A DNA stretch of 64,000 nt from Synechococcus sp. HK05 (GTDB lineage Bacteria > Cyanobacteriota > Cyanobacteriia > PCC-6307 > Cyanobiaceae). The stretch covers positions 558,001 through 622,000 of the forward strand of contig NZ_JAHRXJ010000011.1 of NCBI RefSeq assembly GCF_019104765.1, read 5' to 3'. The translations under genes and the position numbers were made by a program. This document shows, one piece after another, positions 1 through 64,000 of the stretch. Every line of letters starts with the position of its first letter. The stretch's first letter is position 1. Below the pieces are notes generated by a model that worked only from the letters and a program-made list of their open reading frames with translations, was not told the DNA's origin and searched no databases.

Positions 1-1
1 G

Positions 2-853
2 ATGGGGTTGTTCAACGGGGTGGATGCAGCGATCCACGCCATCTTTCATGCCTATGGCGACCGGGGTGCGACGTTGCTCACCACTGCGCCCACCTTTGGC
101 TACTACACCCCCTGTGCCCAGATGCAGGGCATGGCGATCGAAGCCATTCCCTACGACGGCGAGACGTTCGCCTTCCCATTGGAACGCATCCGAGAGGCCC
201 TGCTCCAGCCCCGCTCCGGCCAGCCGCCGCGCCTGCTGCTGATCTGCAATCCCAACAACCCCACCGGTACCCGTCTGGCACCCGAGCGGATCCTGGAGTT
301 GGCGGCGGCTGCACCGCAGACCCTTGTGGTGGTGGATGAGCTCTATGAGGCCTTCACCGGCGACAGCGTGTTGCCCCAGGCCGATTTCACCGCTCTGCCC
401 AACCTGCTGGTGCTGCGTTCCCTGGCCAAAACGGCCGGCCTGGCCGGCCTGCGCATCGGTTTTGCCATCGGCCACGCCGCCGTGGTGGATCGCATCAGCC
501 GCGTCACCGGCCCTTACGACATCAACAGCTTTGCCGTCACGGCAGCCTTCGCTGCGTTGAAGGATCAGGCCTATGTGGATGCCTACGTGGCGGAGGTGAC
601 CGAAGCTCGGGCCTGGCTGGCTGAGCAGTTGCGCTCTGCTGGCGTGCGCCACCATGTGGAGGGCGGCAACTACCTGCTGCTCTGGCCCCAGACCGACCCT
701 GCCGCGGTGGATCAGGCTCTGCGTGAGGCCGGCATCCTGGTGCGCGCGATGACTGGCAAACCCCTGATTGATGGCTCGCTACGGGTGAGCATCGGCACCC
801 GCGACCAGATGCAGCGCTTCTGGGCTACCTATCAGCGCATCACCTCGATCTGA
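2..853 (+). CDS. hisC: Histidinol-phosphate aminotransferase-like PLP enzyme (5' partial)
   Basis: Fold-type I (class I/II) aminotransferase, best matched to the histidinol-phosphate aminotransferase group that makes histidinol phosphate with glutamate as amino donor. In the visible 283 residues, NPNNPTG lies at 83-89, the VVDELYEAF strand carrying the pyridine-binding Asp at about 109-118, and the SLAKTAGLAGLRIGF segment holds the PLP Schiff-base lysine at 143. Family members are about 360 residues, so roughly 75 N-terminal residues lie before the window and the ATG at base 2 is probably internal. The 3' end overlaps the convergent MBL-fold gene by 22 bases. The exact substrate cannot be settled from sequence alone. 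Confidence 0.8.
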   Translation: MGLFNGVDAAIHAIFHAYGDRGATLLTTAPTFGYYTPCAQMQGMAIEAIPYDGETFAFPLERIREALLQPRSGQPPRLLLICNPNNPTGTRLAPERILELAAAAPQTLVVVDELYEAFTGDSVLPQADFTALPNLLVLRSLAKTAGLAGLRIGFAIGHAAVVDRISRVTGPYDINSFAVTAAFAALKDQAYVDAYVAEVTEARAWLAEQLRSAGVRHHVEGGNYLLLWPQTDPAAVDQALREAGILVRAMTGKPLIDGSLRVSIGTRDQMQRFWATYQRITSI

Positions 854-1578
854 GTGCCGTCGCTGAGGTTGGCGGGAAGGCTGAGCACCCGGCCCACCCG
901 CTTCACCGGGGTGCCGCTCATGGCCTGGAGGAAGGGATCCACGCCGCTTTGATCACAGTCTTTCGGGGTGGTGCCGCTCACGTATTGCACCGGGATCACA
1001 CGCCGGGGATTGAGCTCGCGCACCACCGCGGCGGCTTCCACGCCGGTGTACACCTTTGCCCCGCCGCCCACGCCGATGATCAGCACATCGGGTTTGCCCA
1101 GCAGCACCTTGTCTTCTGGGTTCAGCGTGGCGGCGGTGCCGCCCAGATGGGCGAACTCCAGCCCGCCCTGCTTCCAGCGCCACAGGGTGGACTGGCCGAA
1201 GCGGCGCCCGCCGAAGCGATCGTGAGGGGCTGAGATGCCGTCGATTTTCAGGCCGGCTACCCGGTAGGAGCCGGGGCTGCTGAGCAGGCGGCCGCTAGCC
1301 ACGGGCGCTCCCTCATCCAAAAGGCGACTGCTGGCCAAAATCACGTTGGCGCTCACCCGTGGTTCTGCCAGGCCGGCAGCACAGCCCACAGCCTTGAACG
1401 GGTTGATCAGCACCGTGGCCCCGCCGCCGCGGATCAGCAGGGCGCTGTGGCCGTAGCTGGTGATCGTCACGCCGGTGTTGGCGCTGGCGGCCAGCGGCAG
1501 GGTGACGGCCGCCGCTGTCAGCAGGCGGATCGGCAACGAAGCGGTCTTGCGCAGAGCAACCATCGTCGGCAGGGCCAT
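832..1578 (-). CDS. Exported MBL-fold hydrolase-like protein without the HxHxDH motif
   Basis: A 248-residue protein of the UlaG-like branch of the metallo-beta-lactamase fold. It starts with a signal-peptide-like stretch (about residues 7-33, ending ASA) and so probably acts in the periplasm or thylakoid lumen. The typical first strands are present (YGHSALLI with His44, then INPF), as are later His119 and His144 (AHLGG). The place where the zinc-binding HxHxDH should stand reads ASSRLLDEG (about 82-90), so the usual two-metal site cannot form. It may be a non-catalytic or altered-metal relative. An in-frame ATG at 1563 would give a tighter signal peptide. It overlaps the upstream aminotransferase tail to tail. 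Confidence 0.75.
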   Translation of the reverse strand: MALPTMVALRKTASLPIRLLTAAAVTLPLAASANTGVTITSYGHSALLIRGGGATVLINPFKAVGCAAGLAEPRVSANVILASSRLLDEGAPVASGRLLSSPGSYRVAGLKIDGISAPHDRFGGRRFGQSTLWRWKQGGLEFAHLGGTAATLNPEDKVLLGKPDVLIIGVGGGAKVYTGVEAAAVVRELNPRRVIPVQYVSGTTPKDCDQSGVDPFLQAMSGTPVKRVGRVLSLPANLSDGTQIEVMR

Positions 1579-1614
1579 GGTGGAGCGGGTTGCCTGAAAT
1601 GCGTGGGCCGAACC

Positions 1615-2211
1615 CTAGCCCGCTGCTGCCTGGGCGAGGAAATTGCTGAGCAGTTGGTGGCCGTTCTGGGTGAGCACGCTCTCGGGGTGGAACTGCACCC
1701 CCTGCAGGTGCGGATACGTGCGGTGGCGCAGACCCATGATCGTGCCGTCGTCGAGCCAGGCCGTGATCTCGAGGCAGTCAGGCAGGGACTCGCGCTCAGC
1801 GATCAGGCTGTGATAGCGGGTCGCGGTGAGGGGGTTGGGCAGGCCGGCGAACACGCCCTGGCCTTCATGCAGCACCGGAGAGGTTTTGCCGTGCATCAGC
1901 TCCTTGGCGCGCACCACCTTGCCGCCATACACCTGGGCAATCGATTGATGGCCGAGGCACACCCCCAGGGTGGGGATGGTTGGGCTCAGCTCCCGCAACA
2001 CCTCCAGGCACACCCCGGATTGGTCGGGGTCGCCGGGTCCGGGGGAGATCAGGATGGCGTCCGGCGCCAGCTCGCGGATCTGTTGGAGCGTGAGGGCGTC
2101 GTTGCGCTCTACGCGCACGTCGTCGGTGATCGGGTGATCGGCGGCGAGCTCACCCAGGTACTGCACCAGGTTGAAGGTGAAGCTGTCGTAGTTGTCGAGA
2201 ACGAGAAGCAT
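1615..2211 (-). CDS. trpG: Anthranilate/aminodeoxychorismate synthase glutaminase subunit
   Basis: Class I glutamine amidotransferase subunit of 198 residues that releases ammonia from glutamine for the chorismate-using partner (TrpE or PabB). Visible landmarks are [11 protein letters not shown] at the N-terminus, the oxyanion motif SPGPGDP (56-62), nucleophile Cys85 in GVCLGHQ, and His175/Glu177 in QFHPES, which complete the triad. The ATG at 2211 puts the family's canonical LDNYDSF directly at the N-terminus; an upstream TTG at 2238 adds nine unconserved residues and would overlap dgkA. Cyanobacteria often use one such subunit for both tryptophan and folate, so trpG versus pabA cannot be separated here. 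Confidence 0.92.
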
Positions 2212-2234
2212 CGCCGCGCCTGGCCAGGCCCCAT

Positions 2235-2756
2235 TCAAACGCCCAGGCGCGCCAGCAGCGGTGGCAGCAGCAGCAGCACCGCGATCACCAGCGAACTGAT
2301 GGCCGCTACGAGCACAGCAGCGGCGGCGCAGTCTTTGGCGATGCGGGCTAAGGGGTGAAAGCGGCGACCGATCGCCAGATCCACCACCGCTTCGGTGGCG
2401 GTGTTGATCAGCTCAAGCACCAGCACCGCTGCCACGGTGAGCACCAGCACCGCCAGCTGCTCCAGCGGTAGCTGCAGCCAGAGGCCCAGGAAGAACACCA
2501 CCGCACCTGTCACCACGTGGATGCGGAAATTGCGCTGGCTGCGGAAGCCGTAGATCAACCCCTGGGCGGCGTAGCGAAAGCTGGAGGGCAGATCACCGGC
2601 CACGGCCCAGGCGCCGAGGCGGCGCACTTTGGGGGCTGTGTCGAGGCTGTTGGAGAGGGCGCTAGTGGGCTGGTCGAGGCTCTCGCGCGTCCCGTCTCGG
2701 TTCAGATCGCGCAGCATCGGTCTCCGCTCGGGGCTGGGTTCCTGGGGAACGAGCAT
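2235..2756 (-). CDS. dgkA: Diacylglycerol kinase family membrane protein
   Basis: Small integral-membrane lipid kinase of the DgkA/undecaprenol kinase family, which phosphorylates diacylglycerol or undecaprenol in the membrane. After about 55 variable polar residues come [20 protein letters not shown], two hydrophobic helices, the family signature [12 protein letters not shown] and [14 protein letters not shown], then a third helix. The catalytic Glu and Asp of the signature are present. The soluble N-terminal extension makes it 173 residues, longer than the roughly 120-residue E. coli enzyme; an internal ATG at 2717 is an alternative start. It lies just upstream of trpG on the same strand. 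Substrate preference is not readable. Confidence 0.88.
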
Positions 2757-2792
2757 GCGCCAAAGCTCCCGCTGCGTGCATCCGGGCGCACC

Positions 2793-3362
2793 CTACCGCT
2801 GCTCAGGGCTGGCGAGTAGTCGTTCCTGCCGAGCGAGCATCAGCGCCAGGCTGGCGTCGTCGGGGTGATCCCATCCCAGCAGGTGCAGCAGGCCATGGGT
2901 GGCGAGGAACAGCAGTTCCTCTACCAGTGAATGCCCATGCTCCGGTGCCTGGCGGGCGGCAGTCTCCAGGGAGATCACGATGTCGCCCAGTTCAAGCGCT
3001 TCCTCGCCCTCGTCGTCGGGCAGCGGGATCGGCGGGGCGTCATCGAGGCCATCGTCCTGGGCGGCAAAGGCGAGCACGTCGGTGGGACCGCTCTTGCCGC
3101 GCCAATCGCCGTTGAGCTCAGCGATTTCGGCATCGCCCACCAGGCTCAGACCCAGGCTGTAAGCGGGGGCCTGCAGCTCCGCTGGCAGTTCGGCGGCCAT
3201 CTGCTCCAGCCAGTCGCTGATGCGGCCATGCCAAAGCTCGGCGCCGGCCATCGGGTCGGCCAGGTCACCGGCAGCGCTGAGCAGCTCGGCTGCGAGGGTG
3301 TCGTCGGCCTCGAAGGCGAGATCCAGATCTGGGGTGTGCTCGGCGGCTTCCGCGAACGCCAT
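2793..3362 (-). CDS. ybeY: Endoribonuclease YbeY (16S rRNA 3'-end maturation)
   Basis: Single-strand-specific, zinc-dependent endoribonuclease acting in 16S rRNA 3' maturation and 70S ribosome quality control. The diagnostic zinc motif His156-x3-His160-x5-His166 is intact in THGLLHLLGWDH, and the substrate-groove arginine is in the LNGDWRGKSGPTDVLAF segment (about 83-99). The first 45 residues are acidic and not part of the fold, making it longer (189 residues) than the 150-155 of E. coli YbeY, as is usual in cyanobacteria. It follows the DUF3285 gene by three bases and is probably in one operon with dgkA downstream. Confidence 0.94.
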   Translation of the reverse strand: MAFAEAAEHTPDLDLAFEADDTLAAELLSAAGDLADPMAGAELWHGRISDWLEQMAAELPAELQAPAYSLGLSLVGDAEIAELNGDWRGKSGPTDVLAFAAQDDGLDDAPPIPLPDDEGEEALELGDIVISLETAARQAPEHGHSLVEELLFLATHGLLHLLGWDHPDDASLALMLARQERLLASPEQR

Positions 3363-3365
3363 CGC

Positions 3366-3572
3366 TCAGGCCCCAGGCAGCTGCGGCCGGCCCAGCCAGG
3401 CCACCAGCACGATGAAACCCACAAACCCCAGGGCCGTGAGGCCGAAGTGGACCAGGCTGAGCTTGCCTTTGCGCACCATGTTGCGCATCGCCAGCTTGGT
3501 GAAGCTGGGGTTTTCGCCCGCGGCGCCGGAGGCCGGCTGCGCTGAGGTGCTTTCGCTGGTGGGATCAGTCAT
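3366..3572 (-). CDS. DUF3285 small membrane protein
   Basis: A 68-residue protein of unknown function, recognised as DUF3285, a small family I know only from cyanobacteria. It has a polar N-terminus, a conserved basic core [18 protein letters not shown] (about 24-41), and one transmembrane helix at the C-terminus (about 42-60). The ATG at 3572 is chosen because the upstream in-frame stretch lies inside prfB and is not conserved. It overlaps the end of prfB by eight bases and precedes ybeY by three, so all three are probably translationally coupled and belong to a translation-related cluster. Confidence 0.82.
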
Positions 3573-4693
3573 CGCTGCCACCTCCCGCCACCTCCACGCC
3601 CGCATGCAGCAGGCTCTGGATGAAGGGATCCAGATCACCGTCCATCACGCCCTGCACGTCGGTGGTTTCGTGCTGGGTGCGCAGGTCTTTCACCATCTGG
3701 TACGGGTGGAACACGTAGTTGCGGATCTGGTTGCCCCAGGCCGCTTCCACGATGTCGCCGCGGATATCCGCGATCTCGGCGGCCCGTTGCTCCTGGGCGA
3801 TCACCAGCAGCTTGGCCATCAGCAGCGCCATCGCCTTCTCCTTGTTCTGGAGCTGCGAGCGCTCCTGGGTGCAGCGCACGAACAGGCCGGTGGGGATGTG
3901 CAGGATGCGCACCGCCGTTTCCACCTTGTTCACGTTCTGGCCGCCGGCGCCACCCGAGCGTGAGGTGGTGATCTCCAGGTCTTTGTCGGGGATGTCGAGC
4001 TTGACCTCCTCCTCGATCTTTGGCATCACCTCCACGCCGGCGAAGCTGGTCTGGCGCTTGTCGTTGGCGTTGAACGGTGAGATGCGCACCAGGCGGTGGG
4101 TGCCCTTCTCGTTGCGCAGATAGCCGTAGGCGTAGCGGCCTTCGATCTCGATCGTGCAGCTCTTGATCCCGGCTTCTTCTCCCTCGCTGAGTTCGTCCAC
4201 GGTCACCTTCATGCCGTGGTCTTCGGCCCAGCGGGTGTACATGCGCATCAGCATCAGCGCCCAGTCCTGGGCGTCGGTGCCGCCGGCACCGGCATTGATG
4301 CTGATCACGGCGCCTTCCTTGTCGTAGGGGCCGCTGAGCAGGCGTTCCAGTTCCCAGCGATCCAGATCGGCCCGCAGTTTCTGGAGGGCTTCGTTGGATT
4401 CGCTGAGCAGTTCCTCGTCGGGCTCGAGGGCGTAAATCTCCACGGTGGCCTCGGCATCGGCCACAGCGCCCTGCCATTGGCTGAGTTGCTCGAGTTGCGC
4501 CTTCACCTCATCGAGCTGGCGCATCTTGGCCTGGGCCAGCTTCTGGTCATCCCAGAAGTCGGGCTGGGAGGCGAGTTGCTCGAGGTCTTGTTGCCGTGCT
4601 TTCAGTGCAGGGACGTCAAAGACAGTCCTGGGCATTGCCCAGGCGGTCAGTGAGCTCGGAGAGGTCGCGTTTGAAGTCGGTGAGATCGAGCAC
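3565..4693 (-). CDS. prfB: Peptide chain release factor 2 (programmed +1 frameshift)
   Basis: RF2 reads UAA and UGA stop codons and triggers peptide release. The gene is in two frames: GTG at 4693 opens 25 sense codons (ending NAQDCL), then an in-frame UGA at 4618-4616. Slipping +1 on CTTTGAC (base 4618 skipped) continues with [11 protein letters not shown] to the stop at 3565, giving 375 residues. In that numbering the stop-codon-reading SPF is at 205-207 and the peptidyl-transferase GGQ at 250-252, exactly the E. coli RF2 numbering, which confirms the join and the start. An AGGA lies four bases upstream of the slippery CTT. RF2 level should autoregulate through the UGA. It is divergent from grxC. 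Confidence 0.96.
4615..4621 (-). promoter_or_regulatory. prfB +1 programmed ribosomal frameshift site
   Basis: On the minus strand this reads CTTTGAC: Leu codon CTT in the P site, UGA as codon 26 in the A site, and +1 slippage onto TTT/GAC. Frame 0 ends here after 25 codons; frame +1 carries the rest of RF2. A purine-rich AGGA four bases upstream could act as the stimulatory Shine-Dalgarno-like element seen in E. coli. This is the classical autoregulation: low RF2 stalls termination and raises frameshifting. Confidence 0.95.
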
Positions 4694-4722
4694 CGGCGGC
4701 TGTTGAACGTTGGGTCGACCGT

Positions 4723-4728
4723 ACCTAA
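4723..4728 (-). promoter_or_regulatory. Candidate -10 element upstream of prfB
   Basis: Minus-strand TTAGGT, 30 bases upstream of the prfB GTG, in the short divergent prfB-grxC spacer. It matches a TTA[AG]G[TGA] hexamer seen at a similar distance ahead of gltA, ndhA, crtP and rsmH in this window. No clear -35 is visible; assignment is inference only. Confidence 0.35.
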
Positions 4729-4786
4729 TGGCGGGTGTTGAGGCGGATCGCCGCTTCTAGGATCCACGCCACCGAAGAACGCCCTG

Positions 4787-5050
4787 ATGGCGAACGTTGA
4801 GATCTACACCTGGCGCGCTTGCCCGTTCTGCATCAGGGCCAAGGCGCTGCTTGATCGCAAGGGCGTGGCTTACACCGAATATGCGATCGATGGTGATGAG
4901 GCCGCTCGCGCCGTGATGGCCTCCAAGAGCGGTGGCCGCCGCAGCGTGCCCCAAACCTTCATCAACGGCCAGCACGTGGGCGGTTGCGACGACCTACATG
5001 CGCTGGAGCGCAGCGGTCAGCTGGATGCGCTGCTCGGAGCCGCTGCTTGA
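4787..5050 (+). CDS. grxC: Glutaredoxin (GrxC type, CPFC)
   Basis: Dithiol glutaredoxin of 87 residues that reduces disulfides and glutathione-mixed disulfides with glutathione. Active site Cys12-Pro-Phe-Cys15 follows the first beta strand (VEIYTWRA). The cis-proline lies in SVPQTFING (about 53-61) and the glutathione-binding GGCDD at about 65-69. Length and order are typical of the 3Fx/GrxC class. It is directly followed by gshB with two bases between, so the glutathione-using and glutathione-making proteins are very probably co-expressed. A TAGGAT hexamer 24 bases upstream of the ATG (4758-4763) could be its -10 element. Confidence 0.94.
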
Positions 5051-5052
5051 GC

Positions 5053-6042
5053 GTGATCGAGAGCGGCCGTGAGGCCCAGCTGTTTGTGATCGATCCGATC
5101 GCGCAGCTTCGCCCCACCAAAGATTCCAGCGTGGCCCTGATGCAGGCAGCCCAGCGGGCTGGCCAGCAGGTGTGGGTCTGCACGCCGGCCCAGCTGGCGG
5201 TGCTGGGTTCTGATCCGGCCCATGAGCCGATGGTGCTCGCCCAGCCGATCCGCCTGGCTGAGATCCGGCCCACCGCCAGTGGCTGGGATCTCCCCGATCC
5301 TTGGTTTGAAGCGGAAGAACCCCGCTGGCTGCCGCTGGCCGCGTTCCCGCGAGTGTGGATGCGCAAGGACCCACCGGTGGATGAGGCTTATCTCTATGCC
5401 ACCCATCTGCTCGAGCTGGCGGAGCGCCAGGGGGTGCGTGTGCTGAATCGCCCCGCCTCGCTGCGGGCCTGGAACGAGAAACTCGGTGCCCTGCGCTGGA
5501 GCCACCTGATGGCCCCCAGCCTTGTGAGTAGCAACATCGAGCAGCTGGCTGCCTTCGCCGCCGATCATGGCGATGTGGTGCTCAAGCCCCTCGGTGGCCG
5601 CGCCGGGCAGGGTGTGGTGCGCAGCCACGCCGGTGCCCCTGGGATGAAGGCATTGCTGGAGCTGGTGACCAACCAGCAAACGCTGCCGGTGATGGTGCAG
5701 GCGTTTCTGCCGGCGGTAACCGCCGGCGATAAGCGCATCCTGCTGGTGCATGGTGAGCCCCTCGGCGCGGTGAACCGCAAGCCGGCCCCGGGGGAATTCC
5801 GCAGCAACCTGGCGGTGGGCGGCGCACCGGAAGCCACCGAGCTCACGGATCAGGAACGGCGCATCTGTGCAGAGCTGGCACCCGCTCTCCAGGCAGAGGG
5901 CCTGTTCTTCGTGGGCATCGATGTGATCGATGGCCGCCTCAGCGAGATCAATGTGACCAGCCCCACCGGCGTGCGCGAGGTGGAGCGCCTCGGCGGCATC
6001 GCCCTGGCGGATCAAACGATGGAGCGCTTGCTCACCCTTTGA
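5053..6042 (+). CDS. gshB: Glutathione synthetase (ATP-grasp)
   Basis: Joins gamma-glutamylcysteine to glycine with ATP, the last step of glutathione synthesis, in the cytosol. Family features are visible: [18 protein letters not shown] near the N-terminus, MRKDPPVD, the ATP-grasp segment [14 protein letters not shown], then [16 protein letters not shown] and [14 protein letters not shown] at the metal-binding C-terminal end. The GTG at 5053 is chosen; a TTG at 5047 overlapping the grxC stop (TTGA) is equally possible and adds two residues. The 3' end overlaps the convergent ion-channel gene by 11 bases. Confidence 0.94.
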
Positions 6043-6889
6043 GGGGCTTCCCGCAGTGCGGGCACTGGCCCATGGGGGCCTCGGGGGCTGTCTTGGCCTC
6101 CACCCCGCGCCGCTCCCGCTGCACCTGCTGGATGCTGGCGGTCACGATCCCGGTGGGCACCGCGATGATGCTGTAGCCCAGCAGCATCACCAGCGAGGCC
6201 ACGAAGCGCCCGAGGGTGGTGACCGGCGCCACATCGCCGTAGCCCACGGTGGTGATCGTCACGATCGCCCAATAGATCCCCACCGGGATGCTGGTGAAGC
6301 CGCTGCGCTCGCCCTCGATCACATACATCAGGGTGCCGATCAGCACTACCAGCGCCACGATCGTGAGCATGAACACGGTGATCTTGCGGCGGCTGGCCAC
6401 CAGGGCCTGGCGCAGCAGCTGCGCTTCATCGAGGTAGGAGCCGAGCTTGAGGATCCGGAACACCCGCAGCAGCCGCAGCACCCGCACGATCAGCAGGGAT
6501 TGCGCCGCTGGGATGCCGAGGGTGAGCAGCGGCGGCAGGCTCGACACCAGATCCACCAGGCCGAAGAAGCTGCGGGCGTAGGGCCATGGCCTGCGGCTGC
6601 AGAGCAGCCGTAGCAGGTATTCCAGGCTGAAGAGGCTGGAAAACAGCACCTCCAGCGGCTCGAACAGGGCGCGGTATTGGCCCCGTAGCCGTGGATCGCT
6701 CTCCAAGGCCACCAGCATCACGCTGAGCACGATGGCGATCAGGAGCGCCAGATCAAAGCGCTTACCAGCAGGCGTGTCGGCTTCAAAAATGATCCGTTCG
6801 AGCCGGGCTCGGCCCAGCCAGCGGCGAATCGCCAGGGCGAGGCCGAGCAGCGCGGCGAGGAGCCCGAGGCCAGCGCTGAAGTCGCTCAC
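6032..6889 (-). CDS. Voltage-gated-type potassium channel, six TM, with C-terminal CxxC tail
   Basis: A 285-residue ion-transport family protein. Hydrophobic helices run from about 45 onwards. The S4-like segment at about 134-150 carries Arg136, 139, 142 and 145 spaced every third residue, as in voltage sensors. The pore loop ends in TTVGYGD (213-219), the potassium selectivity filter, followed by the last helix. The tail ends [10 protein letters not shown], half of a zinc-ribbon-like motif. An N-terminal hydrophobic stretch (6-21) adds a possible extra helix. The GTG start overlaps the menF stop (GTGA) and the 3' end overlaps gshB. Physiological role is unknown. Confidence 0.88.
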
Positions 6890-8292
6890 GGGCGGCTGAT
6901 GCTGCTGTTGAGGTGGGGCAGATCCAGCTGCTGCTGCAGCACCCCCAGCTTCAAGGCCACTTCCGCCAGCTCCCGCTCCACCGCCGAACCGCGCACCAGG
7001 CCTGCGCCGGCGGTGAGCTCGAGCCGTTGCCCCTGCAGGCTGCCGCTGCGGATCGCCACCCGCAGCTCGGTGTCGCCTTCGCTGTCGATCCAGCCGATGG
7101 GAGCGGCGTAGTAGCCCCGCTCAAACGGCTCCAGGCTGCGGAGTGCGGCCATCGCTTCACGCCTGGGTAGCCCTGCCACGGCGGGTGTGGGGTGCAGCGC
7201 TGCAGTCACGGCCAGCGGTTGTTGCTCGGCCAGGGCTGCCGTGATCGGTGTGTGCAGATGCACCAGTTGCCCGTGGCGGGCTAGGCGCGGATGGCGTGGG
7301 CGGCGGGGCGTGAGACCGCTCCGTTGGAGCACCTCAGTGATCGCTTCCACCACCAGCTCATGCTCGCGGCGGTCTTTGTCGGAGTGCAGCAGCTGGTCGG
7401 CGTTAGGGCCCACCGGCGCGGTGCCGGCCAGGGCATCACTGCGCAGCTGGCCTTGGCGCACGGTGAGCAGTCGCTCGGGGGAGGCGCCCAGCAGGGCGGG
7501 ACCATTGGCCTGTTGCCAAAGGAAGCGGCAGCTGCCGGGCTGGCGTTGACGCAGCTGCGCCAGCAGCAGCAGCGGATCGAGTGGTTGGGCCAGCTGGAGC
7601 TGTTGGCGCACCGCCAGCACCAGCTTGCGTAGGTCGCCCGCTTCCACCAGCTCCAGGCCGCGCTCCACCACCGAGCGGTAGCCCTCCTGCCAGGGGGAGC
7701 TGCTCACGATGGCCGGGCCAGGCGCATCTCCCTGATCGGCGCAAGGATCCGCCGGCAGTTGGGCCAGGCGCAGGGCCTGCTCCCACAGTTCTTCGGCGAG
7801 GGCACGGGCGCTCACCTCGCCGCCGAGGGTGCGCTGCAGCCGCAGCCAACAGTGTCGGCCCTGCCGGCTCAGCTGCCAGCGGGGCAGCACCGCCTGCACA
7901 CCCGGCACGCCGTCGCCCTCCTGCAGAGGGCTGTCGAAGAAGGAGAAAGCCAGCAGCACCCGCGGCCGCGCCAGCGGCGGGCAGGCCTGCGGTGCAGCCA
8001 GCCGTCCCAGACTCACGGCGCTAAAGCGTTGGGCCAGCTCAAAGCGGCGCGGGCCGCTCAGCTCCAGGCTGTTGCAGCGGCCGCTGGCGGCCAGGCACAG
8101 GCCGGGGGCGCTGTCCCACAGGAAGCGAAAGCGCTCACCCTGCTCCAGCTGGCTCAGCAGGGCCATCGGGTCGCGGCCTGTGAGGGGCAGCGCCAGGCTG
8201 AGCACGCCTTCTCCCTCCAGCAGGCGGGCGCCCTCGGTGGCTGCCGCCAGCAGATCGCTGAAGCTGGTTGTGACGCTGGATGGAGCCTGCAC
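6886..8292 (-). CDS. menF: Isochorismate synthase
   Basis: Converts chorismate to isochorismate, the entry step to phylloquinone (photosystem I A1 cofactor). The C-terminal chorismate-binding domain carries LRKLVLAVRQQL, FLWQQANGPALLGASPERL, LHPTPAVAGLPR and ELTAGAGLVRGSAVERE, the usual family order. There is no ATG near the N-terminus; the GTG at 8292 places the conserved SFSDLL segment about ten residues in and gives 468 residues, typical of cyanobacteria. An upstream TTG at 8382 would extend deep into menA. The start region lies head to head with, and may overlap, that of menA. Confidence 0.92.
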   Translation of the reverse strand: MQAPSSVTTSFSDLLAAATEGARLLEGEGVLSLALPLTGRDPMALLSQLEQGERFRFLWDSAPGLCLAASGRCNSLELSGPRRFELAQRFSAVSLGRLAAPQACPPLARPRVLLAFSFFDSPLQEGDGVPGVQAVLPRWQLSRQGRHCWLRLQRTLGGEVSARALAEELWEQALRLAQLPADPCADQGDAPGPAIVSSSPWQEGYRSVVERGLELVEAGDLRKLVLAVRQQLQLAQPLDPLLLLAQLRQRQPGSCRFLWQQANGPALLGASPERLLTVRQGQLRSDALAGTAPVGPNADQLLHSDKDRREHELVVEAITEVLQRSGLTPRRPRHPRLARHGQLVHLHTPITAALAEQQPLAVTAALHPTPAVAGLPRREAMAALRSLEPFERGYYAAPIGWIDSEGDTELRVAIRSGSLQGQRLELTAGAGLVRGSAVERELAEVALKLGVLQQQLDLPHLNSSISRP

Positions 8293-9305
8293 CCGGAACG
8301 GGCAGAAGCGGCTGCTCAAATGTATGGGCCTTCTTGCGCCGCCAGTTGCCCTCGCCCGCGTCCGAGCCTCAGGTCGTCGCAAGCCTTCACGCCGATCCGG
8401 CGCAACGGCGGCGCCTCTGGAAAGCGGCGATCAAGTGGCCGATGTATTCGGTGGCGGTGATGCCGGTGCTGTTGGCCGCCGGTTGGCGTGCCGGGCAGGC
8501 CCTGCCGGTGCGCGTGGATCAGCTCGTGCTGTTTCTGTTGGCGGCGGTGCTGCTGCTGGCCTGGGAAAACCTCGCCAACGATGTGTTCGATGCCGACACC
8601 GGTGTCGACACCCAAGGCAAACCCCATTCCGTGGTGAATCTCACCGGACGGCGCGATCGTGTGGCGCTGCTGGCGAATGGCGCGCTGCTGTTGGGGCTGT
8701 TGTTGATGGCCCTCGTGGCGCTGCGCAGCAGTGCGGCGGTGATCGCCCTGGTGCTGGCCTGCTGCGGTATTGGCTACGCCTACCAAGGGCCACCTTTGCG
8801 TCTGGGGTATCGGGGCCTTGGCGAGCCCTTGTGCTGGGTCGCCTTTGGCCCCTTGGCCACAGCCGCTGCCCTTCTGGCCCTGGCCCCTGTGGGTGAGGGG
8901 GGTGTGCCGTGGCAAGCGGCGCTGGAGCTGGGCAGTGGCCCGGCTCTGGCCACCACGCTGGTGCTGTTCTGCTCCCATTTCCATCAGGTGGAGGAGGACG
9001 CAGCCCATGGCAAGCGTTCACCGGTGGTGCGGTTGGGTACGGGGCGTGCTGCTGCGTTGATTCCCTGGTTCGTGGCGCTGACGCTGGCCTTCGAGTGGGC
9101 GCCGGTGCTCGTGGGGCAATGGCCCCTCACGGCCCTGCTGGGGGCCATCGGGCTGCCGCCTGCCCAGGCGCTGATCCGCTTGCTGCGTCAGCACCACCGC
9201 GAACCGGATCGGATCGTGGGCAGCAAGTTTCTGGCCTTGCGCTTTCAGGCCCTCAATGGTCTGGGCTTGGCGCTGGGCCTGGCCCTGGGGCGCTGGCTGG
9301 GATGA
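8280..9305 (+). CDS. menA: 1,4-dihydroxy-2-naphthoate phytyltransferase (UbiA family)
   Basis: Membrane prenyltransferase that attaches the phytyl chain to dihydroxynaphthoate in phylloquinone synthesis. The family core begins RRRLWKAAIKWPMYSVAVMP; the Mg-diphosphate motif NDVFDADTGVD sits after the second helix, with about eight hydrophobic helices in total. The ATG at 8280 is the only ATG but overlaps the head-to-head menF start by 13 bases and gives a 45-residue unconserved leader. TTG codons at 8334 or 8346 would fit family length better, so the start is unresolved. The stop overlaps the menC ATG (ATGA). Confidence 0.92.
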   Translation: MEPAPGTGRSGCSNVWAFLRRQLPSPASEPQVVASLHADPAQRRRLWKAAIKWPMYSVAVMPVLLAAGWRAGQALPVRVDQLVLFLLAAVLLLAWENLANDVFDADTGVDTQGKPHSVVNLTGRRDRVALLANGALLLGLLLMALVALRSSAAVIALVLACCGIGYAYQGPPLRLGYRGLGEPLCWVAFGPLATAAALLALAPVGEGGVPWQAALELGSGPALATTLVLFCSHFHQVEEDAAHGKRSPVVRLGTGRAAALIPWFVALTLAFEWAPVLVGQWPLTALLGAIGLPPAQALIRLLRQHHREPDRIVGSKFLALRFQALNGLGLALGLALGRWLG

Positions 9306-10279
9306 GTGCCGAGGGCCTGCTGCAGCTGAGCTGGCGGCCCTATCGCTTTTTGTTGCCGCGCAGCCTGATCACCAGCCGTGGAGAGCTGGTGGAGCGCTCC
9401 GGTTGGCTGCTGTGTTTGCAGGCTTCCAGCGGTGCGCTCGGATGGGGTGAGGCTGCCGCCCCGCTGTTGGCGCCGGCCGCGCCGGAGCTGGCCGCGGCAG
9501 TTGCGGCGCTGCCGTCAGCTCTGGAGCGCGAGGAGCTGGAGCAGCGGATCTTGCAGCTGCCAGCACCACTGGCTTGCGCGATGGGGATGGCCTTGGCGGA
9601 GCTCGATGGCGCTGGTGGCTGCTGGCAGCTGGCCCCGCGCTCAGCCTGGCTTTTGCCCGCAGGTGAGGCGGCCCTGGCGACCTTGGAGCGCGTGCTTGCC
9701 AGCGCAGCTGGATCGCTCGGATGGCCCGTCACCGTGAAGTGGAAGGTGGCAGCCCAGCCGGATGCCGAGGAGCGCGTTCTGCTAGAAGCGCTGCTGGAGA
9801 GGTTGCCCGCAGCCGCCTGGTTGCGTCTGGATGCCAATGGTGGTTGGGATGTAGCCACGGCCCACCGCTGGGCGGATCGCTTGGTGGATGAACCGCGGTT
9901 GCAGTGGCTGGAGCAGCCTTTGGCGCCCTTGGAGCACGCCGAACTGGCGCGCCTGGCCGAGCGGCTGCCTGTGGCCTTGGATGAATCGCTGTCCCATCTG
10001 CTGCCGCACCAGCTCGAGGCCTGGCCTGGCTGGCAGGTGCGCCGCCCGTTGCAGGAGGGCGATCCCCGGCCGCTGCTTCAGCAGCTGCAGGCTGGCCTGC
10101 CCCACCAGATGATCAGCACAGCGTTTGAAACCGGTATCGGCCGGCGCTTCGTGGAGCATCTGGCGGCGCTGCAGGCACAAGGCCCCACGCCGGCCGCGCC
10201 AGGTTTGGCACCCGGATGGCAACCCGAGGGCCTGTTGTTTGCCGCGGAACCCGAGCGGGTGTGGGAGGCCGCGGCGTGA
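9302..10279 (+). CDS. menC: o-Succinylbenzoate synthase (enolase superfamily)
   Basis: Dehydrates SHCHC to o-succinylbenzoate in the phylloquinone pathway. The 325 residues show the enolase-superfamily pattern: KxK with Lys146 and Lys148, metal ligands Asp177 (LDANGG), Glu204 (LEQPL) and Asp227 (ALDES). The second general acid/base lysine, normally in a KP motif on the seventh strand, appears to be Arg248 (RRP, 247-249). Start ATG overlaps the menA stop and the stop overlaps the menE GTG, so menA-menC-menE read as one translationally coupled operon. Confidence 0.9.
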   Translation: MSAEGLLQLSWRPYRFLLPRSLITSRGELVERSGWLLCLQASSGALGWGEAAAPLLAPAAPELAAAVAALPSALEREELEQRILQLPAPLACAMGMALAELDGAGGCWQLAPRSAWLLPAGEAALATLERVLASAAGSLGWPVTVKWKVAAQPDAEERVLLEALLERLPAAAWLRLDANGGWDVATAHRWADRLVDEPRLQWLEQPLAPLEHAELARLAERLPVALDESLSHLLPHQLEAWPGWQVRRPLQEGDPRPLLQQLQAGLPHQMISTAFETGIGRRFVEHLAALQAQGPTPAAPGLAPGWQPEGLLFAAEPERVWEAAA

Positions 10280-11520
10280 GCCAGCCGCTGCTGCTGCGCA
10301 CGGGCGGCGATCGGGCTGAGCTGGCGCTCACCTTGTTGCAGGCCTGGGATCGGGAACAGACCGTGGCGATTGCTGCGCCCGAGGAGGCCGCCCTGCTGGA
10401 GGCGGCGTTGCCTTCCCGCAGCGACCCCGCCTCGGGGCCAGCGGTGGTGCTGGGCACGGGCGGTAGCAGCGGTGGGCGCCGCTGGTGCGTGCAACCCCTC
10501 GCTCACCTGCAGGTGGCCGTGGCTGGCACTGCCCAGTGGCTGCAGGCTTTGAAGCTGGAACCAGCCCAGCTGGAGCTGTTTAATCCCCTGCCGCTCCATC
10601 ACGTGAGTGGACTGATGCCACTGCTGCGGGCCAGGGCCTGGGGCGCTGAGCTGCGCTGGCTTTCCCCTGTGTGGATGCGTGAGCCCGAGCAGCTGCTGGC
10701 CGAGGCCTTCCCGGGGGATCCCGATCGGGCCGTGCTTTCGCTGGTGCCCACCCAGTTGCAGCGCTTGCTGGATGGGCCGGCCGGGATCCGCTGGCTGGAG
10801 CGCTTTGCCCTGATCTTGGTGGGCGGCGCGGCCCTGCCAGCTGCCCTGGCCCAGCGTTGCCGGGATCTGGGGATTCGCTTGGCTCCCTGCTATGGCAGCA
10901 CCGAAACCGGCGCCATGGTGATGGCCCTGTCTCCGCAGCAGTTCTTGGCCGGTGTGGATGGATGTGGCGCGGCCTTGCCCCATGTGCAGCTGCGCCTTGA
11001 GGCCGGCAGCGGTGCGCTGCAGATCAAGACCGCCAGCCTCGCTCTGGGGATGTTGCAGCAACGGGAGCTGCAGCCCTTGCCGCTCGATCAGGGCTGGTGG
11101 AGCAGCGGCGATCGCGCTCAGCAGGGGCCTGAGGGTTGGCAGCTGTTGGGGCGCCTCGATGGTGCGATCCAAAGCGGGGGTGAAACCGTGTTCCCCGAGC
11201 AGGTGGAGCGGCGTTTGCTGGAGCTGGCTCGGGCTCAGGGGCTCGCTGTGGAGGACCTGCTCGTGTTGCCGGAGCCCGATCTGCACTGGGGTGAGCGGCT
11301 GGTGGCCTTGGTGAAGCCGGCGGCTGGCATCGATGTGGGTGAAGCGGCGCTGCGGCCATCCCTGCAAACGCTCGCTCTGAGCCTGCCGCCGAGCCAACGG
11401 CCGCGGCGCTGGTTGGCTTGCCCTGAGCTGCAGCGCAGCTCTTTGGGAAAATGGGAGCGCCGGCGCTGGCGTGCGTGGCTGAGCTCCCATTCGGCGGTTC
11501 AGCCTGCCCCCGAGCCCTGA
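10276..11520 (+). CDS. menE: o-Succinylbenzoate--CoA ligase
   Basis: Acyl-CoA synthetase (ANL superfamily) that activates o-succinylbenzoate with ATP and CoA for MenB. Visible motifs are the Gly/Ser-rich P-loop GTGGSSGGRR, YGSTETGAM (A5), the hinge region with DRAQQ and LGRLDGAIQSGGETVFPEQVE (A7-A8), and the C-terminal catalytic lysine in SLGKWERR. At 414 residues it is shorter than many MenE, with a reduced N-terminal subdomain typical of picocyanobacteria. GTG start in GTGA overlap with the menC stop. No further men gene follows on this strand. Confidence 0.92.
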   Translation: MSQPLLLRTGGDRAELALTLLQAWDREQTVAIAAPEEAALLEAALPSRSDPASGPAVVLGTGGSSGGRRWCVQPLAHLQVAVAGTAQWLQALKLEPAQLELFNPLPLHHVSGLMPLLRARAWGAELRWLSPVWMREPEQLLAEAFPGDPDRAVLSLVPTQLQRLLDGPAGIRWLERFALILVGGAALPAALAQRCRDLGIRLAPCYGSTETGAMVMALSPQQFLAGVDGCGAALPHVQLRLEAGSGALQIKTASLALGMLQQRELQPLPLDQGWWSSGDRAQQGPEGWQLLGRLDGAIQSGGETVFPEQVERRLLELARAQGLAVEDLLVLPEPDLHWGERLVALVKPAAGIDVGEAALRPSLQTLALSLPPSQRPRRWLACPELQRSSLGKWERRRWRAWLSSHSAVQPAPEP

Positions 11521-11568
11521 CAAGTGCTGCACAGGCGGCTACAAGCAGGGTGTAGCGCCTGGTGATGC

Positions 11569-11850
11569 ATGAGCAACGGCGATTGGAGTGCCCTCGATCT
11601 CACGGAGGTGAGCAACAAAAAACTGGCAGCCGGCTTGCTGGGGATCTTTCTGGGATCCTTTGGCCTTCACAAATTCGTGCTGGGTTACACCAAAGCGGGT
11701 TTGATCATGCTGTTGGTTACGGTGCTCACCTGTGGTGTAGGTGGGTTTGTGATGGGGCTGATCGGTGTGATTGAAGGGATCATCTATCTCACGCAAACAC
11801 CGCAGGAGTTCAAAGCCACCTACCTCGACGGACGCAAGGAATGGTTCTGA
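11569..11850 (+). CDS. TM2-domain membrane protein
   Basis: A 93-residue protein with a TM2 domain: two transmembrane helices (about 20-38 and 44-75) joined by a short turn, with the family's KKLAAGLLGIFLGSFGLHKF and GLIMLLVTVLTCGVGGFVMG pattern. The last 18 residues are polar and probably cytosolic. TM2 proteins have no firm bacterial function. The ATG at 11569 directly precedes the conserved region. The downstream small membrane ORF overlaps its stop by ten bases. Confidence 0.85.
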   Translation: MSNGDWSALDLTEVSNKKLAAGLLGIFLGSFGLHKFVLGYTKAGLIMLLVTVLTCGVGGFVMGLIGVIEGIIYLTQTPQEFKATYLDGRKEWF

Positions 11851-12068
11851 GCCGTTCCTCCAGCCGCGTGTCCGCTGGCCTGCTCTTGGTGGCAGCTGGG
11901 GTGAGTGCCTGTGCTTTGGGAGATGGCTGGACCATGGGTTTTCATCCCTTTGCCCTGCTGGCGGCTCTGCTGCCGCTTCAGCTCGCTGCTTTGCTGTGGA
12001 GCCTCAAGGGAACGCCTACAGCGGCTGCACGCCGCGTTGCAGCGATGAGGCCTCCAGCCAGCGATTGA
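11841..12068 (+). CDS. Hypothetical two-helix membrane protein
   Basis: A 75-residue reading frame beginning at an ATG inside the last codons of the TM2-domain gene. It has two hydrophobic segments (about 10-27 and 34-53) and a basic C-terminal tail, a plausible tiny membrane protein co-translated with TM2. No family recognised. Its last 53 bases overlap the convergent thioesterase gene, which argues for caution. Confidence 0.45.
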   Translation: MVLSRSSSRVSAGLLLVAAGVSACALGDGWTMGFHPFALLAALLPLQLAALLWSLKGTPTAAARRVAAMRPPASD

Positions 12069-12465
12069 TGGCGGCTGGTAGTGCGCGCCGAGCCCGTTCG
12101 CTGCTGCTGATGGCCAGGTGGCGGGTGAGACCCTCGGCCACTGAGGTGCCGTTACTGCTGAAGCGATAACGCACTTCAAAACATCCGGGATCGAGGTGTT
12201 GCGGCTCCAGGGCGATCGCTAGAGGATCGCCACACACGAGTGGTTGGAAGAAATCAGCGCTGCAATGCACGATCGGCAGCGCGATTTCGGGCCTGGATCC
12301 CGGTCTGGGAAACACATCCGCCGCTGCGATGCCGAAGCGCTCCAGGCTTTCCTCGTAGGCCTCGTGGCACCAATGCAGCAACTGAGGGAAATGCATCACC
12401 CCAGCAGCGTCGGTGTCCCCGAAGCGCACGGTGCGGCAGAGCAGCAGCCAGCTTTCGGGATTCAT
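12016..12465 (-). CDS. menI: 1,4-dihydroxy-2-naphthoyl-CoA thioesterase (hotdog fold)
   Basis: A 149-residue 4HBT-type hotdog thioesterase, similar to the cyanobacterial DHNA-CoA hydrolase (Synechocystis Slr0204 type) that releases dihydroxynaphthoate for MenA. The active-site Asp lies in RFGDTDAAGVMHFP (about 15-28), followed by the long helix HWCHEAYEESLERFG. The start at 12465 fits the family; the frame is open upstream but unconserved. It overlaps the DUF2752 stop in an ATGA junction. Position 0.5 kb from menE supports a role in phylloquinone rather than in another acyl-CoA reaction. Confidence 0.85.
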   Translation of the reverse strand: MNPESWLLLCRTVRFGDTDAAGVMHFPQLLHWCHEAYEESLERFGIAAADVFPRPGSRPEIALPIVHCSADFFQPLVCGDPLAIALEPQHLDPGCFEVRYRFSSNGTSVAEGLTRHLAISSSERARRALPAAINRWLEASSLQRGVQPL

Positions 12466-12788
12466 GGGGCAGCCAGGTTCGGGAAGGCGTTGAAACCAGT
12501 GAAGCTGAGGCCAAGCCGTAGGGCCCAGTAGCTCAGCAAAGCCGCTGTGATCCAAATCAACGTGCGGGTTCGGAGCCGCCAGGGCAGCAGTTCACGCCGC
12601 CGGATCGCCTGCGCCGACCACCACAGAAGACCCGCCGCCAGCAGGGGGCCAAAGGCATGCCAGCGCACCGAATCGGCCAGGTTGCCCGTGAGGGCTGCAC
12701 TGGTGGCGCGGGTGAGAAAGCAGGTGGGGCAGGGGATGCCCGTGAACGCTTGCAGCGGGCAGATCCATCCTGGAAGGCCGGGATGCAT
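12462..12788 (-). CDS. DUF2752 membrane protein (start unresolved)
   Basis: DUF2752 family, function unknown. The hallmark CPLQAFTGIPCPTCFLTRA with its cysteines is at about 10-28, followed by two transmembrane helices. The ATG at 12788 is the only standard start, but the frame stays open and reads like the family's expected first helix (LNHAGWLLPSAFTASLWLKG) back to about 12880, into the 3' end of ndhH, with no ATG, GTG or TTG. A non-canonical start, or translation continuing from ndhH, is possible. The stop overlaps the thioesterase ATG. Confidence 0.78.
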   Translation of the reverse strand: MHPGLPGWICPLQAFTGIPCPTCFLTRATSAALTGNLADSVRWHAFGPLLAAGLLWWSAQAIRRRELLPWRLRTRTLIWITAALLSYWALRLGLSFTGFNAFPNLAAP

Positions 12789-12873
12789 TCCCTTGAGCCA
12801 CAGAGACGCCGTGAAAGCGCTCGGCAGCAGCCAGCCGGCGTGGTTCAGGCGGCGCAGGAAGCGGTTCAGGACT

Positions 12874-14058
12874 TCAGCGGTCCACCGAGCCCATGATCAC
12901 GTCGATTGAGCCGAGGATGGCCATGATGTCGGCCACCTTCGCGCCCTTGAGGATGTGGGGGAGGATCTGCAGGTTGTTGAAATCGGCGGCACGGATCTTG
13001 AAGCGCCAGGGGGTCACGTCGTTGTTGCCCTGGATGAACACACCGATCTCGCCCTTGCCCGATTCCAGGCGGGTGTAGAGCTCGCCATCGGGAATCTTGA
13101 AGGTGGGTGCAACCTTCTTGGCCACGATCTGATAATCGAAGCCGGCGAATTCACTGGTTTTGCCCTCGGCCATGCGGCGGGCTTCCAGATGTTCGGTGGG
13201 GCCGCCGGGAATCATCTGGCAGGCCTGGCGCAGGATCTTGAGCGACTGGCGCATCTCCTCGATCCGCACCCGGTAACGGGCGTAGCAGTCGCCCTCCTTC
13301 TCCCAGGCCACATCCCAGTCGAAGTCGTCGTAGCACTCGTAGTGATCCACCTTGCGCAGATCCCAGGGCACCCCTGAAGCGCGCAGCATCGGGCCCGAGA
13401 GGCTCCAGTTGATCGCCATCTCGCGGCTGATCGTGCCCAGACCCTCGATCCGCTTGCGGAAGATCGGATTGTTGGTGATCAGCTTCTCGTATTCATCGAT
13501 CTTGGGGCCGAACCAGTCGCAGAAGTCGAGGCACTTCTCCAGCCAGCCGTAGGGCAGGTCGGCGGCCACACCGCCGATGCGGAAATAGTTGTTGTTGATC
13601 AGGCGCTGACCAGTTGCCGCTTCCCAGAGGTCGTAGATCATCTCCCGTTCGCGGAAGATGTAGAAGAACGGTGTCTGGGCGCCCACGTCAGCCAGGAAGG
13701 GGCCAAGCCAGAGCAGGTGGTTGGCGATGCGGTTGAGCTCCAGCATCAACACGCGGATGTAGCTGGCGCGCTTGGGCACCGGCACATCGGCCAGGCGTTC
13801 GGGGGCATTCACCACGATCGCCTCGTAGAACATGCCGGCCGCATAGTCCATGCGGCTCACATAGGGCACGAACATCACGTTCGTGCGGTTCTCGGCGATC
13901 TTCTCCATGCCGCGATGGAGGTAGCCGATCACCGGCTCGCAGTCCACCACGTCCTCACCGTCGAGGGTCACCACGAGCCGCAGCACCCCGTGCATCGAGG
14001 GGTGGTGCGGCCCGAAGTTCACCACCATCGGCTCCGTGCGCGTTTCCAGCTGCGTCAT
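12874..14058 (-). CDS. ndhH: NAD(P)H-quinone oxidoreductase subunit H
   Basis: Hydrophilic 49 kDa-type subunit of the thylakoid NDH-1 complex, next to the quinone site. The N-terminal [16 protein letters not shown] with the conserved His pair, the [12 protein letters not shown] segment and the C-terminal [18 protein letters not shown] are all present. 394 residues is the normal length. The minus-strand TAAGAT hexamer (14089-14094) is 31 bases upstream and is a good -10 candidate, facing the rsmH promoter. Probably co-transcribed with DUF2752 and menI. Confidence 0.97.
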
Positions 14059-14088
14059 GGGGCCGAGGGGTGGGAGCTCGCTGGCGGG

Positions 14089-14097
14089 ATCTTAGGA
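14089..14097. promoter_or_regulatory. Candidate shared -10 region for ndhH (-) and rsmH (+)
   Basis: ATCTTAGGA: the minus strand reads TAAGAT (14094-14089), 31 bases before the ndhH ATG; the plus strand reads TTAGGA (14092-14097), about 30 bases before a TTG at 14127. Both distances fit the pattern seen for other genes here. No -35 box is convincing. It supports placing the rsmH start at 14127 instead of at the GTG 14070. Confidence 0.35.
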
Positions 14098-14126
14098 AGG
14101 AAGGGCCGCCGCTTCCGTTGCCGGGC

Positions 14127-15038
14127 TTGGGCGATCCGCAGGATTCCGCCACGTTTAATCACGTTCCGGTGCTGGCGGGGCCAGTGCTGGCCGGTTTCGC
14201 CGAGCTCGAGCCTCTGCTGGAACAGCACGGCGACGGCCTGCTGATTGATTGCACCCTCGGCGGCGGCGGCCACAGCGCCCTGCTGCTGGAGGCCCATCCG
14301 CGCCTGCGTTTGATCGGCCTGGATCAGGACCCCACCGCCCGCGCTGCGGCGGCTCGGCGCCTGGCGTCCTTCGGGGATCGTGCCCAGATCGTGGCCACCA
14401 ACTTCGCGAGCTACCAGCCAGAGGAGCCGGCCCTGGCGGTGCTGGCCGACCTGGGGGTGAGCAGCCCGCAGCTGGATGTGGCGGAGCGGGGCTTCAGCTT
14501 TCGCCTCGATGGCCCGCTCGACATGCGCATGAACCCGGCCGCGGGCGAGACCGCCGCCGAGCTGATCGCGCGGCTCGATGAAACGGAGCTGGCGGATCTG
14601 ATCTACGCCTACGGCGAGGAGCGCCTCTCGCGCCGGATCGCCCGGCGGATCAAGCACGATCTGGCTGAACAGGGCCCCTACAGCGGCACCGCAGCGTTGG
14701 CCTATGCGGTGGCCGGTTGCTATGCGCCGAAGGCCCGCCGGGGCCGCATTCATCCCGCCACCCGCACCTTTCAGGCCCTGCGCATCGCCGTGAACGATGA
14801 ACTGGGCGTGCTGGATCGGCTGCTGCAATCCGCCCCCAACTGGCTCCTGCCGGGCGGCCTGTTCGGTGTGATCAGCTTCCACTCCCTGGAAGATCGCCGC
14901 GTGAAGACGGCGTTCGTGAGTGATGAGCGGCTGCAGCGCATCACCCGTAAGGCCGTGCAGGCCACACCCGAGGAAGAGTTGGCTAACCCCCGCAGCCGCA
15001 GTGCCCGCTTGCGCCTGGCGCGCCGCCGCAGCGTGTGA
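14127..15038 (+). CDS. rsmH: 16S rRNA (cytosine1402-N4)-methyltransferase
   Basis: RsmH/MraW methylates the P-site cytidine of 16S rRNA using S-adenosylmethionine. The conserved FNHVPVL start, the SAM-binding [39 protein letters not shown] with DMRMNP, and the C-terminal [13 protein letters not shown] are all visible. The TTG at 14127 gives 303 residues and puts the family start a few residues in; a GTG at 14070 is open but lies beyond the likely promoter, only 11 bases from ndhH. The stop overlaps the next gene's GTG. Confidence 0.92.
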
Positions 15039-16375
15039 CCTGGCCCGCCACGCTTCCAGGCACCTTCCTCGATGCCCTGCCTGCAGATCAGCGGGGCGAG
15101 GCTGAGGCGGTGGCCCTGGCCTGGATGGGTTTCCTGCCGGGCATGGAGCGGGCGCTCCCGGCGGCGCAGGCTCGCCCGGGTCATCCCGCTCTGGCGCTGC
15201 TGGCGGGGCTGGTGGCGCTGCTGGGCCAGACCCCAGCCGCCGCCGCGGAAGCGGCCCGTCACCTGCAGGTTGCACGCCGGCGTGCAGACCGTCTCGATGC
15301 CTGGGGGCAGGGCCTGCTGCCCCTGGCCGAACACTGGCTGTCCGGCGAACTGGGGTTGGCGCTGCGCGCTGCCGAGCAACTGGCGGCGGCCCACCCCGAG
15401 GCTCCACTCACCCTGAAGCTGGCGGAGTGGCTCTGCTACCTGCGTGGCCAGGCCGTGCATGGCGCCCGCCTGCTCGATCTGGCCCTCTGGTTCGGCCGCC
15501 ATCACCCGCATCACCCGGATGTGCGGGCGATCGAGGCGTTTGCGCACGAGCTCTGCGGCTCCCTGCCGGCAGCTGAGCGCTGCGCCCTCCAGGCCGTCGA
15601 GCTACGTTCGCTCAACCCCTGGGCCGATCACGCCCTGCTCCATGCCCTGCAGCGTGGTGGAGCTCTCGAGCGGGCTCTGGCGTTCGCGGAGCAGCGCTCA
15701 TCCAGTTGGTCTGCGGCGGCAGCACCGATGGCGTTGCACAACCATTGGCACTGGGCGCTGCTGTGGCTGGAGACGGGTGATGCACCCGCCGCGCTGCGCC
15801 AGTGGCAGCAGGCACTGGCGCCTCAGCCGGTGGATTCGGGCACCGGTGAGCTGATCGATCGCATTGCTCTCCATTGCCGGCTGGAACTGGCTGCAGCAGA
15901 GCCGCTGCTCCCACCGTTCGATCCAGTGTGGTCGGCCCTGGCTGAGGCGATCGGTGATCGTGTGCTGCAGCCGGAGGCGCCCCTGATCGCTGCTCACTAC
16001 GGCTGGTGCCTGGCCCGGGCTGGCTGCAGTGGCCCTTTGGCAGCGCTGCGCGGCCGGGTGGAGCAGCTGGCCCATCACCCGGGCGCGGTGGAGCCGGCCT
16101 GGTGCTGGCAGCCGGCCGGGTTGGCGATGCTCGATGGCGTTGTGGCTCTGGCTCAAGGGCGCCATGCCGACGCCCTGGCCTTGCTGGAGCCGGTGCAGGG
16201 TTGGTTCCCCATGGCCGGTGGCAGCGATGCCCAGGCTCAGATCCTGGATCAGATGCTGCTGGTGGCCGCCCGCGCTTGCGGTCGCCGGCCTCTGGTGGAA
16301 CAACGGGTGGGGCGGCTGCGGGCCGATCGGCCGCAGCTCACGCCCCTGGATCGCCACTGGCTCAGCTGTTGCTGA
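15035..16375 (+). CDS. TPR-like helical-repeat protein (TTC38-like)
   Basis: A 446-residue, Ala/Leu-rich alpha-helical protein. Repeated helix pairs with TPR-like spacing are visible throughout, and the [15 protein letters not shown] segment (about 235-249) resembles the signature of the TTC38 family of tetratricopeptide proteins. No catalytic motif. Function unknown; TPR proteins usually mediate protein contacts. The GTG start overlaps the rsmH stop, implying co-translation, and the 3' end overlaps the next convergent gene by 14 bases. Confidence 0.75.
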
Positions 16376-17132
16376 GGATGCCGGTGTGGTCCTGGCTGCC
16401 GAACAGCTGGCGATAGGCGGCGGTACTGATGCAGATCACCACCGGGAAGATCACGAACAGTCCGCCGTAGCTGAACAGCGCGGCCACGGCGTGGATCACG
16501 CTTTCCACGATTCCAAGCCACAGCACCACCCACCAGCTGGGGTTCACGCCGCTCACGCCGGCCTGGATGGTTTCCACAGGACGCTTCACCCCGAACAGCG
16601 AAAGCTGCAGCAGGAACTTCTGGCTGATCAGGAACCAGATGTAGAAGATGCCAAACACGATCACCGGAATCACGGTGAGGGTGGTGTTGAGGGCATTCAG
16701 GCCTGTGCCGATCAGGGCGGCCACGAGGCCCACCACGCCCAGCACGATCGCCAGCAGGATGGCTGAGCCGAGCAGGCGACCGCTTGCGGCGCGATCCCAG
16801 CGGGTGAAGTTGCGGAACGAGGGGCGCTGGCCATCGAGGCTCATCCAGGCGCAACGGGTGATGCCCACCACGCCCCAGAGGCCCACGATCACGTAGCCGA
16901 TGGCGCCCACCACCACGGCGATGCCGGCGGCCACGGGATGGAGGAAGGGCAGCTCACTGCTGTTGAGCCGCAGCAGGCCCCCCAGCAGCAGTGCGCCGAA
17001 GGGCACCAGGATCAGGGTGACAAGCACCTGGAACAGCAGGAACGGCCAGGGGGCTCTGCAGAAGGCCTGCCAACCGTCTTCCACGGCGCGCAGCACCTGC
17101 AGCTTGTTGGTGCCGGGGGTCGGCAGGCTCAT
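16362..17132 (-). CDS. Six-helix membrane protein of unknown function
   Basis: A 256-residue integral membrane protein with about six hydrophobic segments in pairs, a loop rich in charged residues (SLDGQRPSFRNFTRWDRAA, about 120-140), and a second-half LLQLSLFGVKRPVETIQAG segment. The two-fold arrangement resembles the DUF975/glycerophosphoryl-type membrane families, but I cannot assign one firmly. The ATG at 17132 precedes a polar SLPTPGTNK leader; an upstream frame extension is unconserved. Confidence 0.75.
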   Translation of the reverse strand: MSLPTPGTNKLQVLRAVEDGWQAFCRAPWPFLLFQVLVTLILVPFGALLLGGLLRLNSSELPFLHPVAAGIAVVVGAIGYVIVGLWGVVGITRCAWMSLDGQRPSFRNFTRWDRAASGRLLGSAILLAIVLGVVGLVAALIGTGLNALNTTLTVIPVIVFGIFYIWFLISQKFLLQLSLFGVKRPVETIQAGVSGVNPSWWVVLWLGIVESVIHAVAALFSYGGLFVIFPVVICISTAAYRQLFGSQDHTGILSNS

Positions 17133-17198
17133 CAGCACAAGGCAATTGCCCGGAAGGTAGCCATTGCTGCAGTGCTCGCCCAGCTTTTGTTGCACTCC

Positions 17199-17215
17199 GC
17201 GTTCAGCGTGAACGC
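17199..17215 (-). terminator. Candidate hairpin 3' of the cysteine desulfurase gene
   Basis: Perfect seven-base stem GCGTTCA/TGAACGC with a three-base loop, 17 bases past the stop of the minus-strand cysteine desulfurase gene. There is no T-run, so factor-independent termination is doubtful; it may only stabilise the mRNA end. Confidence 0.3.
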
Positions 17216-17232
17216 TTTGTGGTGGGGTCGAC

Positions 17233-18381
17233 TCAGCCCTGGCGCAATTCGGTCACGGCGGCCCTCACCAGGGACGCGGCGCTGTTGATGTCGGCAGCGC
17301 TGGTGTGGCGACCCAGGCCGAAGCGCAGCGCCGCTGCCGCCTGCTGGCGGCTGAGCCCCAGGGCCTGCAGCACGTGGGAGGGCTCGCCGCTGCTGCAGGC
17401 GGAGCCGCTGCTGATCGCCAGGTGAGGCCGCAGCCGGCGTTGCAAGGCGCTGCCCTCCACGCCCTCGATCCACACATTCAGGTTGTGGGCCAGCCGAGGT
17501 GCCGGGGCGCCATTGCGGTGCACGCCGCCCAGCTCCTGCAGCTGTTGCCAGAGCTGATCCCGCAGCGCTTTCAGCCTCACGGCCCGTGCAGCTTGGTCGG
17601 CCAGGGCGAGCTCGAGCGCTGTCGCCAGCCCCACGATCAGGGGCACCGGCAGGCTGCCGGCCCGTAGCCCCTGCTCCTGGCTGCCGCCATGCAGCTGCGG
17701 CGCCAGCGTCACCCCCGGGGCTACCACCAGGGCGCCGATGCCCTTGGGGCCATAGAGCTTGTGGCCGCTCAGGCTGAGCAGATCGATCCCCAGCGCCGCG
17801 GGCAGCAGCGGGATGTGGCCCACGGCCTGGGCGCCGTCGCAATGGAGGCGGATCCCCCGGGATCGGCAGAGCTCGGCGATGGCCGCGATCGGTTGCAGCA
17901 CACCGATTTCGTTGTTGGCCGCCATCACGCTCACCAGCAGGGTGCTGGGGCGCAGCGCTTGGCGGAGCTGCTCGAGGTCCACCAGCCCCGAGGCGGGTAC
18001 CGCCAGTTCGGTGAGCTCAAAGCCGTGGCGGCTCAGGTAGCGCAGCGGATCGAGCACGGCCCGGTGCTCGGTGCTGAGGCAGAGCAGGTGGCGCCGCCTG
18101 CCCCCGGCGTGCAGCTCCGCTTCGGCGAGGCCCTTAAGGGCCAGGTTGTTGGCCTCGGTGGCGCCACTGGTGAACACCACGGCTGTGGATTCCACCCTCA
18201 GGGCCGTTGCGATCTGCGCGCGGGCCTGCTCCACCGCCGCTGCCGCCAGGAGACCGGGCCGGTGACTGCGGCTCGCGGGATTGGCGAACTGTGCACTCCA
18301 CCAGGGCGCCATCGCCTCCACCACCGCCGGCTCACACGGGGTGGTGGCCTGGTGATCCAGGTAGATGACGGGATCGGCCAT
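17233..18381 (-). CDS. Cysteine desulfurase (NifS/IscS class)
   Basis: PLP enzyme that converts cysteine to alanine and an enzyme persulfide, supplying sulfur for Fe-S clusters or tRNA thiolation. In 382 residues: N-terminal YLDHQATTP, His106 (STEHRAV) stacking on PLP, the HCDGAQAVGHI segment, Schiff-base Lys208 in SLSGHKLYGPKG, and the catalytic Cys329 in SSGSACSSG, a class I (IscS/NifS) loop. ATG at 18381 chosen because it directly precedes the conserved start. Which of the several cyanobacterial paralogues it is cannot be told. Confidence 0.92.
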   Translation of the reverse strand: MADPVIYLDHQATTPCEPAVVEAMAPWWSAQFANPASRSHRPGLLAAAAVEQARAQIATALRVESTAVVFTSGATEANNLALKGLAEAELHAGGRRRHLLCLSTEHRAVLDPLRYLSRHGFELTELAVPASGLVDLEQLRQALRPSTLLVSVMAANNEIGVLQPIAAIAELCRSRGIRLHCDGAQAVGHIPLLPAALGIDLLSLSGHKLYGPKGIGALVVAPGVTLAPQLHGGSQEQGLRAGSLPVPLIVGLATALELALADQAARAVRLKALRDQLWQQLQELGGVHRNGAPAPRLAHNLNVWIEGVEGSALQRRLRPHLAISSGSACSSGEPSHVLQALGLSRQQAAAALRFGLGRHTSAADINSAASLVRAAVTELRQG

Positions 18382-18421
18382 GGCCACCCATGCTGGCAAG
18401 CAGCGTGCTGTGCTGGCCCTG

Positions 18422-18982
18422 ATGGCTGTTGCGTTCCGGCGGATCTGGTGCCGCTTGGCTGTGGGAGGCGGGCTGCTGTTCGGCCTGGCTGCTCCACTGG
18501 CCGCGGTTCCCGCCGCTGCTCAGACGTCCCTCGGTGCTCCAGACCCCAGCAATCCCCACCGCAGCGCCACGGATCAGCGCCCCGCTGATTTGGTGCTGCT
18601 GCGGGAGTGGACCACGATGGAAGGTGCGTTTGCCATCGGTGTGCACAACGCGAAGCCCGATCCACGGGATGCCTCAGCCCGCACGATTGTGGTGTGGGTG
18701 GAAGCACCCGGTGATGTGAAGTTGGCGGTTGATACGTTGCGCTGCAGCCCTGAAGCGCCCATGCGGCTCACCCGCCGAGGGCGTGATCTGTTGATCAAGG
18801 AGCTCAATCCCGGCGGCACGATCACAGAGGCCAACCGGCTCGATCACCAGATTTGGTGGGCGGCCTGTTTCCCTGAGCAGGCGGGCAAGGATCCCGCCAC
18901 CCTCCAGGCCCAAGCGCGTCAGCTCGGTTACTCGGGCCAGCTGCGTGAACAGATGCAGGTGCTGCCGAGTCACCCTCGATAG
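18422..18982 (+). CDS. Hypothetical secreted protein
   Basis: A 186-residue protein with a clear signal peptide (positive FRRIWCR then a hydrophobic core and an AAAQ-like cleavage region near 33). The mature part has no motif I recognise; it contains a pair of cysteines (CSPE and ACFPEQ) about 50 residues apart that could form a disulfide, and beta-rich hydrophobic stretches such as TIVVWVEAPGDVKLAVDTL. ATG 18422 is chosen; one at 18380 overlaps the divergent cysteine desulfurase start. It lies nine bases before rre1. Confidence 0.7.
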   Translation: MAVAFRRIWCRLAVGGGLLFGLAAPLAAVPAAAQTSLGAPDPSNPHRSATDQRPADLVLLREWTTMEGAFAIGVHNAKPDPRDASARTIVVWVEAPGDVKLAVDTLRCSPEAPMRLTRRGRDLLIKELNPGGTITEANRLDHQIWWAACFPEQAGKDPATLQAQARQLGYSGQLREQMQVLPSHPR

Positions 18983-18991
18983 ATTGCACGT

Positions 18992-19738
18992 ATGAGCCTC
19001 GAACCCGAATCCCAGGCCCCTGAGCAGGCCGAAGCCGCCGCACCACAGCCCCCGGCACGCCTGCTGTTGGTCGACGACGAACCCGGCCTGCGCACCGCCG
19101 TCCAGGCCTATTTGGAGGATGAGGGCTTCCAGGTGACCACCGCCGTCGACGGCGAAGACGGCTGGGCCAAGGCCCAGGACCTGTTGCCGGATCTGGTGAT
19201 CAGCGACGTGATGATGCCCCGCCTCGATGGCTATGGGTTGCTGCGCAAGCTGCGCGATGACGAGCGCCTCGGCGGCACGCCGGTGATCTTCCTCACCGCT
19301 AAGGGCATGACGGCTGATCGCATCGAAGGCTTCCAGGCCGGCTGCGACGACTACATCCCCAAGCCCTTCGATCCCGATGAGCTGGTGGCCCGTGTGCGCA
19401 ATGTGGTGCGTCGTCAGGAGCGCCTACTCCACGAAGCGGCCCGCTTTGCCGATGCCGATATCGGCCAGATGGCCAAGCAAATCACCGAGATTCGCTCCCT
19501 GCTGGCCACCGGTGGCAGCAAGAAGCAGGTTGCTGCGGTGAAGCACGAGTTCACGCCGCGCGAGGCGTCCGTGCTCCAGCTGGTGGCCGAGGGAATGATG
19601 AACAAGGAGATTGCCCGGCGCCTGGAAACCTCCATCCGCAATGTGGAGAAATACGTGAGCCGGCTGTTCACGAAAACCGGCACCGCTAGCCGCACCGAGC
19701 TGGTGCGCTACGCGCTCGAGCACGGTCTGGTTGAGTAG
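18992..19738 (+). CDS. rre1: NarL-type response regulator Rre1/Ycf29
   Basis: Receiver domain (about 23-142) plus LuxR-type DNA-binding domain (about 180-245). Phosphoacceptor Asp72 (ISDVMMPRLDGY), acidic pair Asp28/29, Thr102 and Lys124 are all intact. The wording LVDDEPGLRTAVQAYLED and FLTAKGMTADRIEGFQAGCDD matches the cyanobacterial/plastid Ycf29 (Rre1) group, linked to heat, salt and high-light stress signalling through Hik2/Hik34. The N-terminal 22 residues are a Pro/Ala/Glu-rich leader. It is followed by the RluA-like gene with an eight-base overlap. Confidence 0.88.
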   Translation: MSLEPESQAPEQAEAAAPQPPARLLLVDDEPGLRTAVQAYLEDEGFQVTTAVDGEDGWAKAQDLLPDLVISDVMMPRLDGYGLLRKLRDDERLGGTPVIFLTAKGMTADRIEGFQAGCDDYIPKPFDPDELVARVRNVVRRQERLLHEAARFADADIGQMAKQITEIRSLLATGGSKKQVAAVKHEFTPREASVLQLVAEGMMNKEIARRLETSIRNVEKYVSRLFTKTGTASRTELVRYALEHGLVE

Positions 19739-20723
19739 GGATCCAGAGCTGTGGCTGCCGGCGGCCTTCAACCGCGGCCACGCCTATCGCGATCGTGTTG
19801 ATCGCCCCGCCGCCAGCATTGCTGGCTTTTACGCGGCGCGTTATCGCCATTCCGATCAGGCGGTGTGGATGGAGCGCCTCGCCGCCGGTGAGATCTGGCG
19901 GAACGGCCAGCAGCTCCAGGCCGATGGGGCCCTCTCCCCGGGTGATCGGCTGGTGTGGCATCGGCCCCCCTGGCAAGAGGCTGCCGTGCCGGTGCTCACC
20001 CAGCGCTCGATCGTGTTTGACGACGGCGATCTGCTGGTGCTGAACAAGCCCAGCGGCCTGCCGGTGTTGCCGGCCGGGGGGTTTCTCGAGCACACGCTGT
20101 TGTCGCAGCTGCAGGCTTGGGCCCCCACCGCGCGCCCGGTGCATCGGCTCGGGCGCTTCACCTCCGGGTTGCTGGTGTGCGCGCGCCGGCCCGCGAGCCG
20201 CGCTTGGTTGAGTGCCCAGCTGCGTGAGAGCACCCAGGCCTGCGTCCATGCCAAGGCGGGTCGCTCCTGCCGCAAGCTGTACCGCACGCTCTGCGCAGCT
20301 TTGCCGTCGGATTGGGCGGTTGGTGCAACCAAGCCCATCACTGCTGCCATTGGCAGACGCTGTCATCCACTGCTGGGTCAGATCTGGTGTGCCGCCCTGC
20401 CTGGTGATCCCGCAGCATTGCCATCACGCAGTGAACTCACCCTGCTGGAACGTCGGCCGGAGACATGTCTTGTGGAGGTGGCCATCGCCACGGGGCGACC
20501 CCACCAGATCCGCATTCATCTGGCTGCCATCGGTGCGCCTTTGGCTGGTGATCCGCTCTACCGAGTCGGCGGCACCGCTGATCCGCAGGTGTTGCCTGGT
20601 GCCGGTGGCTATCTATTGCATGCTCATGCCCTCAGCCTGTGGCCTCCTGCTGGTGCGTCGCTGCACCTGAAGGCCGCGCTGCCCCCCCAGCTTGCTGAGG
20701 GCGATGGGTTTACCGAGGCTTAA
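19731..20723 (+). CDS. RluA-family pseudouridine synthase-like protein with Gly in place of the catalytic Asp
   Basis: Overall architecture of RluA/RluD enzymes: an N-terminal region ending in GDRLVWHRPP, then FDDGDLLVLNKPSGLPVLP, the HRLxRxTSG box at 138-146, a central KLYRTL segment, and RPHQIRIHLAAIGAPLAGDPLY near the C-terminus. In the catalytic box the universally used Asp (HRLD) is Gly141, codon GGG at 20151. I recall HRLG in a plant/cyanobacterial RluA branch, so this may be a subfamily trait and not damage. The TTG start overlaps the rre1 stop. Target RNA unknown. Confidence 0.82.
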   Translation: MSRDPELWLPAAFNRGHAYRDRVDRPAASIAGFYAARYRHSDQAVWMERLAAGEIWRNGQQLQADGALSPGDRLVWHRPPWQEAAVPVLTQRSIVFDDGDLLVLNKPSGLPVLPAGGFLEHTLLSQLQAWAPTARPVHRLGRFTSGLLVCARRPASRAWLSAQLRESTQACVHAKAGRSCRKLYRTLCAALPSDWAVGATKPITAAIGRRCHPLLGQIWCAALPGDPAALPSRSELTLLERRPETCLVEVAIATGRPHQIRIHLAAIGAPLAGDPLYRVGGTADPQVLPGAGGYLLHAHALSLWPPAGASLHLKAALPPQLAEGDGFTEA

Positions 20724-20761
20724 TCCGCTTCCTTCAGAATGCAGCCAATCGTTTGATCTTC

Positions 20762-21340
20762 ATGCGCCGTTTCCTCGCTGCGATGGTGGTCGGCTCGCTC
20801 CTGGTTACGGCGGCTTGTTCAAGGCAGCAAGGCTCCAATCTTGCTGAGGAGGAGGCCACTGCTAAAAACCTCAATCTGAGTCTCTGCGATGTGCAGAGTG
20901 CCCGTTTTGATGATGACACTGCCGACGGTAAGCCCAGTGTGGGAGATGGCTTTACATATGTGATCAAGGTCTCCACGAAGAGTGGTCCCAAGGCCTGTGA
21001 TGTGCCCCAGGGTCAATTCTTTGGTGTTGAGGAGATTGTTCAGGAGATGCCGGGCGATCAGGGCGGCAAGAGCTTCCTTACGAATTTTCAGGGAACTTTC
21101 ATGCTCCCTGATGGAAATATGCAGCTGCGCTCGATGGGCTACGTGAGTGTTCAGGCTGCTGAGATGGCTCAGATGAAACGGTCGGGACCTGTCGCCATGG
21201 GCCTTGGTGATTTGTTCCCCAAGCAGCACGAGGCTTCGGTGATCGGTCAGGGGGGATCCTTCACCGGCTACCTCGGCACGGCTGTGCTTGTCCCCGGTCA
21301 GCCTCCGGTGGCCCAAATCAAACTATTCAAGCGGTTTTGA
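20762..21340 (+). CDS. Putative lipoprotein with allene-oxide-cyclase/dirigent-like barrel
   Basis: Starts MRRFLAAMVVGSLLVTAAC: a lipoprotein-type signal with Cys19 as the likely lipidated residue. The mature 170 residues are beta-rich, with GDGFTYVIKVST, FLTNFQGTFMLPDG, VIGQGGSFTGYLGTAVL and a KLFKRF end; the spacing of glycine-rich turns recalls the AOC/dirigent barrel. That is fold guesswork without alignment. Base use is less GC-rich than its neighbours. The ATG at 20762 is preferred over a TTG at 20753. Confidence 0.7.
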   Translation: MRRFLAAMVVGSLLVTAACSRQQGSNLAEEEATAKNLNLSLCDVQSARFDDDTADGKPSVGDGFTYVIKVSTKSGPKACDVPQGQFFGVEEIVQEMPGDQGGKSFLTNFQGTFMLPDGNMQLRSMGYVSVQAAEMAQMKRSGPVAMGLGDLFPKQHEASVIGQGGSFTGYLGTAVLVPGQPPVAQIKLFKRF

Positions 21341-21410
21341 GGACGTCTCCGGCTTGCTCAACAGTCGGCAGACGTAGAAGTGGACGAGAGCGAAGTGGAA
21401 GACAGCTTCC

Positions 21411-22181
21411 TTAGCGCTGCAGCAATGAAGCCAGTGTTGTTGCTGCTGCAGCACAGGTCAGCACCCAACTGCTCGCCGTCCAGATGCGCCGCCAGCGGCG
21501 AATGCTGCGGCTGAAGGCCTCTTCGCCGCCGCGGCGCACCACGAACAGGCCGGCCTCGAGTGGTGCTTGGAGCTGCAGTGCGCCACCGCTGTCGCTGCAT
21601 TCGGCCACCACAAACACCATCCCATTGGGGCGAAGAATGGCCTCCTCGCGGCGGGTGCCGAGGGGCCGTGTGTTGTGGGTTGCAGGTGCTGAGGCTGGTT
21701 CCACATTGCTGAACACGGTTTCCAGTTCCAGATCAGCCGCTGTGGGATCAAGCTTGAGTTGTTGATTGCCTTGGCGCAGGGCAAAGCTGCAGCGGCGTTC
21801 CAGGGTTTCGAGGGTGTCCTCACGTCGCTCCCAGCTGACGCTGGTGTGGCTGTTGCCCTCGCTGTCGGTGCTGGTGCGCTCCTCCCTCACCTCCATCAGC
21901 GCGGTGGTGGTGTTGCGGAAGGCCACACAGGGTTCACCGCTCCAGGGGGCCGTGAGCGGTGCGGCGCACACGATTTCGGCCGAGAGCTTCACCCGTTCCC
22001 GGAATGAACCTGCTCCCATCTGCGCAGCCACGGTGGCCTGCAGATCCAGCAGCTCCGCCACGCTGCTGCTGCGGGCATCGAGCAGATGAATCAGCTTCTT
22101 CGCCTGATGGCGGCGAGCTAGGGCTGTGCTGATGGCGCCGGCTCCCAGCACCGCTGGAATCAGCAGCTGGGAGCCCTCCAC
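21411..22181 (-). CDS. GIDE-domain membrane protein (MULAN-like, no RING)
   Basis: A 256-residue protein with an N-terminal hydrophobic helix (about 5-22), a central variable region, and a GIDE-type domain in the second half: RREEAILRPNGMVFVVAE then a GLFVVRRGGEEAFSRSIR ending, before a C-terminal transmembrane helix (about 233-252). GIDE domains occur in the eukaryotic mitochondrial E3 ligase MUL1 and in bacterial proteins that lack the RING finger, as here. Function in cyanobacteria is unknown. GTG start. It lies four bases downstream of the chlM stop on the same strand, so probably in the chlM operon. Confidence 0.75.
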   Translation of the reverse strand: MEGSQLLIPAVLGAGAISTALARRHQAKKLIHLLDARSSSVAELLDLQATVAAQMGAGSFRERVKLSAEIVCAAPLTAPWSGEPCVAFRNTTTALMEVREERTSTDSEGNSHTSVSWERREDTLETLERRCSFALRQGNQQLKLDPTAADLELETVFSNVEPASAPATHNTRPLGTRREEAILRPNGMVFVVAECSDSGGALQLQAPLEAGLFVVRRGGEEAFSRSIRRWRRIWTASSWVLTCAAAATTLASLLQR

Positions 22182-22185
22182 CGCC

Positions 22186-22911
22186 TCAGGCCTTCTCGAA
22201 GGCCAGCAGGCGCGAGAAGTAGAAGGGGGCCTGGTTGAGGCTGCGGCGCTTCAGTACGAAGCCGGCTTCCTCGGCGGCCTTCACGATGCCGGCTTCCTTG
22301 AGGGTGTAGGCGCGGGTGGTCTTGCTGGGGCCGGGGAAAAGCTGGCCAATGCCCTTGAGCAGCGCCAACAGCGGCGTGTAGGGGGCGAAGCTCACGATCA
22401 GGTGCTGCTCGGCCATCGAGGCCAGATGGCGCACCATCTCTTCGGCCGGCTGCTGGGGGTAGTGGATGAACACATCCAGGCACACCACGGTGTTGTAGCT
22501 GCCGCTGAGGCTCTCCAGATCGGAGGCCAGGAAGCTGATCTGCCCCTTTTGCACGCCTGCTTCGATAGCGCGCCTCTCGGCCTCCTTCACCATCGCCTCC
22601 GATAGATCGGAGGCGGCGATGGATCCCGCGCCGAGCTCGGCCAGGGGCAGGGTGAGGCTGCCCACGCCGCAACCGGCGTCGCAGAAGCTGCGGCCCGCCA
22701 GATTGCCCTGCTCCTTGAGCCAGGTCAGCACGTTGTCCACCGTTTTCTGGTGGCCGATGCGGATGTTGCGCTGCACCTTGTTCACATCGTCGGACTCGCT
22801 GTAGATGCGGTTCCAGCGATCGAAGCCGGTGGTTTCGAAGTAGCCCTTCACCTCCTGCTTCTCGGCCGCTTTCTGGGCCTCGGTGCTTTGGGAGAGCTGC
22901 TCGGTGGGCAT
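22186..22911 (-). CDS. chlM: Magnesium-protoporphyrin IX methyltransferase
   Basis: Transfers a methyl group from SAM to the C13 propionate of Mg-protoporphyrin IX in chlorophyll synthesis, at the membrane surface. Family features: the N-terminal YFETTGFDRWNRIYSESDDVNKVQ, SAM-binding loop CDAGCGVGSLTLPLAELGAG, YNTVVCLDVFIHYPQ and the C-terminal APFYFSRLLAF. 241 residues is normal. A TAGGAT hexamer on the minus strand (22949-22954) about 38 bases upstream may be its -10 element. The GIDE-domain gene follows directly. Confidence 0.96.
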   Translation of the reverse strand: MPTEQLSQSTEAQKAAEKQEVKGYFETTGFDRWNRIYSESDDVNKVQRNIRIGHQKTVDNVLTWLKEQGNLAGRSFCDAGCGVGSLTLPLAELGAGSIAASDLSEAMVKEAERRAIEAGVQKGQISFLASDLESLSGSYNTVVCLDVFIHYPQQPAEEMVRHLASMAEQHLIVSFAPYTPLLALLKGIGQLFPGPSKTTRAYTLKEAGIVKAAEEAGFVLKRRSLNQAPFYFSRLLAFEKA

Positions 22912-22955
22912 CGGCTCGGGCCTGGGGGCTTTGGGTCAGATGGGGCGGATCCTAT

Positions 22956-24089
22956 TCAGGCTGCCCACTGCCAGCGCAGATCCCGCGCGTCGCCGCTCCA
23001 GCGCAGGCACTCCGCCAGAGGCCTGCCCCTCAGTTGCTCGGCGGCTGTGACCGGAGCCCCCAGCAGCCTGAGCGGCAGCACGGTGGCGGCCGCGATCGCC
23101 TGGCCGGCTTCGCCGCTCCAGCTCGCCAGGCGCACTACCGCTTCCAGCAGAGGCAAGGTCACCCCGGCGAGGGTTCCGTCGTCCAGGCGGCAGCTGCCGT
23201 TCTCCACGATCAGGGCCCGCTCATCCCAGCGGTGCACGCCATCGGCCAGGCCGTAGGGGGCCAGGGCATCGCTCACCAGCAGGGTTTGCTCCGGCAGCAG
23301 CCGCTGCAGCAGCACCGCCATCGAGGGCGCCACATGCACCCCATCGGCGATCAGCCCCAGGGCGACATCGCCGCGCAGGGCCGCCGCGGCGATCGGGCCC
23401 GGGGCCCGGTGATGCAGGCCGGGCATGGCGTTGAAGGCGTGGGTGATCATTCCCACCCCCTGGCTGAAGGCTTCCGCCGCCTGGGCTTCATTGGCTTCGC
23501 TGTGGCCAAGGCTCACCAGGATCCCGAGCTGGCGCAACGCCTCGATCACCTCACTGGCACCCGGTAGCTCCGGCGCCAGAGTGACGAGGGAGATCTCCTG
23601 CTCGAAGCCGCCGATGCGGGCGTTGAGCGCTGCCAGGCTGGGGGCGGCCAGGTGTTGGCGGGGATGGGCGCCGCGCCGGGCCTCCGCCAGGAAGGGCCCC
23701 TCGAGGTGGGCACCGAGCAGCCGGCAGCGCCCCGGTTGATGCACGGCCCGAGCCTCGCGCAGTACCGCTAGCGCCTGGCGCAGCTCGGTGATTCCGCAGG
23801 TCACGAGCGTGGGGGCGATCGCCTCCACGCCGTCGCGCCAGAGCAGCTCCAGCAGTTCCAGCAGCCGGGGCAGATCGCCTGGGGTGAGCTCCGGGAAGGC
23901 CAGGCCGAGGCCGCCGTTGATCTGGAGATCAACGCCCATCGGGCTCAGCCAATCACCGCCCCAACAGGTTCCGGCCGCGGTGCTGCCGGCGCTGAGCGGT
24001 TCGATTGCCGCGATGCGCTGCTCGTGGTCGACGCCGATCCGCCACAGGCCCGTGGTGGCCGGCAGGCGCACGGAGCTCAGCCAGTGCAT
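22956..24089 (-). CDS. nagA: N-acetylglucosamine-6-phosphate deacetylase
   Basis: Amidohydrolase that removes acetyl from GlcNAc-6-phosphate in amino-sugar recycling. The barrel motifs are present: [11 protein letters not shown], the metal Glu in [48 protein letters not shown] and the catalytic Asp in [11 protein letters not shown]. 377 residues, as expected. It is divergently placed from purE with 53 bases between, containing a small palindrome. No nagB or sugar transporter is next to it, so the context does not define the source of substrate. Confidence 0.92.
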
Positions 24090-24104
24090 CGAACAGCGGG
24101 GCGG

Positions 24105-24119
24105 GAGAATGCCATTCTC
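24105..24119. promoter_or_regulatory. Palindrome in the nagA-purE divergent spacer
   Basis: GAGAATGCCATTCTC, perfect six-base arms around GCC. Each strand presents GAGAAT, a -10-like hexamer, 16 bases from the nagA start and 24 from the purE start (distances from the palindrome edges). It could be a dyad operator or overlapping promoter elements; no known regulator consensus is matched. Confidence 0.3.
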
Positions 24120-24142
24120 GCCGCCTTTGCTGCCTGCATCCG

Positions 24143-24673
24143 ATGCCTGAACAGTCAGCCCCGCTCGTGGCCGTGGTGATGGGCAGCGACTCCGATCTGC
24201 CCACGATGCAGCCGGCGGTGGAGATGCTGCAGAGCTTTGGAGTGGCCACCGAGGTGCGAGTGCTTTCGGCTCACCGCACGCCCCTGGAGATGGTGGCCTT
24301 TGCCCAGCAGGCCGCCGGCCGCGGCTTCAAGGTGATCATCGCCGGCGCCGGCGGTGCCGCTCACCTGCCCGGGATGGTGGCCTCCCTCACCACGCTGCCG
24401 GTGATCGGTGTGCCGGTGCAGACCCGCGCCCTCTCCGGCGTGGATTCGCTGCATTCGATCGTGCAGATGCCGGCGGGGATTCCCGTGGCCACGGTGGCCA
24501 TCGGCAATGGCGCCAATGCCGGCCTGCTGGCGGCCCAGATCCTGGCCACCGCCGATGTCGCCCTGGCCGAGCGGGTGGCGGCCTACCGGCAGGGCCTGCA
24601 CGACCAGGTGGTGGCCAAAGATGCCCGCCTGCTCGAGCTGGGCAGCAGCGCCTACCTCCAGCAGATGCCCTGA
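24143..24673 (+). CDS. purE: N5-carboxyaminoimidazole ribonucleotide mutase
   Basis: PurE class I interconverts N5-CAIR and CAIR in purine synthesis. The substrate loop [10 protein letters not shown], the [13 protein letters not shown] segment with its catalytic His, the [14 protein letters not shown] loop and the [20 protein letters not shown] helix are all present. 176 residues, standard. The ATG at 24143 directly precedes the conserved region; the upstream open frame overlaps nagA and is not conserved. Confidence 0.95.
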
Positions 24674-24715
24674 AGAACGCCTGCCCAGCCTGCGGATCAG
24701 TTCCATAACCCAGCC

Positions 24716-24721
24716 TTAACG
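24716..24721 (+). promoter_or_regulatory. Candidate -10 element upstream of the 24750 membrane gene
   Basis: TTAACG, 28 bases before the ATG, in the 76-base spacer after purE. It fits the TTA-type pattern at other starts here only loosely and has no visible -35. Confidence 0.25.
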
Positions 24722-24749
24722 TCCGGGGCAAGTTGCTGCGTTTGCTCGG

Positions 24750-25370
24750 ATGTCTACGGGTTGGCCTCAACGGCCTCTGCTTCGGGTGCTGCTGGTGGCT
24801 GTGGTGCCGGCGCTGATCGTTTACGTGCTGGCCCTGCTGCTCAGTGCTGCGGCCGGCATTCGCACGCAGCTGGTGATCCGCGATCTGGCCCAGAGCTGCG
24901 ACACCGCTTTGGGTGTGGGCTTCCTCTCCAATGTGGGCTATCTGCTTTGGATCTCCGCGGCGGCGATCGCACTCTTTGGTGCCCTGTCTGGTGTGGTGGA
25001 TGTGCGGGGCCGGGTGCGGCAGCTGCTGCTATGTGGCGGCGGGTTTTCGCTGCTGCTCTGCCTCGACGACATGTTCCTGCTGCACGATCGCTACATCGGC
25101 AGCAGCTTTCTGTACAGTCTGTACGCAATTTTCGCGCTGCTCATTCTCTTTCGCTTCCGCGCCCAGGTGCAGGCCCTTGGTGGGGGCTCGTTCCTGCTGG
25201 CTGTGGTGTTGCTGGGTCTCTCGGTGATCACCGATCAGCTGCAGGAGCTGATTCCCATCGATTACGCCACCCTGCAGCTCTTTGAGGAAGGTGCGAAGTT
25301 CCTGGGGATTGCCGCCTGGCTGGCCTTCTGGTGGCAGGCCACCGCGGGCGCCGGCAAGCTGAAGGCCTGA
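24750..25370 (+). CDS. Multi-pass membrane protein with conserved-looking DD-HD-EE motifs
   Basis: A 206-residue protein with about six hydrophobic helices and little loop sequence. Charged residues sit within or beside helices: Asp106-Asp107 and His112-Asp113 in LCLDDMFLLHDRY, Asp162 (TDQLQE), and Glu179-Glu180 with Lys183 in EEGAKFLGIAAW. Such intramembrane Asp/His/Glu sets are typical of membrane metalloenzymes, but I cannot name a family. Twelve bases separate it from the downstream AI-2E-family gene, suggesting an operon. Confidence 0.75.
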   Translation: MSTGWPQRPLLRVLLVAVVPALIVYVLALLLSAAAGIRTQLVIRDLAQSCDTALGVGFLSNVGYLLWISAAAIALFGALSGVVDVRGRVRQLLLCGGGFSLLLCLDDMFLLHDRYIGSSFLYSLYAIFALLILFRFRAQVQALGGGSFLLAVVLLGLSVITDQLQELIPIDYATLQLFEEGAKFLGIAAWLAFWWQATAGAGKLKA

Positions 25371-25382
25371 ACGCCGTTCCCG

Positions 25383-26459
25383 ATGCTTGAGCGCCTGGTG
25401 CTGCCGCTCTGGCTGCGCCTCAGCCTGGCCCTGCCGCTGCTCACCCTCAACCTCTGGGTGCTGCGGCAGCTGCTGTTGCCGCTGGCTCCCTTTCCGGCAC
25501 TGTTCCTGGCGGCGGCCTTGATTGCTTTTTTGCTGGATCTCCCCACCCGCTGGCTCGCAGATCGGGGGCTACCTCGGCTGCTGGCGGTGTTGCTGGTGGT
25601 GGGGCTGGGCCTTGGGCTGCTCGTGCTCTCCGCACTCTGGTTGCTGCCGCGGCTGATCGAGCAGCTGGGTGAGCTGATCAATGCACTGCCCTCCTGGCTG
25701 GTGGAGGGTGAGATCTGGCTCGATCGCCTCGAGAGCTGGGCCGCCGATCGCAACCTGCCCACCGAATTCACCGATCTCAGCAGCACCTTGTTTGCCCGGG
25801 CCAGTCAGCTGGCCAGCCAACTCAGCCAGCGGGTGCTGGGGATCCTGGGGGCCACGGTGGGGATCACCGTGAACACCGTGATCGTGGTGGTGCTGGCGGT
25901 GTTTCTGCTGCTGGGCGGCGAGCGGATCGTGGCGGGCCTGGCCCGTTGGTTGCCCGATGGCGTGCGCGATCTCGTGATCGGCACGCTCAACCGCACCTTC
26001 CGCGGCTATTTCGCCGGCCAGGTGTTGCTGGCGGTGATCCTGAGCGTGCTCCAGATCGTGGTGTTCACGCTGCTGGCGATTCCCTATGGCGTGCTGTTTG
26101 CCGTGGCGATCGGCTTCACCACGCTGGTGCCCTACGCCAGTGCGCTCACGATCGTGCTGGTGAGTGTATTGCTCGCCCTCGACGATCCCCGCACCGGTTT
26201 AGAGGTGTTGGCAGCTGCCATCAGCGTGGGCCAGGTGGTGGATCAGGTGATCCAGCCGCGCCTCATGGGCAGCATCGTGGGGCTCCAGCCCGCCTGGCTG
26301 CTGGTGTCGCTGCCGGTGGGTGCGCGCATCGGCAGCCTGATGGGCTTCGGTGATCTGCTGGGACTGCTGCTGGCGGTGCCGGTGGCCAGCTGCATCAAAA
26401 CGTTTTTCGACGCTTGGCGACCCCAGCAGCCCGCTCCGCTCAGCCCTGCTGGGGAATAA
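25383..26459 (+). CDS. AI-2E family transporter
   Basis: A 358-residue member of the AI-2E/PerM family of membrane exporters, which use seven to eight helices with a large periplasm-facing helical segment between helices 3 and 4 (here about 85-145). The family end is clear: [23 protein letters not shown], then [47 protein letters not shown] in two stretches. Substrate is unknown; several members are ion antiporters, so the AI-2 name should not be taken literally. The 3' end overlaps cysC by 20 bases. Confidence 0.9.
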
Positions 26460-27087
26460 CGCCCTGGGCGCTCAGGTGGGCCAGCACCTGCTCCACGCTC
26501 TGCTCGAGGGTCTGGCTGCCGGTGTCCACCCGCAGCTCGGGGTTCTCGGGAGCCTCATAGGGGCTGGAGATGCCGGTGAATTCCTTGATCTCGCCAGCGC
26601 GGGCCTTGGCGTAGAGGCCCTTGGTGTCGCGCTGCTCGCACACGGCCAGATCAGCGGCGCAGTGGATCTCCACGAAATCACCAGCGGCCACCAGGGCACG
26701 GGCGCGGTCGCGATCGGCCTTGAACGGCGACACGAAGGCGGTGAGCACCACCACGCCGGCATCGAGGAAGAGCTTGCTCACCTCACCGATGCGGCGGATG
26801 TTCTCTTCGCGGTCGGCATCGGAGAAGCCCAGGTCTTTGCAGAGGCCGTGGCGGATGTTGTCGCCATCGAGCACGTAGCAGGCCAGGCCGCGCTCGAACA
26901 GGGCCTGGTTCACGGCGTTGGCCAGGGTGCTCTTGCCCGAGCCGCTCAGGCCGGTGAACCAGAGGATGGCGCTTCGGTGGCCGCGCTGCTCCGCCCGTGC
27001 CGCCCGATCCACCGAGGCGTGGTGCCAGGCGATGTTGGTGGAAGCCCCCTGATTGGTGAGCTCGCCGTAGGTGGGGGTTGCGGTCAT
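26440..27087 (-). CDS. cysC: Adenylylsulfate (APS) kinase
   Basis: Phosphorylates adenosine 5'-phosphosulfate to PAPS for sulfate assimilation and sulfation. Walker A loop GLSGSGKST at 46-54, the [27 protein letters not shown] substrate region, the [13 protein letters not shown] lid and the [22 protein letters not shown] end are all canonical. 215 residues. No ATP sulfurylase or PAPS reductase is adjacent, so it stands alone here. Directly downstream of the ChaN-PDZ gene on the same strand, six bases apart. Confidence 0.95.
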
Positions 27088-27093
27088 GGTGGA

Positions 27094-28230
27094 TCAGGCG
27101 TTGGCGCTATTGTCCCTGGCGGCGAGGCGCGGATCGCTGGAGGGCGGCAGCTGAAGCTTCAGCTCCAACCGATGGCCGCGGCGTTCCACCGTGAGCACCA
27201 GTGGCTGCCCATCGGGATGGAGGCGCACGCCGCGGATCACCTCGCCGGCTCGCTGCACCAGGCGGCCATTCAGCGCCACGATCCGATCGCCGGGTTTGAG
27301 GCCGGCGGCGGCCGCTGCCGAGCCCGCTGCCACCTGCCGCACCCACACGCCGCTGGCATCGCTTTCGAGGTAGACCCCCAGGCGGGCCCCTTGTGGGGCG
27401 GGCGCGCAGCCATCGGGAAGGGCCGGCCGGCGCAGGCTCAATTGCCGCTTCAAGCCCAGGTTGTTGAGCTGGCTTGGCACACCGTCGTCACCCTCGAGAT
27501 GCCCCACGCCGATCAAGGCCACTAGTAGGGATGTGGGGTTGCGCCGGTGTGCTGCTGCGAGTTCTTCCGCCATGGCCCGATCACGCAGCAGTTGGCTGTC
27601 AATGAAGCCCTGCAGATCTGTCTCGCGGCCTGCAGCAATCCCCATGGCCTGGTGCCCACGCCAGCTGGCCTCCAGGCGCTGGCGGTAGGCCGGGCTGGCG
27701 GGGCTCGGGTCTCCGATGCCGCCGCGTTCAGCTGCCGGTGTGGCCGCCAGACCCTGCTGGCGCACCCGCCGCACCAGGGCCGGTTCGGCATTAAGGGCCA
27801 GCAGGGGTACCCGCCGCAGCCGGGCCCAGTGCAAGAGCGGCAGATACAGGTTTGGGTCGTGCCCCCACACCGCGGGCCAATCCACCTCGCGCAGCAGGCC
27901 TGCCACATCGAGCTCGCCGCGGTTGAAGCGATCCAGCACCGGTTGGCGTGCCGCTGGAATCATCTCCAGGGCGAGGGTCAGCTGGCGCTCACTGCTCAGG
28001 CGTTCCAGGGTGCCGAGCTGCCAGGCGTGGTCCTCCACGCTCGTGTGGATCTCCCCGAGCAAGAGCACCGCCAGCGTTTTGGCTTGCTGTTGCAGCTCCT
28101 GCTGCTGGCGCTGGGCGGCGGCCAGGGCGGCCTGGCAATCCAGCGGCAGCGGTGCCGGCACTGCCAGGGCGGGCCGACCCCACAACAGCGAGCCCAGCAG
28201 AACAGCACCAGCCCAGCCGCGGCCTTGCAT
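27094..28230 (-). CDS. ChaN-like haem/iron-regulated protein with C-terminal PDZ domain
   Basis: A 378-residue exported protein: signal peptide (about 1-23), a ChaN-type (cofactor haem-binding) domain beginning with LLGEIHTSVEDH (GExH motif at 59-62) and including LALEMIPAARQPVLDRF, then a PDZ domain at roughly 280-360 with SAAAAAGLKPGDRIVALNG, the peptide-binding loop and strand. ChaN proteins are linked to iron or haem handling, PDZ domains to peptide binding or protease targeting. It may be a periplasmic or lumenal iron-related scaffold; no protease motif is present. Confidence 0.8.
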   Translation of the reverse strand: MQGRGWAGAVLLGSLLWGRPALAVPAPLPLDCQAALAAAQRQQQELQQQAKTLAVLLLGEIHTSVEDHAWQLGTLERLSSERQLTLALEMIPAARQPVLDRFNRGELDVAGLLREVDWPAVWGHDPNLYLPLLHWARLRRVPLLALNAEPALVRRVRQQGLAATPAAERGGIGDPSPASPAYRQRLEASWRGHQAMGIAAGRETDLQGFIDSQLLRDRAMAEELAAAHRRNPTSLLVALIGVGHLEGDDGVPSQLNNLGLKRQLSLRRPALPDGCAPAPQGARLGVYLESDASGVWVRQVAAGSAAAAAGLKPGDRIVALNGRLVQRAGEVIRGVRLHPDGQPLVLTVERRGHRLELKLQLPPSSDPRLAARDNSANA

Positions 28231-28231
28231 C

Positions 28232-28555
28232 TCAGCCCCCGGCCTGCTTCGGGCGATAGCCCGCCTTCTCCAGGGCCGCCAGGGCTGGGGCCACCTGGTC
28301 GCCCTGCAGTTCGATCACCCCATCCTTCACGGTGCCGCCGGTTCCTGCCGCTGCCTTCAGCTGTTTGAGCAGGGCCTTGAGCTCGCTGTCGGGGGCTTCC
28401 AGGCCGGTGATCGCCGTCACCATCTTTCCGCCCTTGCCCGCCTTGGTGCGCTGCACCCGCACCCGTTGCTGGTTCTTGGCTGTGGGCTCCGAGGCTGGTG
28501 CACCGCGCTGGAGGCTCTCTGGTCTGCTGAATTCCTGCCAGCCGCCCTTGGCCAT
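28232..28555 (-). CDS. SUI1/YciH-family translation initiation factor
   Basis: A 107-residue eIF1/SUI1-like protein. After about 30 variable residues comes [53 protein letters not shown] and a C-terminal helix, the order and lengths of YciH. Bacterial members influence start-site fidelity. It is one base upstream of the ChaN-PDZ gene, so part of the same operon. Confidence 0.92.
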
Positions 28556-28622
28556 CGCGCTGCCTTTCGCTAAACCCAGTTCAGCGCATCACTGGCTCGC
28601 ACCGCCTCAGCCGCCTCACGCG

Positions 28623-28844
28623 ATGGATCTGCCTCCCCTGCAGCTGGAGATGGTGCGGTTCGGCCTGCAGGGACAATCGGCTGCTGCGGAGTGCCAGCTC
28701 GCCGACGACCGGATCAAAGCGAGCTTGTTTGGTGTGTTGGTGGAGCCGGCAGAGCCCTGCCGCCGCGAAGCGGGTCGGATCCGCATCGATGAACCGCCTG
28801 GCTGGCCGGCGCTGCCGCCGCCACCAGTTCCTACGCTGCAGTGA
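28623..28844 (+). CDS. Hypothetical small protein
   Basis: A 73-residue frame starting with ATG, with a compact sequence ([20 protein letters not shown], then [19 protein letters not shown]) and a proline-rich end. The two Cys residues and beta-like pattern make it look like a genuine small protein rather than noise, but no family is recognised. It lies 16 bases before trpB and divergent from SUI1. Confidence 0.5.
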
Positions 28845-28860
28845 TTCCGCTCAGGCGCCG

Positions 28861-30114
<1,254 letters not shown>

Positions 30115-30117
30115 GGC

Positions 30118-31110
30118 TCAGCTCAGCAGCCGTTCCAGGCTTGCAGCCACAACGCGCACGGCGGAGCGGGCTGTGGCGTAGGCCATCCGCATCGGCCCGA
30201 TCAGCGCCACCTGGCCCTTGCTGCCGCTGCTGGTGCGATAGCCCGCCTGCACCACGGCGCAGTTGTGGAGAGCGGGGTGGGGATGTTCAGCGCCGATCCA
30301 CACGCCTCCGTAGTGCAGGGCTTGCTCGCTCTGCAACACCTGTGCCGGCTCCTCTTCCACCAGCTGCAGCAGGGGGCGCAGGCTGGAGCTCTGGCCGAAT
30401 TCCGGTTGGCCGAGCAGGCCGCCAAGCCCCAGGGTTACTGCACCATCGCTCTGGGCGACCGGCGCCTGTTGATGGCTGCTGAGTCCTCGACGCAGCAGCT
30501 GGCCGCTCAGCTGCAGCTGCGGCGGTAGGGCATCCCAGTTGAGTTGGCCCTGGGTGAGCTGATGACTGGCCCAGCGCTCCAGGGCGGGGACTTCTGCGGC
30601 TGCGGTCGTTGGCAGCCGCAGGTTGAGGCTGGTGGCGGAGGCGCTGCCATCCACCAGGAACACCATCAGGCGATCACCGCTGGGCACCAGGCGCAGGGCC
30701 TGCAGGGCGGGGCTGGGCCGCTGCGGCCGTGTGATCAGGCTCAGGAGCCCCGTGAGGTCGGCGAGGCGGCGGGCTAGATGCAGCAGCAGGTCGTCGAAAG
30801 CGGCCCACTGCAGGCTCAGACCCATGAGCTCTCGCTGCAACTGGATGGCGGCGGCACCGGGGGCTGGCAGCAGGTAGTCCACGTAGTGCCGGTAGCCCAG
30901 GGGGCTGGGCACTCGTCCTGCGGAGGTGTGGGGCTGGGTGAGCAGGCCGCGCTGCTCCAGGGCCCCCATGGCGGAACGGATGGTGGCGGGGCTGGCCTCC
31001 AGCCCGAAGCGTTGCACCAGCGTTTTGCTGCCCACCGGTTCGGTGGTGTCCACGTAATGGCGCACGGTGGCCTGCAGCACTTGCTCTTGCCGGCGGGGCA
31101 ATGGCTGCAC
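30118..31110 (-). CDS. hrcA: Heat-inducible transcription repressor HrcA
   Basis: Represses groE/dnaK operons by binding CIRCE inverted repeats, needing GroEL for activity. The winged-helix N-terminus begins LPRRQEQVLQATVRHYVDTTEPVGSKTL in two stretches and TIRSAMGALEQRGLLTQPHTSAGRVP; the C-terminal VALIGPMRMAYATA is the family end. GTG at 31110 is the only start at the right distance from the conserved region (330 residues). No CIRCE element or chaperone gene is visible here, so its targets lie elsewhere. Confidence 0.93.
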   Translation of the reverse strand: MQPLPRRQEQVLQATVRHYVDTTEPVGSKTLVQRFGLEASPATIRSAMGALEQRGLLTQPHTSAGRVPSPLGYRHYVDYLLPAPGAAAIQLQRELMGLSLQWAAFDDLLLHLARRLADLTGLLSLITRPQRPSPALQALRLVPSGDRLMVFLVDGSASATSLNLRLPTTAAAEVPALERWASHQLTQGQLNWDALPPQLQLSGQLLRRGLSSHQQAPVAQSDGAVTLGLGGLLGQPEFGQSSSLRPLLQLVEEEPAQVLQSEQALHYGGVWIGAEHPHPALHNCAVVQAGYRTSSGSKGQVALIGPMRMAYATARSAVRVVAASLERLLS

Positions 31111-31153
31111 GGGAGCGGCGTCTGCGTTGGACGTGCGGGGATCGTAGGGGGGG

Positions 31154-31498
31154 TTAGTAGCGGGGCACGCTCGAATCCACCTCCACGCTCCAGGCATCAA
31201 TGCCGCCCTGAAGGTTCCACACCCTGGGAAATCCCTGAGCTTCCATCAGCCAGCAGCCGAATTGCCAGCTGCGCACGCCGGCGTGGCACAGCACCACCAC
31301 CTCAAGGTCTGGATCCAGCACCTCCCGCAGGGAGCCGATCCATCGCTCCGATTCGCTCAGGGGCAGGTGAATCACCGGCTCGTTCAGTCGTGCCAGCTCC
31401 AGCTCCATCGGCTCACGCACATCCACCAGTTGCAGGGGCTCGCCGGCTTGGAGCCGTTGCTGCAGGTCGAGGGCGCGGATCGGTGTGGGGGTACTCAT
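31154..31498 (-). CDS. Rhodanese-like protein (GlpE type)
   Basis: Single-domain rhodanese of 114 residues with the active-site loop CHAGVRS, Cys71 being the persulfide-forming residue, plus VDVREPMELE and NLQGGIDAWS at the expected places. It probably transfers sulfur from a donor such as thiosulfate, or acts as a persulfide carrier; the short loop (six residues) fits sulfur rather than phosphate chemistry. It lies upstream of hrcA on the same strand. Confidence 0.9.
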   Translation of the reverse strand: MSTPTPIRALDLQQRLQAGEPLQLVDVREPMELELARLNEPVIHLPLSESERWIGSLREVLDPDLEVVVLCHAGVRSWQFGCWLMEAQGFPRVWNLQGGIDAWSVEVDSSVPRY

Positions 31499-31574
31499 CG
31501 CCAGAAGCTAGGTCTGGCGGGGTGCCAAACACAGCCGCTATGCATAAAGATGAGGCCAGTCCTGCAGGCAACCG

Positions 31575-33173
31575 ATGAAGGCCCGCCCCTTCCTGGCGGC
31601 AGTGTTGGCGGCGGCCATCGCGTTGCTGAGTTTGGGGGCAACGGGCTGGTGGTTGCTGTTGCAGCGCAGTCCGCTTGGGTTGCAAAGCCAACGGCTGGAA
31701 CTGCCCCTTGCGGCTCGGTTTGTGCCCCGCACCGCACCCCTCAGCCTGCACTGGTTGCTGACGCCTGATCAGCCCGCTGCCTATGCCAGGGCCGTGGCGG
31801 CTCCGCGGCAGCGGCGCCAGGCGGCAGCGGCGGCGGATCGTCTGCGCGATGGGGCCTTTGCTGCTGCTGGCCTTGATTACGCCACGGAGCTGGCCCCCTG
31901 GCTGGGGCGTGAAAGCAGCTTTGCCCTCCTCACCCCACCGGGTGCCGCAGAGCAGCCCGGTTGGGTGCTGGCCCTGCGCAGCCGCGATGGCGAGGGCGCA
32001 CGCCGCTTCCTGCAGCGGTTCTGGCAGAGCCGCAGCCTGGCCGGCACCGATCTGCAGATCAGCAGTTACCGCGGCATGGGCCTGATCAGTGGTCGCGGCG
32101 CCCTCCTGGGGCAAGATCCGCAGCCCCTGGCCACGGCCCTGATCAACGACGAACTGGTGCTGATCGCCTCCGGCCGCGGCGTGCTGGAGCAGGCCCTCGA
32201 TGTGTCGCAGATCGATGAACTGAATCAGGCCGCCAGTGCGCCGCTGCAGCAGGCCGTGGCACGCCTGGGCCACGGCGTGGCCTTGCTCACCGCCCGGCCG
32301 CAGGCGATGGAGCAGTGGCTGGGTTTGCCTGCCCAAATAGCTGACGAACCCGGTGCTGTCGTGGAGCTGGTGGCCGCCCTCAGCCCCGCCGGCCGCGCTC
32401 TCCAGCTCGATGCGCTCACCCAGCTGCGGGAGCCCTTGCCCGCTCTGCCGCCGCCGCCCTCAGCCCTGCCGCAGCAGCTGCAGGTGCCCGCCACCAGCCT
32501 TGCCCTGCTGAGCGAGCCGGCCCGCCTGCTGGAGTCCAGCGATCCTGATCCCTGGGCCCAGCTGCTGGGTCCGCTGCTCCGCAGCGCTCTTGAGCGCCTG
32601 CCGGCATCGTTGCCGGCGTTGGTGGCGGCTGCGGATCAGGGCCCCTTGCTCTGGGCTCAATCCGGCGATGGTTGGCTTCTCGGCACCAAAGCGCAGCAAC
32701 CGCCGCTCGAGTTGTTGGATGCGGCCTTGGCGAGCCAGGGCTACAGCAGCTCGCCGCTGCAGAGCCGTGGCCTCACGCTGCAGGCCTGGACGAAGCTCCA
32801 GTCGAAGCCGGTGAAGGGCAACCCCGACCAGCTCCAGGCCCAGCTGGCAGGCGCCCGCTCCCTGCAGGGCGGTTGGGCTTGGTGGGGGCAGGGCCTCAGC
32901 GTGCTCAATCAGCAGGATGAAGGCCGCCGTGCTCCGGCGGAACGCCTTGAGCAGCTGGAGAGCCTCGGCACCCCGAAGGCGCCTGTGCAGTGGGCCATGG
33001 ATGGCCCCACGGCGCAGCAGTTGCTGGCGGCCTGGCAGCCGTGGCGCCTGGTGGGCGCCCTCTCCAGCAGTGAGCTCACGCCGTTGGTGGATGGAGCCGC
33101 CTTGAGCCTCGAGCCCGATGAGCCCTCCGCTCGGGCCGTTCGGCTTCGGGGCTTGCTGCAGTTCAAGGGGTAG
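31575..33173 (+). CDS. DUF3352 protein, membrane-anchored
   Basis: A 532-residue protein with an N-terminal transmembrane anchor (about 8-30) and a long Leu/Ala/Gln-rich exported region. The arrangement VPRTAPLSLHWLLTPDQP near the start, a large central beta-rich part with FALLTPPGAAEQPGWVLALRSRDG, and a C-terminal VRLRGLLQFKG matches DUF3352, a cyanobacteria-rich family without known function. Three bases separate it from sixA. Confidence 0.85.
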   Translation: MKARPFLAAVLAAAIALLSLGATGWWLLLQRSPLGLQSQRLELPLAARFVPRTAPLSLHWLLTPDQPAAYARAVAAPRQRRQAAAAADRLRDGAFAAAGLDYATELAPWLGRESSFALLTPPGAAEQPGWVLALRSRDGEGARRFLQRFWQSRSLAGTDLQISSYRGMGLISGRGALLGQDPQPLATALINDELVLIASGRGVLEQALDVSQIDELNQAASAPLQQAVARLGHGVALLTARPQAMEQWLGLPAQIADEPGAVVELVAALSPAGRALQLDALTQLREPLPALPPPPSALPQQLQVPATSLALLSEPARLLESSDPDPWAQLLGPLLRSALERLPASLPALVAAADQGPLLWAQSGDGWLLGTKAQQPPLELLDAALASQGYSSSPLQSRGLTLQAWTKLQSKPVKGNPDQLQAQLAGARSLQGGWAWWGQGLSVLNQQDEGRRAPAERLEQLESLGTPKAPVQWAMDGPTAQQLLAAWQPWRLVGALSSSELTPLVDGAALSLEPDEPSARAVRLRGLLQFKG

Positions 33174-33175
33174 CG

Positions 33176-33733
33176 ATGGCGCCGCGCAAACGGGAACTGT
33201 TGCTGTTGCGCCATGGCATCGCCGAGGAGCGGATGGCCGGTGCCGACGACGCTCAGCGCGCCCTCACGCCCGAAGGCCGTGAGCGCACCGTCGCCCAGCT
33301 GCGCCAGTTGGTGGAGCTGGATCTGGGTTGTGATCTCGTGCTGAGCAGCCCCTTGGTGCGGGCGCGCCAAACGGCTGAATTGGCCGTTCAGGCTGGACTG
33401 GCTCCGGAGCTGGAGTTGGCGGCGGCCTTGGCGCCCTTGGCGGATCCGCTGCCTCTGCTCGAGCGCTGGCTGGGGGCGGTGTCGCCCCGGCCGGCCTGGC
33501 GGCGCCTGGCGCTGGTTGGCCATGAGCCCGACCTCAGCACCTTGGCGGCGCTCCTGATCGGTGTGCCGATGGCCCTGGCTCCTGAAGCCCTGCAGCTCAA
33601 GAAGGCTGGTGTGGCGTTGTTGCAATGGCCCAAGCCGCCCCAGGCCGGCTTGCTTGGCAGTGCGCGGCTGGAGTTGCTGTTGCCGCCCCGAGTGCTGCTG
33701 GGTCGGCGCCAGATGCCCCCATCCGGTGGCTGA
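33176..33733 (+). CDS. sixA: SixA-type phosphohistidine phosphatase
   Basis: Histidine-phosphatase (RHG) fold of 185 residues. The RHG motif is at 12-14 with nucleophile His13 in LLRHGIAEE; the LSSPLVRARQTAEL segment and the second catalytic His in VGHEPDLSTLA complete the site. SixA removes phosphate from the Hpt domain of certain phosphorelays. No histidine kinase is adjacent. Co-transcribed with the DUF3352 gene by distance. Confidence 0.88.
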   Translation: MAPRKRELLLLRHGIAEERMAGADDAQRALTPEGRERTVAQLRQLVELDLGCDLVLSSPLVRARQTAELAVQAGLAPELELAAALAPLADPLPLLERWLGAVSPRPAWRRLALVGHEPDLSTLAALLIGVPMALAPEALQLKKAGVALLQWPKPPQAGLLGSARLELLLPPRVLLGRRQMPPSGG

Positions 33734-33761
33734 TGGCACCGAAGCGCGTCGCCCAGCGGCC

Positions 33762-33767
33762 TTAGGT
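33762..33767 (+). promoter_or_regulatory. Candidate -10 element of gltA
   Basis: TTAGGT, 28 bases before the gltA ATG. It is identical to the hexamer upstream of prfB and one base from the TTAAGT ahead of ndhA. Assignment rests on this recurrence and distance only. Confidence 0.35.
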
Positions 33768-33795
33768 TGCCGAAACGGATTGGGTTGATGCCGCC

Positions 33796-34968
33796 ATGGT
33801 GAGTGCCGCACCTGCAGAGGCAGGGTTGAAGCCAACCACCCCCGACTACCGCCCCGGCCTTGAGGGTGTACCGGCCACCCAGTCGTCGGTGTGCGACATC
33901 GATGGACAGCGGGGGCGCCTCACCTACCGCGGCTACAGCGTTGAGGAACTGGCTCAGCACAGCACCTTCCTCGAAACCACCTACCTGCTGATCTGGGGCG
34001 AGCTGCCCACCGCAGCGCAGTTGCGCGAGTTTGAGCACGAGGTGCAGATGCACCGGCGGGTGAGCTTCCGCATCCGCGACATGATGAAGTGCTTCCCCTC
34101 CCAGGGGCACCCGATGGATGCGCTGCAGAGCAGTGCAGCGTCGTTGGGGCTCTTTTATTCGCGGCGCGCTCTCGATAACCCCGAATACATCGTGTCGGCG
34201 GTGGTGCGCCTGATCGCCAAGATCCCCACGATGGTGGCGGCGTTCCAGCTGATCCGCAAAGGCCAGGATCCGATCCAGCCCCGCGACGATCTGCCCTACG
34301 CGGCCAACTTCCTCTACATGCTCACCGAGCGGGAGCCCGACCCGCTGGCGGCCCGCATCTTTGATGCCTGCCTGATCCTGCACGCTGAGCACAGCCTCAA
34401 CGCCAGTACCTTCAGCGCCCGGGTGACAGCGAGCACCCTCACCGATCCCTATGCGGTGGTGGCGTCAGCCGTGGGCACGCTTGCGGGGCCCCTGCATGGC
34501 GGTGCCAACGAAGACGTGCTTGAGATGCTCGACAGCATCGGCACTGCCGATCAGGTGGAGCCCTGGCTGGATCAGGCCATCGCCGAGAAGCGCAAGATCA
34601 TGGGCTTCGGGCACCGGGAATACAAGGTGAAGGATCCGCGCGCCGTGATCCTGCAGAAACTGGCCGAGCAGCTCTTTGATCAGTTTGGCCACGACCCCCT
34701 CTACGACCTGGCCCGCAAACTCGAGGAGGCCGCAGCCGTGCGGCTCGGCCCTAAGGGGATCTACCCCAACGTGGACTTCTATTCCGGCCTTGTGTACCGC
34801 AAGCTCGGCATCCCGGTGGATCTGTTCACCCCGATCTTTGCCATCGCTCGCACCGCCGGCTGGCTGGCCCACTGGAAGGAGCAGCTCGGCGCCAACCGCA
34901 TCTACCGCCCCACGCAGATCTACACCGGTTCCACCGGTCGAGACTGGGCACCCCTAGAAGCCCGCTGA
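33796..34968 (+). CDS. gltA: Citrate synthase
   Basis: Condenses acetyl-CoA and oxaloacetate, entry to the (incomplete or branched) TCA cycle. 390 residues of the small bacterial type, with SVCDIDGQRGRLTYRGYSVEEL near the N-terminus, LHAEHSLNASTF, GPLHGGANE and GFGHREYKVKDPRA carrying the catalytic His/Asp set, and the terminal NRIYRPTQIYTG. The ATG at 33796 has a candidate -10 28 bases ahead. Confidence 0.96.
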   Translation: MVSAAPAEAGLKPTTPDYRPGLEGVPATQSSVCDIDGQRGRLTYRGYSVEELAQHSTFLETTYLLIWGELPTAAQLREFEHEVQMHRRVSFRIRDMMKCFPSQGHPMDALQSSAASLGLFYSRRALDNPEYIVSAVVRLIAKIPTMVAAFQLIRKGQDPIQPRDDLPYAANFLYMLTEREPDPLAARIFDACLILHAEHSLNASTFSARVTASTLTDPYAVVASAVGTLAGPLHGGANEDVLEMLDSIGTADQVEPWLDQAIAEKRKIMGFGHREYKVKDPRAVILQKLAEQLFDQFGHDPLYDLARKLEEAAAVRLGPKGIYPNVDFYSGLVYRKLGIPVDLFTPIFAIARTAGWLAHWKEQLGANRIYRPTQIYTGSTGRDWAPLEAR

Positions 34969-34989
34969 CCCGTGTGCGGCTGCGGCCGC

Positions 34990-34995
34990 TTAAGT
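34990..34995 (+). promoter_or_regulatory. Candidate -10 element of the ndhAIGE operon
   Basis: TTAAGT, 22 bases upstream of the ndhA ATG in the gltA-ndhA spacer. Same hexamer class as the gltA, prfB and crtP candidates; no -35 is evident. Confidence 0.35.
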
Positions 34996-35017
34996 TGCCC
35001 CCATCCACAGGCCACCC

Positions 35018-36160
35018 ATGGTGTTCGCCAATCCCGCCGTCGTGAGCGCCGGCCTCGACCTGGAGGCCAGCTTCACCGACCTGTTGCAGGGTCTGGGCCT
35101 ATCGCCGGGAGCAGCGCACCTGCTCTGGCTGCCCCTGCCGATGCTGCTGGTGCTGGTGGCCGCCGTGGTGGGCGTGCTCGTGAACGTGTGGCTGGAGCGC
35201 AAGATCTCCGCTGCGGTGCAGCAGCGCATCGGCCCCGAATACGCCGGTGCTCTCGGCATCCTTCAGCCCCTGGCCGACGGCCTCAAGCTGCTGTTCAAAG
35301 AAGACATCATTCCGGCCCGGGCCGATGGCCTGCTGTTCACGCTCGGCCCGGTGCTGGTGCTGGTGCCGGTGATCCTCAGCTGGCTGGTGGTGCCCTTCGG
35401 CCAGAACCTGCTGATCAGCAATGTGGGCGTGGGGATCTTCCTCTGGATCTCCCTCAGCAGCATCCAGCCCATCGGCCTGCTGATGGCTGGTTACGCCTCC
35501 AACAACAAATATTCCCTGCTGGGCGGTCTGCGCGCGGCGGCTCAGTCGATCTCCTACGAGATTCCCCTGGCTCTGGCGGTGCTGGCCGTGGTGATGATGA
35601 GCAACTCGCTCAGCACCGTCGACATCGTTGACCAACAGACCGGTGCCGGCATCCTCAGCTGGAATATCTGGCGTCAGCCCGTGGGCTTCGCCATCTTTTG
35701 GATCTGCGCCCTGGCGGAGTGCGAGCGCCTCCCCTTCGACCTTCCCGAGGCGGAAGAGGAGTTGGTGGCCGGCTATCAGACCGAATACGCCGGTATGAAG
35801 TTCGCCCTCTTCTATCTGGGCAGCTACATCAACCTGGTGCTCTCGGCGCTGCTGGTGTCGGTGCTCTACCTGGGCGGTTGGGGCTTCCCCCTGCCTGTGG
35901 AGTGGATCGTGAACCTCACGGGGCAGTCCGTTGATGCGCCATTGGTGCAGGTGATCACCGCCACCACCGGCATCGTGATGACCGTGCTGAAGGCCTACCT
36001 GCTGGTGTTCTTCGCGATCCTGCTGCGCTGGACCGTGCCCCGCGTGCGCATTGACCAGCTCCTGGATCTGGGTTGGAAGTTCCTGCTCCCGATCGCCCTG
36101 GTGAACCTGCTGGTCACCGCGGGCCTCAAGTTGGCGTTCCCCGCCTTCTTCGGCGGCTGA
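35018..36160 (+). CDS. ndhA: NAD(P)H-quinone oxidoreductase subunit 1
   Basis: Membrane subunit of NDH-1 that joins the peripheral arm to the membrane arm at the quinone chamber. Eight or so helices; conserved [34 protein letters not shown], the acidic cytosolic loop [32 protein letters not shown] in pieces, and [17 protein letters not shown] at the end. 380 residues. First gene of the ndhA-I-G-E operon, 65 bases before ndhI. Confidence 0.97.
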
Positions 36161-36225
36161 TCGCCCCTCCCACCGCCTGGCCGGGCCATCATGGTGCCGG
36201 CGTTTCCGCCCCTGCTCGCCAGTTC

Positions 36226-36828
36226 ATGTTCGGGTTTCTCAAGAAAGTCGGTGACTACACCCGCGATGCGGTGGGTGCGGCCAACTACCTCACCCAGGGC
36301 CTGTCGGTCACGTTCGACCACCTGCGCCGCCGGCCGATCACGGTGCAATACCCCTACGAGAAGCTGATCCCCTCGGAGCGCTACAGGGGCCGGATCCACT
36401 ACGAATTCGACAAGTGCATCGCCTGTGAGGTGTGTGTGCGCGTCTGCCCGATCAATCTGCCGGTGGTGGATTGGGTGATGAACAAGGCCACCAAGAAGAA
36501 GGAACTGCGCAACTACTCGATCGATTTCGGGGTGTGCATCTTCTGCGGCAATTGCGTGGAGTACTGCCCCACCAACTGCCTCTCGATGACTGAGGAATAC
36601 GAGCTGGCGGCCTTCGATCGCCACAGTCTTAATTACGACAACGTGGCCCTGGGCCGTCTGCCCACCAGCGTGACCAGTGATCCGGCGGTGATCCCCCTGC
36701 GGGAGCTGGCCTACCTGCCCAAGGGTGAAATGGATCCCCACGGTGTGGATCCCAGCCGCCCGCGCGCCGGTCAACTGCCCTCCCAGGTGCAGACTGCCCC
36801 TGCCGCTTCGAGCGAGGAGAACGCCTGA
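36226..36828 (+). CDS. ndhI: NAD(P)H-quinone oxidoreductase subunit I (2x 4Fe-4S)
   Basis: Ferredoxin-like peripheral-arm subunit that passes electrons to the quinone through two 4Fe-4S clusters. Cluster cysteines are Cys64, 67, 70, 74 and Cys104, 107, 110, 114 in [12 protein letters not shown] and [12 protein letters not shown]. 200 residues with a polar C-terminal tail. The ATG at 36226 precedes the family's [14 protein letters not shown] start. Its TGA overlaps the ndhG ATG by one base. Confidence 0.97.
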
Positions 36829-37430
36829 TGACCATCGCCTCCTCCACCCAGCTGATCTGCTTCACGGTGCTGTCGGCCGTTGTGGCCATCGGCGCCCTGG
36901 GCGTGGTGCTGCTGCCCAACATCGTGTATTCGGCCTTCCTGCTGGGGGGCGTCTTCCTCTCGGTGGCGGGCCTCTACCTGCTGCTCAATGCCAGTTTTGT
37001 GGCCGCCGCCCAGGTGCTGGTGTACGTGGGCGCGGTGAATGTGCTGATCTTGTTCGCGATCATGCTCGTGAACAAGAAGGAAAACCTGGCGGCCATCCCC
37101 GGACTGGCCCTGCGCCGTCTCCTCTCGGGTGCCGTCTGCGCCGGCCTGTTCGCGCTGCTGCTGCGGGTGGCCTTCACCACCCCCTGGGCTACGCCTGGGC
37201 CTGAACCGGTGGGTGAGGAAGCCACGATTCGCATCGGCGAGCACCTCTTCAGCGACTATCTGCTCCCCTTTGAGCTGGCTTCGGTGCTGCTGCTGATGGC
37301 GATGATCGGTGCCATCGTTTTGGCGCGCCGCGACGTGCTCGCGTCCGACATCAGCACGGGCGAGCCTGCCGACCAGGGCCTGATTGAGAAGTCCCGCACC
37401 CCTCTGCTGCTGGAGAAAACCAACGCATGA
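36828..37430 (+). CDS. ndhG: NAD(P)H-quinone oxidoreductase subunit 6
   Basis: Five-helix membrane subunit of NDH-1 (NuoJ homologue). Family segments: [29 protein letters not shown] in pieces, [30 protein letters not shown], and the late helix [15 protein letters not shown]. 200 residues. Tight junctions with ndhI and ndhE (ATGA) show translational coupling. Confidence 0.96.
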
Positions 37431-37756
37431 ACCTCGAGCTGCCCACCACCGTGCCCCTGCAGGCCTATCTGGCCCTGGCGGCGATTCTGTTTTGTACAGG
37501 CGTTTGGGGCTTGATCAACAGCCGCAACGCCGTGCGCGTGCTGATGAGCATCGAATTGATGCTCAATGCCGTGAATATCAACCTGATGGCCTTTTCCAGC
37601 TACCTCGACGGTCAGCTGATCCGCGGCCAGGTGTTCACCATCTTCGTGATCACCGTGGCCGCTGCTGAAGCGGCCGTGGGTCTGGCAATTCTGCTCTCGC
37701 TCTACCGCAACCGTGAGACGGTCGACATGGAGCGCTTCAATCTGCTGCGTTGGTAG
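37427..37756 (+). CDS. ndhE: NAD(P)H-quinone oxidoreductase subunit 4L
   Basis: Three-helix NuoK homologue of 109 residues, part of the proton-translocating chain. [21 protein letters not shown] carries the essential intramembrane Glu, and [23 protein letters not shown] the second. The start overlaps the ndhG stop. nadK follows by 27 bases, possibly in the same transcript. Confidence 0.97.
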
Positions 37757-37783
37757 CCAGGCTGGGGGCACCGCTCAGCTGCC

Positions 37784-38695
37784 ATGCGCCTTGAGACCGT
37801 CTGGTTGATTCACCGGGCCGCCAGCCAGGCGGCCCTGCGCCAAGCTCGGCGCAGTGCGGAAACCCTGCGGGAGCAGGGCGTGAAGGTGGCGGTGGCCATG
37901 AGTGGGGCCACCGCCAACCCCTTTCCAGGCCTGTTGGCCGATGAGGGTGGTCCGCCCGATCTGGCGGTGGTGCTCGGCGGCGATGGCACGGTGCTCGGCG
38001 CTGCCCGCCACCTGGCGCCGCTGGAGGTGCCGATTCTCTGCTTCAACGTGGGCGGCCATTTCGGCTTTCTCACCCACGAGCGCAAGTTGCTCAGCCAGGG
38101 CCACGGCCCCGATGGTGAGAGTGATCTCTGGCATCGCCTGCGCGATGACCGCTTCGCCCTCGAGCGGCGGATGATGCTGGAGGCCCGCACCGATCGCAGC
38201 GATGCGGTGTACGCCGCCCTCAACGACTTCTATTTCCGCCCAGGCCTCGATGAGGTGTCGCCCACCTGTGTGCTCGAGCTCGAGATCGATGGTGAGGTGG
38301 TGGATCAATACCGCGGCGATGGCCTGATCATCTCCACCGCCACCGGCTCCACCGGCTATTCGATGGCCGCCGGCGGCCCGATCCTGCATCCCGGGGTGGA
38401 GGCGATCGTTGTGAATCCGATCTGCCCGATGAGCCTCTCCAGCCGGCCGGTGGTGGTGCCGCCTCGGGCGCAGCTGGCGGTGTGGCCGCTGGGTGAAGCG
38501 AGCCGGCGGGTGCGCCTCTGGAACGATGGCGCCCACGCCACGGTGCTGGAGCCCGGCGATCGCTGCGATGTGAGCCGCTCACCCCATCACGCGCTGATGG
38601 TGCTGCTGGAGCAGAACCCCTCCTACTACCGCACCTTGAGCCGCAAACTGCACTGGGCCGGCAGCCTCACCGCTGCTGAACCCTCCCCCAACTGA
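37784..38695 (+). CDS. nadK: NAD kinase
   Basis: ATP-dependent NAD kinase making NADP, the electron acceptor of photosynthesis. Diagnostic [15 protein letters not shown], the [12 protein letters not shown] loop, and [23 protein letters not shown] are present. 303 residues. It closes the ndhA-I-G-E run and is followed eight bases later by the CYTH gene, a logical arrangement of pyridine-nucleotide supply with NDH-1. Confidence 0.95.
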
Positions 38696-38703
38696 AGCGA
38701 GCC

Positions 38704-39222
38704 ATGGCCCTGGAGATTGAGCGGCGCTTTCTCGTTGCTGGTGAGTGCTGGCGGGAGCATGTGCAGTGGAGCCGGCGCCTGATGCAGGGCTATCTGGCTG
38801 GCAGCGCTGATGGCCTCACCTTGCGGGTGCGCAGCGATGGCCTGGGGGCGGCCTGGCTCACCTTGAAACTGCCGGCTGAGGGCATCGCTCGGCATGAATT
38901 CGAATACAGCATCCCTGCTCCGGATGCTCAGGCCCTGCTGGAGCTCAGTGAGGCACGGGTGCTGAAGGAGCGCTTTGGCCTTGATCTGCCCGGTGGGGAG
39001 TGGGTGCTGGATGTGTTTGCTGCGGAGAATGCCCCGCTGGTGATCGCGGAGGTGGAGCTCACCAGCGCGCAGGCGGCGGTGGCGATCCCGCCCTGGTGCG
39101 GTTGCGAGATCACCGGAATCAGTGCCTTCAGCAACGCTGCTTTGGCCCAGCGGCCCTTTCAGCGCTGGAATCCAGAGGAACAACAGCCGTGGCTGCTGGA
39201 ACTGAACCCGCAGCAGGCTTAG
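38704..39222 (+). CDS. CYTH-domain (triphosphate tunnel) protein
   Basis: A 172-residue triphosphate-tunnel metalloenzyme-like protein. The family opening ExExK appears as Glu4-Ile-Glu6-Arg-Arg8 (lysine to arginine, which is common in the IERRFLV group), followed by alternating charged strands (RLMQGYLAG, LTLRVRSDG, EFEYSIP, ERFGLDLPG, VEVEL-type). Members hydrolyse triphosphate or related substrates; which one is not readable. No CHAD partner is present. Confidence 0.85.
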   Translation: MALEIERRFLVAGECWREHVQWSRRLMQGYLAGSADGLTLRVRSDGLGAAWLTLKLPAEGIARHEFEYSIPAPDAQALLELSEARVLKERFGLDLPGGEWVLDVFAAENAPLVIAEVELTSAQAAVAIPPWCGCEITGISAFSNAALAQRPFQRWNPEEQQPWLLELNPQQA

Positions 39223-39229
39223 GATTCTC

Positions 39230-39235
39230 TTAAGG
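39230..39235 (+). promoter_or_regulatory. Candidate -10 element upstream of the 56-residue microprotein
   Basis: TTAAGG, 15 bases before the GTG at 39251, within a locally AT-rich spot after the CYTH gene. Same hexamer as ahead of crtP, but closer than usual to the start, so weakly supported. Confidence 0.22.
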
Positions 39236-39250
39236 ATTTGGAGGCGGTTG

Positions 39251-39421
39251 GTGCTCGGGCTCTACGACCAGCAAGGGTTGCTGCGCTTCAGCGGCCGCGA
39301 TCTGGCGGATTGCCTGGCCTATGCCGAGCTGTTTGCCCTGGCTGATGGCAGCTTCAGCCTGGAATCCCTGGTGCATGAGCCGAGCCCTGAGGATCGCTGG
39401 GTTCAGCCGGCGTCGTCCTGA
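39251..39421 (+). CDS. Putative 56-residue microprotein
   Basis: Short frame beginning GTG (TTG at 39248 possible) with a good ribosome-binding site, GGAGG at 39240-39244, six bases ahead. It encodes LGLYDQQGLLRFSGRDLADC, AYAELFALADGSFSLESLV and a polar end; it looks like a small folded alpha/beta protein. I do not recognise a family. Its last 19 bases overlap the convergent PedR-like gene. Confidence 0.6.
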   Translation: MLGLYDQQGLLRFSGRDLADCLAYAELFALADGSFSLESLVHEPSPEDRWVQPASS

Positions 39422-39642
39422 GGCAGGTTGCAGCAATTGAAGCCATCGCGGCAGATCTTGCCGTGATCCATGGCCCAATTCAGCAGAGCGACGCGGTTTT
39501 TCGCACCGGTTTTGGTGAACACATTGCTCACGTGGTTGTCCACGGTGCGCTTGCTGATCATCAGCCGTTCGCCGATTTCCTGGTTGGTGAGCCCCTGGGC
39601 CACCAGATCGATGATCTCCAGTTCGCGCTCCGAGAGATCCAT
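39403..39642 (-). CDS. pedR: Small LuxR-type regulator, PedR-like
   Basis: A 79-residue protein that is essentially one LuxR/NarL helix-turn-helix: LSERELEIIDLVAQGLTNQEI, then ISKRTVDNHVSNVFTKTG as recognition region. The tail CRDGFNCC (Cys64, 70, 71) fits PedR, the cyanobacterial redox-dependent regulator whose activity depends on a conserved cysteine and thioredoxin. The ATG at 39642 is the clean start; about 11 in-frame residues before it (EWGLGQRAW) look conserved in style but have no standard start codon. An ATG at 39720 overlaps metF. Confidence 0.75.
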   Translation of the reverse strand: MDLSERELEIIDLVAQGLTNQEIGERLMISKRTVDNHVSNVFTKTGAKNRVALLNWAMDHGKICRDGFNCCNLPQDDAG

Positions 39643-39705
39643 CCACGCCCGCTGGCCGAGGCCCCACTCTAGGGAGCCTGCCGCGGCGCGGACAGGGCTT
39701 GGTTG

Positions 39706-40620
39706 ATGATGGCCTGGCATTGGATCCAGGGCGTTTTGGGGCTGCAGCAGGCACTGGAGGTGGGCTCCCTCGCCATCACGGCAGAGGTGATGCCGCCCCG
39801 CGGTGGTGACGCCAGCAGCACCCTGGCCCATGCCCGGGCCCTCAAGGGCCGGGTGCATGCCGTGAACGTGACCGATGGCAGTCGCGCCGTGATGCGGATG
39901 AGCAGCCTGGCGGTATGCCGGCTGCTGCTGGATCAGGGCATCGAGCCGGTGTGGCAGATCGCTTGCCGTGATCGCAACCGCATCGCCCTGCAGGCGGATC
40001 TGCTGGGGGCCCATGCCCTGGGCATCCGCAACGTGCTTTGCCTCACCGGCGACCCGGTGCGGGCCGGCGATCAGCCTGGAGCACGGCCCGTGAACGAACT
40101 GGAATCGGTGCGGTTGCTGCAGCAGGTGCAGGCACTCAACCAGGGCCTCGATCCGGTGCAGGGCGCCTTGGCCGATGGCCCTACGGCGTTATTTGCCGGC
40201 GCCGCGGCGGATCCCCAGAGCCCCAGCTGGAGTGGCCTCAAGAGCCGCATCGCTCGCAAACATGCCGCCGGTGCCCGCTTCCTGCAAACCCAGATGGTGA
40301 TGGATGGGGAGTGCCTCAAGCGTTTCGTGGGCGAGATCACCGGGCCCCTTGGCCTGCCGGTGCTGGCGGGGGTGTTTCTGCTGAAGTCGGCGAAGAACGC
40401 CGCGTTTATCAACCGCGTGGTGCCTGGCGCCAACATCCCCCAGGCAATCATCGATCGCCTCGCCGTCGCCGCCAATCCCGCGGATGAGGGCATCAGCATC
40501 GCTGCCGAGCAGGTGGCCTCCTACGCCGGCATTGCTCAGGGCGTGCATCTGATGGCCGTGAAGGCCGAGGAGCGCATTCCCTTGATCCTGGAGCGTGCGG
40601 GGCTTAGCTCGCGTTGCTGA
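39706..40620 (+). CDS. metF: Methylenetetrahydrofolate reductase
   Basis: FAD-dependent TIM-barrel enzyme making 5-methyl-THF for methionine. ITAEVMPPRGGDASSTLAHA with the catalytic Glu, GTP-like NVTDGSRAVMRMSSLA, the CLTGDPV loop, KHAAGARFLQTQMV, and LPVLAGVFLLKSAKNAAF are typical of the cyanobacterial short form (about 305 residues). Start is ATG 39706 or 39709. The 3' end overlaps the next convergent gene by 17 bases. Confidence 0.9.
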   Translation: MMAWHWIQGVLGLQQALEVGSLAITAEVMPPRGGDASSTLAHARALKGRVHAVNVTDGSRAVMRMSSLAVCRLLLDQGIEPVWQIACRDRNRIALQADLLGAHALGIRNVLCLTGDPVRAGDQPGARPVNELESVRLLQQVQALNQGLDPVQGALADGPTALFAGAAADPQSPSWSGLKSRIARKHAAGARFLQTQMVMDGECLKRFVGEITGPLGLPVLAGVFLLKSAKNAAFINRVVPGANIPQAIIDRLAVAANPADEGISIAAEQVASYAGIAQGVHLMAVKAEERIPLILERAGLSSRC

Positions 40621-41785
40621 TCGCCAGGTCGGTGCCCAGCAACTCGGCCATCGCTTTCTGCTGGGGTGAGGGGCTCACATGGTCCTGGCGGCGCACGTCG
40701 GTGATCAGCCAGTCGAGGGCGGCCTCCTGCAGGTCGAAGTGATCGCCGTTGCGGTCCACGCAGTAGCGGCCGAACACCAGCTTCTCCACCAGCCGAACGC
40801 CGGGGCCGATGCGGGAGTAATCGAAGATGATCGAGTTATCGATCGTGGCGCCCTCGCAGATGTGGCAGCTGGGGCCGATCATCGCGGGGCCAATGATCGT
40901 GGCGCCGTCTTCGATCTTGCTCATACCGCCCACGTAGATCGGGCCTTCCACCTTGATCTTGTCCCAGTTGGCGGCCACGTTGAGGCCGGCAAAGATGCCG
41001 GGCCGCACCTCCTTGCCAGGGATCTGCACCTGCCGCACCTGGCCCTGCAGCACGCTGCGGATCGCCTGCCAGTAGTCGGGCACTTTGCCGATGTCCACCC
41101 ACTCGAATTCCATGGGTAGGGCGTAGAAGGCGGCGTTGTCGGCCACCAGTCGCGGGAAGAGATCGGAGCCGATGTCAAACGGCACGCCATCCGGCACGTA
41201 GTCGAGCACCTCCGGCTCGAAGATGTAGATGCCGGTGTTGATCATGTCGCTGGCGGCCTCATCCACCGACGGCTTCTCCTGGAAGGAGCGCACCCGGCCG
41301 TCGTCGTCGGTGACGACCACGCCGTAGCTGCTCACCTGATCGCGCGGCACCCGCTTGGTGATCAGGCTGGCCATGGCCCCTTTGGCCTTATGGCGGCGCA
41401 CCGCCTCGCTCAAATCGAGATCGATCAGGGCATCTCCGCACAGCACCACAAAGGTGTCGTCGAAGAAGCGCTGGAAGGTCTGGATCTTTTTGAGGCCGCC
41501 GGCGGAGCCCAGGGCATCGCCAATCAGCTGGCCGTCTTCAATGCGGCCTTCAAAGCTGTAAGCGATCTCCACGCCGAAGCGCTGGCCATCGCGGAAGTAG
41601 TTCTCGATCTCCTCGGCGAGGTGGGAGACGTTCACCATGATTTCGGTGAAGCCGTGTTCCCGCAGCAACTCGAGCAGAAACTCCATCACGGGTTTCTGCA
41701 GGATCGGAATCATCGGTTTGGGGACGATGTGGGTGATCGGTCGCACCCGCGTCCCCTTACCGGCCGCCAGGATCATCGCCTTCAT
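40604..41785 (-). CDS. Sugar-1-phosphate nucleotidyltransferase with left-handed beta-helix
   Basis: Two-domain enzyme of 393 residues. The N-terminal nucleotidyltransferase has MKAMILAAGKGTRVRPIT and KPMIPILQKPVMEFLLELL, DALIDLDLSEAV and the FEWVDIGKVPDYWQAI site. The C-terminal part (about 255-345) has hexapeptide repeats such as GPIYVGGMSKIEDGATI of a left-handed beta-helix, then a 45-residue tail. Most likely an NDP-mannose or NDP-glucose pyrophosphorylase for cell-envelope polysaccharide; substrate unknown. Confidence 0.88.
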   Translation of the reverse strand: MKAMILAAGKGTRVRPITHIVPKPMIPILQKPVMEFLLELLREHGFTEIMVNVSHLAEEIENYFRDGQRFGVEIAYSFEGRIEDGQLIGDALGSAGGLKKIQTFQRFFDDTFVVLCGDALIDLDLSEAVRRHKAKGAMASLITKRVPRDQVSSYGVVVTDDDGRVRSFQEKPSVDEAASDMINTGIYIFEPEVLDYVPDGVPFDIGSDLFPRLVADNAAFYALPMEFEWVDIGKVPDYWQAIRSVLQGQVRQVQIPGKEVRPGIFAGLNVAANWDKIKVEGPIYVGGMSKIEDGATIIGPAMIGPSCHICEGATIDNSIIFDYSRIGPGVRLVEKLVFGRYCVDRNGDHFDLQEAALDWLITDVRRQDHVSPSPQQKAMAELLGTDLAISNAS

Positions 41786-41802
41786 CGGCGCTGTCTGCTT
41801 TC

Positions 41803-41818
41803 GGTGGGTCCGCCCACC
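41803..41818 (-). terminator. Weak hairpin between scpA and the nucleotidyltransferase gene
   Basis: GGTGGG-TCCG-CCCACC, six perfect pairs, located 3' of scpA and just before the next gene on the minus strand. There is no T-run, so it is not a convincing intrinsic terminator. Confidence 0.25.
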
Positions 41819-41831
41819 CTACGCACAGCGT

Positions 41832-42713
41832 CTAGGCCGCCAGCGGCTCTCGAGCCGGCCCCCGAGCTGACCCCAGCTCCGCAGGCAGGGGTAATTGCAC
41901 GCTCTCACGCTCGTCGAGCAGCCGTTTGAGCTGGAGCGGGCCAAACAGCCCGCCTTGCTGCTCCAGCTCCACCTTCCCCTGGGAGCAGAGGAACAGCAGC
42001 GCCCAGAACACACCCACCCGGTCGCTGTCGAGATCCTCGGGGGCCACGGCGGCCCAGGCCTCCACCAGCCCTTCGAAGCAGGTCCACTCCAGCGACTGGG
42101 GCCACTGCAGGAGGAACTGGCTCAGGGCCGCGGTGGTTTCCGGCAGCTTTTCGCGGTGGGCCAGGGCCGCCACTTGCTCGATCACCGCCCGGTCGCTGTA
42201 GCGCTTGCTGCGCTGGCGTTTGACCCGCTGCCCCTCTTCCTGCTCCAGCCGCTCGGCAATGTCTTCGAGCTGGCGGATCAGTTCGCCGAGGGTCACCGGT
42301 CGCTGCAGGGGGGGCGGCGCCACGGGCCGGCGCAGCAGGTGGCGCTCCGGCCGCCTGGGGAGCTCCACGCCCGGACTGAGCAGCCAGCCCTGGCCTTCGG
42401 CATCGAAGTCAAAGCTGAAGTCGTCGTCGAGAAGGGGTTCGGGCGGAAAGGTTTGTGCCTCCAGCACCTCCGCCTTCAGACTCACCAGCATCGAGGCGGC
42501 CAGGAAGGCCTCGCTGGTTTCGGCCAGATCCTGTTCGTAACTGCCGCCGCGCCCCATGGCGGCCACCAGCCGTGGCACTTCAATCCGCTGGCGTAATTGA
42601 TCGAGAAAGCCGTCCACAACGGCGATCACATCCACATCCCAGGGATCCAGATCGCCCCGTTCAGCGGCGTCTTGCAACAGGCGGATGGCCAGTCTGGCGC
42701 CATCTGTGGCCAC
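41832..42713 (-). CDS. scpA: Segregation and condensation protein A (kleisin)
   Basis: Kleisin subunit of the SMC-ScpAB condensin that organises the chromosome. N-terminal LLQDAAERGDLDPWDVDVIAVVDGFLDQL and LVSLKAEVLEAQTF, then a winged-helix C-terminal end (FWALLFLCSQGKVELEQQG). The middle linker is long and proline-rich, and the total length (293) is near normal. GTG start at 42713. No scpB or smc nearby. Confidence 0.9.
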   Translation of the reverse strand: MATDGARLAIRLLQDAAERGDLDPWDVDVIAVVDGFLDQLRQRIEVPRLVAAMGRGGSYEQDLAETSEAFLAASMLVSLKAEVLEAQTFPPEPLLDDDFSFDFDAEGQGWLLSPGVELPRRPERHLLRRPVAPPPLQRPVTLGELIRQLEDIAERLEQEEGQRVKRQRSKRYSDRAVIEQVAALAHREKLPETTAALSQFLLQWPQSLEWTCFEGLVEAWAAVAPEDLDSDRVGVFWALLFLCSQGKVELEQQGGLFGPLQLKRLLDERESVQLPLPAELGSARGPAREPLAA

Positions 42714-42777
42714 GGATCCGCTTGCACTTACCCGACCCTATCGGCTCGGAGCCTGAAAAGCCAGGCCAGATCTGCCT

Positions 42778-43137
42778 TCAGGCCGCTTCGCTTTGGGCGG
42801 TGCTCTCACCAGCGGCCGGCAACAGGCCCAGTTGGGCGTCCACGGCCGCGCGGTAGCGCTGCACGTCTTCCTCCAGTTCGCGGATGCGCACCTGCTGCGC
42901 TTCCGCCTCGCCGGGGTTCACCTGGCTCTCGACGCGCTTCACCACACCGGTCCACACGGCGAACACCCAGGCTGCTGTGGCACCAATCCCACCCACCAGC
43001 AACAGCAACGCCGCCAGCGGCAGCGTGGTGCTGAGCCCGGGTAGGAACTGCACCGTGGTGGGGGCGGTGTTCTCCAGGGTGAACATCACCATGGCCAGGC
43101 CGAAGCTGAAGATCAGCAGGAAGTTCAGCTGCTTCAT
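42778..43137 (-). CDS. LapA-domain membrane protein (DUF1049)
   Basis: A 119-residue protein with two N-terminal transmembrane helices (about 3-20 and 38-66) around a short loop, matching the LapA/DUF1049 domain, then a charged coiled coil (GEAEAQQVRIRELEEDVQRY). In proteobacteria LapA affects lipopolysaccharide assembly; in cyanobacteria the function is unknown. It lies between ndhD and scpA on the same strand. Confidence 0.85.
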   Translation of the reverse strand: MKQLNFLLIFSFGLAMVMFTLENTAPTTVQFLPGLSTTLPLAALLLLVGGIGATAAWVFAVWTGVVKRVESQVNPGEAEAQQVRIRELEEDVQRYRAAVDAQLGLLPAAGESTAQSEAA

Positions 43138-43214
43138 CGGTCGGGCTGCACCAGGGTGTTGGTTCTGGAGATTACGTAGATCTGTTGGTCGGATCTCGCC
43201 GCCTGAACGCTTTG

Positions 43215-44846
43215 TTATCCGGCCAGCTCTGGTGCCCGCAGGGGGGCCTGGCGGATCAAGCCAGCGCCTGCAGGCGCATTGAGGGCCTTCATCGCCCGTT
43301 CATCTTTGGCCACCAGCATTTCCATGGAAGCCTTGTAGCTGTCGGTCATCAGGCGGGGGTAGAGACCGATGCCAATGATTGGCACCAACAGGCAGCCAAT
43401 GATGTAGATCTCACGCGGCTCAGCATCCACCAGGTTGGTGTGGCCCACCAGCTCGGCTTTCTCCTGGCCGTAGAAGATCTCCCGCAGCATCGAGAGCAGG
43501 TAGATCGGAGTGAGGATCACTCCAATGGCGGCGAGGCCGTCGATCGCCACTCGGAAAGGCAGCGTGTAAGCGTCGTCGGTGGCAAAGCCCACGAACACCA
43601 TCAGCTCGCTCACGAAGCCGCTCATGCCCGGCAGTGCCAGCGAGGCCAGCGAGCACACGGTCCAGAGGGCGAACATCTTGCGCATCTTCTGGCCCACGCC
43701 GCCCATCTCATCGAGCTGCAGGGTGTGGGTGCGGTCGTAGGTGGCGCCCACCAGGAAGAAGAGTGAGGCGCCGATCAGGCCGTGGCTGATCATCTGCAGC
43801 ATCGCGCCGCTGGAGCCCAGGGCACTAAAGCTGCCGATGCCGATCAGCACGAAGCCCATGTGACTGATCGAGCTGTAGGCGATCTTGCGTTTGAGGTTGC
43901 GCTGGGCGAAGGAGGTGAGGGCGGCGTAAATGATGTTCACCACCCCCAGCACCACCAGCAGTGGCGCGAAGACGGCGTGGCCATCCGGAAGGATTTGGCA
44001 GTTGAAGCGCAGCAGGGCGTAGCCGCCCATCTTCAGCAGGATGCCCGCCAGCAGCATGTGCACCGGTGCGGTGGCTTCGCCGTGGGCATCCGGCAGCCAG
44101 GTGTGCAGCGGCACGATCGGCAGCTTCACGCCGAACGCGATCAACAGACCGGCGTAGGCGAGCAGCTGGAACTTCACGGAGAAGCCCTTGGCCATCAGAT
44201 CCGTGTAGTTGAAGCTGAAATCGCCGCCGTAGAAGGCCATCGCCAGGCCCGCCAGCAGGATGAACAGCGAGCTGCCGGCTGTGTAGAGGATGAATTTGGT
44301 GGCGGCGTATTGGCGCTTCTTGCCGCCCCAGATCGCCAGCAGCAGATACACCGGGATCAGCTCCAGCTCCCAGGCCAGGAAGAAGAGCAGCATGTCCTGC
44401 ACGGCGAACACGGCGATCTGGCCGCCATCCATGGCCAGCAGCAGGAAATAGAAGAGCTTCGGTTTGAAGCTCACCGGCCAGGCGGCGAGCACAGCCAAGG
44501 CCGTAATGAAGCTGGTGAGCAGGATCAGCGGCATCGAGATGCCGTCGGCCCCTACCGACCACTCCAGTCCGAGGTCGGGCACCCAGCTCACCTTCTCCAC
44601 CAGCTGCAGATCGGGGTTGCTGGGGTCGTAGCCGGTGAGATAGGCGCCAACGGTGATCAGAAAGGTGATCAGCGCAACACCCAGGGCAAACCAGCGCACC
44701 TGCTTGCCATCGCCGTTGTCGGGCACAAATGGGATGCAGAGTGCTGCGCCGATCGGGAACAGGATCGAGGCGCTCAGCCAGGGAAAAGCGGTGCTGCTGC
44801 CCTGGCCTGCGGTGGCGGCCAGGAGTGTGGCGACATCCAGATGCAC
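43215..44846 (-). CDS. ndhD: NAD(P)H-quinone oxidoreductase chain 4
   Basis: Antiporter-like proton-pumping subunit of NDH-1 with 14 or so helices. [22 protein letters not shown] carries the key Glu, [32 protein letters not shown] the Lys and the loop after it, and [18 protein letters not shown] the next conserved core. 543 residues. Start GTG 44846 is the most upstream that fits; 353 unusual non-coding bases separate it from ndhF. Probably the NdhD1/2 (respiratory/cyclic) type because ndhF1 precedes it. Confidence 0.95.
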
Positions 44847-44931
44847 AGACGGGGCAACGGCTCTGGGCGGAGTGTAGAAATCACTTCCGCTGCTGCACCG
44901 GTGGAGTGGCGGATGTCACACAGAGCGTTGT

Positions 44932-44998
44932 GCCTGGGGTGTGTTCGCGGGGCGCTCACCGCTGGGGGCGGACATCGCCCCGCGAACACACCCCAGGC
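44932..44998. repeat. 23-bp perfect inverted repeat, 21-base loop
   Basis: Left arm 44932-44954 and right arm 44976-44998 are exact reverse complements; the loop is 44955-44975. It is about 85 bases upstream of the ndhD start in the reading direction of ndhF-ndhD. No T-run follows on either strand, so it is not an ordinary terminator. Confidence 0.9.
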
Positions 44999-45065
44999 GG
45001 CGCGGGTGGGGGCTGTCGGCACGACGGCCTCGTGGGTGCTGCGGCGAGGGCGCAGAACAAAAGCG

Positions 45066-45086
45066 CTTTCGCCGGCTACCGCTCGC
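45066..45086. repeat. Segment complementary to 45162-45182 (one mismatch)
   Basis: The 21 bases 45066-45086 pair with 45162-45182 at 20 of 21 positions (A45078 opposite C45170). This would interleave with the arms of the 45118-45199 hairpin, so the two pairings compete or form a pseudoknot. A ten-base palindrome AAAGCGCTTT lies at its edge (45060-45069). Confidence 0.8.
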
Positions 45087-45117
45087 TTGGCGCGCTACTG
45101 CCCCACCACCCCTGCGG

Positions 45118-45199
45118 TGGTCTGAGGCGTTGCCCTGCAGCCGGCATCCGCCGCGCGCAGCGCGAGCGGCAGCCGGCGAAAGGGCAACGCCTCAGACCA
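45118..45199 (-). repeat. 82-base hairpin abutting the ndhF stop codon
   Basis: Arms 45118-45136 and 45181-45199 pair over 19 perfect bases; inside, GCCGGC (45140-45145 with 45172-45177) and further GC-rich pairs continue the stem to a three-base loop. It begins the base after the ndhF TGA (45202-45200). Possible 3' stabiliser, attenuator or mobile palindrome. No poly-T follows. Confidence 0.85.
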
Positions 45200-47212
45200 T
45201 CACCCGAGTGCTCCGAACAGCACCACCAGCGCGATCACGCCGCCGAACACGATCAGGGCATAGAACTGAGCGCGGCCGGTTTCGAAGTATTTGAGGCCTT
45301 CGCCGCTGCCGAGGGTCACGAGGCCGGTGAGGTTCACCACGCCGTCGACCACTTTGGAATCCACCTCCAGCACCGAGCGGGCCAGCTTGCGGCTGCCTTG
45401 CACGAACAGCTTGTCGTTGATGGCATCGAGGTACCACTTGTTCGCCAGGAAGGCGTTGATCGCGGGGAAACGACCAGCCACGGCGGTGCCCAGATCGATC
45501 TTGCGCAAGGCGTAGGCCAGCACAGCCACCGTGATGCCCACCACCGAGATCGCCACGGAGGCGCCGGCCAGAGGCAGGAACTCACCCCAGCTGAAGTGCT
45601 CGGCCACTTCGGCGGCCTCGTGGGGATCCAGGAGCATGCCGAAACGGCTGTTCCAGGGCACGCCCAGCAGGCCCACCAGCACCGAAGGCACCGCCAACAC
45701 GGCTAGGGGCATCGCCATCTGCCAGCCCGATTCGTGCGGGTGCTCCGCATGGGCATGGCCGTGGTCGTCGGCGTGTTCGTCGGAGCTCTTGCCGGCGGCG
45801 GCCATTAGCTGCGCTTGCATCGCCTTGTCGTTGCCGCGGAAGCTGCCCTCGAAGGTGAGGAAATACAGCCGGAACATGTAGAAGGCGGTCATGCCGGCGG
45901 TGATGAAGCCGGCGGCCCAGAGCACCGGGAAGCTGCCGAAGGCCTGGCCGAGGATTTCGTCCTTGCTCCAGAAGCCGGCCAGGGGCGGGATGCCGCTGAT
46001 GGCCAGGCAGCCGATGAAGAAGGTGCTGCTGGTGATCGGCATGTGCTTGCGCAGGCCGCCCATCAGGCGCATGTCTTGCGCGAGCACGGGCTCGTGGCCC
46101 ACCACCTCTTCCATGGCGTGGATCACGGAACCGGAGCCCAGGAAGAGCATCGCCTTGAAGAAGGCGTGGGTCACCAGGTGGAACATGCCGGCCACCGGGG
46201 CACCGCAGCCCATGGCCAGCATCATGTAGCCGAGCTGGCTCACGGTGCTGTAGGCCAGACCCTTCTTGAGATCCATCTGGGTGAGGGCGATCGAGGCCCC
46301 CAGGAACAGCGTGATCGTGCCGATCACGGCCACCACCACCTGCACCTCCGGGAAGGGCACGTACACCGGTTGCAGGCGCGCCACCAGGAACACCCCGGCC
46401 GCCACCATCGTGGCGGCGTGGATCAGGGCCGAGATGGGCGTGGGGCCCTCCATGGCGTCGGGCAGCCACACGTGCAGCGGGAACTGGGCCGATTTCGCCA
46501 TCGGGCCCATGAACACCAGCAGGCAGAGCAGCACGGCGATGCCGTTGGGCACGCTGCCGTTGGCGATGGCGGCTTGCAGGCCACTGCCCACCTGTTCAAA
46601 GCCGAAGCTGCCGGTGGCCCAGAACAGGCCGAGGATGCCGAGCAGCAGGCCGAAGTCGCCCACGCGGTTCACCACAAAGGCTTTCTGGGCGGCATTGGCG
46701 GCGCCATCGCGGTCGTACCAGAAGCCCACCAGCAGGTAGGAGCACATCCCCACTAGCTCCCAGAACACATAGATCTGCAGGAGGTTGGGGCTGATCACCA
46801 GGCCCAGCATCGAGCTGCTGAACAGGGCCAGGTAGGTGAAAAAGCGCACATAGCCCTTGTCGTGGGCCATGTAGCCATCGGAATACACCATCACCAGCAC
46901 GGCGATGGTGGTGACCAGGGCAAGCATCACGGCGCCCAGGGCATCCACCCGGAAGCCCATCTCCAGGGTGAAGGCGCCAGCGCTGGCCCAGTTGAACAGC
47001 ACTTCGGTGGGGCCGGCCCCCGCCAGCTGCTGGGCGAGCACGGCGTAGCTGAGCACCGCGGCGGCCCCCACGCTGGTGATCAGCAGCAACGCCACCGGTT
47101 TGCGCAACCGATTCACCGTGCGGTTGAAGCTGATCAGCCCAAGACCCACCAACGCTGCCCCGATCAGGGGCAACACCGGAATCAGCCAGGCGAGTTCGGC
47201 AGGCGAGGGCAT
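45200..47212 (-). CDS. ndhF: NAD(P)H-quinone oxidoreductase subunit 5 (NdhF1 type)
   Basis: Distal antiporter-like proton-pumping subunit of NDH-1, 670 residues, with the long lateral-helix C-terminus. QIYVFWELVGMCSYLLVGFWYDR, KSAQFPLHVWLPDAMEGPTPISALIHAATMVAAG and KGLAYSTVSQLGYMMLAMG are the conserved core; the His-rich EHADDHGHAHAEHPHE loop is strain-specific. The ATG at 47212 precedes the family start. Followed by ndhD on the same strand after a structured spacer. Confidence 0.95.
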   Translation of the reverse strand: MPSPAELAWLIPVLPLIGAALVGLGLISFNRTVNRLRKPVALLLITSVGAAAVLSYAVLAQQLAGAGPTEVLFNWASAGAFTLEMGFRVDALGAVMLALVTTIAVLVMVYSDGYMAHDKGYVRFFTYLALFSSSMLGLVISPNLLQIYVFWELVGMCSYLLVGFWYDRDGAANAAQKAFVVNRVGDFGLLLGILGLFWATGSFGFEQVGSGLQAAIANGSVPNGIAVLLCLLVFMGPMAKSAQFPLHVWLPDAMEGPTPISALIHAATMVAAGVFLVARLQPVYVPFPEVQVVVAVIGTITLFLGASIALTQMDLKKGLAYSTVSQLGYMMLAMGCGAPVAGMFHLVTHAFFKAMLFLGSGSVIHAMEEVVGHEPVLAQDMRLMGGLRKHMPITSSTFFIGCLAISGIPPLAGFWSKDEILGQAFGSFPVLWAAGFITAGMTAFYMFRLYFLTFEGSFRGNDKAMQAQLMAAAGKSSDEHADDHGHAHAEHPHESGWQMAMPLAVLAVPSVLVGLLGVPWNSRFGMLLDPHEAAEVAEHFSWGEFLPLAGASVAISVVGITVAVLAYALRKIDLGTAVAGRFPAINAFLANKWYLDAINDKLFVQGSRKLARSVLEVDSKVVDGVVNLTGLVTLGSGEGLKYFETGRAQFYALIVFGGVIALVVLFGALG

Positions 47213-47258
47213 CCGGCGCTGGAGCAATCAGGGCGAGTGTAGGCAGCGCGAGAGGCGC

Positions 47259-47999
47259 TTATCCCAGCCAATGGGCCAGCCCGGTGCGGCTGAAGGCTGT
47301 GGCGCCGCTGCCGATGAAGCGATGAGCCCACCAGAACACGCCCACGGCGATGGCGATGCCCAGCTGAGCGGGCCGCAGGAATTCCGTCAGCTGCAGTTGT
47401 TGGCGGCCATCGAGCACGGCCCGAAATGGGATCACGGAGGTGCTGGCCCGCAGCTCCTCAAAGGCCGCACCGAAGCGATTGGCCAAGCGGCGATCACCGT
47501 TCCAGATCGCGAACAGGTGATGGGCAATCAGGCCGGCGCAGGTGGCCACCATGAAGCTGCTGCCGATCCAGAGCAGATGGGTGCAGCACCAGAGGATCTG
47601 CCCGATCGCCTGGGGATGGCGGCTCACGCGGATGATCCCGGTGGCATACATCCGCACCTGCGGCTTCAGCACCGCCGGGATCTCCAGCAGGTTGTAGGTG
47701 GCTGGGTAGAGAAACAGGAAGCTGATGGCGGTGCCGATCCACACCAGCGGAATGATCCAGGGCTGGTCCTGCAGATTCCAGAGCCGGATGCCGTCGTAGC
47801 GGTGGGCCAGGAAGTAGCCGATCACCACCACGGCGGAGGGGATGCTCACCGCTGCAAACAACAGGCGCCAGGCCCGTTCGCCGATGCGCTCCACCCCCCA
47901 GTAGCGCAGGGAGGCGCCGCCGCTGTGGATCACGGCAAAGCCCAGCAGCAACGCCAGCATCACCCAGCTGCTGTGGTGGAGATCGCTGCTGGGAGTCAC
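47259..47999 (-). CDS. NnrU-family protein, probable 15-cis-zeta-carotene isomerase (Z-ISO)
   Basis: A 246-residue membrane protein with seven or so helices. The NnrU core [21 protein letters not shown] and [33 protein letters not shown] match plant Z-ISO, a haem-containing isomerase of 9,15,9'-tri-cis-zeta-carotene. The location within 5.3 kb of crtP-crtB is consistent. Cyanobacterial homologues have been linked to this step, so the call is probable, not certain. GTG start. Confidence 0.78.
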
Positions 48000-48063
48000 A
48001 GGCCGGCTGGCGTAAGGAATGTGCTGATTCTCCCCAGTCGCCTGAGCAACCCGAGAGGGCCCC

Positions 48064-48069
48064 TAGAGT
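48064..48069 (+). promoter_or_regulatory. Candidate -10 element of rbcR
   Basis: TAGAGT, 31 bases ahead of the rbcR ATG, in the 101-base divergent spacer with the Z-ISO gene. LysR regulators usually autoregulate from such spacers, but no T-N11-A operator is clear. Confidence 0.28.
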
Positions 48070-48100
48070 TCTGACTCCCGCAGCATCCCTGCGCCCCTGC

Positions 48101-49096
48101 ATGGCTGATCTGCCCTTCACCCTTGATCAGCTGCGCATCCTGCGGGCGATCGCCAGCGAGGGCAGCTTCAAGAAGGCGGCCGACAGCCTTTATGTGACAC
48201 AGCCGGCGGTGAGCCTGCAGATCCAGAATCTGGAAAAGCAGCTGAATGTGTCGCTGTTTGACCGGGGTGGGCGCAAGGCGCAGCTCACGGAGGCCGGCCA
48301 CCTGCTGCTCAGCTACTGCGACCGGATCCTGAGCCAGTGCCAGGAGGCCTGCCGCGCCCTCGACGATCTCCACAACCTCAAGGGCGGTTCACTGATCGTG
48401 GGCGCCAGCCAGACCACCGGCACCTATCTGATGCCGCGGATGATCGGGCTGTTCCGCCAGAAGTATCCAGAGGTGGCGGTGCAGCTGCAGGTGCACAGCA
48501 CCCGCCGCACCGGCTGGAGCGTGGCCAACGGCCAGATCGACCTGGCGATCATCGGTGGGGAGCTCCCCAGCGAATTGAACGAGCTCCTCCAGGTGGTGCC
48601 CTATGCCAGTGATGAGTTGGCGCTGGTGCTGCCCACCAAGCACCCCCTGGCCCGCCTGGCGGAGCTCAGCAAAGACGACCTCTACCGCCTGGGCTTCGTC
48701 TGCCTGGATGCCCAATCCACCACCCGCAAGATGGTGGACCAACTGTTGGCGCGCTCCGGCCTCGATGTGTCGCGCCTGAAAATCGAGATGGAGCTCAATT
48801 CCTTTGAGGCCATCAAAAATGCTGTGCAGAGCGGCCTGGGTGCGGCGTTCCTGCCGGTGGTGTCGATCGAGCGGGAACTGGCCGCAGGCAGCCTGCATCG
48901 CCCGGCCCTGGCGGATCTCTCCGTGCGGCGGCAGCTGAAGTTGATCAGCCACCCCTCGCGCTACTGCTCGAGGGCTGCTGATGCCTTCCGCAAAGAGGTG
49001 CTTCCGGTGTTCGCCAGCCCCGATAGCCCCTTGCGCCGGCCCCTGCTGCAGAACCAGCCGGCCGGCTCAGACCCCGGCGGTGACGATCAGAACTGA
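48101..49096 (+). CDS. rbcR: LysR-type regulator RbcR
   Basis: LysR family regulator of carbon-fixation genes (RbcR group). Helix-turn-helix in [43 protein letters not shown] (about 6-48, given in two pieces), then an effector-binding domain with [19 protein letters not shown] and [18 protein letters not shown]. 331 residues. Divergent from the Z-ISO/NnrU gene, as LysR genes often are from their targets. The 3' end overlaps the DUF3172 gene by ten bases. Confidence 0.9.
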
Positions 49097-49731
49097 TCCG
49101 CCTCAGGGGTGATGCCCACGGTGTCGTCGGCCACACCTTTGGTGAGGAACTTGTTCTCGCTGATGTCGGTCTGATACACGCAGCGCACCACGGGCTTGTC
49201 CTTCACCGAGCCGATGTAGGCGAAGGTGTTCATACGTTGCTTGCACTGCCGCATCTGCTCGGCGCTCACCGCACCCTCCTTCTGCAGCACGCTCCAGTTC
49301 TCGCGGCGAATCACGCAACCGGGCTTGAGCGAAGGCTGCGTCACGAAGCTGGTGCTTGGGTTCATCGTGGTGTACAGCTCGATGTCCATCACGAAGGCGC
49401 TCGCCCCCCATTGGCGGCAGAACTCAGGGTCGGGTACCGCCATATCGAGCTGCTGGGAGCTGGCGATATTCCCTTGATCACCCTGAGTAGTGCTGGAGAT
49501 GCCGGTGCCGATACCGATCCCCACCACCAACACGCCCGCCAGGATCGCTCCACTGGCCACGTTGAACTGGAATCCGCCGCCTCCGGAACCACCACCTGGA
49601 CCGCCTCCGGAGCCACCCCCACGCCTGGGCATCTCATAGGGGTCGCGCCCGCGGTTGGGGCGGCCGCGTCGATCCTCCGGGTAGCCGTAGCGATCGTCGT
49701 CGTAGCCGCGGCTGCTGCGGGAACGGGTCAT
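49087..49731 (-). CDS. DUF3172 membrane-anchored protein
   Basis: A 214-residue DUF3172 protein: a basic, Asp/Tyr-rich start ([14 protein letters not shown]), a glycine-rich linker, one transmembrane helix (about 60-78), and an exported C-terminal domain with three cysteines ([23 protein letters not shown]) likely to form disulfides. Function unknown, restricted to oxygenic phototrophs as far as I know. Starts at ATG 49731, overlapping the ndhM stop. Confidence 0.85.
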
Positions 49732-50075
49732 GCGTTCTGGGGGGCCTGCGGCAGGCCCATCGAGTAGTTCAGCACCCGGCAATCGGGGTTGTAGCGGAGG
49801 GCGCCGGCCTGCAGCAGTTCACGGATCTGGCCTTCGAGTTCTGAGCCGATGCGGCGCAGGTTGTAATCGTTGAGATCCTGGCCAGCGTGGGCCTCCACCA
49901 GCTCACGAAAGCGCTGCTGCACGGCGTCTTGGCTGGCGTTGTCCCAGATGAATTCGTTGTCGGGGTCGAGATCGAGGGTGAGCTGGTTGGGGTCGCACAC
50001 CAGCTGGCCGTTCTCCACACGGGCGGTGAAGATCCGCACATGGCGGGTGGTGGATTTGAGCAGTGTGTCGGCCAT
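49728..50075 (-). CDS. ndhM: NDH-1 subunit M
   Basis: Oxygenic-photosynthesis-specific peripheral-arm subunit of NDH-1, 115 residues. The [15 protein letters not shown] start, [23 protein letters not shown] and [21 protein letters not shown] core, and the YSMGLP end are typical. ATG at 50075; the upstream frame extension is not conserved. It is divergent from crtP across a 129-base spacer and co-directional with DUF3172 (ATGA overlap). Confidence 0.94.
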
Positions 50076-50129
50076 GGAGGCAGGGCAGCGCAGGCCGGCA
50101 GACCCAAGGACCGGCTGGAGCAACTTTAG

Positions 50130-51605
<1,476 letters not shown>

Positions 51606-51609
51606 GCCT

Positions 51610-52533
51610 GTGTCGTTGGCTGCTGCCCCAACAGAGATTCCTTCCTTAGAGGAGGCCTACGAGGCCTGCCGGCAAGAAACCGCCGAGTGGGCGAAAACCT
51701 TCTATCTCGGCACCCTGTTGATGCCCCCGGCGAAGCGCCGGGCCATCTGGGCGATCTACGTGTGGTGTCGCCGCACCGACGAGTTGATGGACAGCCCCGA
51801 GGCGATGACCCGCCCCGAGGCTGAACTGGCCCAGCGGCTCGATGCCTGGGAGCAGCGCACCCGCGATCTCTTTCGAGGCACCGTGCGCGATGGCCTCGAT
51901 CGGGTGATGGCCGACACGATTGAGCGCTACCCCCAGCCGATCCAGCCCTATCTCGACATGATCGAGGGCATGCGGATGGATCTCACCACCCATCGCTATG
52001 CCACGTTTGAGCAGCTGAAGCTCTACTGCTACCGGGTTGCCGGCACAGTGGGGTTGATGACCCAAGAGGTGATGGGCATCGATCCGGCCTACACCTCAGC
52101 TCCTTGGAGCCATCCCCCCGACACCAGCGAAGCGGCGGTAGCGCTCGGCATTGCCAATCAGCTAACGAACATCTTGCGTGATGTGGGTGAGGATCGTGGT
52201 CGCGGCCGCATCTATCTGCCCCAAGAAGATCTCGAACGCTTCGGCTACAGCGAAGAGGAGCTGATGGCTGGCACTCTCAATGACAGTTGGCGAGAGTTGA
52301 TGCGCTTTCAGTTAAATCGGGCGCGTGATTGGTTTGCGCGATCGGAGGCGGGTGTGCGCTGGCTGGCTCCCGATGCGCGCTGGCCGGTTTGGGCATCACT
52401 GCGCTTGTATCGCGGCATTCTCGATGTGATTGAAGAGTTGGACTACGACGTGTTCAAGTACCGCGCCTATGTGCCAACTTCCGGTAAGTTCCTCGATTTG
52501 CCCCGTTCGTTTGTGATAGCTCAGGCGCGTTGA
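51610..52533 (+). CDS. crtB: Phytoene synthase
   Basis: Condenses two geranylgeranyl diphosphates to 15-cis-phytoene. The trans-isoprenyl diphosphate motifs YVWCRRTDELMD and NQLTNILRDVGEDRGRGRIYLP are intact, as are the Mg-binding Asp clusters. 307 residues from the GTG at 51610. Its last 13 bases overlap the convergent hydrolase gene. Confidence 0.96.
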   Translation: MSLAAAPTEIPSLEEAYEACRQETAEWAKTFYLGTLLMPPAKRRAIWAIYVWCRRTDELMDSPEAMTRPEAELAQRLDAWEQRTRDLFRGTVRDGLDRVMADTIERYPQPIQPYLDMIEGMRMDLTTHRYATFEQLKLYCYRVAGTVGLMTQEVMGIDPAYTSAPWSHPPDTSEAAVALGIANQLTNILRDVGEDRGRGRIYLPQEDLERFGYSEEELMAGTLNDSWRELMRFQLNRARDWFARSEAGVRWLAPDARWPVWASLRLYRGILDVIEELDYDVFKYRAYVPTSGKFLDLPRSFVIAQAR

Positions 52534-53465
52534 CACCAGCCCAGTTGAAGCCAATGCAACAGGATTGGATTCACCTGCTCGGGTGATTCGTCGTGGGGGC
52601 AATGGCCAAGCCCCTCAAGCACAGTGAGCTCTTGAATGCAGGCGTGGTTTTGCTCCCATCGCTGCGCTTCCTCAAGGGGTTCCCATGGATCCTGAGCGCC
52701 CCAGAGCAGGCGCACAGGTACCCGCAGCTGCTCCATGAGCTGGGGTGCCAGCCAGTCGTTGAAGAGATTCACGAAGCCGCGAAAGCTCTCGGTGGCGCCA
52801 GGTTGTTGGCTGGGGCGCAGCAACAGATCCACAAGCTCCTGATCCACATTGCGGCCGCTGGGGTAGGCCTGCTGCAGCACACTGCGCACGAAGGCGGGCC
52901 GAGCCAGTACCAGAAACAGGCTGTTGATGATCCAGCGCTGCCGCACCACCGTCATCACGAGTGGGCGTGTGAGACGGGCCGGCCAGGGTTGAGTGTCTAG
53001 CCGCTTCAGATCGAGTTCACGCTGGGCGCAGTCGATCAGGATCACTTGCTGTGGATCGTGGTGGATGGCTTGCAACAGCCGTGTGGCATTCAGGGCCACC
53101 ACACCGCCGATCGAGTTTCCGATCAGTTGTAATTCGATTCCATCCCCAAGACCGATCACTTCGAGGCAGAAATCGCGCACTTGCTCCGCCCAGAGATCGA
53201 ACCCGTAGCGCACCCCTCCAGGGATCAGCGGCTCTCCCTCCAGGCAGGAGATCGGCTTGCTGCTGTTGCCAAAGCCGAGTAAGTCGATGGCAAAAACAGT
53301 TGCCTCTTGGCTCAAGGGAGCCAGGTTGTGACGCCAGTGCCCTTTGGAGGCTCCGAAACCATGAATACAAAGAACGGCTCTCCCAGGGGAAGAGCCGTTG
53401 GCTTGCGATTTAACGCAGCTGTATCTAATGGAAAAGCCGCGCCAGGTCCAGCACTGCTCTTCCAT
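52521..53465 (-). CDS. Alpha/beta-fold hydrolase (dephytylase-like)
   Basis: A 314-residue alpha/beta hydrolase. CIHGFGASKGHWRHN gives the oxyanion region, LIGNSIGG the nucleophile Ser, WGAQDPWEP the Asp, and LGHCPHDESPEQV the His. The opening (RGFSIRYSC) and the cap resemble plastid/cyanobacterial chlorophyll dephytylases and related esterases, but the substrate cannot be fixed from sequence. It lies eight bases downstream of the RRM gene on the same strand; a TTG start at 53477 would overlap it. Confidence 0.85.
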   Translation of the reverse strand: MEEQCWTWRGFSIRYSCVKSQANGSSPGRAVLCIHGFGASKGHWRHNLAPLSQEATVFAIDLLGFGNSSKPISCLEGEPLIPGGVRYGFDLWAEQVRDFCLEVIGLGDGIELQLIGNSIGGVVALNATRLLQAIHHDPQQVILIDCAQRELDLKRLDTQPWPARLTRPLVMTVVRQRWIINSLFLVLARPAFVRSVLQQAYPSGRNVDQELVDLLLRPSQQPGATESFRGFVNLFNDWLAPQLMEQLRVPVRLLWGAQDPWEPLEEAQRWEQNHACIQELTVLEGLGHCPHDESPEQVNPILLHWLQLGWCQRA

Positions 53466-53473
53466 GGTTGTCG

Positions 53474-53902
53474 TCAAACCGCAGCTTTCTGGTTATCGAG
53501 CAGGTTCTTAAGCTTGGCCAGTTCGCCGGCCCAGCGGGGATCGGGAGCGCCTTCTTCCACGGTGTCGCGGTGCACCACTTTGTTCACGGCTTTGCGGGCC
53601 ACGGCGGGTGTGCCAGGGGCACCACCGGGGCGGCGATCATTACCCCGGCGGTCATCGCGGCGCTCGGAGCGCTCGATGCGGAGGGCGTTGCCGGCGAACT
53701 CACGGCCGTTGAGCTGCTCGATCACCGCATCGGCCACTTTCTCGTCGTCGACGTTGGCAAAACCGAAGCCACGACCAGCGCCGGTTTCACGGTCTTGAAC
53801 AGCCTTGAAGCGAATCCCTTCACCCACGCTGGAGAACAGAGCGTCGAGCTCCTTGGCGTCAAAGCTCTGGGGCAGGTTGCCAACGTACAGACGAACGCTC
53901 AT
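53474..53902 (-). CDS. Cyanobacterial RRM RNA-binding protein (Rbp)
   Basis: Single RNA-recognition-motif protein of 142 residues: RNP2 RLYVGNLP at the start, RNP1 GRGFGFANV about 50 residues in, then an Arg/Asp/Gly-rich linker and a C-terminal helix (WAGELAKLKNLLDNQ). Such Rbp proteins are often cold-inducible. The ATG at 53902 is at the conserved start; the 204-base upstream spacer may be a long untranslated leader. Confidence 0.92.
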   Translation of the reverse strand: MSVRLYVGNLPQSFDAKELDALFSSVGEGIRFKAVQDRETGAGRGFGFANVDDEKVADAVIEQLNGREFAGNALRIERSERRDDRRGNDRRPGGAPGTPAVARKAVNKVVHRDTVEEGAPDPRWAGELAKLKNLLDNQKAAV

Positions 53903-54083
53903 GGGAAGGAAGGGAGGAAAGAGAGGGGAAAACGTGTTCTGGCCTTGCGGGCTGACACCACGCGGTCGGAAAGTGCCCGCCAATTCATGCACTGCCGGTA
54001 TGGCAGCTGCGGGAATGGGCGTTTCAAGGCTGTTAACCGAACTGGCGAGATCTCAGCGTCCGAATTGGCGCGAATCAGGTCGT

Positions 54084-54106
54084 CTTAAACGCCTTTGCGT
54101 TTGAAG
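54084..54106 (-). terminator. Candidate hairpin at the 3' end of cca
   Basis: AAACGC-CTTT-GCGTTT plus three more pairs across one bulge, starting the base after the cca stop codon. Only a short T stretch follows on the minus strand, so it is a weak or factor-dependent terminator at best. Confidence 0.35.
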
Positions 54107-55360
54107 TTAATCACGGCGAGGTGCCCTTTCGCCAGCATCTTCAGCAGATTCGAGCCAGCGACGGGCTTGCTCCAGCGCCGCATCGCGATTGTCCAGGCGT
54201 CCGAAGGCTTGCTCTTGCATCAGGTGTAGCAGCAGCGCTCCCAAGGCCGGAGACGGTGGAATCTGCAGTGCGCGCTGCAAGCTCAGCCCATCGATGGGGG
54301 GGCTGGGATGAAACAGGTGATCGCTGGGATCCCGCCAGCGCTCCATCCAGGCGCGGGCGGCATCGCTGGGCCAGTCCAGGACCAGGGCCGGCAAGCTCGC
54401 TTCCAGATCTCGATGCAGCTGCAACCGTTCCGTTTCTGGGAGCGCAGCCGCCTGCATCGCTGGCTGTGTGCCCCCCAGCTGCTGCTGCCAGCGGCGCAGG
54501 GTGCTCACCTGCTTCTGCAGCTTGCGGCTGCTGCGCAGTTGCTCCAGCGCCGCGGCATCCACCACGTTGGCCAGCCGCGCCAGCGGCAAAAAGCTGCTCC
54601 GCTCCGCTTGGCTCCAGCCGCGCTCGTGTGCCGCCTGGGCACTGCACCGCGCTAGCCGCTGGGCTTCTTCAGGGGTCCAGGGGCTCCGGCGCCAGGGGAC
54701 TAGCAGCTTCAGCTCCAGGCAACGCGCTAGCAACGGCTCGCCCCCGGGGGCCGCCGCCAGCTTGTCCAGCTCCGCAAGCACCCGTTCGCCCGCGACAGGG
54801 GCTATGGCTGCGTGGTGCTGACTGATCCACCTGGCCGTGCTCGGCTCCAGCGCAAAGTCCAACTGGCCCGCTAGCCGCAGCCCCCGCAACAGCCGCAGTG
54901 GGTCGTCGAGCAGGTTGCTCTCCGCCACAGCCACCAGTTGCTTGGCTTGCAAGTGGCGGTAGCCGTTCAGCGGATCCACCAGCAGCCGGCGCTCCGCCAG
55001 GGGCAGCGCCATCGCATTGATCGTGTAGTCGCGCCGGTGTAGATCGGCCTCCAGGCTGTCGCCATCGCGCCGGGCCAAATCGATGCTCCAGCCGCCGATC
55101 ACCAGCCGCGCCATGGAGCGTTCGGCATCCAGCACCACAGTGCTGCCCCCATGGCGCCGCCCCAGCTGCCGGCAGAGCGCCACCGCATCTCCCTCCACCA
55201 CGACATCCAGATCCGGGGCGTCACCGAGGCGATCCAGCAGGGCATCGCGCACGGCGCCTCCCACCAAGGCCGCCTCCTGGGGAAAGGCCTCCTTGGGGAG
55301 TGGCCAGCGCTCCGGTTGCAGTCGCCTCCAGGCCTGCTCAGCTGCACCAGCAGGGTTCAC
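54107..55360 (-). CDS. cca: CCA tRNA nucleotidyltransferase (class II)
   Basis: Adds or repairs the CCA end of tRNA without a template. Nucleotidyltransferase head: EAALVGGAVRDALLDRLGDAPDLDVVVEG, the RRDYTINAMAL region and the DPLRLLRGLRLAGQL neck; a helical body then a C-terminal end at RRWLESAEDAGER. GTG at 55360 leaves 28 bases to the divergent ycf34; ATG codons at 55390 or 55396 would overlap it. About 417 residues, in the usual range for the cyanobacterial long form. Confidence 0.9.
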   Translation of the reverse strand: MNPAGAAEQAWRRLQPERWPLPKEAFPQEAALVGGAVRDALLDRLGDAPDLDVVVEGDAVALCRQLGRRHGGSTVVLDAERSMARLVIGGWSIDLARRDGDSLEADLHRRDYTINAMALPLAERRLLVDPLNGYRHLQAKQLVAVAESNLLDDPLRLLRGLRLAGQLDFALEPSTARWISQHHAAIAPVAGERVLAELDKLAAAPGGEPLLARCLELKLLVPWRRSPWTPEEAQRLARCSAQAAHERGWSQAERSSFLPLARLANVVDAAALEQLRSSRKLQKQVSTLRRWQQQLGGTQPAMQAAALPETERLQLHRDLEASLPALVLDWPSDAARAWMERWRDPSDHLFHPSPPIDGLSLQRALQIPPSPALGALLLHLMQEQAFGRLDNRDAALEQARRWLESAEDAGERAPRRD

Positions 55361-55388
55361 AATGGCCCCATCCGCTGCGGCGCCGGGC

Positions 55389-55640
55389 ATGTGCATCTGC
55401 GTGGATTGCCGCTGGGTGGATCAATGCCAGGCCTACCACGCGGTTGAACGCCAACACGGCGTGGCCCACCTCACCCCAACGCCGGTGTTTGTGCCGCAGG
55501 AGCCCAGGATTCACGTTCAAGTGCTCGACCTGGCGCCTGGCCAGGTGGGGGTGGAGTGGGATGTGCGGGCGTGCGGCAGTTTTGAGCTCGATCGAGGCCG
55601 CTGGCAGCGGTTGCGCCCGGATCAGGTGGTGCCCACATGA
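55389..55640 (+). CDS. ycf34: Ycf34, iron-sulfur protein
   Basis: An 83-residue member of the Ycf34 family conserved in cyanobacteria and some plastids. It begins MCICVDCRWVDQCQAYHAVE, with Cys2, Cys4, Cys7 and Cys13 as likely cluster ligands. Ycf34 binds a 4Fe-4S cluster and affects photosynthetic electron transport. Start overlaps the possible ATG starts of the divergent cca gene; the stop overlaps tsaB (ATGA). Confidence 0.92.
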   Translation: MCICVDCRWVDQCQAYHAVERQHGVAHLTPTPVFVPQEPRIHVQVLDLAPGQVGVEWDVRACGSFELDRGRWQRLRPDQVVPT

Positions 55641-56278
55641 GTGGCCCCCCGTTGCTGTTGGCCTTGCACAGCTCCAGCGAGACCCTCGGGGTGGCTGTGC
55701 AGCCCCTGTGTCAGTCGGATGCTGGGGCGCAGGTGGAGGGTTTCCCCTTGGGCCGGCGCTTGTCGAATCAGCTCCTCCCCTGCGTGGAGCAGCTGTTGCC
55801 GGCTGATCAATGGCCCCGAATCGGGCGCTTGGCTGTGGCCATAGGGCCCGGCGGCTTCACCGGGACCCGGCTCACGGTGGTGCTGGCGCGCACGCTGGCT
55901 CAGCAGCTGGGTATCCCGCTCCATGGCTTCAGCAGCTTTTTGTTGATCGCGCGCCGTTTGCTGGCGGCTGAAGAGCCGGCCTCGCCTGGTCAGCGGCTGT
56001 GGCTGGAGCAGGTGTTGCCCCGCCGCGGCAGCGTGGTGGGCTGCTACGGCCTCGATCCCACCGCCCTCGGTGGGGTGGCGGAGCTGGAGACGCCGCGGCT
56101 GGTGCGCCCTGAGGAGTCCTGGGGCGGCGATGCGCCCTGTGCTCCTGCTGTGGTGGATGCAGTGGCGGATGCACGCCAATTGCTGGAGTTGGGCCAGTTG
56201 GCCCATGCTGCGGATCTGGCTGGCCCCTGGGCGCCGGTGCTGCCGCTCTATCCCACCAGCCCGGTGGAGGGGCTGTGA
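55637..56278 (+). CDS. tsaB: tRNA threonylcarbamoyladenosine biosynthesis protein TsaB
   Basis: ASKHA-fold partner of TsaD in making t6A37 of ANN-reading tRNAs. LLLALHSSSETLGVAV, GRLAVAIGPGGFTGTRLTVVLARTLAQQLGIPLHG in pieces, and a C-terminal LAHAADLAGPWAPVLPLY are typical. 213 residues. Tightly coupled between ycf34 and ydcF (both ATGA/GTGA overlaps). Confidence 0.9.
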   Translation: MSGPPLLLALHSSSETLGVAVQPLCQSDAGAQVEGFPLGRRLSNQLLPCVEQLLPADQWPRIGRLAVAIGPGGFTGTRLTVVLARTLAQQLGIPLHGFSSFLLIARRLLAAEEPASPGQRLWLEQVLPRRGSVVGCYGLDPTALGGVAELETPRLVRPEESWGGDAPCAPAVVDAVADARQLLELGQLAHAADLAGPWAPVLPLYPTSPVEGL

Positions 56279-56922
56279 GGCGTTCCCGTCCGCGCCCGCG
56301 TGCAGACCAGCGGCCGGCTGTCCCGCCGGCCCGCCGGCGTCGCCCGCGGCGTGGCCGTTGGTTGTTGGCGGGCTTGGCCGCCACCGGGCTGGTGGTGTTC
56401 TCCCGCGGCTTGTGGCAGCCCCCTTTGCCTCCGCCCCAGATGATCCTGGTGTTGGGCGGTGATGTGGAACGGGAGCGGGTGGCGGCTGAGTTGGCGGAGC
56501 GGGATGGTTTACCGGTGCTGGTGAGTGGCGGCAGCAATCCTGAATATGCCCACTGGCTGTTCGGGCGGCGGGGCCTCGATCAGGGGCGCGTGCAGCTGGA
56601 TTACCGCGCCACCGACACCCTCACCAACTTCACCTCGATCGTGGATGACCTGCGGCGCGCCAAGGTGCGCCATGTGCTGTTGGTCACGAGCAGCGATCAC
56701 ATGCAACGGGCCATGCTCGTGGGCCGGCTGGTGGCCGGCAGCCGCGGCATTGGCCTCACGCCGGTGGAGGTGCCCTGCGGAGCGCGTTGTACGCCGGAGG
56801 GCTGGCGCAAGGTGTGGGGCGACGGGGCCCGCGCGGCCCTGTGGGTGCTCACGGGCCGCGATCTCAGGCGCTGGGCGGCAGCGCGGTTCGCTCCGATGCT
56901 GGAGGGAGTGCGGGGCCGTTGA
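56275..56922 (+). CDS. YdcF/ElyC-family DUF218 protein
   Basis: A 215-residue protein with a basic N-terminus, one transmembrane helix (about 28-44), and a DUF218 Rossmann-like domain: MILVLGGDVERERVAAELAERD, PVLVSGGSNPEYAHW, then LTNFTSIVDDLRRAKVRHVLLVTSSDHMQRA. Some relatives (SanA, ElyC) affect envelope integrity. Its 3' end overlaps the convergent plsC by 59 bases, the longest convergent overlap here. Confidence 0.85.
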   Translation: MRRSRPRPRADQRPAVPPARRRRPRRGRWLLAGLAATGLVVFSRGLWQPPLPPPQMILVLGGDVERERVAAELAERDGLPVLVSGGSNPEYAHWLFGRRGLDQGRVQLDYRATDTLTNFTSIVDDLRRAKVRHVLLVTSSDHMQRAMLVGRLVAGSRGIGLTPVEVPCGARCTPEGWRKVWGDGARAALWVLTGRDLRRWAAARFAPMLEGVRGR

Positions 56923-57643
56923 TCAACCCCTGATCCAGCAGGGCATTGATCTGGGCCTGGCAGGCGGCGGTGGCGGCATCGAGGTCGGCCCGTTTGCGCG
57001 AGGCCGGAGGCGGAATCGGTGTGCCGATGCGGATGTGTACGGGCAGCAGCCGCGGTTGCTTGGAGCCTGTCCCAAGGGCCCGGTGGCTGTTGATGATCGC
57101 GACCGGTAGCAGCGGCACCCCGGCGCGGGCTGCCAGGAGTGCTGCGCCGGGCTGGGGGTTGTTCACGCGACCATCGGCCTGGCGGGTGCCATCGATGAAC
57201 ACACCGGTGGCCCAACCCTGCTCAAGGCGATCGGTGGCGGTGCGGATCGCTTCGCGGTCGCTGGCGCCACGGGCCACGGGATAGGCGCCGCAGGCGCGGA
57301 TGATCGGTCCCAAGATCGGGATTCGAAACAGCTCAGCCTTGGCCATGAAGGCCACGGGGCGCCCCAGGGCATGGCCCAGCAGCGGCGGGTCGAGATGGGA
57401 GCCATGGTTGGCCACCACCACCAGTGCCCCCTCGTGGGGAACATTGGTGTTGCCGGCGGTCCGGCCGCGGAACAGCAGCCGGTAGATCGGGAACACCAGC
57501 AGATAGCTCACCAGCCGGTAGGTGAGGCTGGGTTTCGGTGTGCGCAGCAGGGCTGGTGGTTCGGCGGGTTTGCGCCGGCGGCGCAGCACTCGCTTCACCG
57601 CGTTCACCGGCCGGCTGCCCGGCCGCTGCATGGGGTCGCTCAC
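56864..57643 (-). CDS. plsC: 1-Acyl-sn-glycerol-3-phosphate acyltransferase
   Basis: Makes phosphatidic acid from lysophosphatidic acid. The acyltransferase motifs are NHGSHLD (HX4D), the FMAKAELFRIPILGPIIRACGAYPVARGASDREA segment in pieces, VFIDGTRQADG and PLLPVAI. The GTG at 57643 overlaps the fabD stop (GTGA) and gives 259 residues, which suggests coupling to fabD; it ends the rpaB-plsX-fabH-fabD-plsC run. Confidence 0.92.
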   Translation of the reverse strand: MSDPMQRPGSRPVNAVKRVLRRRRKPAEPPALLRTPKPSLTYRLVSYLLVFPIYRLLFRGRTAGNTNVPHEGALVVVANHGSHLDPPLLGHALGRPVAFMAKAELFRIPILGPIIRACGAYPVARGASDREAIRTATDRLEQGWATGVFIDGTRQADGRVNNPQPGAALLAARAGVPLLPVAIINSHRALGTGSKQPRLLPVHIRIGTPIPPPASRKRADLDAATAACQAQINALLDQGLINGPALPPASERTALPPSA

Positions 57644-58530
57644 AGCCCCAGGTCGGCGGCGCCGCTGATCTGGGCGGTGGTGATCCCCTCGCACCCACGC
57701 TTGATCAGGCCGCTCAGCACGTTGCCGGGGCCGATCTCCACGGCGGTGTCGATGCCTGAGGTGCTGAAGGCCTCCATCGTTTCGCGCCAGCGCACGCCGG
57801 TGGTCATTTGGGTGCGTAGCCGCTGCTTGAGGGCCGCGCCATTGGTTTCGGGGGTGGGATCGGTGTTGCTCAGCACCGGAATCACAGCATCGGCGAAGGG
57901 CACGGCCTCCAGTGCCGCCGCAAAGGCATCCGCGGCGCTCTGCATGAAGGGTGAATGGAAGGCCCCACTCACCGCCAGGGGGATGGCGCGTTTGCATTTG
58001 AGCTGGCCGCTCACGGCTGCCACCGCCTCGGGGCTGCCGGAGAGCACCACCTGGGCGCTGCTGTTGTCGTTGGCGATCACCACCCCTTCGGTGGCGGCCA
58101 CCAGCTGATCGAGCTCGGCGCGATCGAAGCCCATCACGGCGGTCATGGCTCCGCCGCCGGCCGCCGCCATCAGTTCGCTGCGGGTTTTCATCAGCTGCAG
58201 GCCCGTGTTCACATCGAACACGCCTGCGGCGTAGAGGGCCACCAGCTCGCCCAGACTGTGGCCGGCCACCCGATCGGCGCTGCGGCCCTGGGCCTTGAGG
58301 CCATCCACCAGCAAGCTCTCGATCACGAAGAGGGCTGGCTGTGTGTTGCGGGTGTCGTTGAGATCGCTCAGCTCACCGTCGGCTTCACCGGCGCAGATGG
58401 CGAGCAGATCACGGCCCAGCAGGTCGGAAGCGGCGGCGAAGCGATCGCGGCCGCCGGGCAGCTCGAGCACCCCGGCGGCCATGCCCAGCTTCTGTGAGCC
58501 CTGTCCGGGAAACACCCAGGCGATACCCAT
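57640..58530 (-). CDS. fabD: Malonyl-CoA:ACP transacylase
   Basis: Loads malonyl onto acyl carrier protein for fatty-acid elongation. WVFPGQGSQKLGMAAG opens the fold; nucleophile Ser lies in VAGHSLGELVALYAAG, and VSGAFHSPFMQSAADAF carries the His. 296 residues, normal. Coupled by GTGA to plsC downstream and 62 bases from fabH upstream. Confidence 0.96.
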   Translation of the reverse strand: MGIAWVFPGQGSQKLGMAAGVLELPGGRDRFAAASDLLGRDLLAICAGEADGELSDLNDTRNTQPALFVIESLLVDGLKAQGRSADRVAGHSLGELVALYAAGVFDVNTGLQLMKTRSELMAAAGGGAMTAVMGFDRAELDQLVAATEGVVIANDNSSAQVVLSGSPEAVAAVSGQLKCKRAIPLAVSGAFHSPFMQSAADAFAAALEAVPFADAVIPVLSNTDPTPETNGAALKQRLRTQMTTGVRWRETMEAFSTSGIDTAVEIGPGNVLSGLIKRGCEGITTAQISGAADLGL

Positions 58531-58592
58531 GGCCGCACGCGTTGCACTGTGTGGGGGGGAGATTACGCGGCGGGGCCGAGGGCCCGGCCGGC

Positions 58593-59585
58593 TCAGCCCT
58601 GCGGACCAGCCCAGCGCAGCAGCGCGCCGCCCCAGCTCAGGCCAGCCCCAAAGCCACTGCTGGCGATCAGATCGCCGGGTTTCACCCGCCCATCCTTCAC
58701 CGCCTCATCCAGCATCAATGGGATGGTGGCCGCTGAGGTGTTGCCATAGCTGGCCAGGTTGCTCAGCACCCGCTCGTGGGGAATGGCAAAACGATCGGCC
58801 ACGGCATCAAGAATGCGCTGGTTGGCCTGGTGCAGCAGCAGCCAATTGAGATCGGAGGCGGGGGTGCCGGTGCTCTCCAGCAGCTCCTTGAGCACCGCCG
58901 GCACTTCCCGCACCGCAAACTTGTACACCTCCTGGCCGTTCATGCGCAGCGGGGCAAAGCCCCCCACCTGGGCGCTCACGCCACCGAGCACGTCGGTGTG
59001 TGTATCGGTCTGGGCGAGGGTGAGGCAGCTGTTGCGGCTGCCATCAGAGTGCATGCGGAAGCCGAGCAGGCCGTCCTGCTCGGCGGGGCAGGATTCCACG
59101 GCCACGGCAGCGGCGCCATCGCCGAACAGCACGCAGGTGGTGCGATCGTCCCAATCCACCCAGCGGCTGAGTTGATCGGCGCCGATCACCAGGGCCCGGC
59201 GCATGGCACCACTGCGCAGGTATTGGCCGGCGGTGATCAGGGCAAACAGGAAGCCGCTGCAGGCGGCGGTGAGATCAAAGGCCACGGCATGGCGGGCACC
59301 AATGGCGCCCTGCACCCGCGGCGCCATTCCGAACAGGTCGTCGGGGCTGGAGGTGGCCATCAGGATCAGATCCAGATCCTCGGGTGCCCAGCCCGCGTGG
59401 TCCAGGGCTGCTTGGGCGGCGCGACTGGCGAGCAGCGTGAGCGGTTCATCGGCCGCGCAGATGCGGCGTGCGCCGATGCCAGTGCGGGTGCGGATCCACT
59501 CGTCGCTGGTGTCGACGCGTTCGCTCAGCTGTTGATTGCTCACGCTGATGGCGGGCACGGCACTGCCGCAGCCCACCAGGGCCAT
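58593..59585 (-). CDS. fabH: 3-Oxoacyl-ACP synthase III
   Basis: Initiates fatty acid synthesis from acetyl-CoA and malonyl-ACP. Cys109 in DLTAACSGFLFAL is the nucleophile, with His in LLHQANQRILDA and Asn in SYGNTSAATIPL. The start at 59585 puts the family opening (ALVGCGSAVP) at residue 2; an upstream GTG exists. 330 residues. Confidence 0.96.
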   Translation of the reverse strand: MALVGCGSAVPAISVSNQQLSERVDTSDEWIRTRTGIGARRICAADEPLTLLASRAAQAALDHAGWAPEDLDLILMATSSPDDLFGMAPRVQGAIGARHAVAFDLTAACSGFLFALITAGQYLRSGAMRRALVIGADQLSRWVDWDDRTTCVLFGDGAAAVAVESCPAEQDGLLGFRMHSDGSRNSCLTLAQTDTHTDVLGGVSAQVGGFAPLRMNGQEVYKFAVREVPAVLKELLESTGTPASDLNWLLLHQANQRILDAVADRFAIPHERVLSNLASYGNTSAATIPLMLDEAVKDGRVKPGDLIASSGFGAGLSWGGALLRWAGPQG

Positions 59586-59652
59586 GCCGCAGCTGTTCAC
59601 GGTGCTGTTTGTCTGGCCCAGCCCCACCGGATCAGCCCAACGGTGCGGTCAG

Positions 59653-61005
59653 TCAACCACAGGCCACGGCAGGGCTCTCGCTCTCGCTGAGCTGTTGCAG
59701 ATCCTCCATCACACCGTGGTTGGCAGCGGAGTGGGCGATGCGCAGGGCGCTCACCACCGAGAGAGCCTTGCTGCTGCCATGGCCGATCACACACACACCG
59801 TTCACGCCCAGCAACAGGGCCCCGCCGTGCTCGGCGTGGTCGAGGCGCTTCTTGATGCGGCGCAGGTTGCTCATCAAAAACGCAGACCCCACCTTGCCGC
59901 GGCGGCCGCGGGGCAGCTCAGCCTTGAGCACATCCAGCAGCACGCTGCCCACGCTTTCCAGGAACTTCAGCAGCACATTGCCGGTGAAGCCGTCGCACAC
60001 CACTACGTCGAACGCACCGGAGAGCACATCACGGCCCTCGCAGTTGCCGGCGAACTGGAAGCGGCTTTCCGCGGCCATCAGCGGATAGGTGCGCAGGGCG
60101 AGATCGTTGCCCTTGCACTCCTCCTCGCCGATGTTGAGCAGGCCGATGCGCGGCTGGCTCACCTGCAGCACGTCACGGCTGTAGATGTTGCCCAGCAGGG
60201 CCCACTGGTGCAGGTAGGCCGGTTTGGCATCCATGTTGGCGCCCACATCGAGCACTAGCACCTGCTGCTCGGGATCCTTGGTGGGGAAGAGGGCGCCGAT
60301 GGCGGGGCGATCGATCCCCTTGAGGCGCCCGAGCCGGAAGATCGCTGACGCCATCACGGCGCCAGAGTTGCCGGCTGAATACACGGCCGTGGCCTTACCG
60401 GCCTTCACCAGGTCCATGGCCACATTGATGCTGGCGTCGCGCTTCTTGCGCACCACGGTGGCTTCTTCATCCATGCCCACCGACACACCGCTGGGCACCA
60501 GCTCCAGTAGACCCTCCTGCTGCGCCGCCTCCAGTTCCTCGCTGAGCTCCAGCTCGGCCACAGCGGTGGCCACGGCTTCAGCCTCGGCCACGAATTTCAC
60601 CCGCAGTGGCAGGAGCCGCACCGCCCGCAAGCAGCCTTCCAGGATCGGGCCGGGGGCGTAGTCGCCGCCCATGCCATCCACCGCCACCCAGAGGCGATCG
60701 GCATCGTTGATCGGTGTGCCTTCGCTGCCCCCCACGCCCCGCTGCAGGCGGCGCAGGGGGTCGAACACCAGTGGCTGCAGCACGGTGTTGGCCGCTCCCG
60801 CTGCGGCACCGGCGGCGCTGCCGGCCACGGAGCCCGCCATCGACCCGGCGGCATTGGCCGTGGCCGTCGCCGTACCCACCAGGCTCGTGACCGCTGCATT
60901 ACGGCGATACCAGATCACCAGGCGGCGGATGGCGCGGGGGCGGCCGCGGCGGCTGCCGGTGCCGGAACCTGGTACGTCAGAGGGCTTCGGGGGCAACGGC
61001 GTCAA
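59653..61005 (-). CDS. plsX: Phosphate acyltransferase PlsX with glycine-zipper N-terminal extension
   Basis: Makes acyl-phosphate from acyl-ACP, the first step of the PlsX-PlsY phospholipid route. The catalytic part begins at about residue 106 (WVAVDGMGGDYAPG) and includes SAGNSGAVMASAIFRLGRL, LLNIGEEECKGND and FDVVVCDGFTGNVLLKF. Before it lies a basic (RRLVIWYRRN) then Ala-rich stretch with Gly54, 58, 62, 66 and 70 at exact four-residue spacing. TTG 61005 is the start used; total 450 residues against about 340 in E. coli. It overlaps the rpaB end. Confidence 0.9.
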   Translation of the reverse strand: MTPLPPKPSDVPGSGTGSRRGRPRAIRRLVIWYRRNAAVTSLVGTATATANAAGSMAGSVAGSAAGAAAGAANTVLQPLVFDPLRRLQRGVGGSEGTPINDADRLWVAVDGMGGDYAPGPILEGCLRAVRLLPLRVKFVAEAEAVATAVAELELSEELEAAQQEGLLELVPSGVSVGMDEEATVVRKKRDASINVAMDLVKAGKATAVYSAGNSGAVMASAIFRLGRLKGIDRPAIGALFPTKDPEQQVLVLDVGANMDAKPAYLHQWALLGNIYSRDVLQVSQPRIGLLNIGEEECKGNDLALRTYPLMAAESRFQFAGNCEGRDVLSGAFDVVVCDGFTGNVLLKFLESVGSVLLDVLKAELPRGRRGKVGSAFLMSNLRRIKKRLDHAEHGGALLLGVNGVCVIGHGSSKALSVVSALRIAHSAANHGVMEDLQQLSESESPAVACG

Positions 61006-61738
61006 CGATGCGTTGGAACAGATAACCGGTGCCGCGGGCCGTGAGGATCAGCTCGGGGTTGGCCGGATCGTCTTCCAGTTTGGAGCGCAGCCGGGAGATA
61101 TGAACATCCACCACCCGGGTATCCACGTGACGCTCCGGGGTGTAGCCCCACACTTCTTTGAGAATTTCGCCTCGGCTGAAGGGCTCACCGCTGCGGCCCA
61201 CCAGCAGCTCCAGCAGGCTGAACTCCATGCCGGTGAGGCGGATGCGCTCCTCGCCCCGGTACACCTGCCGCTTGTTGGTGTCGATGCGCAGGTCGCTCAC
61301 CTGGATCACGCCGGAGTTGGGGATGCCGGCCACGCTGTCTTTCTCCACCCGGCGCAGCACGCAGCGAATGCGGGCCTCCAGCTCCTTGGGGCTGAAGGGT
61401 TTCACCACGTAGTCGTCGGCGCCGAGCTCGAGGCCGGTGATGCGGTCGGCCACATCGCCCAGGGCGGTGAGCATCACGATCGGCACGTCCGATTCCTTGC
61501 GCAGCTCCTGGCAGACGCCGTAGCCATCGAGCTTCGGCATCATCACGTCGAGCACCACCAGATCGGGGTTGGTGCGGCGAAAGGCCTCGAGCGCTTCCTG
61601 GCCGTCGCAGGCGGTCACCACCTGATAGCCGATCATCGAGAGCCGCGTTTCCAGAATCCGGCGGATGCTGGCTTCGTCGTCCACCACCAGGATCGTTTCC
61701 TTGGCGGCGGAGGCAGTTGTGCCGGTTGAGGCCGTCAT
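60977..61738 (-). CDS. rpaB: OmpR-type response regulator RpaB
   Basis: Essential cyanobacterial regulator of high-light and photosystem genes. Receiver domain with VVDDEASIRRILETRL, phosphoacceptor Asp in DLVVLDVMMPKLDGYGVC, and ADDYVVKPFSPKELEAR; then the winged-helix DNA-binding domain ending ILTARGTGYLFQRI. 253 residues from ATG 61738. Head of a run into plsX-fabH-fabD-plsC; the plsX start overlaps its end by 29 bases. Confidence 0.95.
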   Translation of the reverse strand: MTASTGTTASAAKETILVVDDEASIRRILETRLSMIGYQVVTACDGQEALEAFRRTNPDLVVLDVMMPKLDGYGVCQELRKESDVPIVMLTALGDVADRITGLELGADDYVVKPFSPKELEARIRCVLRRVEKDSVAGIPNSGVIQVSDLRIDTNKRQVYRGEERIRLTGMEFSLLELLVGRSGEPFSRGEILKEVWGYTPERHVDTRVVDVHISRLRSKLEDDPANPELILTARGTGYLFQRIVDAVAPEAL

Positions 61739-61764
61739 TGCGCCACTCGTTGTGGACGGGGTTA

Positions 61765-61780
61765 AGTAGTTCGACCTACT
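61765..61780. promoter_or_regulatory. Dyad AGTAG-N6-CTACT between rpaB and radA
   Basis: Perfect five-base arms around TTCGAC, 27 bases upstream of the rpaB ATG in the 98-base divergent spacer with radA. A dyad here could be an operator; it does not match the HLR1 direct repeat that RpaB itself recognises. A chance occurrence is possible. Confidence 0.3.
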
Positions 61781-61836
61781 GAAAAGGTCGCGAGGCCTCC
61801 GGGTTCTGCGGCAGCCACCTTTCTTCATACACCGTT

Positions 61837-63270
61837 TTGGCCCGCGCCACCAGCCTTTACGTCTGCCAGAGCTGCGGAGCCCAGACCCGCCAGTTCTTCG
61901 GCCGCTGCAGCAGTTGCGGCAGCTGGAACACCCTGGTGGAGCAGGCGGCAACCCCCACCGACAACCGCCGCCGCCGGCCTGTTGCCGCCCTGGCTGAAGC
62001 TGCCATCCCCGCTGCACCGCGGCGCTCCGAGCCGATTGCTGCGGTGGGCGATCGGCCCCTGCAGCGGCTGGGCAGCGGCTACGGCGAGCTGGACCGTGTG
62101 CTCGGCGGTGGGTTGGTGCCTGGTTCGCTGGTGTTGCTGGGTGGCGACCCCGGCATCGGCAAAAGCACGTTGCTGCTGCAGAGCGCTCAGGCGATGGCTG
62201 CCCGCCATTCCGTTTTGTATGTGAGTGCGGAGGAATCGGCGCAGCAGGTGAAGTTGCGCTGGCGTCGTCTGGCGGAGGAGCAAGGGGAGCTGGCCCCGGC
62301 TGGCGGCCCCGGCCTGCAGCTGCTGGCGGAAACCGACCTGGAGTTGGTGCTGCAGGAGCTCGAAGCGCTGCGCCCGGCGGTGGCTGTGATCGACAGCATC
62401 CAGGCCCTCCACGACGGCGAGCTCGGCAGCGCCCCCGGTTCCGTAGCCCAGGTGCGCGAATGCGCCGCGGCCCTGGCCCGCATCGCCAAGCGGCAAGACA
62501 CGGCCCTGTTGCTGGTGGGCCACGTGACCAAGGAGGGCATGCTCGCTGGGCCCAAAGTGCTGGAGCACCTGGTGGATGCGGTGCTCACCTTTGAAGGCGA
62601 TCGCTTCGCCAGCCACCGGCTGCTGCGGGCCGTGAAGAACCGCTTCGGCGCCACCCACGAGCTGGGGGTGTTTGAGATGCGCGGCCAGGGCCTAGCCCAG
62701 GTGCTCAACCCCAGCGAGCTGTTTCTCGGCAGCGATGAACCCAGCGCCGGCACCGCCACGATCGTGGCCTGTGAAGGCACACGGCCTTTGGTGGTGGAGC
62801 TCCAGGCACTGGTGAGCACCACCAGCTATTCCAGCCCGCGCCGCACCGCCACCGGCATCGGCACCAACCGCCTGCACCAGATTCTGGCGGTGCTGGAAAA
62901 ACACCTGGGTTTGCCCCTGTCGCGCTTCGATTGCTATCTGGCCGTGGCCGGTGGCCTGGAGGTGGAGGAGCCTGCGGCCGATCTCGGCGTGGCGGCAGCG
63001 GTGGTGGCCAGCTACCGGGATCTCACCCTGCCGCCTGGCACGGTGCTGATCGGTGAGCTGGGCCTCGGCGGGCAGCTGCGGCCGGTGGCGCAGCTGGAGC
63101 AGCGCCTTCAGGAGTCAGCCCGCTTGGGCTTCCGCCGTGCGGTGGTGCCCAAAGGCAGTGGTCTGGGGCGCTTGGCGGCGGGCCTGGATCTGCAGCTGCT
63201 GGAGGCCGGCGGGGTGGCGGAGGCGCTGGTGGCGGCCCTTGGGGTGAACCCCGCCGACGATCGAGCTTGA
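61837..63270 (+). CDS. radA: DNA repair/branch-migration protein RadA
   Basis: RecA-like ATPase that promotes branch migration in recombination. Zinc finger Cys10, 13, 24, 27; Walker A GDPGIGKST (103-111); the RadA signature KNRFG (267-271); then a Lon-like C-terminal domain (GLEVEEPAADLGVAAAVVASYR). 477 residues. TTG start; no in-frame ATG upstream. Divergent from rpaB. Confidence 0.93.
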   Translation: MARATSLYVCQSCGAQTRQFFGRCSSCGSWNTLVEQAATPTDNRRRRPVAALAEAAIPAAPRRSEPIAAVGDRPLQRLGSGYGELDRVLGGGLVPGSLVLLGGDPGIGKSTLLLQSAQAMAARHSVLYVSAEESAQQVKLRWRRLAEEQGELAPAGGPGLQLLAETDLELVLQELEALRPAVAVIDSIQALHDGELGSAPGSVAQVRECAAALARIAKRQDTALLLVGHVTKEGMLAGPKVLEHLVDAVLTFEGDRFASHRLLRAVKNRFGATHELGVFEMRGQGLAQVLNPSELFLGSDEPSAGTATIVACEGTRPLVVELQALVSTTSYSSPRRTATGIGTNRLHQILAVLEKHLGLPLSRFDCYLAVAGGLEVEEPAADLGVAAAVVASYRDLTLPPGTVLIGELGLGGQLRPVAQLEQRLQESARLGFRRAVVPKGSGLGRLAAGLDLQLLEAGGVAEALVAALGVNPADDRA

Positions 63271-63280
63271 GGCGGTTGCC

Positions 63281-63802
63281 TCAGAAATACACGTCGACGT
63301 TGCCGCGGCCGCTGGTTTTGAGCCAGTTCTGGGCCTCGATGTAGTTGTTCGGGGCCAAGCGGATCGCTTTGGTCCACAGATCAGCGGCCTGATCGAAGTG
63401 ACGATCAGCCAGGTCGCCGTCGCCGTTTTCTTCCGCCAAGGAGCCCAGGTGGTGGTGGATCACCGCCATGTTGTTGAGGGCTTGGGGCATCTTGCTGTTG
63501 AGATCGAGGGCCTGGCCGTACTGCTCTAGGGCCTTCTCGTGCTCTCCGTTGCTGGCGTACACCAGCGCCATGTTGTAGAGGATGAAGGCGCGGTCGTTGG
63601 GGTCTTCCTCCAGCTTCAGCGCTTCGGCGTAGTTGTCGAGCGCTTCGGCGTATTCACCATCAGCCTGGGCGCTCATCCCGTCGCGGTAGTAGGCGAAGGC
63701 CTCCTTGGCGCGCTGGTTGGTGGGCAGCACCTTGAGGATCAGGTCGGCCATCACCGTGAAGCTCTTGTCGATGAAGTTGTCGTTGCGCTGAGAGCGGGGC
63801 AC
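63281..63802 (-). CDS. ycf3: Photosystem I assembly protein Ycf3
   Basis: TPR protein of 173 residues needed to assemble photosystem I at the thylakoid. The opening [26 protein letters not shown] and the three TPRs ([45 protein letters not shown] in part, [13 protein letters not shown]) are conserved. GTG start at 63802. Ten bases separate it from the convergent radA stop. Confidence 0.97.
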
Positions 63803-63904
63803 GGCGATCTGCTGAGCTTCGTGGGCCCATCCTCACCTGCCTGGGGCGGGGGATGCCGGGGCTGTTCGCACTCCCTAGCCTTGGCGTCGCCCACCCCCAG
63901 CCCC

Positions 63905-64000
63905 GTGAGCAGCGGCCCTGAATCCGCACCGCAGCCGGTGGCTGCTCTGCTGCTCGAGGTGGAGGGCATGAAATGTGGAGGCTGCGTGCGCGCCGTGGAG
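63905..64000 (+). CDS. Start of a heavy-metal (copper) P-type ATPase (3' partial)
   Basis: The first 32 codons, from GTG at 63905, encode a short leader and the start of an HMA domain with GMKCGGCVRAVE, the GMxCxxC metal site. Copper-exporting or thylakoid copper ATPases (CtaA/PacS type) begin this way. The gene runs off the window; the protein could also be another HMA protein. Confidence 0.7.
   Translation, partial: MSSGPESAPQPVAALLLEVEGMKCGGCVRAVE

Follow-up and report, generated by a model that had tools for sequence, protein, structure and literature searches.

Among the described hairpins closest to those reported here, RNase III processing hairpins are double-stranded over about two turns of the helix and lie within intergenic transcripts, and RNase III cuts double-stranded stems of 19-26 pairs. 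The stems of intrinsic (Rho-independent) terminators are usually shorter than this. REP elements are described as repeats tagged with GTAG/CGTC (PMC3733652), and template switching has been described as a way in which perfect stems arise (PMC8794818). Cyanobacteria have no Rho, and one account treats the way in which most of their transcripts end as an open question, reporting for S. elongatus that the majority of transcript ends are not canonical terminators (PMC13289151).

Here, we describe long, nearly perfect hairpins in the gap between ndhF and ndhD, genes of photosynthetic complex I, in some freshwater picocyanobacteria. They are probably a barrier separating the transcription of the two genes. 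A literature search covering titles and abstract openings found no description of ndhF-ndhD hairpins.

Two hairpins in the ndhF-ndhD gap

The window is the whole 64 kb stretch of DNA that was analysed. The features around the gap, with the evidence for each in brackets, are:

43215..44846, minus strand: ndhD, NAD(P)H-quinone oxidoreductase subunit 4, 543 aa (NCBIfam)
44876..44889 (approximate position), minus strand: conserved ATTTCTACACTCCG with a -10-like TACACT (conservation)
44912..44925, minus strand: CTCTGTGTGACATC, conserved block upstream of ndhD (conservation)
44932..44998, minus strand: hairpin 2 (hp2), 67-nt palindrome near the ndhD promoter-like block (sequence, relatives, covariation)
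44999..45117, minus strand: spacer between hp1 and hp2, poorly conserved (28-61% identity between six relatives)
45063..45095, plus strand: inverted partial copy of part of hp1, in the spacer (85% over 33 nt)
45118..45199, minus strand: hairpin 1 (hp1), 82-nt near-perfect palindrome (sequence, fold, relatives, covariation)
45200..47227, minus strand: ndhF, NAD(P)H-quinone oxidoreductase subunit 5, 675 aa (NCBIfam)

The gene names used in a preliminary description of this DNA agree with NCBIfam, whose subunit 5 and subunit 4 models both score above their cut-offs. The palindrome that it had noticed at 45118-45199 is confirmed, with 19 perfect outer pairs followed inwards by a 3x3 internal loop, a GCCGGC/GCCGGC stem, a 2x2 internal loop, an inner stem, and a 3-base loop. 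It adjoins the ndhF stop codon (45202-45200, minus strand) with 0 bases between them, where one base had been counted before. The folding energy of the 111 nt at 45105-45215 (plus strand) is -80.4 kcal/mol; 200 shuffled versions have a mean of -46.5 (z -8.6), and none of them reaches the native value. Both strands of 44700-45400 contain 0 terminator-like sites and no U-tract was found there, in agreement with the earlier remarks that no T-run follows hp1 and that it is no textbook terminator. Rfam 15, searched over 44500-45700, gave nothing above gathering score; its eight matches with E up to 1 are to microRNA and sRNA models, all far below gathering. The inverted partial copy in the spacer is missing from all five relatives compared (G022, G024, G014, G008, and G005), and it looks like a recent inverted duplication.

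The same gap holds hp2, which the preliminary description overlooked. It has 23 perfect outer pairs, a small internal loop, a CCGC/GCGG inner stem, and a 5-base loop, and it ends a few bases upstream of the conserved ndhD promoter-like block. To judge by conservation, CTCTGTGTGACATC is possibly an activator site, and ATTTCTACACTCCG, with its TACACT, a putative ndhD promoter. The scan of 44700-45400 for sigma-70 promoters found 0, so it is conservation that points to a promoter here. CTCTGTGTGACATC has one exact match in its own genome, the ndhD copy itself. A second use of the block elsewhere in that genome was considered and rejected: the other 7 matches carry 2 mismatches, compared with 3 matches for the control.

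Near ndhF lies a gene for a LysR-type regulator (window 48101-49096), matched by 54 NCBIfam LysR-type models, with none above its cut-off among the 25 matches listed. RbcR is one possible identity, and such a regulator might bind the ndhD block.

Copy number in the genome and the genus

The preliminary description had suggested a mobile palindromic element inserted at a gene end and, with it, a whole-genome search for copies. A DNA search of the own genome with hp1 returned hp1, its reverse strand, and the 33-nt inverted partial copy in the spacer, and the covariance models of hp1 (R1) and hp2 (R2), with the best 150 candidates scored per genome, matched one place each; dispersed copies were not found. 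In the same way, R1 matched 8 and R2 14 of the 25 genus genomes. These matches lie at the ndhF-ndhD gap with three exceptions, a weak one of R1 on contig 55 of G017 (E 8e-4) and those of R2 on contig 4 of G006 and contig 3 of G017. The order-wide search of 250 genomes with R2, which used stricter filters, scored 20 candidates per genome, and relied on a model that is poor for other stem types, found 7 genomes with a match, every one in the window's genus. Of 9 genomes having a hairpin, 5 contain the Cyanobium-type tip pattern, each a single time; the pattern is strict and missed the other 4. Y1 transposase (PF01797) was not found in the own genome and is present in 1 of the 25 genus genomes (control matched in 5 of 14); this genome, G013, has neither hairpin. 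Because these searches gave a single place for each hairpin and no Y1 transposase in the own genome, a mobile REP-type repeat is unlikely, and we rejected it as an explanation.

Long hp2-like hairpins stand at the end of glmS in G006 and G017 (L064, about 1500-1571; L072, about 1500-1570). At both loci they adjoin a convergent mannose-1-phosphate guanylyltransferase gene; NCBIfam named glmS in L064 and the neighbour gene in L064 and L072. A dispersed palindrome, GGATATCC-NN-GGATATCC (e.g., G000:C11:6384-6425 and 205636-205675; L085, L095), is found at 6 places in the own genome and at 3-15 in 8 of the 25 genus genomes, with none in 17 and 0 for the control pattern. Variable, perfectly complementary arms flank it in the four copies inspected, and 6 of its 8 carriers are the close relatives having both ndh hairpins.

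Conservation among relatives

The 25 genus genomes provided 24 ndhF ends (L021-L044; G021 gave only a distant paralogue), a set that partly overlaps the 80 named loci analysed below. hp2 is present in 13 of these 24 loci, 12 identified by a stem of at least 12 and G010 by the model. An R1-type hp1 is present in 7, G015 has a different hairpin at the stop, and L035 and L043, read by eye, have no long hairpin. The junction carries two hairpins, one, or none in close relatives. Pairwise identity between the six genomes with both hairpins is 72-98% for hp1, 77-99% for hp2, and 92-100% for the ndhD promoter-like block, against 28-61% for the spacer (23-43% when shuffled). Relative to the last 372 nt of ndhF, the hp1 of the window is more conserved in comparisons with G022 (96% vs 92.7%) and G024 (98% vs 91.7%), and less conserved in those with G014 (83% vs 91.4%), G008 (88% vs 92.2%), and G005 (76% vs 89.5%). 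The preliminary description had set against its proposal the combination of a single copy, no conservation, and uniform RNA coverage; the locus departs from this combination because the hairpin is conserved.

The hairpin beside ndhD across 80 loci

In 45 of the 80 named loci, a TTTCTACACTCC-like block comes after a block CTGTGTG[ACT]C, 43 nt further on in 39 of them. Among these 45, 22 have a hairpin whose end lies 5-15 nt upstream of this ndhD block (L117, with hp2 by the model and no exact block, was excluded). This hairpin measures 59-77 nt in 21 loci and 30 nt in L158, and its stems have unrelated sequences in different clades, with position and usual length kept. In L163 and L179, the hairpin still adjoins ndhD although more than 2 kb separate it from ndhF; hence, hp2 belongs with the putative ndhD promoter rather than with the ndhF end.

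The hairpin is dispensable, since 23 of the 45 loci with the ndhD block have none. Among these, the distance between the ndhF stop and the block is 11-82 nt in 18, which is too little room for a hairpin, and 134-205 nt in three; in the remaining two, ndhF is far off. In the 20 hairpin loci adjoining ndhF, this distance is 108-521 nt. On an ndhF tree of 78 loci (L163 and L179 left out), inferred by a quick method and with moderate support, the presence or absence of the hairpin takes 12 changes, or 11 among block-bearing loci. The hairpin therefore comes or goes often.

We then counted long stems, defined by at least 16 pairs and a loop of up to 60. In the 64 kb window, hp1 and hp2 are the sole matches; there are 5 matches in 758 kb of the own genome (the longest of 51 nt) and 5 in 400 kb of the relative G005 (none above 51 nt). 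Across the 80 loci, 21 long stems fall in 13,923 bases of ndhF-ndhD gap, compared with 10 in 467,718 other bases. Six of these 10 begin in the last ndhF codons, two are the hairpins of L163 and L179 by ndhD, and 2 in the flanks are unrelated to the ndhF stop or the ndhD block.

A stem of 17 bp at G000:C11:381435-381477 contains TTAGCACTC-N9-GAGTGCTAA, which we take to resemble the CIRCE heat-shock operator.

Matched changes in the arms

In eight close hp2 rows, 13 of the 30 pairs have changed on both sides, and their 237 cells include 27 double-changed, 0 G-U, and 4 unpaired. By every measure, and for the row sets of both hp1 and hp2, 0 of 500 shuffles reach the observed pairing. Only 8 of the 27 double changes in hp2 could have gone through a single G-U step. 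G-U occupies 3 or 4 cells in a 13-row hp2 set and 20 of the 716 pairs in whole-region folds of 22 loci. The outer stems of 26 hp2 and 12 hp1 rows, about 875 pairs, include 3 G-U, 9 A-C, and 3 other mismatches; under selection for a paired sense RNA, G-U would be preferred to A-C, although the observed counts are small. The stem pairs vary among the eight close hp2 rows, and the GT/TG internal loop is invariant and unpaired in all 8.

A hairpin at the stop codon occurs in 9 of 78 loci, or 10 with L121, where the long-stem rule found one that the stop-codon hairpin finder had missed (L163 and L179 are outside this count). Its 5' arm includes the last ndhF codons and the stop in L120, L125, L130, L136, and L145, and also in L121; the opposite arm thus repeats coding sequence in inverted orientation. 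The hp1 of the window starts after the ndhF stop, and its arm is therefore not a copy of the ndhF end. Matched changes without G-U, together with arms that invert the end of ndhF, fit copying by template switching.

Discussion

The reading that we prefer, tentatively and at somewhat less than an even chance, is that the two hairpins are a lineage-specific insulator between ndhF and ndhD, made of U-less RNA hairpins whose palindromes are produced and repaired at the DNA level. Here, hp1 would cap the ndhF message at the stop codon, and hp2 would be placed just upstream of the ndhD promoter-like block. In read-through RNA from ndhF, the hairpins would form stems of 19-26 bp that protect the ndhF 3' end and hinder or cut the read-through RNA, and ndhD expression would be left to its own putative promoter. 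Template switching between the arms in the DNA may create the palindromes and keep them perfect, with selection acting on the hairpin and its tip. We observed the place and structure of the hairpins, their conservation above that of the spacer, the matched changes in their arms, and the tie of hp2 to ndhD, and from these we infer the ndhD promoter, transcription across both hairpins, and insulation.

Several observations argue for an insulator. Both hairpins lie between genes on the same strand and are better conserved than the spacer that separates them, and their arms pair beyond all shuffles. The hairpin upstream of the ndhD block keeps its place and length across unrelated stems, and persists by ndhD in L163 and L179 despite the distance to ndhF. 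Long stems are concentrated in the gap (and 8 of the 10 outside it lie across the ndhF stop or next to the ndhD block), and the internal loop of hp2 stays invariant and unpaired. The absence of Rho and the many cyanobacterial 3' ends described as unexplained by canonical terminators (PMC13289151) are consistent with it. Against an insulator stand the 23 of 45 ndhD-block loci that have no hairpin, the absence of a U-tract, the outer stems with fewer G-U than A-C where sense-RNA pairing should tolerate G-U, and the account that U-less ends in S. elongatus are mostly without strong structure (46% structured; PMC13289151). The preliminary description had proposed a 3' stabiliser or processing element uncoupling ndhF from ndhD. 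Position, conservation above that of the spacer, and matched changes fit the boundary role in this proposal.

Cutting by RNase III would account for the stems differently. If ndhF and ndhD were co-transcribed, cleavage of the stems would yield separate messages of different stability, a reading that we find rather unlikely. It draws on the 19-26 perfect outer pairs in the window and close relatives, a continuous double strand of about 20 bp or more (19 pairs in hp1, 23 in hp2, 26 in several relatives), and on RNase III genes, described in all sequenced cyanobacteria and usually numbering 1-3 per genome (PMC10989914); yet processing does not need hp2 beside the ndhD block rather than in mid-gap, nor does it predict the scarcity of G-U. 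Arm-matched changes without G-U steps would be expected if template switching, the described maker of perfect stems (PMC8794818), made and repaired functionless palindromes in a spare stretch between conserved boundaries. The inverse copies of the ndhF end in 5 of 78 loci, plus L121, the recent inverted partial copy in the window's own spacer, and a patchy presence, for which the ndhF tree requires 11-12 changes or more, agree with such a neutral by-product. We nevertheless judge it unlikely: the neighbouring spacer diverges and the hairpins stay, pure arm copying would even out the conserved unpaired tip, and few long stems occur in other places, with 5 in 758 kb of the own genome and 2 unrelated ones in the flanks of the 80 loci.

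The palindrome could instead act as DNA. Lying upstream of the putative ndhD promoter, it would form a cruciform when the DNA is negatively supercoiled, or bind structure-specific proteins, and so tune or topologically insulate ndhD. Linkage to ndhD even without an adjacent ndhF, the narrow fixed distance of 5-15 nt, the perfect Watson-Crick symmetry of the eight close hp2 rows, and sense-strand A-C at least as frequent as G-U all suit this explanation. It is quite unlikely, however, as it leaves hp1 at the ndhF stop unexplained, the hairpin is missing from about half of the loci that have this promoter-like block, and the 5-15 nt gaps show by eye no obvious helical phase. Its most specific form, in which a promoter-linked, sequence-free palindrome of ~70 bp, with symmetry kept by arm-to-arm copying, serves as a cruciform insulator or supercoiling sensor for ndhD, is less probable still; if true, it would be a cyanobacterial regulatory element conserved in symmetry rather than in sequence. 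Finally, insertion of a mobile palindromic repeat (REP/MITE-like) at a gene end would fit the patchy distribution on the ndhF tree and the hp2-like hairpins at the glmS end of two relatives. It is very improbable in view of the single place at which each hairpin was found in the own genome, the absence there of Y1 transposase, whose sole carrier among 25 genomes has neither hairpin, and a tip pattern that never occurs more than once in the nine genomes.

This single-locus pair of hairpins, whose place and length persist as its letters turn over, offers a direct way to study insulation and how 3' ends form without a U-tract. The junctions with two, one, or no hairpins in close relatives are a natural series for template switching that keeps a regulatory palindrome.

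Comparison with known systems

Intrinsic terminators likewise have a strong GC-rich hairpin at the 3' end of a gene. They differ in the U-tract that follows it, which hp1 and hp2 lack on either strand, and the stems of hp1 and hp2, with 19-26 pairs, are longer. REP elements, as described in PMC3733652, are also GC-rich palindromes that lie at the ends of genes, contain a small internal loop, and may stabilise 3' ends. Unlike them, the ndh hairpins are not dispersed, occupy one fixed locus, measure 59-83 nt as a rule, and have no Y1 transposase in their own genome. Because we looked for a defining feature of each kind and did not find it, we class the hairpins neither as terminators nor as REPs. 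RNase III processing hairpins resemble them in offering about two turns of double helix within an intergenic transcript; unlike these, hp2 is tied to a downstream promoter-like block, and cleavage is here hypothetical. The template-switch hairpins described in PMC8794818 also show perfect stems, simultaneous paired changes, and an arm copying neighbouring sequence, but that account concerns rRNA and other RNA genes, unlike the ndhF-ndhD gap, and 61.0% of the instantaneous changes in its rRNA set are compatible with one G-U step, against the 8 of 27 in hp2. We would file the ndh hairpins with the U-less intergenic hairpins.
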